From positions 1 through 27,956 of the IMG/VR virus record IMGVR_UViG_3300030329_003190: 27,956 bases of DNA; one strand, written 5' to 3'. Source of the DNA: a virus. Position numbers and translations under genes: made by a program. Below the pieces are notes generated by a model, which had not been told where the DNA came from, made no database searches, and worked only from the letters and a program-made list of their open reading frames with translations. Below are positions 1-27,956 of the stretch, piece after piece (positions within the stretch are counted from its first letter, which is position 1; each line of letters opens with the position of its first letter).

Positions 1-70
1 CTGGTGAAAAGGTATATCACGATATTGATACTGAAAGAGTTCATTACGGGTTTATCGCACAAGAAGTGAA
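1..70. repeat. Direct terminal repeat, left copy
   Basis: These 70 bases are identical to the last 70 bases of the window. The tail-fibre reading frame continues in phase from the right copy into the left one. The repeat is therefore the overlap of a circular or circularly permuted genome rather than a biological duplication. The unit length without one copy is 27,886 bp. Confidence 0.95.
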
Positions 71-251
71 AGCAGTTCTTGATGAATATGGAGTAAGCAA
101 TCATCTTGATGTTTGGGCTGAAGATGCAGACACTGGAGAGCAAAGAATTGGTGAGTCCAAATTTATGACAGTTCTCATCAAGGCTGTGCAAGAATTGTCG
201 GCAGAAAACAACAGCTTGAAATCACGGGTTGAAGCTCTGGAGGCTAAATGA
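1..251 (+). CDS. Tail fibre, C-terminal end (S74 chaperone domain; continues from the right end)
   Basis: This is the 3' end of the long tail-fibre gene that starts at 24586. The first full codon is at position 3, and the phase matches the right-hand part across the 27,886-bp circle. The segment contains the GFIAQEV motif typical of the Peptidase S74 (endosialidase-type) intramolecular chaperone. It ends in a helical coiled-coil tail (roughly LIKAVQELSAENNSLKSRVEALEAK, with heptad leucines and valines), the trimeric stalk expected at the end of this domain. The chaperone helps three fibre chains fold and is then cut away by its own Ser-Lys activity. The Met codon at 66 is internal and should not be taken as a start. 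Confidence 0.93.
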   Translation, partial: GEKVYHDIDTERVHYGFIAQEVKAVLDEYGVSNHLDVWAEDADTGEQRIGESKFMTVLIKAVQELSAENNSLKSRVEALEAK

Positions 252-254
252 CAG

Positions 255-722
255 GTGAAAAAGACGTGGAGATGGATATTACCCCTGCTAATAACTGGTT
301 GCGAACCAGAGGTAATCTATATTGATAAGATTCATGAAATCAACGACACGCTCTATGTACAGATACATGACACAAGTTATGTCCAGAAGGAAGCGGCGTT
401 TGGATTGGCGACACACGCATCAATATACCCAGTCGGAACAGATAGTATCGCACTGGATTACTGGTATGCCCTCACAAAGATGGATACCTCTGCTGTTGAT
501 TCTGTTTTTCTCTTTGGTTACTTGCTTGAATGGGATAATGCGTGGGGGTTAGGCACGGTAATGAATAAAACATTGCACGTTCCGTGGCCCCACAATGCGA
601 GAGATTGGAATGAGATATATTCTTACAGTCAGGGGGCTTTCTCGGCAAACCGAAAGTTTGCACGAGAGGAATGGCCTGAAAATGGCATGGTAACCTACAC
701 CTTTGAATTGGAGTATAATTGA
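255..722 (+). CDS. Putative phage lipoprotein next to the lysis cassette
   Basis: 155 aa with a GTG start, 11 nt after a GGAGG at 239-243 that lies inside the fibre gene end. The N-terminus is a textbook lipoprotein signal: Lys-Lys, a short hydrophobic stretch, then the lipobox L-I-T-G-C with the lipidated Cys at residue 16. The mature part is acidic and aromatic-rich, with no repeat and no second membrane segment. I do not recognise the family. Its place, directly before a run of small membrane proteins and a GH108 endolysin, would suit an outer-membrane spanin subunit or a superinfection-exclusion lipoprotein. At about 140 mature residues it is longer than most o-spanins. Membrane targeting is seen in the sequence; the function is a guess. 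Confidence 0.8.
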   Translation: MKKTWRWILPLLITGCEPEVIYIDKIHEINDTLYVQIHDTSYVQKEAAFGLATHASIYPVGTDSIALDYWYALTKMDTSAVDSVFLFGYLLEWDNAWGLGTVMNKTLHVPWPHNARDWNEIYSYSQGAFSANRKFAREEWPENGMVTYTFELEYN

Positions 723-731
723 GAATAAGAC

Positions 732-1049
732 ATGGCAAAGATTGAGGAGTCGTCAGGTGTTAGTTTCAGCTTATCATTCCTTATTCAAGTCCTTAGTGCG
801 ATTGTTCTTGGAGTATGGGGGTTTAGTGAGCTCAGCAACCGAATTAGCTTTCTTGAGAATGTGTCAGGCAGGCATGAGAAATCCATTGCAGACATTGAAG
901 GTAAGATGGCAGACGCACAGGATAAGCCTATCAGCTCTGACCATGTTCAAAACACAAGTTTGAGATTTATTGAAGCGAGAATTGCTGTTCATCAGTCTGA
1001 AATTCAAAAGTTGAATGATAGAGTGTATGAACTAACACGGGAGAGATGA
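732..1049 (+). CDS. Small membrane protein with coiled coil (holin/spanin-like)
   Basis: 105 aa. One hydrophobic segment (about residues 12-31, FSLSFLIQVLSAIVLGVWGF) is followed by a long charged helix with heptad-like spacing, interrupted near residue 65 by a Pro-containing linker. N-terminal anchor plus coiled coil is a layout seen in many small membrane proteins of marine phages lying between the fibre and the endolysin, and also in inner-membrane spanins and haemolysin-XhlA-type proteins. It starts 9 nt after the lipoprotein stop. Its own stop overlaps the start of the next micro-ORF as ATGA. The family assignment is uncertain, but membrane anchoring is clear. Confidence 0.75.
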   Translation: MAKIEESSGVSFSLSFLIQVLSAIVLGVWGFSELSNRISFLENVSGRHEKSIADIEGKMADAQDKPISSDHVQNTSLRFIEARIAVHQSEIQKLNDRVYELTRER

Positions 1050-1105
1050 CCTTTATGGAATTTGAAAAGAAAATGGGCATTTATGTCGAGGATGAAGAAC
1101 AGTAA
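1046..1105 (+). CDS. 19-aa micro-protein with overlapping start and stop
   Basis: A very short ORF encoding MTFMEFEKKMGIYVEDEEQ. Its ATG overlaps the upstream stop as ATGA (1046-1049), and its TAA shares its last A with the ATG of the next gene (TAATG at 1103-1107). Coupling at both ends is what one sees for translated genes in this genome, so it may be a real acidic micro-protein. It may instead serve only as a translational bridge that carries ribosomes to the holin-like gene. It has no recognisable motif. Confidence 0.45.
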   Translation: MTFMEFEKKMGIYVEDEEQ

Positions 1106-1341
1106 TGGATGCTGAATCTGTATTGGGATTAATTGAGCAATATGGTCTCCCAGTCATATTGTTGGGCGGATGTATATACGCTCTCTATCGTTTTATTGTT
1201 TTCAGCCTGTACGAGGTCAAGAATGAGTTTGGTAGACGCCACGAAGACAATGCAAAAGCAATGTCAGAAGTGAAGGTTTCACTGGGAGAGATAAAATCTG
1301 ACCTCCGACTTTTGGTCGGTATAATGACAAATAAATCGTGA
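1105..1341 (+). CDS. Holin-like small membrane protein (BhlA/UviB-like layout)
   Basis: 78 aa. One membrane segment lies near the N-terminus (about residues 14-33, LPVILLGGCIYALYRFIVFS), followed by a charged, helix-forming tail. A single N-terminal membrane helix with a long charged C-terminus is the layout of BhlA/UviB-type holins, and the gene sits in the lysis cassette. The stretch RRHED after the membrane helix recurs in the protein at 1824, so the two look like diverged paralogues. Its start shares a base with the stop of the preceding micro-ORF, and its TGA overlaps the next ATG. Confidence 0.7.
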   Translation: MDAESVLGLIEQYGLPVILLGGCIYALYRFIVFSLYEVKNEFGRRHEDNAKAMSEVKVSLGEIKSDLRLLVGIMTNKS

Positions 1342-1550
1342 TGAAATTACAAAAGTGGGAAAGAGAATTGGACGACTGGGGTCAAAAGTTCGGCAATATG
1401 TTTGCCGGATTTCTGGGGATGTTCTTGTTTATCGCAACTATCATGTTCTTCTTTGGCTGTGAAATTAGCCTCAAGACTGAGGAAGCAGTTCAGGAAGATA
1501 AGGTTGAAGAAGATAGCACAGGAGCAGAACCATCTGCGACAAATTTGTAA
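1341..1550 (+). CDS. Small membrane or lipoprotein-like protein
   Basis: 69 aa from the ATG that overlaps the preceding stop (TGATG); a GTG one codon earlier is also possible. Residues about 20-40 form a Phe-rich hydrophobic helix (MFAGFLGMFLFIATIMFFFG) immediately followed by Cys, then an acidic Glu/Asp-rich tail. The G-C step at the end of the hydrophobic stretch could act as a lipobox, although the charged region before it is unusually long for a signal peptide. It could be the outer-membrane partner of a two-part spanin or simply another membrane-anchored lysis helper. No family is recognised. Confidence 0.65.
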   Translation: MKLQKWERELDDWGQKFGNMFAGFLGMFLFIATIMFFFGCEISLKTEEAVQEDKVEEDSTGAEPSATNL

Positions 1551-1556
1551 ATGTAA

Positions 1557-1574
1557 GTCAGCAACGTAGCTGAC
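1557..1574 (+). other. Short hairpin between lysis genes
   Basis: GTCAGC (1557-1562) pairs perfectly with GCTGAC (1569-1574) around a 6-nt loop and is followed by AGTTTCTC. It lies in the only real gap of the lysis cassette, just before a gene with a strong ribosome binding site. It could be a weak terminator or an mRNA-processing or stability hairpin. The T-tract is too poor to call it a terminator. Confidence 0.35.
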
Positions 1575-1606
1575 AGTTTCTCAATATAAGCAAAAAGGAG
1601 TCGAAA

Positions 1607-1831
1607 ATGACTAAAAACAAAAAAGACAAAACGACTGAACCTACTCTCAATCTCAATGGTGTTGACTATAACATCAACGATTTAGAGGATGACCAGAAAC
1701 TACTTGTGGCTCATATCAATGACTTAAATAGGAAGGTTGACTCATCGAAGTTCAATCTTCAGCAGATGGAGATTGGCAGGAATGCTTGCATAGCCGCTCT
1801 TTCGGAGGCTTTGACACAGATTGATGCTTGA
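1607..1831 (+). CDS. Small soluble phage protein (DUF6447-like)
   Basis: 74 aa, preceded by a strong AAGGAG about 9 nt before the ATG. After a Lys/Thr-rich head it reads as a short beta segment (TLNLNGVDYNINDL) followed by a continuous helix (DDQKLLVAHINDLNRKV...NACIAALSEAL). This pattern, a 'dG-x-x-Y-x-x-x-d-L' strand followed by a helix with an 'R-N-A' core, resembles the small DUF6447-type proteins common in marine phages. Their function is unknown. The match is from memory of the family pattern, not from a search. It lies among membrane proteins but has no membrane segment of its own. Confidence 0.7.
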   Translation: MTKNKKDKTTEPTLNLNGVDYNINDLEDDQKLLVAHINDLNRKVDSSKFNLQQMEIGRNACIAALSEALTQIDA

Positions 1832-2075
1832 AGTTTTCGCTGAGTATGGAGCGATTGGACTCTGCCTCGCCTTGTTTGCGGGGCAGATTGTCTTTCTTCA
1901 AAAGACTTTGATGAACAAACTGAAAGAGATAGAGGACATAACCATCAAATTAATTGACCGATGGAACAGGTCGGATGAAACAAGGGATAGGCGACACGAA
2001 GATATGCTAAAGGAACTCGATGACTTATCAGATTCCGTATCATTTCTAAAGGGACGAATCAATGGAAGATCATGA
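1824..2075 (+). CDS. Holin-like small membrane protein, paralogue of the 1105 protein
   Basis: 83 aa from the ATG at 1824; a TTG one codon earlier is the alternative. It has an N-terminal membrane helix (about residues 8-26, YGAIGLCLALFAGQIVFLQ) followed by a long charged helix. The segment DRRHEDMLKELDDLSDSVSFLKGRI parallels GRRHEDNAKAMSEVKVSLGEIKSDL in the 1105 protein, sharing RRHED at a similar distance after the membrane segment. The start lies inside the preceding gene and the stop overlaps the next start as ATGA. A membrane-lesion (holin) or anti-holin role is plausible for such a pair. Confidence 0.7.
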   Translation: MLEVFAEYGAIGLCLALFAGQIVFLQKTLMNKLKEIEDITIKLIDRWNRSDETRDRRHEDMLKELDDLSDSVSFLKGRINGRS

Positions 2076-2227
2076 GAAAAGACCCTGTGCTTGCGGGTGC
2101 AATTGCAGTTGTGGGTGCGATGATAATGTCAGCAATCAAACCAGTGTTTCCTCAAGTGTATTACGGAGTGTTGATAACCCTGATTCTCTATGGCATCCAT
2201 CGGCTAAAATCAAATGGGTATTTTTAG
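2072..2227 (+). CDS. 51-aa two-helix membrane protein (holin candidate)
   Basis: This short gene is easy to miss. Its ATG overlaps the preceding TGA as ATGA. The product is almost entirely hydrophobic: a first helix at about residues 5-22 (PVLAGAIAVVGAMIMSAI), a short Pro-containing turn, a second helix at about 29-43 (YYGVLITLILYGIHR), then a short basic tail. Two short membrane helices with a basic end is the standard layout of small class II-type holins, so this is the best holin candidate by topology. An overlapping frame from 2062 encodes a Cys-rich peptide, which I read as a shadow of this Ala/Gly/Val-rich helix. Confidence 0.7.
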   Translation: MRKDPVLAGAIAVVGAMIMSAIKPVFPQVYYGVLITLILYGIHRLKSNGYF

Positions 2228-2236
2228 AAGAGGGAG

Positions 2237-2455
2237 ATGAACGGCAAATCATTGGTTGAATGGCGAGAGTCGGTTAGTGCCGACCTTTCCGAACTACGCT
2301 CAGATGTCCGATGGATTAAGGCAAATCTTGAGAAGTTCGACAATCGCCAACGCTCGCTTGAGAAGCAAGTATCGTGGCTTAAGGGGGTTGGCTCGCTTGT
2401 TGGTGTGGTTCTTGGGAGCGGTCTTGCTCTGGTTGTCAATATAATAATGAGGTGA
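2237..2455 (+). CDS. Haemolysin XhlA-like membrane protein
   Basis: 72 aa. The N-terminal 45 residues form an amphipathic coiled coil (SADLSELRSDVRWIKANLEKFDNRQRSLEKQ), and the C-terminus is one membrane helix (about residues 50-70, VGSLVGVVLGSGLALVVNIIM). A coiled coil followed by a single C-terminal membrane helix is the XhlA layout. In other phages XhlA-type proteins work with a holin and endolysin at the inner membrane. A GAGGGAG lies just before the ATG. The polarity is opposite to the 1105 and 1824 proteins, which have their helix at the N-terminus. Confidence 0.75.
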   Translation: MNGKSLVEWRESVSADLSELRSDVRWIKANLEKFDNRQRSLEKQVSWLKGVGSLVGVVLGSGLALVVNIIMR

Positions 2456-2459
2456 AACT

Positions 2460-2615
2460 ATGGAATGGATTTTGGGGAATTGGGAAATGGTGATGATCGG
2501 CGTTCTTGTCATTGACAAGGTAGTCGCATTATCTCCTTCAAAGATGGATGATCTATTGTGGTCATCTATTAAGAAAGTTCTTCTGGGTGCTAAAGCATTA
2601 AAGGGGAAAAAATAA
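2460..2615 (+). CDS. 51-aa membrane-associated protein
   Basis: A short gene with GAGGTGA just before its ATG. Its TAA shares a base with the next ATG (TAATG). It has a weakly hydrophobic N-terminal half (WILGNWEMVMIGVLVIDKVVAL), then a Ser-Pro turn and an amphipathic, Lys-rich helix ending GKK. It looks like a peripheral or single-pass membrane protein. Proteins of this size and layout are common just before lysis genes in marine phages. No function is assigned. Confidence 0.6.
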   Translation: MEWILGNWEMVMIGVLVIDKVVALSPSKMDDLLWSSIKKVLLGAKALKGKK

Positions 2616-2680
2616 TGCCCAAAGGCAAAGGAACATACGGTCGCAAACGTGGCAGACCGCCAAAGAAAAAGAAAAAGTGA
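2615..2680 (+). CDS. 21-aa basic micro-protein with AT-hook-like core
   Basis: The product begins MPKGKGTYG and ends in a run of Lys, with the core R-K-R-G-R-P-P-K in between. R-G-R-P is the minor-groove-binding core of AT-hook peptides. The ATG overlaps the preceding stop (TAATG) and the TGA overlaps the endolysin ATG (TGATG at 2678-2682), so it is translated as part of the cassette if at all. Very similar Gly/Lys/Arg micro-proteins of the 'KGTYGxxxGRPPKKK' type occur in many phages, which argues for a conserved role, perhaps in DNA binding. That statement is from memory of the pattern; no search was done. Confidence 0.6.
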   Translation: MPKGKGTYGRKRGRPPKKKKK

Positions 2681-3153
2681 TGTCGTTTCAGAAAGCGGTT
2701 GAGAAGGTCTTGCATCATGAGGGGGGATACGTCAATGACCCTAATGATCCCGGTGGAGAAACCAATTTCGGGATCAGCAAAAGATCGTTTCCTGATGTGG
2801 ACATTCGCAACCTTACGAAAGAGGAAGCCATTAGGATTTATCACAAATCTTTTTGGCTTCCCGCTAAGGTGGAAATTCTTCCTGAACGGCTGTGGGAAAT
2901 CTATTTCGACATGGCTGTAAACATGGGAAAAAAGAGAGCATGCTTAGTTCTTCAGAAGGCGTGTAATCATAAGAACAAGGATCAAATCGTGGAGGATGGT
3001 CAACTTGGTATGAACACAGCAAACGCAAGTAAAACAGTGGAGGTCGAGCGGGTGAGAAGTTTTAGGGTGAAGTATTATGCTGACCTCGTAAACCGAAAGC
3101 CCGACTTGGGCAGGTATTGGTTCGGATGGTATCGCAGGGCAGTCGCTGTATAG
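2680..3153 (+). CDS. Endolysin, GH108-type N-acetylmuramidase
   Basis: 157 aa. The N-terminus carries the glycoside hydrolase 108 signature HHEGGYVNDPNDPGGETNFGIS, where Glu14 is the expected catalytic acid. This enzyme family cuts the MurNAc-GlcNAc bond of peptidoglycan. The C-terminal half (about 75-157; FDMAVNMG..., then ...YWFGWYRRA) matches the small PG-binding-3-type domain that follows GH108 in phage lysins. No signal peptide is visible, so release should depend on a holin from the preceding genes. I chose the ATG overlapping the micro-protein stop; a GTG one codon upstream is possible. The length is slightly short for GH108 lysins (usually about 160-190). Confidence 0.93.
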   Translation: MSFQKAVEKVLHHEGGYVNDPNDPGGETNFGISKRSFPDVDIRNLTKEEAIRIYHKSFWLPAKVEILPERLWEIYFDMAVNMGKKRACLVLQKACNHKNKDQIVEDGQLGMNTANASKTVEVERVRSFRVKYYADLVNRKPDLGRYWFGWYRRAVAV

Positions 3154-3915
3154 ATGAAGCGAGCAATAGTTTGCGGGGACACACACTTTCCGCTACACGA
3201 CCAAGCCGCAGTCAACTGCGTGCTTCAGGCGATCAAACTCGTCAAGCCCAATATATTCATCCATCTGGGAGATGTTATTGAAGGTGAATCTGTTTCGCAT
3301 TGGAAATATAAAAGAAGAAAGCGACCCCCTATTGAATACATACTTCCAGAAATTGAAAAAGAAATTGAAGAAGCCAACAAAGGGATGGATCAGTTTGACA
3401 AGGTATTGGATTCAGTTAAGTGCAAAGAGCGGTATTTACTTGAGGGGAATCATGATGATTGGTGCAATCAATTTGTGGAGGAACATCCTTACCTCAAGCA
3501 ATACAAGTTTGCCAATGCGTTACGCCTGAAGGACAGAGGATATGTTTACAAACCTTATGGGAAGTATCTCAGGATCGGAAAGCTTTACTTTTATCATGGC
3601 GGCCATTACTCAACGACTTACCACACTAAACAGCACGCTTTACATTTGGGCAAGTCGGTGGTGTATGGACATATCCATGATGTTCAGAGGCATTCCGTTA
3701 CCCATTTGGACGGGACTCATGCAGGGTTTTCTTTGGGATGTTTGAAGGACATGAGCGATGAAGCAAATACTTGGTTACGCAATCGCAAAACGTCGTGGAG
3801 TCACGCTTTCGGAGTTGTGGATTGGTTTTCTAATAATGATTTTAGACTTGATGTTGTGGATATTACAAAAGGTAAAACATTTCTTTGGGGAGAAGAGCTA
3901 AATGGAAACACTTAA
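3154..3915 (+). CDS. Calcineurin-like metallophosphoesterase
   Basis: 253 aa, starting directly after the endolysin stop. All family motifs are present and in order: GDTH (Asp9, His11), GDVIE (Asp40), GNHDD (Asn99, His100), HGGHYS (His148/His151) and GHIHD (His173, His175). These residues bind two metal ions and hydrolyse a phosphomonoester or phosphodiester bond. The physiological substrate of phage copies is unknown; nucleic acid 3' ends, cyclic nucleotides and modified nucleotides are all possible. Its position between lysis and neck genes is typical for a moron-like or accessory gene. No signal peptide is seen, so it should be cytoplasmic. Confidence 0.92.
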   Translation: MKRAIVCGDTHFPLHDQAAVNCVLQAIKLVKPNIFIHLGDVIEGESVSHWKYKRRKRPPIEYILPEIEKEIEEANKGMDQFDKVLDSVKCKERYLLEGNHDDWCNQFVEEHPYLKQYKFANALRLKDRGYVYKPYGKYLRIGKLYFYHGGHYSTTYHTKQHALHLGKSVVYGHIHDVQRHSVTHLDGTHAGFSLGCLKDMSDEANTWLRNRKTSWSHAFGVVDWFSNNDFRLDVVDITKGKTFLWGEELNGNT

Positions 3916-4096
3916 TCTTGGTGAAGCAATCGCTCAGTTGAAAGTATTGAGATGGCAGTATGAAGAAGCAAATGATCTTGAGTTTGTGGAAGCAAAGAAA
4001 AACAAGAGTGAATTGGTGGGGAGAATAATGGAGACAATTGATATGATAGATGTTCCCGAATTGATTGGGCAAGGGGGCTTGAATGAGTACCTATGA
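3902..4096 (+). CDS. Small helical protein of unknown function
   Basis: 64 aa, overlapping the end of the phosphoesterase gene by 14 nt, with GGAGAAG just before the ATG. The sequence is charged and predicted mostly helical (NLGEAIAQLKVLRWQYEEANDLEFVEAKKNKSELVGRIMETIDMI), with no membrane segment or metal motif. It overlaps the start of the neck gene by 14 nt, so it is probably co-translated with it. It may be a small assembly factor, but I do not recognise it. Confidence 0.75.
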   Translation: METLNLGEAIAQLKVLRWQYEEANDLEFVEAKKNKSELVGRIMETIDMIDVPELIGQGGLNEYL

Positions 4097-5060
4097 TGAA
4101 TTCTATGCTAATTCAACGACTGACTTAGAACTGTTTCTACCAAATATAGGCGCTTTCGATAGGCAAGTTTTGATTACGGGGTGGGTTTTCTATCAAAGCA
4201 ATATCTATAGGGCCGGCACAGGAACCGTGGAGAGTTGCTACAGAGATTCTTTTGACTTGGGAGACCCCGTTGCAAACCTCTCAACTTTAATCTCAAACGA
4301 TACGGATGGGCAGTGGTTCTACTCAGATGAAACGCTGTACCTAAGGTCTGATAACAACCCCTTGACACACCACACCATAGAAGCCGGTAGGTCATATTCA
4401 ACTTTGAAAACAACTGCCCTTTCAAGGGCGGCCTCATTTATTCGTAATTATATCAACAGACCGATCCACAAAAGATTAGGTGTTGGGGTGCAGGGATCGA
4501 GCGAATCGTCGTGGGACGATTTAATAATTAAAGCCAATGCGGCCCTTGCCTGTGCAGAACTCGCCAGACCTTACGACCCAGAACGTGCAGATTATCTTGA
4601 AAGCCTTGCCCATAACGAAGCGGGGACGGGTTGGCTCGACAAGATCAAATCAGGTGAAGTTTCATTGTGGCATGATAAAACAAGTCGCCACAATCAGGGA
4701 ATCGTGAAGCGAGTTTCGATAAATTCAAATTCAACTTCCAATATCATTGATGTAAGAGGACACGCAACAGCAGATGATCTTATCAAGGTGATAGTCTCAG
4801 CGGGTGGGACATTAACCAAAGGAACTGCCAATACGTCAGTGAAATACTCTTCTTATGTATCTTCCTCAACAGGATTACAGACTCAAGCGTTTATTGAGAA
4901 TGAACCCATCAATGGAGGTTATCAGAATATCGGGCATGGCTTACAAGCTCAATGGAGTTATGGCGTAACCACGACGAATGATTTTTGGGAGGTAGTTTGC
5001 TCTGGCTCAATTCCTGAAGCGGGATCACCTGTAAGAAGTATCCAACTGGAACGCAGATGA
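4083..5060 (+). CDS. Putative head-tail adaptor (DUF1320/gp36-like N-terminus)
   Basis: 325 aa with AAGGGGG before the ATG. The central part (about residues 95-205) contains a helical segment with the pattern AASFIRNYINRPIHKRLGV...DLIIKANAALACAELARPYDPERADYLESLAHNEAGTGWLDKIKSGEVSLW. This resembles the Mu gp36 (DUF1320) adaptor family that sits between portal and tail. The C-terminal third is Ser/Thr-rich and looks like a beta domain (about 220-325) ending WSYGVTTTNDFWEVVCSGSI. At 325 aa it is about twice the length of a plain DUF1320 protein. Being followed by a tail-terminator-like gene and the tail tube supports a neck role. Confidence 0.7.
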   Translation: MSTYDEFYANSTTDLELFLPNIGAFDRQVLITGWVFYQSNIYRAGTGTVESCYRDSFDLGDPVANLSTLISNDTDGQWFYSDETLYLRSDNNPLTHHTIEAGRSYSTLKTTALSRAASFIRNYINRPIHKRLGVGVQGSSESSWDDLIIKANAALACAELARPYDPERADYLESLAHNEAGTGWLDKIKSGEVSLWHDKTSRHNQGIVKRVSINSNSTSNIIDVRGHATADDLIKVIVSAGGTLTKGTANTSVKYSSYVSSSTGLQTQAFIENEPINGGYQNIGHGLQAQWSYGVTTTNDFWEVVCSGSIPEAGSPVRSIQLERR

Positions 5061-5569
5061 TTTATCTCGATCAGGGAACGCGTATCATGAACAAGATGCA
5101 AGAACTCATATTTAACGAGTTTAAGGTAGCGGTTCATTTCGACAAAGATTACGCTCATCATGGGACAACTTTTTGGAACATTTTCCTCAATTCCGTGGGT
5201 GACATTCAGCCGTATGCGGGCGGGTTGATGAGGCAGTATATATTTGACATTCGTTACTATATGGTACGGGAAGGCTTTTCTCGCCACACACACGCTGAAT
5301 ATCTTTCAAACACCACAGAGCGTTTGATGAGATTGATGAAGAATAATCCGTCCCCTGTGTTTGACGAGACAACCTTTTCAACATATCTAACGAGATGGGC
5401 TTACAGTGTGGATTATTGGAATTTGATTACTCAATATATTTATCATGATGGACGAATTGTTGATGTAGACTACAATCCTTCTTTGAGGGGTCAAGAGTCA
5501 GATGAGGCAAATCTCCATGTAGTCAATTATCAGTTTTCATGTAGATCATCCGAACCTGATTACGAATAG
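5057..5569 (+). CDS. Putative tail terminator / tail completion protein
   Basis: 170 aa with the start overlapping the previous stop as ATGA. It is a mixed alpha/beta protein with an early helix (MNKMQELIFNEFKVAVHFD), a strand-rich middle (QYIFDIRYYMVREGF) and a C-terminal strand (ANLHVVNYQFSCR) ending in an acidic tail. This order, and a position between the adaptor and the tail tube, is what is expected of the Mu gp37/lambda gpU type of protein that caps the tail and joins it to the neck. The assignment rests mainly on gene order. I see no catalytic motif. Confidence 0.65.
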   Translation: MIYLDQGTRIMNKMQELIFNEFKVAVHFDKDYAHHGTTFWNIFLNSVGDIQPYAGGLMRQYIFDIRYYMVREGFSRHTHAEYLSNTTERLMRLMKNNPSPVFDETTFSTYLTRWAYSVDYWNLITQYIYHDGRIVDVDYNPSLRGQESDEANLHVVNYQFSCRSSEPDYE

Positions 5570-5577
5570 GAATTCAA

Positions 5578-5751
5578 ATGAAGATAAAAATTTCAGACAA
5601 GAAAAAACCAATCCCCCCGTGGGAATCATATTGTGGACTCTCAGTTGAGGATTGGGAACAGCTCAATGCGGGCAAGGAAGTGGAAGTTGATTCTATTCCC
5701 CCTGCCGCAGAGGAGTTTGTAACAGAAACCAAAAAAAAGGAGACTAAATAA
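5578..5751 (+). CDS. 57-aa protein between neck and tail-tube genes
   Basis: A short gene encoding a basic strand (MKIKISDKKK), the motif PIPPWESYCGLSVEDWEQLNAG, then an acidic, Pro-rich linker (VEVDSIPPAAEEF) and a Lys-rich end. The TAA overlaps the ATG of the tail-tube gene (TAATG at 5749-5753), so the two are coupled. An AGGAATTC lies before the ATG. Small proteins with the 'PPW...W..L..G..VEV..IP' pattern precede tail-tube genes in many phages. Their role is unknown; a helper of tail-tube assembly is one guess. Confidence 0.75.
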   Translation: MKIKISDKKKPIPPWESYCGLSVEDWEQLNAGKEVEVDSIPPAAEEFVTETKKKETK

Positions 5752-6758
5752 TGGCACTCGATGGAGCGGGTTATGCCCCAAGCGAATTCAAACTCGCATT
5801 AAAGGCCGAAAGTACAATCGGCACAGCCAATGTCTCTTCGATGAACCTTATCAATGTTGATTCTGTTTCACTCCCTGCACTTAATCCAACTCAAGTTTTG
5901 GATGTGAGAAGCGGGGACGGACGGACAGCGAAAGCGGAAGATGCTTTTGTTACAGAGAAAGGGACGACGAAAGAGATTGCATTCTCAGGAACGGCAGACA
6001 GTACGGTTTTGCCACTTTTACTTCAGAATATCACAACGACTGCTGTGGGTTCAAGTCCTGCCAGTTATGATGTTGCTTACAACTACTCACCACCCGAATT
6101 GGAGACTGGGGACAACAGTTCAATTACGATACGGGACACGGTCACGGTTGCTGTCGTCAGCCCCGAAGCAGGCAACGATCAATCAATAGTATTCCCCGGT
6201 TGTTGTTTAACATCTCTCAGTTTGACGGGAGACATGGGAACTGAGTCTGGGCGTATCAAAATTAGTGGGACGTTCAAAACGGGCTTCCCTCCGTCATACG
6301 CTCAGAACAAACCAACATCAATGACGGCTCACGGGTCAACTTATTATTCTCTAACTGATTTCCATACGACGAGGACTGTTGCGGGAATCTCTAATTGCGT
6401 GATAGCATCTTGGACATTAAATCTTGAGAATGATGCGGTTTATTTGGGATATGATGGAGCGACTGCTATCCCTCAATCAATCGTCAGAGCAATTCCTGAG
6501 TTGGCTGTTTCGCAGGACTTTTCATTGAAATACGACGACAATACAGCGGGGATGCACGTTTTGTATAAAAACGGATCGAACGCCGCTATTGAATTGTCAA
6601 ATCACGGAACTTGGTCATCAGCTTCGACATTTGGAGTCAAAGCCGCCAATGGAAGGATTACAAGTGTTGAGTGGTCGGACGCGGCGGCTATGTTTGTAGA
6701 TATGTCAATCAAAAATATGGCGACCACAAGCGGACACGTTATTCAAATAATCGCTTGA
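5751..6758 (+). CDS. Major tail protein (tail tube)
   Basis: 335 aa; an AAGGAG lies about 8 nt before the ATG. The protein is rich in Ser, Thr, Ala and Gly and in predicted beta strands, with the opening pattern of tube proteins (EFKLALKAESTIGTANVSSMNLINVDSVSLPAL). A later repeat of the same style (TASMTLNLENDAVY-type strands, AFSGTADSTVLPLLLQN) fits the beta-sandwich fold that stacks as hexamer rings. It is followed at once by a good intrinsic terminator, as expected for a highly expressed structural gene. The chaperone and tape-measure genes come next, which fixes its identity by order. Confidence 0.85.
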   Translation: MALDGAGYAPSEFKLALKAESTIGTANVSSMNLINVDSVSLPALNPTQVLDVRSGDGRTAKAEDAFVTEKGTTKEIAFSGTADSTVLPLLLQNITTTAVGSSPASYDVAYNYSPPELETGDNSSITIRDTVTVAVVSPEAGNDQSIVFPGCCLTSLSLTGDMGTESGRIKISGTFKTGFPPSYAQNKPTSMTAHGSTYYSLTDFHTTRTVAGISNCVIASWTLNLENDAVYLGYDGATAIPQSIVRAIPELAVSQDFSLKYDDNTAGMHVLYKNGSNAAIELSNHGTWSSASTFGVKAANGRITSVEWSDAAAMFVDMSIKNMATTSGHVIQIIA

Positions 6759-6786
6759 GGTAAGTATCGCCTCATGACGAGAGAGT

Positions 6787-6820
6787 GGCTTAAAAGCCCC
6801 TTTTCTCAAGCCGTTTTTTT
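6787..6820 (+). terminator. Intrinsic terminator after the tail-tube gene
   Basis: GGCTTAAAAG (6787-6796) pairs with CTTTT (6800-6804) and AAGCC (6808-6812) around a CCC loop, leaving a 3-nt bulge (CTC). A G and seven Ts follow (6814-6820). It lies 28 nt after the tail-tube stop. A larger alternative stem, GCTTGAG (6753-6759) with CTCAAGC (6805-6811), overlaps the stop codon. Partial termination here would explain high tube and lower chaperone and tape-measure expression. Confidence 0.65.
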
Positions 6821-6854
6821 CAATATACATCCAATATACCCAAGGGAGGTAGAA

Positions 6855-7148
6855 ATGAAGGTAAATGATCTTGAGATTCGAGAAATCACGTTTGGACAAG
6901 AACGAGAACTCTACAATCTATACAAAAAAGCTTACCGCAGTTCAAAGATTGACTATTCAAGTGGAGAAGTCTCAGATGTGCAAATTGATTGGGATGCTCA
7001 CGACTTAGCTGTGGCACAGGCCCTTGATTTTGCTATTGAAAAGCCGGAAGAAGCCTTTAAGGATATGAGCCACCCAGAGATTGATTCGTTGGGGCAGAAG
7101 ATTTTGGTTAAATATCTCAGGATGGATGATGGATCAAAAAAAGAATAA
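6855..7148 (+). CDS. Tail assembly chaperone, zero-frame product (lambda gpG-like)
   Basis: 97 aa from the ATG preceded by GGGAGG (6844-6849). An upstream in-frame ATG at 6774 would have to be read through the terminator hairpin and is unlikely. The protein is small, acidic and helical (EIREITFGQERELYNLYKKAY..., then DWDAHDLAVAQALDFAIEKPEEAF...KILVKYLRM). It ends at Lys-Lys-Glu just after a run of seven As that forms a -1 slippery site. Position between tube and tape measure, size, and the frameshift into the next frame are all characteristic of lambda G/GT-type chaperones, which coat the tape measure during tail assembly. Confidence 0.85.
   Translation: MKVNDLEIREITFGQERELYNLYKKAYRSSKIDYSSGEVSDVQIDWDAHDLAVAQALDFAIEKPEEAFKDMSHPEIDSLGQKILVKYLRMDDGSKKE
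7136..7142 (+). promoter_or_regulatory. Programmed -1 ribosomal frameshift site (A AAA AAA)
   Basis: The seven As fall exactly in zero-frame register X-XXY-YYZ (Ser TC-A, AAA, AAA), two codons before the zero-frame TAA. Slipping back one base puts the ribosome in the frame of the downstream chaperone part, which stays open to 7573. A GC-rich stretch that could fold (GGGGGGCGGC... with ...AACCCC) lies about 30 nt downstream. This matches the arrangement of lambda G/GT. Confidence 0.82.
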
Positions 7149-7573
7149 GGGCTTTGAGTTACGCCGTATGGGGGGCGGCTCTCGGTTATACTGAAACCCC
7201 TCAGTTCCCGCTAATCCTCCCGGCGGGAACATTTTACACAGCTCAAAGCCCTTCCTTATTTCGGGCGGTAGAATATGATGAAGAGGAGAGATGGAACGAA
7301 GTGGAGCGATTGGCACAGGAAGCTGATGGGACAAAGTTCTCGGTGGGGCAACAACTCTATTATCAGATTCATTTTTTTGCTAACCCCCGATTCTTGTGGG
7401 ATCGTGAATATGACCAACTAATTGAAGAATACTACATGATGGAATCTATGAACATTCCAATAGCACGATCCCTTGACGAAGCCCCGGCGCAGAAGTTGAG
7501 GGATTTTTCACTTATTAAGCAGGAGGCTTTATCCCTCCAGAAACATTATATGGAGAAACAACGTGGCAGTTAG
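7142..7573 (+). CDS. Tail assembly chaperone, -1 frameshift extension (gpT-like)
   Basis: The frame open from the slippery site adds 143 residues to the first 96 of the upstream chaperone, giving a fusion of about 239 aa. The sequence after the join reads R-I-R-A-L-S-Y-A-V-W-G-A-A-L-G-Y and continues through acidic helical segments (EYDEEERWNEVERLAQEADG, YDQLIEEYYMMESM). A TTG at 7154 could act as an independent start, but it has no ribosome binding site. In lambda-like phages the frameshifted product bridges tape measure and tube subunits and is made at a few percent of the short form. The end overlaps the tape-measure start by 11 nt. Confidence 0.8.
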   Translation, partial: RIRALSYAVWGAALGYTETPQFPLILPAGTFYTAQSPSLFRAVEYDEEERWNEVERLAQEADGTKFSVGQQLYYQIHFFANPRFLWDREYDQLIEEYYMMESMNIPIARSLDEAPAQKLRDFSLIKQEALSLQKHYMEKQRGS

Positions 7574-8867
7574 CAAGGTAATTGAACTGATATTCCGCAC
7601 AAAGGGTGCGGACAAGGCAACGCAAAAGACTGAAAAGTTGGACACTCGTCTTGTAAAACTCGGCAAGTCTGCTATAAAAGCAGGAGCGGCTTATTTTGGG
7701 GCAAGGGGACTCATCGTTGCCATGAAAACCTCCGTTAATGAAGCCATACGATTTGAACTTGCGGTTGCGAAAATGAACCAAGTCATGCTGTCCATGAATA
7801 CATTTACTCCAGAAGCATCCCGTGTGCTTCAGGGCTATGCGGCTTCCCTCCAAGAAGTGACCTTGTTTAGCAACACAGCTATTTTAGAAGGAATGAGTTT
7901 GTTGCAGACTTACAAGCAAATCCCTGACGATGTAATGCCAAGAGCTATTGAAACAATGCTCGACATTGCAACTGTAATGGATGGAGACCTTAGAACTGCG
8001 GCAAATAAAGTTGGAAAGGCCGCAATGGGGATGTCTGGGGAATTGAGAGAAGCAGGGATTACAGTTGATGAGGAAATCGCAAGGCACGGAACTTTCGCTG
8101 AAATTTTAGATGAGGTTGAAAAACAGGTTGGTGGCGTTGCAAAGGCGGCAGGAGAAACACTTGCAGGAGACTTGGCACAAGCAGGTCACGCAGTAGATGA
8201 TCTGAAACGAGAGTTTGGATTGTTGGTGTCCCCCGCAGTCTCCCAAGTCTCTTTGGCTTTGAAGGAACTTGCCAGAAATTTTAGAAGAGTTTTAAGCCCC
8301 GAAAGGCTTGGGACTCAAGAATTACGAGAGGAAATTGCGAGTCTTGAAGCTGAGGTTGAGACACTTCCTAAAATTTCATTTACTGTGGGTGGAGCGGCGG
8401 CACAGGTGGGAGTAATGCAAAGAAAAAAAGAGATTGAAGATTTGAGAGTGTTGTTGCAGTTGGCATTAGATAGGGAGAATGCTGAGAAGAAAATCATCGT
8501 TGCCGCCAGATTGAGAGATGAGGAGCTTGAGAGAACCAAAGATTCCATGAATACGATGGCGGGACTGACAGCCTCAACTGCAACAGATTTGGCACAGGCC
8601 GCTATTGCGGGGAAGAATCTTGGGGATGTTATGGCACAGGCCGCAGTCGAGGCTATTATTATCGCCGCCCAAACGAGAATCGTCTCAGCATTATTGGGAA
8701 TGGGAACAGACAGCCCTTTTGCCACTTTTGCGACCAAACTATTCGGATTCACTGGTCAAACCCCAACCGTCAACAATAGCATCAATATCAACGGCGGTCT
8801 TGTCTCTGATTCCTATGTTAGGAATACTTTGATGCCTGCCATGAATCGGGTGAGGTCTTTGGGTTAA
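7563..8867 (+). CDS. Tape measure protein (short)
   Basis: 434 aa with a GTG start 7 nt after GGAG (7552-7555). It is long, helical and Ala-rich, with the usual tape-measure opening (VIELIFRTKGADKATQKTEKLDTRLVKLGKSAIKAGAAY, a phage-tail-tape-measure-type helix). A hydrophobic Ala/Ile-rich segment near the end (about 355-385, DVMAQAAVEAIIIAAQTRIVSALLG) could insert in the host membrane. At the usual 0.15 nm per residue, 434 aa predicts a tail of roughly 65 nm, short for a siphovirus. It follows the chaperone pair, as in other long-tailed phages. The stop overlaps the next start as TAATG. Confidence 0.88.
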   Translation: MAVSKVIELIFRTKGADKATQKTEKLDTRLVKLGKSAIKAGAAYFGARGLIVAMKTSVNEAIRFELAVAKMNQVMLSMNTFTPEASRVLQGYAASLQEVTLFSNTAILEGMSLLQTYKQIPDDVMPRAIETMLDIATVMDGDLRTAANKVGKAAMGMSGELREAGITVDEEIARHGTFAEILDEVEKQVGGVAKAAGETLAGDLAQAGHAVDDLKREFGLLVSPAVSQVSLALKELARNFRRVLSPERLGTQELREEIASLEAEVETLPKISFTVGGAAAQVGVMQRKKEIEDLRVLLQLALDRENAEKKIIVAARLRDEELERTKDSMNTMAGLTASTATDLAQAAIAGKNLGDVMAQAAVEAIIIAAQTRIVSALLGMGTDSPFATFATKLFGFTGQTPTVNNSININGGLVSDSYVRNTLMPAMNRVRSLG

Positions 8868-11089
8868 TGCTTAGTTTCAATTCCACTCTCACCAATAAAC
8901 TCAAGCTGAGAAATGCTCAGACTTTCTGGTGTTTGAAATTGTATTACAATGATGAGTCCGCTTTTGTGGGAATGAGTGATACGCACAGAGTTGATGGGTC
9001 TGATATTTATTATGGGTTAATTACAGATTGGGGAAATATCTCACAAAGCATTGAGTATTTTGATTTCAGTTCTTCTATTGCGAATATGACTGTTAAAGTA
9101 GTTAATTCTCAAAAATCATTTCAGGATGGAAGGTTCTCAGATCAATTAGCCACAAAGAATTTCGCCAACAGGAAATGGGAATTGTTCCAGTGTGTTCATG
9201 GCTTAACATTTGACACTGCTGCTAATATGATCGGCTCTGGAGTTATAGCAGGGCAGACTGAATATAATAGAAATGAATTATCGTTTATTCTTATGGATTA
9301 TAGCCCGAGGTATCACAAAGAATTACCCACAGATGTTGTTGACCTTTCTACTTATGCAAATGCTCCAGAGAAAAATCTTAACAAACCAATCCCTATGACT
9401 TACGGCTATTTCCATGATATAACTGATTCTGGTACTATTGACTCACTTATGACAAGTGTTTACACTGAAGCAAAATTTCCCGCAATCATAACAAATACAT
9501 GGGACGACTCAACTAATTATATGGTGTCGAAACCTGACACCGAAGATATGCACACGCTTGACACGGGAAATGTTTATTATCATGGTGGTGGTGGTGAATT
9601 TGGTGCTTTCTATGCAAGTAATGCCGCAGTCAGTACTTCTGATCCATCTCTTTCTACAAAGGGGGCAATCTTTTATCACTATCCCATATTGAGGAATGGT
9701 GGGAATATAACGGACAAAAGTTTTAGCACGTCTACTACACTTACAGCCAACAATTCAAGTGGCACTGTCTCTTTTGATATTCCCAAGATTCCAAATCTGG
9801 GTGAGATTACTTATATCCGTGCCATTATTTCTTATGCTTCTTTTAGTGATGCTTCTATTGACGGGTCTGATGTTTTCCGAGTACAAAACGCATCTGCTAC
9901 TTCTACCAATGCCGCCTTAGAATGGAATCCTGATGACGCACATGAAAGAGTAGATGTAAGTGCTATGTTTACCACAGCACAAAAAGATTCTTGGGACTTG
10001 GAAGGAACATATCAGTTCTATTTATTGACATCCATTTCTGGAAATAATCGCAACTGTGCCATTAAGCAGATTGAGGTGGAAATTCAATTCAATGCGAATC
10101 AAACATATCTCCAAGAGTTTGATGACATGAGATATTCCGCTGTCCCCAAAATTGTTTTTGAAAAGGGAAATGCTAAATCTGTAAAAGTAATGAAGAAGGT
10201 TCGGGTAACGGGACAGCAATTACAACCTGCAAATATAGATTATGTTTATTTTTCTGGAATAGGTAGAAAATTTCCATCAGGCATTACAAGCGGCAGATCA
10301 ACTGGCTATGCGACTTCCGATTATATCACAAATCCCATCTATATTATTGAGGACATAATTAGAACAGGACTTGGGCTTACCACTGTTGATGCAACTACTT
10401 TTGATGCTTCTGGGAATACTACAGACGGATTAATTACCCATGTTTTTGATGATGCAGTTGGGGATGTAAAATTTGCCTTTAGTCAAAATAAATTTATTGA
10501 TTCCAAAGAATTTATAGAAAAGATTGGTGGGCTATGCGGCACTTATGTCTTTCTGTCTGGTGATGGAAATTTCAAAACAAAGACTCTAAAAAAACCCGCT
10601 GACTATTCCGCAGAGGATCAGTCTATTGATTACAACGACATTACTTTAGATGTTATTAGTTTGACTCCTGCCAACGCTGTTCGGAATAATATTACAGTGC
10701 AATATCAATTTAATTATGGAATGAATCAAACTTCTGGCACAAAAACTGCATCAGATTCTACCTCTCAGGGAACTACGGTGAATGGGATAAAACAAACCTT
10801 AGAATACGAACATGATGCAGGGATGATTCAAGATGGCACTACGGCTCAGAATCTTGCAACCTATTACAAAGACATTATGAAGGACAGGAAAACAACAATT
10901 ATGTTTGATGTGCCTTCGGCAAAATATAATCACCTTGAGATCGGCGACATCATCAACTTTGATAATTGGGATGCAAATATCAAATTGTATGGAGCAAGTA
11001 TGGATTCATCCAATAATTTTTTTATGATAACACAAACGAACAAACGACCAAACGGATGTGAGTTCTTTTGCATAGAGGTTTCAGATTAA
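8867..11089 (+). CDS. Large tail-tip / hub-like protein
   Basis: 740 aa, the largest tail protein apart from the fibre. The N-terminal 180 residues are strand-rich with the pattern FWCLKLYYNDESAFVGMSDTHRVDGSDIYYGLITDWGNISQSIEYFDFSSSIANMTVKVVN, in the style of distal tail or hub beta domains. The middle holds a Gly-rich loop (HGGGGEFGAF). The C-terminal third (about 490-740) has ITNPIYIIEDIIRTGLGLTTVDATTFD...FKTKTLKKPADYSAEDQSIDYNDITLDVISLTPA, resembling baseplate-hub repeats. Being directly after the tape measure supports a tail-tip function that closes the tube and anchors receptor-binding parts. No peptidoglycan hydrolase motif is visible. Confidence 0.75.
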   Translation: MLSFNSTLTNKLKLRNAQTFWCLKLYYNDESAFVGMSDTHRVDGSDIYYGLITDWGNISQSIEYFDFSSSIANMTVKVVNSQKSFQDGRFSDQLATKNFANRKWELFQCVHGLTFDTAANMIGSGVIAGQTEYNRNELSFILMDYSPRYHKELPTDVVDLSTYANAPEKNLNKPIPMTYGYFHDITDSGTIDSLMTSVYTEAKFPAIITNTWDDSTNYMVSKPDTEDMHTLDTGNVYYHGGGGEFGAFYASNAAVSTSDPSLSTKGAIFYHYPILRNGGNITDKSFSTSTTLTANNSSGTVSFDIPKIPNLGEITYIRAIISYASFSDASIDGSDVFRVQNASATSTNAALEWNPDDAHERVDVSAMFTTAQKDSWDLEGTYQFYLLTSISGNNRNCAIKQIEVEIQFNANQTYLQEFDDMRYSAVPKIVFEKGNAKSVKVMKKVRVTGQQLQPANIDYVYFSGIGRKFPSGITSGRSTGYATSDYITNPIYIIEDIIRTGLGLTTVDATTFDASGNTTDGLITHVFDDAVGDVKFAFSQNKFIDSKEFIEKIGGLCGTYVFLSGDGNFKTKTLKKPADYSAEDQSIDYNDITLDVISLTPANAVRNNITVQYQFNYGMNQTSGTKTASDSTSQGTTVNGIKQTLEYEHDAGMIQDGTTAQNLATYYKDIMKDRKTTIMFDVPSAKYNHLEIGDIINFDNWDANIKLYGASMDSSNNFFMITQTNKRPNGCEFFCIEVSD

Positions 11090-12097
11090 ATGACATATCA
11101 ACGAATTCAAACACCAAGATTTTATGTAGACACGATCAATTGGCTCGTATCAAGAGGGATTGCCTCCACCGAGTTTGATGTGCCCTCAGCGGGAGCCAAT
11201 TTAATTGACCACGATGCCACCCATGTTGACGAAGAACTTTTCGATATGAACCCTGCTAATCAAGTTATTTTTTCAACAAGTGATTCTTCAGCAACAAGAG
11301 CCGATCATGTTATGTTCGTTATTGATAAGCAGGTGACAGACATTCCGACAAATTTTGTGGCAGTGCTTAACCACAACATGGATTCAGCTTCTGGTAAATT
11401 TCGCATCGCTACGAGCACAAATAACATTACCGCCGCCGATCCCTCTGCTGTTGCCTGCACTTCAGTCTTGAATGCGGCTGATTCATCTGATATATTTACA
11501 CCCGCAACCGATGGCGATTCCATTGTTACATTGGATTCGGCTTCGAGTAGTCGATATATCGGCATTCAATTTGAGGGCGATTCTGACTTTAGCTCTTCCA
11601 ATGATTTGAAAATTGGCTGTATTCTCATTGGTGAGTATTTTGACATGCCTCTCGCTCCCGATCTTCAGGTCACAAGATCAGTGGCTTTCGGAAATGATAT
11701 TATGGAAACACCGGCAGGGAGAAGGTTTAGCCAAGCGAGATGGTTGGAGGGCAATCAATCTTCAACGACTCAATCAGGGCAACCGTTTAGAAATGCAACA
11801 ACACCCACAGCCCAAAGGTTCGGTGGCAGGATGAGTTATTCTATGAATTTCAGTTTTCTGAATGATGACGATTTAACAACGAGCAACATTGCAACGGACT
11901 CAAGTACAGATTCATTCTACAATATGGTTTGGAATCGGACAGGTGGCAGTCATCTTCCATTTGTGTTCACCCCAGATAAAAGTTCAACGACAGCGGGAGA
12001 TTATATTTTCGCTCGGTTCGGACAAGATGAATGGGCATCGCAACAAGTAGCGAGCAATGTTTTTTCCACATCGTTGTCGGTTATTGAGGAATTTTAG
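11090..12097 (+). CDS. Distal tail structural protein
   Basis: 335 aa, beginning immediately after the hub-like gene. It is beta-rich with several Ser/Thr/Asp runs (TDIPTNFVAVLNHNMDSASGKFRIATSTNN; LTTSNIATDSSTDSFYNMVWNRTGG). It has the 'VAVLNHN' and 'RYIGIQF' style strands found in minor tail proteins of marine siphoviruses. Residues 139-148 (ATDGDSIVTL) are encoded by a 32-bp stretch that is repeated exactly in an early gene at 17715. This is the last structural gene before a strong terminator at 12132. A receptor-facing or tail-tip role is likely but not demonstrated by any motif. Confidence 0.7.
   Translation: MTYQRIQTPRFYVDTINWLVSRGIASTEFDVPSAGANLIDHDATHVDEELFDMNPANQVIFSTSDSSATRADHVMFVIDKQVTDIPTNFVAVLNHNMDSASGKFRIATSTNNITAADPSAVACTSVLNAADSSDIFTPATDGDSIVTLDSASSSRYIGIQFEGDSDFSSSNDLKIGCILIGEYFDMPLAPDLQVTRSVAFGNDIMETPAGRRFSQARWLEGNQSSTTQSGQPFRNATTPTAQRFGGRMSYSMNFSFLNDDDLTTSNIATDSSTDSFYNMVWNRTGGSHLPFVFTPDKSSTTAGDYIFARFGQDEWASQQVASNVFSTSLSVIEEF
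11503..11534 (+). repeat. 32-bp exact repeat shared with the early gene at 17715
   Basis: All 32 bases (from CGCAACCGATGG to TTACATTGG) recur at 17715-17746. The flanks do not match on either side. Both copies are read in the same phase and give A-T-D-G-D-S-I-V-T-L. A match this long is not expected by chance in a genome this small. Confidence 0.9.
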
Positions 12098-12131
12098 CAA
12101 CAAACCTGACCTGACTCATATTCGTTGTAGG

Positions 12132-12173
12132 AAAAGCCGTGTCATTCTTTCTCCTGATGCGGCTTTTGTTTTT
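12132..12173 (+). terminator. Strong intrinsic terminator closing the structural block
   Basis: AAAAGCCGTGTCA (12132-12144) pairs with TGATGCGGCTTTT (12155-12167): 13 pairs including two G-U wobbles, with a 10-nt loop. G and five Ts follow (12168-12173). It lies 35 nt after the last tail gene and separates late from early transcription. The A-run on the left could allow some function in the other direction. Confidence 0.82.
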
Positions 12174-12206
12174 CCCAAAACCTTTCAATCGGTGTGGTGA
12201 AAAAAT

Positions 12207-12239
12207 AGCTTGACTTGTAACTGCTTTGAGTGTTAAGCT
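12207..12239 (+). promoter_or_regulatory. Dyad over a possible early promoter
   Basis: AGCTTGAC (12207-12214) and GTTAAGCT (12232-12239) form an 8-bp inverted repeat (one G-T) with a 17-nt spacer. The left arm contains TTGACT (12210-12215), a near-consensus -35 box. Sequence at -10 spacing (TTAAGC or TAAGCT) is a poor TATAAT. This is the first non-coding DNA after the structural terminator and precedes the early gene block. An early promoter with an operator, or an activator-dependent promoter, is plausible but not proven. Confidence 0.4.
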
Positions 12240-12245
12240 CTTGGA

Positions 12246-12324
12246 GCATGAATGATTTACGATTAAAAATCAACCCCGGCGAGAACGCCCTCTCCTTTCA
12301 TCATTCATGCAAGTTCTCGCCGGG
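12246..12324 (+). ncRNA. Interleaved inverted repeats: pseudoknot-like leader element
   Basis: There are two perfect inverted repeats in the order A-B-A'-B'. A is GCATGAATGAT (12246-12256) and pairs with ATCATTCATGC (12300-12310). B is CCCGGCGAGAAC (12275-12286) and pairs with GTTCTCGCCGGG (12313-12324). Loops are 18, 13 and 2 nt. This is the topology of an H-type pseudoknot, although with only 2 nt between A' and B' the two stems may alternate rather than coexist. B/B' is GC-rich and is followed by TGTTTCATTTT, so it could also end transcription. It lies just upstream of the first early ribosome binding site (GGAGG at 12336-12340). I do not recognise a known riboswitch family. Confidence 0.6.
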
Positions 12325-12347
12325 TGTTTCATTTTGGAGGAATTACA

Positions 12348-12395
12348 ATGAAACGCTACAACATGAAAAAGTACAGAACAACAAGGGCAGTATGA
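12348..12395 (+). CDS. 15-aa leader ORF of the early operon
   Basis: GGAGG (12336-12340) lies 7 nt before an ATG that opens MKRYNMKKYRTTRAV. Its TGA overlaps the next ATG as ATGA (12392-12395). The peptide is very basic, with three Tyr and seven Lys/Arg. It has the best ribosome binding site in this area while the following gene has none of its own, so it probably serves to load ribosomes that re-start at 12392. It may be part of a control device with the structured leader upstream. It could also be a true micro-protein. Confidence 0.5.
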   Translation: MKRYNMKKYRTTRAV

Positions 12396-12598
12396 AGAAA
12401 ATGAAGTGTGGCGTAAAACTAACGAAAAGACAGATGGCATCGCTCCGCTCAGAGTTCCCCAACATTGGACAGCGGATCGCTATAAAAGAAGCCTTTGGCT
12501 TGCCTATCTCTCGCGGGGAAAAATCATGGTTCACGAGGCAAGTAAACATAAAAGATGGATCGAGTAACAGTGAGCATCATGTCAGAAATAGACCTTGA
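12392..12598 (+). CDS. Small basic early protein, unknown
   Basis: 68 aa from the ATG overlapping the leader ORF stop; a second Met (12401) is a possible start. The frame stays open further upstream to 12230, but that part would read through both inverted repeats and is not credible as coding. The protein is Lys/Arg-rich with a helical centre (LTKRQMASLRSEFPNIGQRIAIKEAFGL). Its N-terminal half could be a small DNA-binding helix bundle. It ends inside the next gene. I recognise no family. Confidence 0.55.
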   Translation: MKKMKCGVKLTKRQMASLRSEFPNIGQRIAIKEAFGLPISRGEKSWFTRQVNIKDGSSNSEHHVRNRP

Positions 12599-12887
12599 CC
12601 TTCGTTCTGGCGACGGGCCAATGATTATGGATGCGATCTATGAAGATGTTGATTCTATTGAATTTTATCAAGAACATAAGGAGAACGAAATGATTGATGA
12701 ACACGAAGTGAAAGGGATCGTGCTTGAAGGTTTCGAGTGCGCCATTGACAAAATGAGAAAAGAGCATGAAGCGATAGGGGCATATCAACCGAAGGCACTG
12801 GCCATTGTGAACGCTTTCCCGGCTTATAGGCCCATTTACAGGCGAGCTTTTGATGGAATTATCGCATTTCTCGATCGGTGGTTTTAG
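12555..12887 (+). CDS. Acidic early protein, unknown (start uncertain)
   Basis: 110 aa from the first ATG. In-frame ATGs at 12579 and 12690 are alternatives, and only the last has a good ribosome binding site (AAGGAG at 12678-12683), so a 65-aa product may be the main or a second form. The N-terminal part is very acidic (SEIDLDLRSGDGP...YEDVDSIEFYQEHKENE). The C-terminal part is a helical domain (EVKGIVLEGFECAIDKMRKEH...PAYRPIYRRAFDGIIAFLDRWF). No motif allows a function. Confidence 0.6.
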   Translation: MDRVTVSIMSEIDLDLRSGDGPMIMDAIYEDVDSIEFYQEHKENEMIDEHEVKGIVLEGFECAIDKMRKEHEAIGAYQPKALAIVNAFPAYRPIYRRAFDGIIAFLDRWF

Positions 12888-12894
12888 AGGACAG

Positions 12895-13038
12895 GTGGTT
12901 GTGCCTAATCGGAAAGCAAAGAACAGAAAGCAGACCAGACGAGAGAAAGACGAATATTTGAGTAAGCATGGTCGGACACCATCACAAATTAAGCGCAAAC
13001 TAAAAAGAAGGAAAAAGAGGGATGAACGGATCAGTTGA
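12895..13038 (+). CDS. Very basic small early protein
   Basis: 47 aa from GTG at 12895 (GTG at 12901 is the alternative), with GAGG (12887-12890) just upstream. About 40 percent of residues are Lys or Arg (NRKAKNRKQTRREKD; IKRKLKRRKKRDER), with a single helix-forming centre. Such proteins usually bind nucleic acid. An ATG at 12850 in the same frame would overlap the previous gene and has no ribosome binding site. It overlaps the next gene by 17 nt. Confidence 0.5.
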   Translation: MVVPNRKAKNRKQTRREKDEYLSKHGRTPSQIKRKLKRRKKRDERIS

Positions 13039-13264
13039 ATACGTCGCGCATATCGAGTGGGAAGCTGGTGGTGGCGGCCTTGACTTCTGGATTTGGGGGA
13101 GAAAAAGATTTGATTGGATTATTGAGGACTTGCGGGAGTGTCTTGATAGGGGATTCTCAACAGCTACGGGGAGTTGCCCCAGAGCAAAAGTCGTGAGTGT
13201 CGAAAGGTGCGAGGATGGCAAACGTGAAGACGTTACTGAGTTGGCTTTTCGACGAATTAGTTAA
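13022..13264 (+). CDS. 80-aa early protein, unknown
   Basis: GAGGG lies directly before the ATG. The sequence starts with two strands (SVEYVAHIEWEAGGGGLDFWIWG) and continues with a helix (RKRFDWIIEDLRECLDRGF) and a C-terminal strand (AKVVSVERCED), which suggests a compact alpha/beta fold. It has three Cys that do not form a clear metal site. It overlaps the preceding gene and ends 21 nt before the annealing-protein gene. I do not recognise it. Confidence 0.65.
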   Translation: MNGSVEYVAHIEWEAGGGGLDFWIWGRKRFDWIIEDLRECLDRGFSTATGSCPRAKVVSVERCEDGKREDVTELAFRRIS

Positions 13265-13285
13265 AATCAAACACGGGGGAATCAA

Positions 13286-13987
13286 ATGAGTGATTTGCAA
13301 ACGGTTAAGATAAATGGCAAGGACTATGTAATAAAAACGGTTAAGATAGGTGGCAAGGACTATGTAATGGTCGACGAGAGGCTTCGCATATTTCACGAAA
13401 TCTATCCAAACGGGTCGATCGAGACCACGGTAAACATAGAAACCGAGTTTCTCACCTACCTTGCAACAAAGTCTCAAGCTCCTGTTCTTGCAGTCAGGGC
13501 GGTGGTAACCCCAGACGTGAGTGTGCCTGAGAGGTTTTTCACGGGACACGCCTACGAAGTAGAGGGGTCGACTTTTATCAATGATGGGTCGGCTCTCGAA
13601 AACTGTGAAACGTCAGCGGTCGGAAGGGCGTTGGCAATGCTTAATATCGGACTGATCGGTGACGTTGCGTCGTTTGATGAGGTGGCTAACGCACAAGCCA
13701 ATAAAGCAAAACCAATACACCATGAGCATCCAAACGGTGCGGCCCTTACTGATGAAGAATGGAAATCACAGCGAAACAATGTGGCGTTTACGGGTGGTAA
13801 GAACGCAGGCCTTGCTTGGTGCGATCTTAGCAATGATGTGGTTAAGTGGGCTTCTGAACAACATAAATCAGAAGAGAAGAAAATGATGGCACGAATGGAA
13901 ATGGACTACCGTGCTTTCACCAATTCGTCTGAGGGGGAATCAAACCCTCTGTCGGAAAGCCCGGTCGATAATGAGTTGCCATTTTAG
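13286..13987 (+). CDS. Single-strand annealing-type recombination protein with SSB-like tail
   Basis: 233 aa with GGGGGA before the ATG. The core (about 26-125) carries the pattern YVMVDERLRIFHEIYPNGSIET...FFTGHAYEVEGSTFINDGSALENCETSAVGRALAMLNIG. This is common to phage proteins annotated as Rad52/Sak-like annealing proteins or ssDNA-binding proteins. A following region (AFTGGKNAGLAWCDLSNDVVKWASEQ) resembles the small DUF3820-type motif. The protein ends D-N-E-L-P-F, like the acidic C-terminal tip of SSB that recruits replication partners. The N-terminus has a tandem duplication (TVKINGKDYVIK then TVKIGGKDYVMV). It probably promotes strand annealing in phage replication or recombination. Confidence 0.75.
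   Translation: MSDLQTVKINGKDYVIKTVKIGGKDYVMVDERLRIFHEIYPNGSIETTVNIETEFLTYLATKSQAPVLAVRAVVTPDVSVPERFFTGHAYEVEGSTFINDGSALENCETSAVGRALAMLNIGLIGDVASFDEVANAQANKAKPIHHEHPNGAALTDEEWKSQRNNVAFTGGKNAGLAWCDLSNDVVKWASEQHKSEEKKMMARMEMDYRAFTNSSEGESNPLSESPVDNELPF
13301..13372 (+). repeat. 36-bp tandem duplication in the annealing-protein gene
   Basis: Two copies start at 13301 and 13337. The first 33 bases match at 31 positions. The length is a multiple of three, so the frame is kept and residues 6-17 and 18-29 are near copies. The second copy joins smoothly to the conserved core, so the first is probably the added one. Confidence 0.9.
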
Positions 13988-14241
13988 TGGATTCGTGGCG
14001 ACGTTGGGCAGAGCAGTTCGCAATAGGGCAAAGTCGATTTTGCGATCTCTTCGGATTCAAAGAAGGAATCATCAGATCAATCGAAGTGAAGCGGACGGTG
14101 GTCGGTCAGAGACACTTGCACGACTGTCGTCCACACGAAATAATGGAAGTGGTGAGAAAGCTCAAAGACGAATTAGACCGTGTCGATTTTGCGGCTGTGG
14201 AGACCAAAACTACGGCATCACGGAAGAAGGGAAGGCCGTGA
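13987..14241 (+). CDS. Small DNA-binding-like early protein
   Basis: 84 aa from a GTG that shares its G with the preceding TAG. The sequence is helical, with a possible helix-turn-helix in the first half (FAIGQSRFCDLFGFKEGIIRSIEV). A long charged helix follows (PHEIMEVVRKLKDELDRVD), and the tail is basic, ending K-K-G-R-P, which resembles part of an AT-hook. It sits between the annealing protein and the replication initiator, so a replication or regulatory role is likely. No family is recognised. Confidence 0.6.
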   Translation: MDSWRRWAEQFAIGQSRFCDLFGFKEGIIRSIEVKRTVVGQRHLHDCRPHEIMEVVRKLKDELDRVDFAAVETKTTASRKKGRP

Positions 14242-14257
14242 AGCGTGAGGGGGGAAG

Positions 14258-15130
14258 ATGGATAGAGGTTGGATAAGCCTTCACCGAAAGTTGAAAGAAC
14301 ATTGGATTTGGGAGAAGCCTGAATATGTCCGAGCGTGGATTGACCTTCTTTTTAGGGCAAGTCATAAAGACACAAAAATGCTTTTTGATGGCAAATTTAT
14401 CCTTGTTGGCAGGGGTGAATTTATTACATCACAAGAGGGTCTTGCGTTGGAATGGGGGTGGTCAAGAGGAAAGGTAAATCGGTTTCTCCATTTGTTAGAA
14501 AAAGATTCAATGATCGTTCTAAAAACGGGACACAAGGCGACACACGTAACTATCTGTAATTACAGCACTTATCAGAATATGCGGACATCAAACGAACATC
14601 AAACGGACATCAAACGAACATCAAACGAACATCAAACGGACACAATCAATAATGGGAATAAGGGAAATAATGGGAATAAGGGGGGAGAGCCACCCCTTCA
14701 GTACCCTGTACTAAAATTCTGGAAAATGTTTAACAACTGGGAAGAGAAGAGAAATCTATTACCACAGGAAACGCCGAACAGGGTAGAGCGTCAGTTGATG
14801 GTTCGAGCGTTGGAGCAGTTCCCTTTGGAGGTCTGGAAGCCTTTCATTGATGAGATGCACAGGCGAGGCGACCAAAAACAGCTCAAATGGTTTGTTGACG
14901 GAGACTTCAGGCGATATGACCCAAAAAGGCCCATGAGGAACGGTAAGCAGGGCGAGTCTTTGGAACTAACTTACACATTTCGATGCTTGAATCACCCCGA
15001 GAGGAAAACTAAGAATGAAAGCAGAGCTTTCTATAAACTTTGCCCAGACTGCAACGAGCGATTGGTGCAAGTTGATTCACGGGTAAAGAGGCCCAAAACC
15101 TTGCTTTCACCAATTCGTCAAGGCCCATGA
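14258..15130 (+). CDS. Replication initiator (winged-helix, DnaD/lambda O-like) containing the origin
   Basis: 290 aa with GAGGGGGG before the ATG. Residues 1-105 match the phage replisome-organiser type of winged helix: GWISLHRKLKEHWIWEKPEYVRAWIDLLFRASH, then GEFITSQEGLALEWGWSRGKVNRFLHLLEKDSMI. A low-complexity linker (110-143: RTSNEHQTD repeats and NNGNKG repeats) is the coding image of DNA iterons. The C-terminal part is helical (FWKMFNNWEEKR...ALEQFPLEVWKPFIDEMHRR) and ends with a zinc-ribbon-like C-x3-H...C-x2-C (FRCLNHPERK...YKLCPDCNERL). As with lambda O, the protein would bind repeats inside its own gene and recruit the host helicase. The last 12 codons are built from short repeated segments. 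Confidence 0.82.
   Translation: MDRGWISLHRKLKEHWIWEKPEYVRAWIDLLFRASHKDTKMLFDGKFILVGRGEFITSQEGLALEWGWSRGKVNRFLHLLEKDSMIVLKTGHKATHVTICNYSTYQNMRTSNEHQTDIKRTSNEHQTDTINNGNKGNNGNKGGEPPLQYPVLKFWKMFNNWEEKRNLLPQETPNRVERQLMVRALEQFPLEVWKPFIDEMHRRGDQKQLKWFVDGDFRRYDPKRPMRNGKQGESLELTYTFRCLNHPERKTKNESRAFYKLCPDCNERLVQVDSRVKRPKTLLSPIRQGP
14585..14682 (+). repeat. Iterons and AT-rich repeat: putative replication origin
   Basis: Five tandem 11-bp units, ACATCAAACG followed by A or G, run from 14585 to 14639, one helical turn apart. Two copies of AATAATGGGAATAAGGG follow (14648-14664 and 14666-14682, period 18), a likely unwinding region. Initiator-binding repeats next to AT-rich repeats inside the initiator gene are the hallmark of the lambda-type origin. 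The 11-bp period shifts the reading frame, so the protein repeat appears every 33 bp. This argues that the DNA sequence, not the peptide, is under selection. Confidence 0.82.
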
Positions 15131-15138
15131 GGAACGGT
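15102..15138 (+). repeat. Two abutting copied segments at the end of the initiator gene
   Basis: Bases 15102-15119 are identical to 13912-13929 in the annealing-protein gene (18 bp). The directly adjoining bases 15120-15138 are identical to 14926-14944 earlier in the same initiator gene (19 bp). The two copies touch without a gap. They are read in different frames from their sources and supply the stop codon of the initiator. Confidence 0.85.
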
Positions 15139-15156
15139 TAAGTTGGAGGATTCCGC

Positions 15157-15384
15157 ATGATTCGGCGTTGCCCGACCCACAACGATCAAAGAACTGACTG
15201 TGGGGTTTGTTATCCCCCGGTCAATGAGTACGACTGGACCACAGGGAGCAGAGACAGATACAGGTTTCACTTACAATCCTTCAAGGATCCCACAGAAGAG
15301 AAAGAAGAAGAATCTGACCACCGTGACAGTTATGACAGCGACACATCCAAGCTTCAAATAGGAGAGGTTTGCGGACTTGAGTGA
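15157..15384 (+). CDS. Small zinc-finger-like early protein carrying a tail-fibre fragment
   Basis: 75 aa with TTGGAGG before the ATG. The N-terminus has C5-x2-H8-x6-C15-x2-C18 (CPTH...CGVC), a likely zinc site. Residues 26-43 are encoded by a 53-bp stretch that matches the tail-fibre gene at 26632-26684 at 50 of 53 positions, but in another frame. The remainder is very acidic and Ser-rich (EEKEEESDHRDSYDSD). The mix of a zinc site, a borrowed segment and a low-complexity tail suggests a recently rebuilt gene. It overlaps the DUF3310 gene by 8 nt. Confidence 0.6.
   Translation: MIRRCPTHNDQRTDCGVCYPPVNEYDWTTGSRDRYRFHLQSFKDPTEEKEEESDHRDSYDSDTSKLQIGEVCGLE
15233..15285 (+). repeat. 53-bp segment copied from the tail-fibre gene
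   Basis: This stretch aligns without gaps to 26632-26684 with three differences (at 15239, 15250 and 15265). The fibre copy encodes a motif typical of such fibres (TGSQGAETDTGFTYNPSS). Here it is read in another frame, so the fibre is the likely source. Confidence 0.92.
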
Positions 15385-15583
15385 CGATCCAATCAATCCA
15401 GACTATTATAGGCGGGGGATCGAAGTGACAAAGTTCATCCTAAGTTGGGAACTGGACTTTTGCGAAGGGAACATTGTGAAGTATCTCTGCCGATGGCAGG
15501 AGAAGAATGGGATTGAAGACTTGAAGAAGGCTAAAAAATATCTCGAACTCCTGATCGAAGACACCTTAAAACGTAAACAATAA
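15377..15583 (+). CDS. DUF3310 family protein
   Basis: 68 aa from a TTG start with GGAGAGG (15361-15367) at good distance. The sequence matches the DUF3310 pattern well: DPINPDYYRRGIEVTKFILSWELDFCEGNIVKYLCRWQEKNGIEDLKKAKKYLELLI. This family of small phage and prophage proteins is sometimes annotated as a nucleotide-kinase-like or SaV-like protein, but its biochemical role is not established. The protein would be cytoplasmic, and its position in the early block fits nucleotide metabolism or replication. Confidence 0.9.
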   Translation: MSDDPINPDYYRRGIEVTKFILSWELDFCEGNIVKYLCRWQEKNGIEDLKKAKKYLELLIEDTLKRKQ

Positions 15584-15599
15584 CAAACGGGAGACAATA

Positions 15600-15791
15600 G
15601 TGACGAAAATCAACACCTATGTGGACTCAAACAACGAGATGGGTTTGCGGCTTATGCTTAGTCTTGGGCTGAAAGAGCTTAAAGACAAGCAGTTTAATTA
15701 TGATTTAATCAAGCAAGCAGAAGAAGAGCATGACAGGCTTCACAATGTTTGCAACGCGAAGAACAAGAATGAAGAAAGCTGTAGCGTATAA
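15600..15791 (+). CDS. Small helical early protein, unknown
   Basis: 63 aa from a GTG start with CGGGAG (15587-15592). It is almost wholly helical and charged (NEMGLRLMLSLGLKELKDKQFNYDLIKQAEEEHDRLHNVC). Two Cys near the end are not arranged as a metal site. The gene overlaps the start of the next one. No family is recognised. Confidence 0.65.
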   Translation: MTKINTYVDSNNEMGLRLMLSLGLKELKDKQFNYDLIKQAEEEHDRLHNVCNAKNKNEESCSV

Positions 15792-16101
15792 GTTAAAAGA
15801 GGCCGCATCAAAAGTGGCGCGAGGGTATTCCCGAAGCGACAGGGATCACAACTATTCTAATGAGAGTTTTGAGGTGCAAAAAATAGTTCCACATTCCGAA
15901 CAGACGGCAACGGTTGTCTATCTTAAAAGCTCTGGCAAAATGGCGGCGGCTTTCTTCTATTTTGTATCCGCGAAAGATGACTGGCGTTATTGGTTTCCAA
16001 CGGATTCACACATTGCAGGAATGGAAGGGTTTAGGGGTATCAAGGAAAGAGTGGAACACGAGAACTTTGACAAGAATTTCGATTTTGTTGCACGACCTTA
16101 G
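15769..16101 (+). CDS. Early alpha/beta protein, unknown
   Basis: 110 aa from the ATG inside the end of the preceding gene. An in-frame ATG at 15730 would add 13 residues (MTGFTMFATRRTR) that look like a shadow of that gene. The N-terminus is a helix (KKAVAYKLKEAASKVARGY). A strand pair follows (QTATVVYLKSSGKMAAAFFYFVS), then an aromatic segment (DDWRYWFPTDSHIAGMEGF). The stop coincides with the start of a long hairpin. Function unknown. Confidence 0.65.
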   Translation: MKKAVAYKLKEAASKVARGYSRSDRDHNYSNESFEVQKIVPHSEQTATVVYLKSSGKMAAAFFYFVSAKDDWRYWFPTDSHIAGMEGFRGIKERVEHENFDKNFDFVARP

Positions 16102-16164
16102 GGCGCAGAGAGGCCACACATCTTACTGGTATCCCTTACCTCAAAACAATGGCTTCTCTGCCCC
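16101..16164 (+). other. Long imperfect hairpin after the 15769 gene
   Basis: Bases 16101-16116 (GGGCGCAGAGAGGCCA) pair with 16150-16164 (TGGCTTCTCTGCCCC) with one bulge and one G-U. The 33-nt loop contains a smaller GGTA/TACC hairpin. The next bases are TTTATATTT, so it may act as a terminator. The remaining gap to 16249 holds a possible promoter (TTGCAT at 16172 and TAAATT at 16196, 18 nt apart) and nothing else I can support. Confidence 0.45.
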
Positions 16165-16249
16165 TTTATATTTGCATGCTCCCTCTACTGCATGGTAAAT
16201 TCACTAATAACGAGAGATAAAAGTTTATACAATTCTACGAGATCAAAAG

Positions 16250-16450
16250 ATGTCGACTAACAATCACCAGACTCAGCCACAGAGAAAACAAGTGAAACAA
16301 AGAGTTAGTGCGATGTATGTCTGCCCGGAATGTAATCGGGTTTACAACGATCCAATGACTATTGATTATACGCCAAAGCAGGACTTCTACCCGGGCTTTC
16401 CGACGATTGGAAAACCTCGAAAGACTTGTGATGAATGCGCTGATGAATAA
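16250..16450 (+). CDS. Small zinc-ribbon protein
   Basis: 66 aa. C25-x2-C28 (VCPECNRVY) and C60-x2-C63 (TCDECADE) form a four-Cys zinc site, with a Pro/Tyr-rich loop between (IDYTPKQDFYPGFPTIGKPRK). The first 20 residues are Gln/Lys-rich and disordered-looking. The ATG has no clear ribosome binding site; an internal ATG at 16313, just before the first Cys pair, is an alternative start. Zinc ribbons of this kind in early phage regions often bind nucleic acid or host proteins, but no specific role can be given. Confidence 0.6.
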   Translation: MSTNNHQTQPQRKQVKQRVSAMYVCPECNRVYNDPMTIDYTPKQDFYPGFPTIGKPRKTCDECADE

Positions 16451-16610
16451 CAGAGGCAGTATACAGAAAAAACATCCCGGTCCGATTAGAAAGAGATATA
16501 AGTGGCCCTACAAAGACATAGACGACCCCAAGTATATCAAAGAACGTGACGAGTTCTTTGCCTTAAATGGCAACGGATGGTGGGTTTACAACAAATCAAG
16601 AAATCTTTAG
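16443..16610 (+). CDS. Small basic protein, unknown
   Basis: 55 aa from the ATG overlapping the previous stop (ATGAATAA). The start could also be 12 nt upstream. It is basic at the N-terminus (GSIQKKHPGPIRKRYKWPYKD) and ends with an aromatic cluster (FFALNGNGWWVYNKS). No membrane segment or Cys pair is seen. It is the last gene before a long non-coding stretch. I do not recognise a family. Confidence 0.55.
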   Translation: MNNRGSIQKKHPGPIRKRYKWPYKDIDDPKYIKERDEFFALNGNGWWVYNKSRNL

Positions 16611-16927
16611 TTTTGGGCTTGGTTGACCTTAATTGATACACGAGTCGCAGGTCAGTGAATTAACATCTACGCCAAGCCCATTATATTCTATAACTAAACA
16701 GAGTCCGATAATCTTCCATAACCATCCAAATACTCACTACCTGAGGACTACCGTACTCCTACCGTAACAGTACAGTCCAATAGAATAGAAAAGAATAAAA
16801 CAGAAAAGAAAGTAGTAGAAGAAGCCACTGCTACCACTTCATCTCATATTCTTTAACTAAACAGAAGGATTGATTGATCTTGTGAGACAATTAGTGAGTA
16901 TTTGGAAGGAGGAAAGAGAGTGTATGA
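16611..16927 (+). other. 317-nt non-coding region with hairpins and a direct repeat
   Basis: No convincing gene lies here. What can be seen: a folded element at 16614-16680 (listed separately); two direct copies of a 20-bp sequence at 16683-16702 and 16846-16865 that differ at one base (core TAACTAAACAGA); a hairpin at 16745-16778 made of GGACT...GTACT pairing with AGTAC...AGTCC; a purine-rich stretch (16786-16825); and a strong AAGGAGG at 16906-16912. The direct repeats hold TATTCT and TATAAC, which are possible -10 boxes. The region probably carries promoters or regulatory RNA for the nuclease and terminase genes. Confidence 0.55.
16614..16680 (+). ncRNA. Compact folded element (9-bp outer stem with possible pseudoknot)
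   Basis: TGGGCTTGG (16614-16622) pairs perfectly with CCAAGCCCA (16672-16680). Directly inside, TTGACCT (16623-16629) pairs with AGGTCAG (16649-16655). The next bases, TAATT (16630-16634), can pair with AATTA (16658-16662) outside that helix, giving an H-type pseudoknot inside a closing stem. At 67 nt with an 8-9-bp acceptor-like stem it recalls a tRNA outline, but there is no T-arm GGTTC, no CCA and no normal anticodon arm, so I do not call it a tRNA. Confidence 0.45.
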
Positions 16928-17275
16928 CTGAACATTAACGAAAAAGGAAAACGTGGCGAAAGGGAAGTCGCCAAGATAATCAACAAAACCCTCGGGGCCA
17001 ACTGTCGAAGGACACCGAACTCAGGAGGGTTGTCTTTTAAGGGTGATATTATAGACATTGACATTGACAGCCATCTGTATAATTACCATTTTGAAATAAA
17101 GAACACCAAAAGCCTTGTTCTTCCCAAGTGGATCAAACAGGCTGAAGGTGATTGCCCTGTCACAAAGATTCCACTTCTAATCTATAAGCACAAGGGCGAA
17201 TGGCGAGTCGATATGAGATTGAACGATTGGTTGGGAGATCAGCTGACGATACAGGAATTGCTTAAGAACAAATAA
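16928..17275 (+). CDS. PD-(D/E)XK nuclease, Holliday-junction-resolvase-like
   Basis: About 115 aa. The opening NEKGKRGEREVAKIINKTLGANCRRTPNSGG, then FKGDIID and HFEIKNTKS, are the motifs of archaeal Hjc-type and phage PD-(D/E)XK nucleases: Glu11 (or Glu13), Asp40, Glu56 and Lys58 counted from the CTG. The enzyme probably cleaves branched DNA before packaging. No ATG, GTG or TTG occurs before the conserved Glu. The frame opens after a TGA at 16925, and CTG at 16928 gives (M)NINEKGKRGERE. An ATG at 16924 is one base out of frame, 11 nt after AAGGAGG, so a one-base insertion is the other explanation. TTG at 17030 would delete the first motif. Confidence 0.78.
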   Translation: MNINEKGKRGEREVAKIINKTLGANCRRTPNSGGLSFKGDIIDIDIDSHLYNYHFEIKNTKSLVLPKWIKQAEGDCPVTKIPLLIYKHKGEWRVDMRLNDWLGDQLTIQELLKNK

Positions 17276-17298
17276 CCTCTATCTTGCGGGAGATATAG

Positions 17299-17505
17299 AT
17301 GCGGAACACAAACAAACCACCCTATGCGGGTACGGAGATTCCTTACGCTCCAAAGAAACCACCTACAAAGAAGCAGGTCGAGGTTTTGATCTTGCGTTGT
17401 TGGGGATTGACTCAAGAAAAGATTGCCGAGAAAATGGGTATTTCAAGAAGCACAGTACAAAAAAGAATAATGGCTTTACGAAAAAAGGGGATTGACGTGC
17501 CATAA
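17299..17505 (+). CDS. Helix-turn-helix regulator (sigma region 4/LuxR-like)
   Basis: 68 aa with GCGGGAG before the ATG. After a Pro-rich N-terminus, residues about 25-62 (KQVEVLILRCWGLTQEKIAEKMGISRSTVQKRIMALRKKG) form a tetra-helical helix-turn-helix of the sigma-70 region 4 or LuxR type. The pattern GLTQEKIAEKMGISRSTVQ is the turn and recognition helix. It lacks other sigma domains, so it is more likely a DNA-binding regulator, possibly of the late genes that start downstream at the terminase. It could also be a terminase-like DNA recognition factor. Confidence 0.8.
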   Translation: MRNTNKPPYAGTEIPYAPKKPPTKKQVEVLILRCWGLTQEKIAEKMGISRSTVQKRIMALRKKGIDVP

Positions 17506-17604
17506 CTACATCAAAGCCAGAACTTTTATCTCTCTATTTTAAGAGACTTACGAGAATTCCCCCTCTCTAAACTACATCATTTTTCACAATAGGCAAGAGA
17601 GAAG

Positions 17605-17886
17605 ATGCCTAAACCTATTGAAGATATGAGCATTGAAGAACTCCAGATCACCTATGGAGTTTCTCGTCCCAAAGCCAAACAGATTCACAAAGTCTACTGT
17701 AAATATCCAACGGACGCAACCGATGGCGATTCCATTGTTACATTGGCTATGGTATCGGCTGGGTCGGATTATCAGAGTGAACATGGTGAAGATTTTTTCG
17801 AGATGGGGGATAGAATTGATCTTCCTGATGGATGCCTTGAGAATTTACCAGACGAAGCCGAAGAAGAATGGTGGATGGTAATATAG
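17605..17886 (+). CDS. Early protein sharing a 32-bp segment with a tail gene
   Basis: 93 aa. The N-terminal 35 residues are helical (PIEDMSIEELQITYGVSRPKAKQIHKVY). Residues 38-47 (ATDGDSIVTL) are encoded by the exact 32-bp repeat found in the tail gene at 11503, in the same phase. The C-terminus is very acidic (DLPDGCLENLPDEAEEEWW). The 100 nt before it (17506-17604) hold two copies of AACTACATCA and a small TCTCT/AGAGA hairpin, with GAGAGAAG at the ribosome site. I cannot assign a function. Confidence 0.65.
   Translation: MPKPIEDMSIEELQITYGVSRPKAKQIHKVYCKYPTDATDGDSIVTLAMVSAGSDYQSEHGEDFFEMGDRIDLPDGCLENLPDEAEEEWWMVI
17715..17746 (+). repeat. 32-bp exact repeat, early-gene copy
   Basis: Identical to 11503-11534 in the tail gene, in the same reading phase. 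The flanking bases differ on both sides. It lies 6.2 kb from the other copy. Confidence 0.9.
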
Positions 17887-18056
17887 AACAAGAAGGAACT
17901 GTGTTGAATGTTGAACTGGTTGGCATTAAGAATCTCAAGACTACTCATAATTGGCGATTGGAGTTTGATGTGTATGAGATTGATTCAAAGAAGGTCGCAG
18001 AATTAGTGGGACAAATCGAGAAAGCCTTTGTAATGGCTTTAGTGGAGAATGAGTGA
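17868..18056 (+). CDS. 62-aa protein before the terminase
   Basis: The ATG lies inside the end of the preceding gene. GTG at 17901 or TTG at 17904, just after AGAAGGA, are alternative starts. The sequence reads as strands followed by a helix (LNVELVGIKNLKTTHNWRLEFDVYEIDSKKVAELVGQIEKAFVMALV). A short alpha/beta protein of this type is often found near phage replication or terminase genes, with no known role. It overlaps the small-terminase gene by 8 nt. Confidence 0.65.
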   Translation: MVDGNIEQEGTVLNVELVGIKNLKTTHNWRLEFDVYEIDSKKVAELVGQIEKAFVMALVENE

Positions 18057-18381
18057 TTCTGCTGAAAAACAGCAAGGAAACAGCACTAAAGTTGTTGGCA
18101 GACCATTCAAGAAGGGTGTGTCTGGCAATCCCAATGGGCGACCAAAGAAGGGAACAGCTATTGCCGACATTCTTAATGCAAGGGGGGATGAAGTAGATGA
18201 TAATGGACTTACTAACAGAGAGATCATGCTACATAAAGTATATGACAAGGCAGTGAAGCATACCGATAGATGGGCGGTTCAATTCATAGCGGACAGGACG
18301 GAGGGCAGGGCGATAGAGCGAAGCGTAGTTTCTGATGAGTGGAAAGAACTCGTAACGGAACTCCATAAGCCTGAAAGCTGA
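18049..18381 (+). CDS. Small terminase subunit-like protein (DUF5681)
   Basis: 110 aa. The N-terminal motif GRPFKKGVSGNPNGRPKKG is the DUF5681 signature, seen in proteins directly upstream of phage large terminases. The rest is helical (NREIMLHKVYDKAVKHTDRWAVQFIADRTEGRAIERSV). Gene order supports a DNA-recognition role in packaging; the family itself has no confirmed biochemistry. The ATG overlaps the previous gene. Its stop TGA at 18379-18381 lies inside the large terminase frame, and a +1 shift there would fuse the two proteins. Confidence 0.8.
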   Translation: MSDSAEKQQGNSTKVVGRPFKKGVSGNPNGRPKKGTAIADILNARGDEVDDNGLTNREIMLHKVYDKAVKHTDRWAVQFIADRTEGRAIERSVVSDEWKELVTELHKPES

Positions 18382-19660
18382 TTATTTTAAGCGGATAGGT
18401 TATGAGCCTGAACCTATCCAGTGGTCGTTACACAATTCACAGGCTCGCTATCGAGTAAATATACAGGGAAGACGTAGTGGAAAATCCTATGGAGCATCAA
18501 GAGAAGCAGAGGTCGCCATCTTTAATGAAAACAGTCGTGGGTGGATTGTTGCTCCTTCCTATGAGCTTGCTTCTAAGGTTGGCAGAGAGATTCATGAGAA
18601 CCTTATCCTCAAATGGAAATTCCCAACAGTCAACAAGCGGGTTGTCAATGGACAGCTCTTCTATGCCAAGTTCATTAACAACTCAGAGGTCTGGATCAAG
18701 TCTGCCGATTCCCCCGATACAGGGCTTGTCGGAGAAGGACTTGATTGGCTCATTATTGATGAAGCCGCCCTTCTCTCCCGAAACATCTGGGAGCAATACT
18801 TACGTCCCACCCTTTCAGACCGACAAGGATGGGCGTTATTCGTGTCAACCCCTCGAGGGTACAACTGGCTTTATGATCTCTACACGCGAGGGCAGTCTTG
18901 CGATTATCCTGAATGGGATTCTTGGCAACACGCCAGTACAAGTTCGAGGTACTTCAGGGATAACATAGACGACCTCAAGAATGAACTCACCAAAGAAACG
19001 TATGAACAAGAATACTTGGCACAGTTTACATCCTTCGCAGGGAAGGTTTATCCATTTGACCGAAACATACACGTTGGTCGATTTGATTTCAACCCTGATT
19101 GGGAGACTTATTGCTCTGTTGATTTTGGTTATCGCATGCCCTCTGTTGTGTGGTTACAGGTTGGCAAAGTCGATGGTGATGTGGAGGTTCATATAATTGA
19201 CGAAATCATTCATGACACAAACATCAAGACTGAGGAGTTGGCTGATAAGATTCTTGCAAAGAACTACCCCGTTTTACACGTCTACTGCGACCCGGCGGGC
19301 GCAGGGGTACAATCAACGTCAGGGATCGGAGACGTTGAAATATTCAAGAGGAAGGGCATCTTCCCACGATTCAAGAAGGATAAAGTATCCCGTTCAATCC
19401 CTTCAGGCATTGATCTGGTTAGGTCGTACGTTGAAAACGCCGAGGGTAAGGCAAGGCTTTTCGTCTCGGACAAATGCGTAAACATTATAGAAGACTTTGA
19501 GAATTACCGCTACCCAGATCGAAAAGAGAACCAACGTCTCAAGGACGAGCCATTGAAGGACGGGAGACACGATCATGGTATGGATGCGGTGCGATATTTT
19601 TTCATCAACAGATTTCCGATTGTGAAACGGGAGGCAATTGAGGTTCAAAGGTACTGGTAA
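18371..19660 (+). CDS. Large terminase subunit (TerL); CTG start inferred
   Basis: About 429 aa when counted from CTG at 18371, a normal TerL length. Gln17 (EPIQW) suits the adenine-binding motif. Walker A is GRRSGKS (33-39), Walker B is WLIIDEAA (Asp130, Glu131), and the coupling motif is VSTPRG. The RNase H-like nuclease follows, with candidate metal residues Asp251 (DFGYRMP), Asp307 (YCDPAG) and Asp401/405 (HDHGMDAVRY). The frame opens at 18356 and has no ATG, GTG or TTG until 18842, which lies after the whole ATPase. The CTG gives (M)KADYFKRIGYEPEPIQW, a natural TerL beginning. A +1 frameshift from the small subunit (AGC-UGA-U) is the alternative. It cuts and pumps DNA into the prohead. 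Confidence 0.88.
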   Translation: MKADYFKRIGYEPEPIQWSLHNSQARYRVNIQGRRSGKSYGASREAEVAIFNENSRGWIVAPSYELASKVGREIHENLILKWKFPTVNKRVVNGQLFYAKFINNSEVWIKSADSPDTGLVGEGLDWLIIDEAALLSRNIWEQYLRPTLSDRQGWALFVSTPRGYNWLYDLYTRGQSCDYPEWDSWQHASTSSRYFRDNIDDLKNELTKETYEQEYLAQFTSFAGKVYPFDRNIHVGRFDFNPDWETYCSVDFGYRMPSVVWLQVGKVDGDVEVHIIDEIIHDTNIKTEELADKILAKNYPVLHVYCDPAGAGVQSTSGIGDVEIFKRKGIFPRFKKDKVSRSIPSGIDLVRSYVENAEGKARLFVSDKCVNIIEDFENYRYPDRKENQRLKDEPLKDGRHDHGMDAVRYFFINRFPIVKREAIEVQRYW

Positions 19661-20986
19661 ATGATTATTCCCGATTTGAGTGAGCAGAGCATTGTTGGAA
19701 GCATTAAGAAGTGGATCGACGAATCGCACGTCAAGGAACGTGAAGATCGAATCAACTCAATGAATTATTATGAGGGCATCAACTTGGAGGAGGAAACACG
19801 CAAGTGGTTCGACCGAAATGCCCTCAATTACGCCCCCCCGATGGCAGTGAATATCACCAAGAAGCTGATTGACTCGCGGTTCATTGCTTACAAGACAGCC
19901 CCAGAACGGAGGGCTGATGATCGCTATCTTGATGTGCTTGGCGACTTAGATCATGACATGGTGGAAGCTGATCGCTTAACGGGACTGCTTGGCACGATCG
20001 CCATGCTTCGGTTCTATGACGAAGAGAGGCAAGTCATGGACTCTCATATCCTCACAGACTTTGAACCGATCTTTGTCCCAAACAACCCCAACCCTGTCGG
20101 AATCATCTACCCTTTGTTCTCGCATGGGCAGGCGAAAGAGAATGAACAGGAATGGGTTTATTGGAGTGATGAAGCACATTTCAAGATGCTCAAAGGTGGT
20201 AGAATCATCCACGTTAATGAACAGGATGTCAACCCCTATGGTGAAATGCCGATCCTGTGGAGTCATCTTTATCCTATGATGGGTAACGAATGGTGGCGGA
20301 CAGGCAAGGGGGTCATGGTAGCTAACTCTAATCAGCTTTACAACGTATTCGGCACGCAGTTATCACTTGGCAATATGTATCAATCTTTAGGGCAGAGTGT
20401 TCTGACGGGCGTTGACGATGGAGCAACACGCCTGAGAATGGACGTGTCGAAGTTGTTAGTCTTGCCAGAAGGAGCTAACTATTCAATCGTCAGCCCATCG
20501 GGATCGTTAAATGAGATCAGGGAGAACATGAAATGGGTAGTCGAGACAACAGCCCACGCTCTGCATTTGAAAGTGAAATGGGGTAGCGATGCAGGCTCTA
20601 CATCGGGAGAACATCAACGCATTCTTGAGGTTGATCTCACCGAAGCTGTAATGGCCGACTTTGAGCGGTGGAGGAAGTTCGAGAAACAACGGTTCAATTT
20701 AGATCGTGTGATACTTGATTCGCACAATGTGAAGGTTGGGGAAGAGTATTCAATCAACTTCTCCGAGCCTCACATACCCCTATCTCCTCAACAGGAGCGG
20801 GAAGAATGGGAATGGAAATGGAACAATGGTTTAGCTACCAAGAAGGATTGGTTCAGACATTACAATCCAGACATGAATGACACTCAGATAGATGAACGGC
20901 TCGGCGAGGCACAGGCTGAAACTCAAGCACAGGCTGAAGTAGCACAACCTGCTCAGTCATTAGTGGAGAGATTGGTCAATGCCTAA
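19661..20986 (+). CDS. Portal protein
   Basis: 441 aa, starting directly after the terminase stop. Identity comes from order (TerL, portal, MuF) and from the sequence pattern. The N-terminal helical region has YYEGINLEEETRKWFDRNALNYAPPMAVNITKKLIDSRFIAYKTAPER. The crown/stem region has PYGEMPILWSHLYPM. A clip-like part follows (SNQLYNVFGTQLSLGNMYQSLGQSVLTGVD), and the C-terminal helices end in an Ala/Gln-rich tail (EAQAETQAQAEVAQPAQS). Twelve copies would form the DNA channel at one head vertex. It overlaps the MuF gene by 8 nt. Confidence 0.88.
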   Translation: MIIPDLSEQSIVGSIKKWIDESHVKEREDRINSMNYYEGINLEEETRKWFDRNALNYAPPMAVNITKKLIDSRFIAYKTAPERRADDRYLDVLGDLDHDMVEADRLTGLLGTIAMLRFYDEERQVMDSHILTDFEPIFVPNNPNPVGIIYPLFSHGQAKENEQEWVYWSDEAHFKMLKGGRIIHVNEQDVNPYGEMPILWSHLYPMMGNEWWRTGKGVMVANSNQLYNVFGTQLSLGNMYQSLGQSVLTGVDDGATRLRMDVSKLLVLPEGANYSIVSPSGSLNEIRENMKWVVETTAHALHLKVKWGSDAGSTSGEHQRILEVDLTEAVMADFERWRKFEKQRFNLDRVILDSHNVKVGEEYSINFSEPHIPLSPQQEREEWEWKWNNGLATKKDWFRHYNPDMNDTQIDERLGEAQAETQAQAEVAQPAQSLVERLVNA

Positions 20987-21671
20987 CGCCGCAGACAATT
21001 ACATGAAGGCACTGGATGTGATCCAAGCCAAGTTGTTGAACGAATTGCCGACCCTTGCATCCCGGCTGTCTATGCTAACGGATGCGGAATTAACAATTCT
21101 CGCTCGGGAACTTGACTTCTTCCAAGAGCTGAACAGGCTCGGCTACTCCGATGCTTTGTCTACTCTGATGGATCAATACGACAATGTGGCTTCAGATGTA
21201 TTTGCTGAAGCATCCAAGAGGGGATTGCAGGTATCTGTTGCATCAGCTCAATCTTTGGAGTTGGTGAAGGAACTGGATGCCATGACTCTTTTGGGAAGAG
21301 CGAGGGAATATAGCAGTAAGCTTAAAACGGAAATGCTGAAAGGAATTATTGCCGGAGAGAGTGGGGGAGATATAGCGAGGCGATTAGCCGACACGATAGG
21401 CAAGGAACTGACAGGGGCAAACGTGAACATGATCGTCAACGATTCATTCGCGAGGTTCTCTAACTCAGCCACCTTTAAGGCGTTTGAGGATGACTCTACG
21501 GCAAAGTTTAGATATATCGGCCCATTGGACGAAGTCACTCGTCAGGAGTGTCAGGATGTTTTAGCCAAGCAACCCGAATCGGGGTACACGGTTGATGAGA
21601 TTGGTGGCTTAGAAGTCGGGCTGTCAGACAGGGGTGGATTCAACTGTCGTCATGATTGGGTGGCGGTATGA
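20979..21671 (+). CDS. MuF-like minor head protein
   Basis: 230 aa. The N-terminal two thirds are helical (KALDVIQAKLLNELPTLASRLSMLTDAEL...). The C-terminus has the MuF signature: FRYIGPLDEVTRQECQDVLAKQPESGYTVDEI, ending GGFNCRHDWVAV, where a Cys-x-His pair is characteristic. Proteins of this family sit inside the head near the portal and may be injected with DNA. At 230 aa it is of ordinary size and has no fused toxin domain. Its stop overlaps the next start as ATGA. Confidence 0.87.
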   Translation: MPNAADNYMKALDVIQAKLLNELPTLASRLSMLTDAELTILARELDFFQELNRLGYSDALSTLMDQYDNVASDVFAEASKRGLQVSVASAQSLELVKELDAMTLLGRAREYSSKLKTEMLKGIIAGESGGDIARRLADTIGKELTGANVNMIVNDSFARFSNSATFKAFEDDSTAKFRYIGPLDEVTRQECQDVLAKQPESGYTVDEIGGLEVGLSDRGGFNCRHDWVAV

Positions 21672-22192
21672 GTAAGGCATCAGACATCCCAAAGATTCCG
21701 GGTTCATTGTGGCAGAAAGCGGGTGAAAAAGCAAAGGGATTAATCCTGACGGATGCCAGCAAAGGGCAGTTCCAATCCAAGAGGACGACAAAATACAAAT
21801 ACTCAGGCTCAAATGACACTGCCGACCCACACACCTATTTCGCTCGAAAGAAACGGGATATGAGGAAACTCGGTCGAGGATTAAATAAGGTCGGGCAAGG
21901 CGATAGATATAAGGGGTTGGAAGGAAAGAGCTTGAGCAAAGAGGTTGGCTTTGTCAACATGAGGCTCACGGGGAAAACACAACGAAGGATCAAGGCCGAG
22001 TCTATCAAGAATGGATTCAAACTGATCTTTGCCAGAGGTGAGATTGTGGAGGGCAACGCCAAGCGTGGTTATATATTGAATGATTTGCGAGATAAGAATT
22101 ACAAAGTGATTGAAGACATGGTTGGGCAACAGCTTGATAAGAACATTAACAAATACACTTCAAAACCGGAAACTTTCAGAATCGGGGGATGA
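21668..22192 (+). CDS. Virion morphogenesis-like protein, unknown
   Basis: 174 aa from the ATG overlapping the MuF stop; a TTG at 21656 in frame is less likely. It is Lys/Arg-rich. The first half appears flexible (KASDIPKIPGSLWQKAGEKAKGLILTDASKGQFQSKRTTKYKYSGS). The second half has a helix-strand pattern (FVNMRLTGKTQRRIKAESIKNGFKLIFARGEIVEGNAKRGYILNDLRDKNYKVIEDMV). This 'RLTGKT...G..LIFA...Y' style recalls head-tail joining or virion morphogenesis proteins. Its stop lies in the left arm of a terminator-like hairpin. Confidence 0.65.
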   Translation: MSKASDIPKIPGSLWQKAGEKAKGLILTDASKGQFQSKRTTKYKYSGSNDTADPHTYFARKKRDMRKLGRGLNKVGQGDRYKGLEGKSLSKEVGFVNMRLTGKTQRRIKAESIKNGFKLIFARGEIVEGNAKRGYILNDLRDKNYKVIEDMVGQQLDKNINKYTSKPETFRIGG

Positions 22193-22251
22193 CAGCTCTA
22201 CAATATACCTCTAATCTATACCGTGGGTGAAACTCCCATCATCCCCCTTTT
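22184..22251 (+). terminator. Terminator-like hairpin before the scaffold gene
   Basis: GGGGGATGA (22184-22192, containing the stop codon) pairs perfectly with TCATCCCCC (22239-22247), followed by four Ts and CATTT. The loop holds a further TGGG/CCCA hairpin. The U-tract is short, so it may only attenuate transcription. It may separate low-level portal and MuF mRNA from abundant scaffold and capsid mRNA. Confidence 0.5.
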
Positions 22252-22290
22252 CATTTATAGATGTCAGATTTAACAAAACAGGAGGTCAGC

Positions 22291-22812
22291 ATGACCGAAG
22301 AAACCAAAGAGACTCAGGAGAGTCAAGCTCCAGAACCCGAAGTACAGGAATCAACTTCGAGTGATGTGGATGTTGCCGAATTCATAGCAGAAAGCAAAAA
22401 GTATCGGCAAAGAGCACAGAAAGCAGAGACGAAGTTAGAGAAACTTCAAAAGCAAATGGATGTTGACAGGCAGAAACAGATGGCTGACAATGAGGAATGG
22501 CGTGAACTCGCTGAAGAGCGGGCGAACAAGATTGCTGAATTGGAACCCATCGTAGAACGGGCGACAGCTATGGAGACAGCCATTAGAGATGAACTGCTTT
22601 CTGACTTTTCCGAGGAAGATCGGGAAGATTTCAAGGAACTTCCAACACCCGCCCTGCGGAAAGTTCATGGGAAACTACATAAACAAAAACCCGCCAAGAC
22701 TGAGACTAATGTTGCAGGCATATCATCAACCCCTTCAAAGAAGATGGGTGACATGACTGATGCCGAGCGACGTGATAATTGGTCAAGTATAGTGGCGGGC
22801 TATATCAAATAG
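22291..22812 (+). CDS. Capsid scaffolding protein
   Basis: 173 aa from the ATG preceded by GGAGG (22281-22285). An in-frame ATG at 22261 has no ribosome site and lies next to the hairpin. The protein is highly charged and helical: a Glu/Gln/Ser-rich N-terminus, a long coiled coil (SKKYRQRAQKAETKLEKLQKQMDVDRQKQMADNEEWRELAEERANKIAELEPIVERA), and a short basic C-terminal helix-turn-helix (SKKMGDMTDAERRDNWSSIVAGYIK) of the type that binds coat protein. The position directly before the capsid gene confirms the role. Confidence 0.87.
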   Translation: MTEETKETQESQAPEPEVQESTSSDVDVAEFIAESKKYRQRAQKAETKLEKLQKQMDVDRQKQMADNEEWRELAEERANKIAELEPIVERATAMETAIRDELLSDFSEEDREDFKELPTPALRKVHGKLHKQKPAKTETNVAGISSTPSKKMGDMTDAERRDNWSSIVAGYIK

Positions 22813-22821
22813 GAATATAAA

Positions 22822-24166
22822 ATGGCAGAAGTAACATTAACGACTGCGGCCAACTTTAAATAATTGGAGTTGTAAAACCTTGCTATATGCTGGAAACCCC
22901 TTAGAGCCAAACATACCGACTACCAAGTTATCAGGTGAAAATTGTTTGGATTGGGCAATCAGCAGGGAAGTGGTGGTTCACCCCTCAACGACTACACGCA
23001 GGGCGTTCATTGAACGAAGATATAGTCTGTTCTTATGTGAGAGCATAAGAAGTAATTAGAAATAATTACTCGCCTTAAAGTTTAAGGTCACAAAAGTAAC
23101 AGAAAGATCCCAGAAATGTGGGCCGACGGAATCCTTGATTACGCTGAGAGACAATTTCAGCTCAGGAATCAAGTAACTGACCTGTCAAGCATGGTCTCAG
23201 CAGGTGGCGACACCATCCACGTTCCGAAAGTAACTGAAGAGACTGCGGCTTCTTTAAGCTCTGGCTCGGCTGTCACTTACGGTGCAAATACCGATGGTAA
23301 AGTTGACCTCTCTGTTGACCAACACGCTTACGAAGCAAAACGCATAGGCGATAAACAAGAAAATGTTGCCTCTAAATTTGGCTATATCGGTGGAACTCTA
23401 AGTGCATACGCATAAGACAATACCGAGGAAAGACTGCATGATTGCAGAATCCGTAGAGACTAATACGCCAAACACCCATCGGGTGAAGATAGAGTCCGAA
23501 CTGCATAGAAATATGCAGAGGGGAAGATGTGAACGATTCCCCCGCCTGATTCATCAGGTCATTAACAAAGTAACAGAATTGATCGTAAAGGTTCAGGAAA
23601 ATGCTGACCTCTTCAATATGTATGCCAAGAGCATGGGCTACTCCATAGCCAAGTTCATTGAAAACTACATTGCTGTTTCAGTGCTTCAAGCGGCTACCGG
23701 GAACGACGTAACGCTCAGTGCAGATAACACATTCACAACCGCTCTTCTCAGAAGTGCTTTACAGAAGTTCCTCGATGCGGGACATTCATACACAGATGGA
23801 GATGCTTTCTTGTATTGCTCCCCTGCAAGTTATATGAGTGCCTTGTCTTTGCAGGACTTCTACGATGCTTCCAGAAGAGGCGATGGTGTTGGCCCAGTTG
23901 CAAGCGGTTCTGTTGGAATGGTATATGGTGTTCCAACTTTCGTTAGCACAGACTGGGATGACGATGGCGGTACCGGAGACGAGACGGCCAGTTTATTCAA
24001 ACGAGAAGCGGTTTACTTCGCACAGCAGATCAGCCCAAGAGTGCAGTCAAGTTACGACATAGACTACCTCAGCACTTCAATAGTTGCCGATGTGGTTTTC
24101 GGAGCTTGTCTGAGTCATGGTGCTTCAAGCACATCGTGTGCAGTGGCAAACTTCAACAATCCATAA
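22822..24166 (+). CDS. Major capsid protein, split by two group I introns (join 22822-22857, 23107-23352, 23582-24166)
   Basis: After removal of both introns the frame is 867 nt and encodes 288 aa. Exon 1 (12 codons) is MAEVTLTTAANF; exon 2 (82 codons) starts IPEMWADGILDYAERQF and ends YEAKRIGD; exon 3 (194 codons plus stop) starts IVKVQENADLFNMYAKSMGY. Both joins fall between codons and restore the sequence expected for this type of coat protein (AANFIPEMWAD; KRIGDIVKVQENADLF). Without splicing, translation would stop at TAA 22861 after 13 residues. The gene follows the scaffold and has AGGA before the ATG. Identification as coat protein rests on order and on the sequence style of marine phage capsids. 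Splicing is inferred from sequence, not shown. Confidence 0.88.
22858..23106 (+). ncRNA. Group I intron 1 in the capsid gene (249 nt)
   Basis: The 5' splice site follows a U (TTT at 22855-22857) and the intron ends in G (23106). P1: exon CAACTTT (22851-22857) pairs with the guide GGAGTTG (22866-22872), ending in the required U-G pair. The core has a Q-like CAATCAGCAGG (about 22957), an R-like CTCAACGACTACACG (22984-22998), P8 CGTTC/GAACG (23004-23008/23012-23016), and the S-type AAGATATAGTCT (23017-23028) with GACTA/TAGTC as P7. P9 helices follow: TTCTTATG/CATAAGAA (23030-23037/23044-23051), then AGTAATTA/TAATTACT. There is no homing endonuclease ORF. The length is a multiple of three but contains stops. 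Confidence 0.9.
23353..23581 (+). ncRNA. Group I intron 2 in the capsid gene (229 nt)
   Basis: The 5' splice site follows a U (GAT, 23350-23352) and the intron ends in G (23581). P1: exon AGGCGAT (23346-23352) pairs with the guide GTTGCCT (23365-23371), with a terminal U-G. The core has GTAGAGACTAATACG (R-like, 23453-23467), P8 CACCC/GGGTG (23473-23477/23481-23485), the S-type AAGATAGAGTCC (23486-23497) and a P9 hairpin CTGCAT/ATGCAG (23501-23506/23513-23518). Near the 3' end it shares AGGTCA and AAAGTAACAGAA (23556-23561 and 23567-23578) with intron 1 (23085-23090 and 23093-23104). No endonuclease ORF is present. Confidence 0.9.
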
Positions 24167-24184
24167 GGATAGCTGAAGCATAAC

Positions 24185-24220
24185 TGAGTAACGGGGCGGG
24201 GCAACTCGCCCCAATGCTCA
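24185..24220 (+). other. GC-rich hairpin after the capsid gene
   Basis: TGAG (24185-24188) and GGGGCG (24193-24198) pair with CGCCCC (24207-24212) and CTCA (24217-24220) around an 8-nt loop. No T-tract follows, so it is more likely an mRNA 3'-end stabiliser or processing site behind the capsid gene than an intrinsic terminator. Confidence 0.5.
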
Positions 24221-24232
24221 CAAGGAGACAAC

Positions 24233-24382
24233 ATGAAATGGTTTAAGCGAAAAGACGGCTCTGTATTCGGGAAAGAAAATCCTTCTGATAAACAGATTGA
24301 AGAATATAAGAAAGCCGGGCATAAGGCGTGCGACGAAGCGGGCAATGCTTTGAAGAAGACCGCAAAGAAAGCCAAGAAATAG
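24233..24382 (+). CDS. 49-aa basic protein after the capsid gene
   Basis: AAGGAG lies 7 nt before the ATG. The protein starts MKWFKRKDGSVFGKENP, continues with a helix (SDKQIEEYKKAGHKACDEAGNALKK) and ends in an Ala/Lys-rich stretch (TAKKAKK). Its TAG shares a G with the GTG start of the next gene. A Lys-rich, helical micro-protein right behind the capsid gene could be a DNA-binding or capsid-associated protein. No family is recognised. Confidence 0.7.
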   Translation: MKWFKRKDGSVFGKENPSDKQIEEYKKAGHKACDEAGNALKKTAKKAKK

Positions 24383-24576
24383 TGCCGATCTACGAGTTCC
24401 AGTGCGAGGACTGTAAAAGCGTATTTGACGTTTTTCAGGGGATTAACTCGAAGAGGCGACATAGTTGCCCACAATGCAACAGTTCTGCCCTTAGAAGGCT
24501 GATTTCACGGGTTCAAGCACGTTTTGGTAAAGATTTTTATGAGGAAGAATATAAGCGGGGGGAGTTTATTGATTAG
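24382..24576 (+). CDS. FmdB-type zinc-ribbon protein
   Basis: 64 aa from a GTG start overlapping the previous TAG. The opening MPIYEFQCEDCKSVFDVF and the later CPQCNSSALRRLIS are diagnostic of the FmdB/CxxC-CxxC-SSSS zinc ribbon: Cys8, Cys11, Cys29 and Cys32 bind zinc. The family is found in bacteria and phages as a putative regulatory protein, but its target is unknown. A longer reading from an ATG at 24328 would only add residues that shadow the preceding gene. It lies between capsid and fibre genes, where a regulator is unexpected, so a structural or assembly use is also possible. Confidence 0.88.
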   Translation: MPIYEFQCEDCKSVFDVFQGINSKRRHSCPQCNSSALRRLISRVQARFGKDFYEEEYKRGEFID

Positions 24577-24585
24577 GAGAGAAAA

Positions 24586-27500
24586 ATGGCGACGGTAACA
24601 GACCTCACCAACAAACGAATTGCAGACAGCTATGTGCAGTTGCTTCACACTGGGGAAGATGGTGGATTAACCAGTACACCGCTTCAGATATATGATGGCG
24701 ATGGTACGGGTTCAGCATTAAAGCTCGCCACGACATCAATTAACATGGCTGATTCCCATGTGTTGAAATTGGGAACAGGGAATGATTTAACCCTCTATCA
24801 TGACGGATCAAATTCATACATCACCAACGCTGTCGGTGCGTTAAAAATTGCAACAGAAACGTCAGGGATTGCCGTAACGATCGGGCATAGTACAAGCGTG
24901 ACCACAGTCGCTGACGATTTATCTGTAGCGGGAGACCTCGCTGTAGCTGGAACGTCCACTTTTAACGGCGTAATAACACTTGGCGATTCAGTGGCAGATA
25001 CCGTCGCTTTCGGTGGTACCATTACAGGGAATCTTGTCTTTGAAGGCTCAACTTCAGACGCTCACGAATTAACACTTTCTCCCGGCGATCCCTCTGGTGA
25101 TGTAACGGTAACGCTTCCAGTGACAACAGATACATTGGTCGGAAAAGCGACGACGGATACACTGACCAACAAAACATTAAGCGGTGCTGATATAAACACA
25201 GGAACAGTCGATGGGATCACAAGCCTAACCGTAGGGACAGATGGGAGTGGAGCTGATGTTTATTTCTACTCAGCCACGAGTGGCGATCATCTGTTCTGGG
25301 ACTCTTCAGAGGAACTGCTAACCATCACTGGAACAAATGGCCAGACCGCTTTGAACGTAGCTGACGGAAACGTCACAGTCGCCGATACACTAACTGCAAC
25401 CAACATCGGAGCTTTCACCTTATCGGGGAAACTCACTGCGGGAAGCACAGAAATTGAAGGATCGGCTTTTGATATAGATGGTGGAGATATTTCAGCGGCT
25501 ACAATTTCGGGTGGACTTACTTGGAGTGCGGCTCAAGACCTCAATAATCAAAACTTAACAAACGTAGATATTGATTCTGGTGCTATTGATGGAACGACAA
25601 TAGGTGCTTCAAGTGCCGCCGCGGGGACGTTTGCGGCCTTGACGGCGACATCATTTACATTGGGCGGAACAGCCGTCGGCTCAACAGCCGCTGAGTTGAA
25701 CCTCCTTGATGGATCGGCTAAATCAACTTCATCTATTACCATAGCTGATGCGGATGCGTTCATCGTCATTGATGGGACGACTACTAAGCAGATTCCGGCT
25801 TCTGATCTCGAGACTTATATGGAGAGTTCGCTTGACACTCTTTCAAATGTCACAACGGTTGGCACTCTTAATTCGGGGGCTATTTCTTCAGGATTTGGTG
25901 CGATTGACATAGGATCGAGTGCCTTGTCTACCACAGGCTCGGTAACTCTTGGAGCAACGTCGTTCGGAGATAATGCCATTACCAATGTAGCTGACATTGC
26001 CCTTGATTCAATCAGTGCAGACGGAACAGACATCAACATTGCTGTTTCAGACAATTCAGCGACAGCCCTTACAATTAAGCAGGGAAGCGATGCGTATTTA
26101 ATTGTAGATACGGCAAATAGTTCTGAATCAGTTTCAATCGGAACGGGGACTTCTGGCACTCAAATTATTTTGGGGCATTCGACCTCCGAAACCACGATTT
26201 CCGATAACTTATCTGTTACAGGCAACGTAACCATTTCTGGCAGTCTCCAGATTGTTGGAGATTCAAGTGAAATCCAAGCTGATAATCTTGTAGTTGACAA
26301 TCCGACTATTGCAATGGGCTTGACCAATGGTTCAGCCCCTTCATCAGATAGTGGTTTTGATCTTGGATTGAAGCCTCATTGGCACACAGGGTCAGCGGCA
26401 AAGACTGCTTTCTTGGGTGTCGATGTTTCTACTTCTGCTTCAGCACCAAAATTGACCTACATCCCAGATGCTTCTTTCAGTTCTGATGTTGTATCGGGAA
26501 CAGCAGGAACAATCGTTGCCAATCTTGAAGGTGATGTCACGGGTGATTTAACGGGGACAGCCTCTTTATTTACAGCAAGTGCAAATAATAGCACTGACGA
26601 AACAGTTTATCCAGTTTTTGTTGATGGTGCTACTGGATCACAGGGAGCGGAGACAGATACAGGCTTCACTTACAATCCTTCAAGTGGGCTGTTGACTATT
26701 GCAGGAGAACTTGATGCAGGGTCTTTAGACGTATCAGGGGATGCCGATATAGATGGGACTCTGGAAGCCGATGCGTACACGGTTGACGGGACTGCTCTTG
26801 CAACTTATATCAGAGACACCGTTGGAACGAATATGCTGTCAAGCAATACAGAAAGTGGAATCACCGTCACCTATGACACAAGCAACGACAACATTGACTT
26901 TTCTGTGGATGCGGCTCAGACGGGGATCACTTCATTGTTGGCTACTGATATAAAAATCGGTGAAGATGATCAGACCAAGATTGATTTTGAGACTGCTGAT
27001 GAAATCCATTTCTATGCGGCTAATGTGGAGCAGGTATATGTTGCCGATAACATCTTTGGCCCACAATCAGACAGTGATGTTGATTTAGGAGCAACAGGGG
27101 TGAGGTGGAAGGATGCTTTTGTAGACTCCATCACCGTTACGGGTGAAGTTGATGCGGCTTCTCTTGATATATCTGGCAACGCTGACATTGATGGAACTTT
27201 AGAGACAGACAATTTGACAATCGGGGGGTCTCAAGGTAGTGATGGACAGGTCTTAACCTCAACGGGAAGTGGAGTGGCTTGGGAATCATCGTCAGCGGCA
27301 ACCGCTCTTGATGGACTTTCTGATGCTGTTTCTGGCATTTCTAATTTTACCAACTCCCTGATCTTAGGGCATCAGACAACAGGAACATTAAGCAGTGCAG
27401 AGCAAAACACGGCAGTCGGCCATGCGGCTATGGATGCAATCACTCAGGGCGATGACAATTCTATTGTCGGTTACAATGCGGGAGGAGCCATAACGACCGG

Positions 27501-27956
27501 CTCTGGCAACACCTTAGTTGGATCGGCGGCTGGGGCTGATATCGTTGGAGGAAGTAATAATATCGTCATAGGACGAGACGCAGATACGAGTGGTAGTGGT
27601 ACTAATAACGGTATTTGCTTAGGTCATAATATTACCTCTTCAGGGGATGAATTTTGTTTTGGGAAGGCTTCAAATAAGGCCACTTCTACTGGATTTGCAG
27701 GGTCGGGGTCTTGCACATTTTCATACTCTTCCGATGAGAGAAAGAAACGCAATATCCAAGATAATGATTTAGGTCTTGCACTAATTAATAAACTGAAAAC
27801 ACGAACATTTCAGTGGAAACCAGCCGAAGAGCATCCAGAGGCTTGGAAGGCTTGGAGTGATGTAAAAGACGAAGATGGAAATCCAACTGGTGAAAAGGTA
27901 TATCACGATATTGATACTGAAAGAGTTCATTACGGGTTTATCGCACAAGAAGTGAA
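24586..27956 (+). CDS. Tail fibre with YadA-like repeats and S74 chaperone (continues at position 1)
   Basis: Across the circular join the gene encodes 1183 aa and ends at position 251. AGGAG precedes the ATG. The N-terminus (ATVTDLTNKRIADSYVQLLHTGEDGGLTS) is the virion-attachment part. A long beta region of Gly/Thr/Asp-rich segments follows (LYHDGSNSYITN; GTVTNKTL-type turns; TDTGFTYNPSSGLLTIAG). At about 935-1010 there are YadA-head-like repeats (NTAVGHAAMDAITQGDDNSIVGYNAGGAITTGSGNTLVGSAAG). The S74 domain begins at SYSSDERKKRNIQD: Ser1049 is the expected self-cleavage nucleophile and the nearby Lys its partner. It probably binds the host receptor as a trimer. Confidence 0.92.
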   Translation, partial: MATVTDLTNKRIADSYVQLLHTGEDGGLTSTPLQIYDGDGTGSALKLATTSINMADSHVLKLGTGNDLTLYHDGSNSYITNAVGALKIATETSGIAVTIGHSTSVTTVADDLSVAGDLAVAGTSTFNGVITLGDSVADTVAFGGTITGNLVFEGSTSDAHELTLSPGDPSGDVTVTLPVTTDTLVGKATTDTLTNKTLSGADINTGTVDGITSLTVGTDGSGADVYFYSATSGDHLFWDSSEELLTITGTNGQTALNVADGNVTVADTLTATNIGAFTLSGKLTAGSTEIEGSAFDIDGGDISAATISGGLTWSAAQDLNNQNLTNVDIDSGAIDGTTIGASSAAAGTFAALTATSFTLGGTAVGSTAAELNLLDGSAKSTSSITIADADAFIVIDGTTTKQIPASDLETYMESSLDTLSNVTTVGTLNSGAISSGFGAIDIGSSALSTTGSVTLGATSFGDNAITNVADIALDSISADGTDINIAVSDNSATALTIKQGSDAYLIVDTANSSESVSIGTGTSGTQIILGHSTSETTISDNLSVTGNVTISGSLQIVGDSSEIQADNLVVDNPTIAMGLTNGSAPSSDSGFDLGLKPHWHTGSAAKTAFLGVDVSTSASAPKLTYIPDASFSSDVVSGTAGTIVANLEGDVTGDLTGTASLFTASANNSTDETVYPVFVDGATGSQGAETDTGFTYNPSSGLLTIAGELDAGSLDVSGDADIDGTLEADAYTVDGTALATYIRDTVGTNMLSSNTESGITVTYDTSNDNIDFSVDAAQTGITSLLATDIKIGEDDQTKIDFETADEIHFYAANVEQVYVADNIFGPQSDSDVDLGATGVRWKDAFVDSITVTGEVDAASLDISGNADIDGTLETDNLTIGGSQGSDGQVLTSTGSGVAWESSSAATALDGLSDAVSGISNFTNSLILGHQTTGTLSSAEQNTAVGHAAMDAITQGDDNSIVGYNAGGAITTGSGNTLVGSAAGADIVGGSNNIVIGRDADTSGSGTNNGICLGHNITSSGDEFCFGKASNKATSTGFAGSGSCTFSYSSDERKKRNIQDNDLGLALINKLKTRTFQWKPAEEHPEAWKAWSDVKDEDGNPTGEKVYHDIDTERVHYGFIAQEV
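26632..26684 (+). repeat. Tail-fibre source of the segment found at 15233
   Basis: Aligns without gaps to 15233-15285 with three differences. Here it encodes part of TGSQGAETDTGFTYNPSS (fibre residues about 683-700), which has the look of a regular fibre repeat, so this is the likely donor copy. Confidence 0.9.
27887..27956. repeat. Direct terminal repeat, right copy
   Basis: Identical over all 70 bases to positions 1-70. Together with the continuing fibre frame it shows that the contig closes on itself. Confidence 0.95.

Follow-up and report, generated by a model that had tools for sequence, protein, structure and literature searches.

What do two interleaved inverted repeats do at the junction between the late and early genes of this virus, and do they act as DNA or as RNA? 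The window, by which we mean the whole 27,956-nt viral record analysed here, includes genes for a terminase, an endolysin and a helicase loader. As the preliminary description had reported, and with exact coordinates, two perfect repeats of 11 and 12 bp are arranged A-B-A'-B', with a terminator upstream and an early ribosome binding site (RBS) downstream. All features are given on the plus strand. Arm A (12246-12256, GCATGAATGAT) is the 5'-terminal helix strand and contains a start codon, ATG 12248-12250. It pairs at 11/11 positions with arm A' (12300-12310, ATCATTCATGC), the complement of the leader start region. Arm B (12275-12286, CCCGGCGAGAAC) pairs at 12/12 positions with arm B' (12313-12324, GTTCTCGCCGGG). 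Loop L1 (12257-12274, 18 nt) is A-rich, and its composition over all members of the class described below is 54% A and 3% G. The AAC at its 3' end (12272-12274) pairs with 12326-12328, which lengthens helix B by three pairs beyond a 1-nt bulge (T12325). Loop L2 (12287-12299, 13 nt) is pyrimidine-rich in the window, where the spacer L3 between A' and B' is 2 nt long (12311-12312).

The element follows a tail gene (11090-12097) and the intrinsic terminator of the upstream (late) operon (12132-12173), itself an inverted repeat with stem 12132-12144/12155-12167 and a T tail. Comparable terminators lie upstream of the element in many relatives. A sigma70-like promoter is predicted at 12210-12239, with a -35 hexamer TTGACT (12210-12215), an 18-nt spacer and a -10 hexamer TAAGCT (12234-12239), and the predicted +1 is at about 12246. 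Downstream of the element, a Shine-Dalgarno sequence (SD) GGAGG (12336-12340) and an ATG at 12348 (together 12336-12350) mark the start of a 15-aa ORF (12348-12395, MKRYNMKKYRTTRAV). Its stop overlaps the ATG at 12392 of an early ORF of 68 aa (12392-12598), for which no family was found. The transcript is labelled early on the basis of its gene content.

The arrangement had been called very unlikely by chance. Among 200 Markov-shuffled windows, two (1%) contain interleaved perfect repeats that reach 10 bp or more in a span of 100 nt; the 11 + 12 combination is rarer, though not astronomically so, and the shuffling is suggestive but no proof. The proof of a non-chance origin comes from homologues. 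Related marine phage contigs were reached via the neighbouring tail protein, and the portal and a 740-aa protein added further contigs. The early protein at 13286-13984, tried as an anchor, recovered no relatives, and the tail protein had none among host genome contigs. Named phages gave no match in tblastn searches with three structural proteins or in a blastn search with the leader, and the best match of TerL to named phages is about 33%. Several of the relatives carry interleaved repeats at the same place with quite different sequence.

Both strands of all collected loci were scanned for A-B-A'-B' helices, with G-U pairs allowed and no further condition. In 2.14 Mb, every hit with a stem energy of -40 kcal/mol or lower is the leader element (8 distinct sequences), on the coding strand and with an SD and start codon downstream in all; the best hit in two shuffled sets reaches -35.8. 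L080, L082 and L084 score lower, yet are clear homologues, and the first member set thus comprises 11 elements. A wider scan extended the A'-B' spacer to 14 nt and required a promoter-like -10 and an SD, without any reading-frame condition. It returned 32 candidates, of which the 24 with E <= -36.2 plus L082 (-32.9) make up one consistent class of 25 distinct sequences, whereas two shuffled sets gave three hits in total (best -37.8). Altogether, about 2.1-2.3 Mb of related marine phage DNA contains 25 distinct copies, all on the coding strand, that fall into 11-15 clusters by identity; identical elements are counted once, and the counts take in overlapping loci of the same contigs. Shuffles at matched composition rule out a chance origin. 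Phages whose contigs were scanned in full carry a single copy each, and a strict scan of 13 stretches from eight relatives, and of the window, found no second copy elsewhere.

The helices are interleaved in all members, and the relatives bear out the earlier view of a pseudoknot topology that acts in the early leader at the RNA level. Seven members with a longer spacer (type 2) align without gaps across the element in an alignment built without reference to structure. Nine of its 24 pairs, four in helix A and five in helix B, are changed on both sides, compared with 2.6 expected from shuffles, none of which (0/500) scored as high. Paired cells amount to 90.5% versus 29-43% with the partners slid; as members were picked by stem energy, pairing percentages over the 25 members are partly by construction, and the controls free of that selection are the shuffles, the slid alignments and features unused in selection (the ATG, the open frame and the coupling). 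The same compensatory pattern is evident by eye in L026/L172, L056/L137 and L080/L082/L084. These comparisons show that both helices are under selection: compensatory changes preserve the pairing as the sequences diverge. Such changes were the check that the preliminary description had put forward, with their absence to count against the idea, and the relatives have them.

The two helices were also suspected of competing, given the 2-nt gap between A' and B'. This suggestion finds no support, as the bases of A/A' and B/B' are disjoint in every member, the spacer ranges from 0 to 9 nt over all members, and L1 is long enough to span both helices in 23/25 by an idealised A-form estimate that makes no claim to detail. 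Nested folding usually picks the B stem, with A and A' staying free to pair. The idea of a coaxial stack, which arose from an L3 of 0-2 nt, is weakened by members with an L3 of 4-9 nt.

Rfam 15, which includes the SAM-II, preQ1, STAXI, manA and wcaG motifs, gave no match at gathering score for the window element and 14 relatives, an absence that weighs less for pseudoknots because many Rfam models omit pseudoknot pairs. The one hit from a permissive Rfam search of the window region, to a snoRNA, was at chance level (E 1.3). Searches of open PubMed Central text turned up no account of an element like this one. It appears to be an undescribed structured RNA of marine phages, with comparative evidence strongly in its favour.

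The position of the promoter places arm A at the predicted 5' end of the transcript. In the 11 unfiltered members, the promoter score peaks exactly at the start of the A arm (sum 139 versus 82 +/- 13 at random offsets, 0/3000), and arm A begins at the predicted +1 to +3. The -10 of the window is weak (3/6), and the start prediction is weakest in the window itself. Over the 25 members, the -10-like hexamer ends 4-10 nt before the ATG; the -10 and the SD were used to select this wider set, and both features are to be judged on the first 11 only. This spacing predicts that the ATG of the A arm lies at or within a few nucleotides of +1. There is no properly spaced SD at the predicted 5' ATG, and the leader ORF would be leaderless. 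In this it would resemble leaderless mRNAs such as lambda cI, its AUG lying close to the predicted 5' end, or at it, and lacking a usable SD. Ribosomes bind an AUG at or near the 5' end as 70S particles, and structure around the AUG lowers leaderless translation (PMC9031893). Typical leaderless mRNAs, unlike the leader described here, are not closed by a pseudoknot.

The preliminary description had overlooked that ATG 12248, within A, opens an uninterrupted frame across the whole element. An ATG occurs in every A arm or at the base just before it, and lies at -2 to +5 of the A arm in all 24 members with E <= -36.2 and in L082. In 25/25 members, the frame that this ATG opens runs without a stop as far as the end of B'. 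Across the element, the 25 members have 0 stops in the ATG frame versus 68 and 61 in the other frames, the count for frame +1 being raised by frequent ATGA. Among the first 11 members, for which neither a promoter nor an ORF filter was applied, the ATG frame is open in all, and the other frames contain several stops. The independent-shuffle product for 11 open frames is 4e-7, with the true figure weakened by relatedness.

The leader frame is also tied to the gene that follows. It is fused in frame with the next gene in 12 of the 25 members and stops no more than 14 nt from its start in another 12. The leader ORF of the window (12248-12598), which starts in arm A, overlaps the 15-aa ORF in a different frame and is in frame with the second ORF at 12392, with which it fuses to give 116 aa if read through. 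The distance from ATG to ATG is 95-119 nt, with a standard deviation of 7.7 versus 13 predicted from the parts (p 0.005, 17 representatives). Overlapping stop-start pairs are translationally coupled (PMC6728339). The members combine the features expected of a translated leader ORF, namely a conserved start codon, an open frame, and a stop or fusion at the next gene. With a pN/pS of 0.92 in the seven alignable members, the leader peptide shows no sign of purifying selection on its amino acids and is not conserved. Since the frame is always open and coupled while the peptide drifts, these sequences suggest that the act of translation, rather than its product, is kept.

From the helices, the frame and the coupling geometry, all of which come from the comparison of relatives, we infer a mechanism of leaderless entry, a race and an effect on expression. 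We propose, giving it somewhat less than an even chance, that the 5'-terminal pseudoknot closes off the start codon from which a leaderless leader ORF would be read, and that a ribosome can enter at the 5' end or the RNA can fold, but not both. The element would be a cis-acting two-helix pseudoknot at the 5' end of the early transcript, built into the leader reading frame. The 5' AUG would emerge first, and a 70S ribosome could bind it in leaderless fashion until A' follows about 65-85 nt later. As structure lowers 70S entry, this delay would set up a race between ribosome binding and folding. If no ribosome has bound, A would pair with A' and B with B'. The start codon lies inside helix A in the folded pseudoknot; the 5' start would be closed, the 5' end buried and the downstream SD start the only remaining entry. 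A bound ribosome, on the other hand, would unfold the element while moving and deliver translation to the early gene. Because the pseudoknot and 5' entry would exclude each other, the element may set which start is used and how much of the early gene is made.

A more specific version of this proposal is a co-transcriptional selector of ribosome entry. Here a pseudoknot that is also coding sequence, placed exactly at the 5' end of phage early mRNAs, would make leaderless entry at the 5' AUG and SD entry at the next start exclude each other. Arm A' would act as a movable anti-start strand, able in some phages to close the downstream RBS as well. We consider this version possible but less likely than not. 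Several points speak against start-codon sequestration. The -10 of the window is weak. The downstream SD lies outside the structure, and the gain from closing the 5' start is unexplained in some members. Moreover, even in members with a leader frame fused to the gene the peptide shows no conservation, and an open frame with an unconserved peptide could serve another purpose.

Among the alternatives, protection of the 5' end survives best, although we judge it unlikely. Here the 5' end would sit in a two-helix stack, out of reach of pyrophosphohydrolase and of 5'-end-dependent RNases, and the mRNA would be stabilised. Purified RppH of B. subtilis needs at least two unpaired 5' nucleotides (PMC3997798), and the start of A at the predicted +1 to +3 fits this reading. 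The L3 of 0-2 nt in 11 members fits it as well, as does the idealised geometry that permits both helices together, whereas the 4-9 nt of the other 14 members do not. A plain 5' hairpin would suffice as a shield, and shielding gives no account of the frame that is open in 25/25 or of its run into the next gene. Protection is not exclusive of start-codon sequestration, with which it is compatible.

It is less likely still that the pseudoknot is a translational operator, bound by a protein of phage or host origin that turns the early gene down or up. The pseudoknot lies 15-31 nt upstream of the downstream start codon, and gp32 provides a precedent on T4 gene 32 mRNA, whose leader likewise has a pseudoknot, with coaxial stems, ahead of the RBS (PMC3014915). 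However, the T4 pseudoknot is bound by the product of its own gene, whereas here the leader is an open frame followed by genes that vary between phages. Beyond the start codon, the arms have little sequence in common. In L004 and L005 the first gene has been swapped while the same leader is kept, which makes feedback by the first gene product unlikely; autoregulation of the gene 32 type is rejected on the same grounds.

Equally improbable is a two-state RNA switch, in which A' pairs with either A or the downstream RBS and exposure of the RBS depends on A being free. Summed over the 25 members, the A':RBS pairing reaches -226.8 versus -164.3 +/- 8.7 in shuffles, and it is strong in 9/25 (L026, L172, L127, L133, L166, L167, L116, L261 and L051). 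Yet it is absent in the window and most other members, and A:A' is more stable than A':RBS in every member. The A':RBS pairing may be a lineage-specific addition.

We regard a put-like antitermination RNA, a nascent structure that binds RNA polymerase so that terminators are read through, as very improbable. HK022 putL is similar in size and place, at about 73 nt just downstream of an early phage promoter, and the element is likewise a structured RNA of about 75 nt at the predicted extreme 5' end of an early phage transcript. In the description consulted (PMC9378689), put is built from two stem-loops that act on RNA polymerase, with no pseudoknot or ORF mentioned. The put arrangement is one of two nested stem-loops, whereas all members here are interleaved. 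An open reading frame is not expected of such an RNA, and a scan of the early region found no excess of terminators. Finally, the suggestion of paired operators or a recombination site, for which the window copy alone would qualify as two perfect inverted repeats, is hardly credible, since the arm sequences vary among relatives, 48/579 pairs (8%) over the 25 members are G-U, which is not favoured in a DNA palindrome, the strong hits are confined to the coding strand, and there is a single copy in each wholly scanned phage.

Start-codon sequestration has a partial parallel in the repY-repZ region of plasmid ColIb-P9 (IncI-alpha) and its relatives, where a short leader ORF is coupled to the next gene and a pseudoknot lies beside the RBS of that gene. 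The match is one of architecture only. In ColIb-P9 the pseudoknot is short and long-range and works together with an antisense RNA, and the RBS of the leader ORF is an ordinary one. References on this system are listed in PMC10724649. The pseudoknot described here, by comparison, is long, begins at the predicted 5' end and holds the leader start codon. The SAM-II riboswitch of Sinorhizobium metA shares the pseudoknot fold, and a single promoter there precedes two possible starts, AUG1 and AUG2 (PMC9373788). It differs in its ligand-binding core with conserved bases, and the element here lacks an Rfam match. The element would join leaderless initiation and pseudoknot leaders, usually studied apart, in one natural element. 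A fragment of about 130 bp is enough to clone it for reporter tests. If the mechanism is true, it shows how a phage can settle, while its first early message is being transcribed, the way in which ribosomes enter that message.

Several other features were seen along the way. Two group I introns (Rfam RF00028) lie near each other in the capsid gene region of the window, at 22847-23049 (78 bits) and 23319-23518 (66 bits). L004:1557 and L005:5348 have an identical leader, and the first gene differs immediately after ATGAAACTAAC, placing a module boundary at the leader. In the nine members with strong A':RBS pairing, arm A resembles the downstream RBS, and either can pair with A'. At L044:3970 and L042:4322, a 14-bp hairpin ends just before the possible start of a DNA methyltransferase-like ORF (MLDLFSGIGG). 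These start-codon hairpins were considered as closed-frame exceptions and left uncounted, as they lack a promoter-like -10 and precede a methyltransferase-like ORF.

A second, internal kind of element occurs at the next gene junction in L012:3302, L157:6102 and L027:8956 (the last read by eye). It begins with an ATG and a GAGGAAT-like arm that copies an SD; an anti-SD arm and a strong interleaved stem come next, and an open frame leads to the following SD. The principle is possibly the same, but with no promoter. At L030:7300-7375 and in its clade, a hairpin of another, nested kind (TGGACAGTGC...GCACTGTCCA) lies directly before an ATG, and L030 and L037 differ in it by apparently compensatory changes.

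Follow-up and report, generated by a model that had tools for sequence, protein, structure and literature searches.

A stretch of tail-fibre DNA within a small early-region phage gene, probably one of several templated insertions

In 2016, Harms and co-workers reportedly described short-patch double illegitimate recombination (SPDIR) in bacteria (PNAS). Short segments, mostly from the same genome, are said to appear at unrelated loci while the donor remains unchanged, and the replacements reportedly involve single-stranded DNA. Template-switch filler insertions at breaks also consist of short pieces, sometimes taken from successive templates and with little microhomology; they are familiar mainly from eukaryotic end joining. 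In Rickettsia, palindromic elements of one repeated family form short in-frame insertions in protein genes. The Rad52-like recombinases of phages mediate relaxed homologous exchange; De Paepe et al. (2014; PMC3945230) hold that, as phages evolve, illegitimate recombination is probably much rarer than exchange between homologous sequences.

The window analyzed here, the whole 27,956-nucleotide stretch of the IMG/VR virus record IMGVR_UViG_3300030329_003190, and its relatives contain short copied segments that appear to resemble SPDIR of bacteria. The copies measure 53, 32, 22 and 19 bp in the window and 30 bp in the related record G006, the donors are kept, and the events are locus-independent, with four recipient places, five donors and no common sequence. 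They differ from SPDIR in occurring in a marine phage. Moreover, copy B and the 30-bp case (below), for which relatives supply an empty site, are pure insertions; for copies A and C no clean empty site was found. The likeness to template-switch filler DNA is seen in copy C, with its short pieces from two templates. The insertions share with the Rickettsia palindromic elements that they are short and in frame, but instead of one element family a different gene supplied each copy. Rad52-like exchange likewise remodels short intragenic stretches; it is homology-dependent (PMC3945230), whereas donor and recipient in our cases are unrelated. The origin of new phage protein sequence is an open question. 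With donors and recipients that can be named base by base and with two empty sites in relatives, the idea that phages gain new coding sequence by copying scraps of unrelated genes becomes directly testable. The process belongs to a known type, but the open PMC papers searched yielded no phage case in which donors are identified, empty sites are present and a copy is reused in a shifted frame.

Copies A, B and C, as they are called here, and their donors lie on the + strand, as do the tail-fibre gene and the recipient genes of copies A and B. Copy A (15233–15285) is situated in a gene of 75 aa (15157–15384) with an N-terminal CxxH/CxxC motif and putative zinc binding. The gene is presumably early, to judge from its neighbors, a DnaD-like helicase loader and a DUF3310 gene. 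By self-BLAST, copy A matches 26632–26684 of the tail-fibre gene at 50 of 53 positions on the same strand (E = 1e-16). The two copies are read in different frames, phase 0 in the fibre and phase 1 in the 75-aa gene, and the latter frame is open throughout copy A; the original prediction that fibre DNA is here read as new protein sequence is supported. Its further contention that chance cannot explain the match is borne out by repeat counts: in the window, four exact repeats of at least 18 bp have copies separated by 100 bp or more (terminal repeat excluded), whereas 200 order-3 Markov shuffles gave 0.015 on average and never more than 1. The fibre gene, with a start codon assigned from the sequence at 24586, runs to 27956 and continues past the record end to about position 251; its product carries a C-terminal S74 chaperone domain. 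An exact 70-bp direct terminal repeat (1–70 and 27887–27956) indicates that the contig is probably circular or complete.

It had been proposed that the DNA moved from the fibre gene to the early gene. This direction is supported, since the module encoded by 26632–26684 is widespread in the fibres of marine phages and the relative of the 75-aa gene has no fibre-derived residues. The module was found by tblastn in 16 annotated phage records, comprising Synechococcus, Flavobacterium and Pelagibacter phages and a marine virus (11 labelled tail fiber, four hypothetical protein, one unannotated), and an IMG/VR scan with 265 confirmed stretches placed it in at least 80 fetched loci. The fibre copy had also been described as part of a repeat typical of fibres. 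Although the module does recur among the fibres of many other phages, this fibre does not contain it as a repeated unit, the sole internal similarity being a stretch of 23 aa just downstream (27130–27198, 70% identity).

For the 75-aa gene a single relative was found, in a 42-kb record (G001). Identity is 16/19 at the amino acid level but 37/57 at the nucleotide level, the pattern expected for a real coding sequence. The relative shares the CxxH/CxxC motif, followed by other residues, and the fibre-like stretch is absent. Alignment of homologues, suggested as a check on the original prediction, thus yielded a relative lacking the segment, but its tail is unalignable and it provides no clean empty site. 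Searches of viral_contigs with the protein and with a degenerate DNA pattern, of 35 and of 23 records, of annotated phages and of genome_contigs gave no clean empty site for copy A and returned the G001 relative only. A reading frame in G025 hit by a motif search was set aside, as there are stops in the surrounding frame. We infer the exact extent of the insertion: an ancestor reading GAG TAC GAT CCC would make it 54 bp, or 18 codons.

The three substitutions between copy A and its donor are C/T, A/G and T/C. Before alleles at these positions were counted, 32 of the 80 loci were dropped for matching the fibre copy at fewer than 38/53 positions, which left 48. The C at 15239 of the early copy is present in none of the 48 listed fibre loci (T in 27, A in 21), which suggests that the early copy itself has changed there. 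The fibre G at 26649 is present in one (A in 24, T in 21, C in 2), suggesting that here it was the fibre copy that changed. At the third difference (15265 and 26664), the position varies across fibre loci. The donor is the fibre, most simply that of this phage, and both copies have probably been altered since copying.

Copy B is a 45-bp insertion (17715–17759) in a gene of 93 aa (17605–17886), recognized from the sequence and from comparison with the related locus L025 (record G023). Its first 32 bp (17715–17746) are an exact match, 32/32, to 11503–11534 in gene 11090–12097 of the structural region, and are read in the phase of the donor; no donor was found for the last 13 bp. A fold-back origin for this 13-bp remainder was rejected, single-strand folding being not significant. 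The small gene is also present in L025, where the flanks are near-identical and precisely the 45 bp are missing. The DGDSI core encoded by the donor is kept in all four other homologues found, and copy B matches the DNA of those other homologues at no more than 27/32 in the set searched; together these establish the direction, from the structural-region gene to 17605–17886. L025 has the only relative of the recipient gene within the collection, so that a deletion there is formally possible; it would need removal of exactly the copied stretch. The junctions share no microhomology (0 bases). The predicted structure of the 17605–17886 product (pLDDT 56) was set aside.

An automated comparison of insertions among the relatives revealed a further case, a 30-bp, 10-codon insertion in an HTH-like-looking gene of G006, G007 and G008, which are three separate IMG assemblies. 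Of 15 records aligned at the site, these three have the insertion and 12 lack it. In inverted orientation it matches 28/30 of 9720–9749 in G006, within a gene labelled by its sequence as a putative DNA methyltransferase; the donor segment is also present in G015 and G016, both of which are without the insertion. Junction microhomology amounts to three bases (ATA). The two insertions with empty sites, of 45 and 30 bp, are each a multiple of three in length; they give the clearest evidence of the process and were not part of the original prediction. Sequence identity and donor polarity are shown, along with empty sites for these two.

Copy C (15098–15138) lies at the 3′ end of gene 14258–15130 and consists of two pieces, 22 and 19 bp long. 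The first matches 13908–13929 in gene 13286–13987 at 21/22, the second is identical (19/19) to 14926–14944 inside gene 14258–15130 itself, and the two adjoin to the base. Abutting pairs of repeats of at least 14 bp arose in 3 of 200 order-3 shuffles. In G015, homology to gene 14258–15130 stops just upstream of copy C (residue 272), and the next gene is a homologue of 15600–15791; the block with the 75-aa and DUF3310 genes is therefore absent there, and the copy C patch may be the edge of a larger rearrangement. The donor gene 13286–13987 has a 34-bp stretch near-tandemly duplicated (94%) at 13299–13368, encoding its N-terminus. This gene was considered as an annealing protein and rejected: its matches were to unknown-function or hypothetical proteins, apart from the label 'mgM101-like protein' on a short stretch, and its predicted structure was poor (pLDDT 39).

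Such insertions look rare. Among 139 insertion loci in 109 records (1.57 Mb), counted with redundancy across records and including 48 in seven Lactobacillus phages used as a comparison group, two have a clear coding-to-coding self donor, that of the window and that of G006. The remaining self matches, all in Lactobacillus phages, were judged from their sequence alone, without annotation, to be regulatory or paralogous repeats. Many records are fragments from which donors may be missing, so that 2/139 is a lower bound. The low count agrees with the rarity of illegitimate recombination stated by De Paepe et al. (PMC3945230). Distant exact repeats of at least 18 bp were also surveyed in 37 records of at least 14 kb, with low-complexity and terminal matches removed before counting; the control phages were hand-picked and non-random (marine, textbook phages and earlier search hits). 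The window has four, 34 records have 0 to 2, and two exceed the window, T7 with 23, set aside as its promoters, and one Lactobacillus phage with eight. A repeat at 3611/11952 of G025 was dismissed as A/T-rich low complexity, and weak matches with E from 1e-4 to 0.01 were taken as chance or local repeats. Additional pairs of 18–22-bp repeats are present in G036, G038 and G048.

Taken with these cases, copy A is probably a templated insertion of the phage's own tail-fibre DNA, of a kind that occurs elsewhere in the same genome and in relatives. It is very unlikely that fibre reads were instead joined into the early gene by the assembler. The window is a single metagenome-type virus record, in which such a chimera could be suspected, but the frame of 15157–15384 remains open, there are several independent copies within this genome, and the 30-bp case recurs in separate assemblies; the three substitutions, with changes apparently in both copies, make a fresh assembly error look unlikely. 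Acquisition of a short fragment from the fibre of another phage would account for the non-identity of the two 53-bp copies, and SPDIR-type events are reportedly able to use outside DNA. Against this unlikely source, the best match of the early copy to any other fibre among the 80 loci listed is 46/53, compared with 50/53 to its own, and copy B is closer to its own gene than to any homologue in the set searched.

That the copies are functional elements, for example a regulatory or decoy RNA site common to early and late transcripts, would fit the three window copies' having the same strand sense as their donors. It is, however, highly improbable: the donors are different genes, no sequence is common to the copies, and the 30-bp case is inverted. 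Single-strand structure is also unremarkable (z = −1.34 for copy B and 0.54 for copy C), and near copy A there are few promoter- or terminator-like sites, about as many as in shuffles. A diversity-generating retroelement, with template and variable repeat, or a mobile element might be thought of, there being two near-identical copies with one in a fibre, but we regard it as extremely improbable. No reverse transcriptase or transposase was detected among 30 proteins scanned, the differences between the 53-bp copies are not restricted to adenines, and neither terminal inverted repeats nor target duplications were seen at the junctions. A transposable element or MITE is likewise contradicted by copies that are all of different sequence and by the two empty-site alignments, in which the three-base ATA is the only candidate target duplication. 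No dedicated element was found.

Templated insertion of the phage's own DNA would, in the case of copy A, have involved the copying of a short piece of the fibre gene into the small early-region gene with retention of the donor. The insertion would have left the recipient frame open, allowing the fibre DNA to be read as new protein in the other frame. We infer the enzymatic route: during replication or break repair, a nascent strand or a short piece of single-stranded phage DNA most likely annealed at a wrong site and was then sealed in by two illegitimate joins; products that kept the frame would have survived selection. Junction microhomology, at 0 bases in copy B and three in the 30-bp case, hardly favors one route over another. 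No annealing protein was identified among the proteins of this phage that were examined. There was also no sign of a special route from late to early genes, the donors including early-region and methyltransferase genes as well. Rather than a special transfer of that sort, copy A is better seen as one among several templated insertions. It is conceivable, though we think it improbable, that the lineage has a recurrent route by which scraps of 20–55 bases of its own coding DNA are pasted into small early-region genes, maybe through a phage annealing protein. If true, such a route would yield new frame-preserving sequence, raw material for fast-evolving host-interaction proteins.

Insertions of another kind are present in the capsid region. 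The window has two group I introns (Rfam RF00028, 78 and 66 bits) at 22847–23049 and 23319–23518, and the gene interrupted by both looks like the major capsid gene. Relatives have an insertion of 220–243 bp at another position of this region (L025 at about 6218–6460 and G011 at 100–334, 91% identical); that of L025 falls below the Rfam group I cut-off, and the insertion is possibly a divergent intron. A part of it, 53–57 bp in length, is also found at 23757–23813 of G006. In G026, which contributes loci L042 and L043, the first and last 583 bp match inexactly, at 94%, perhaps because strains differ where the ends of a circular contig overlap. The first of the window's two introns (22847–23049) is common to the relatives L024 and L025.
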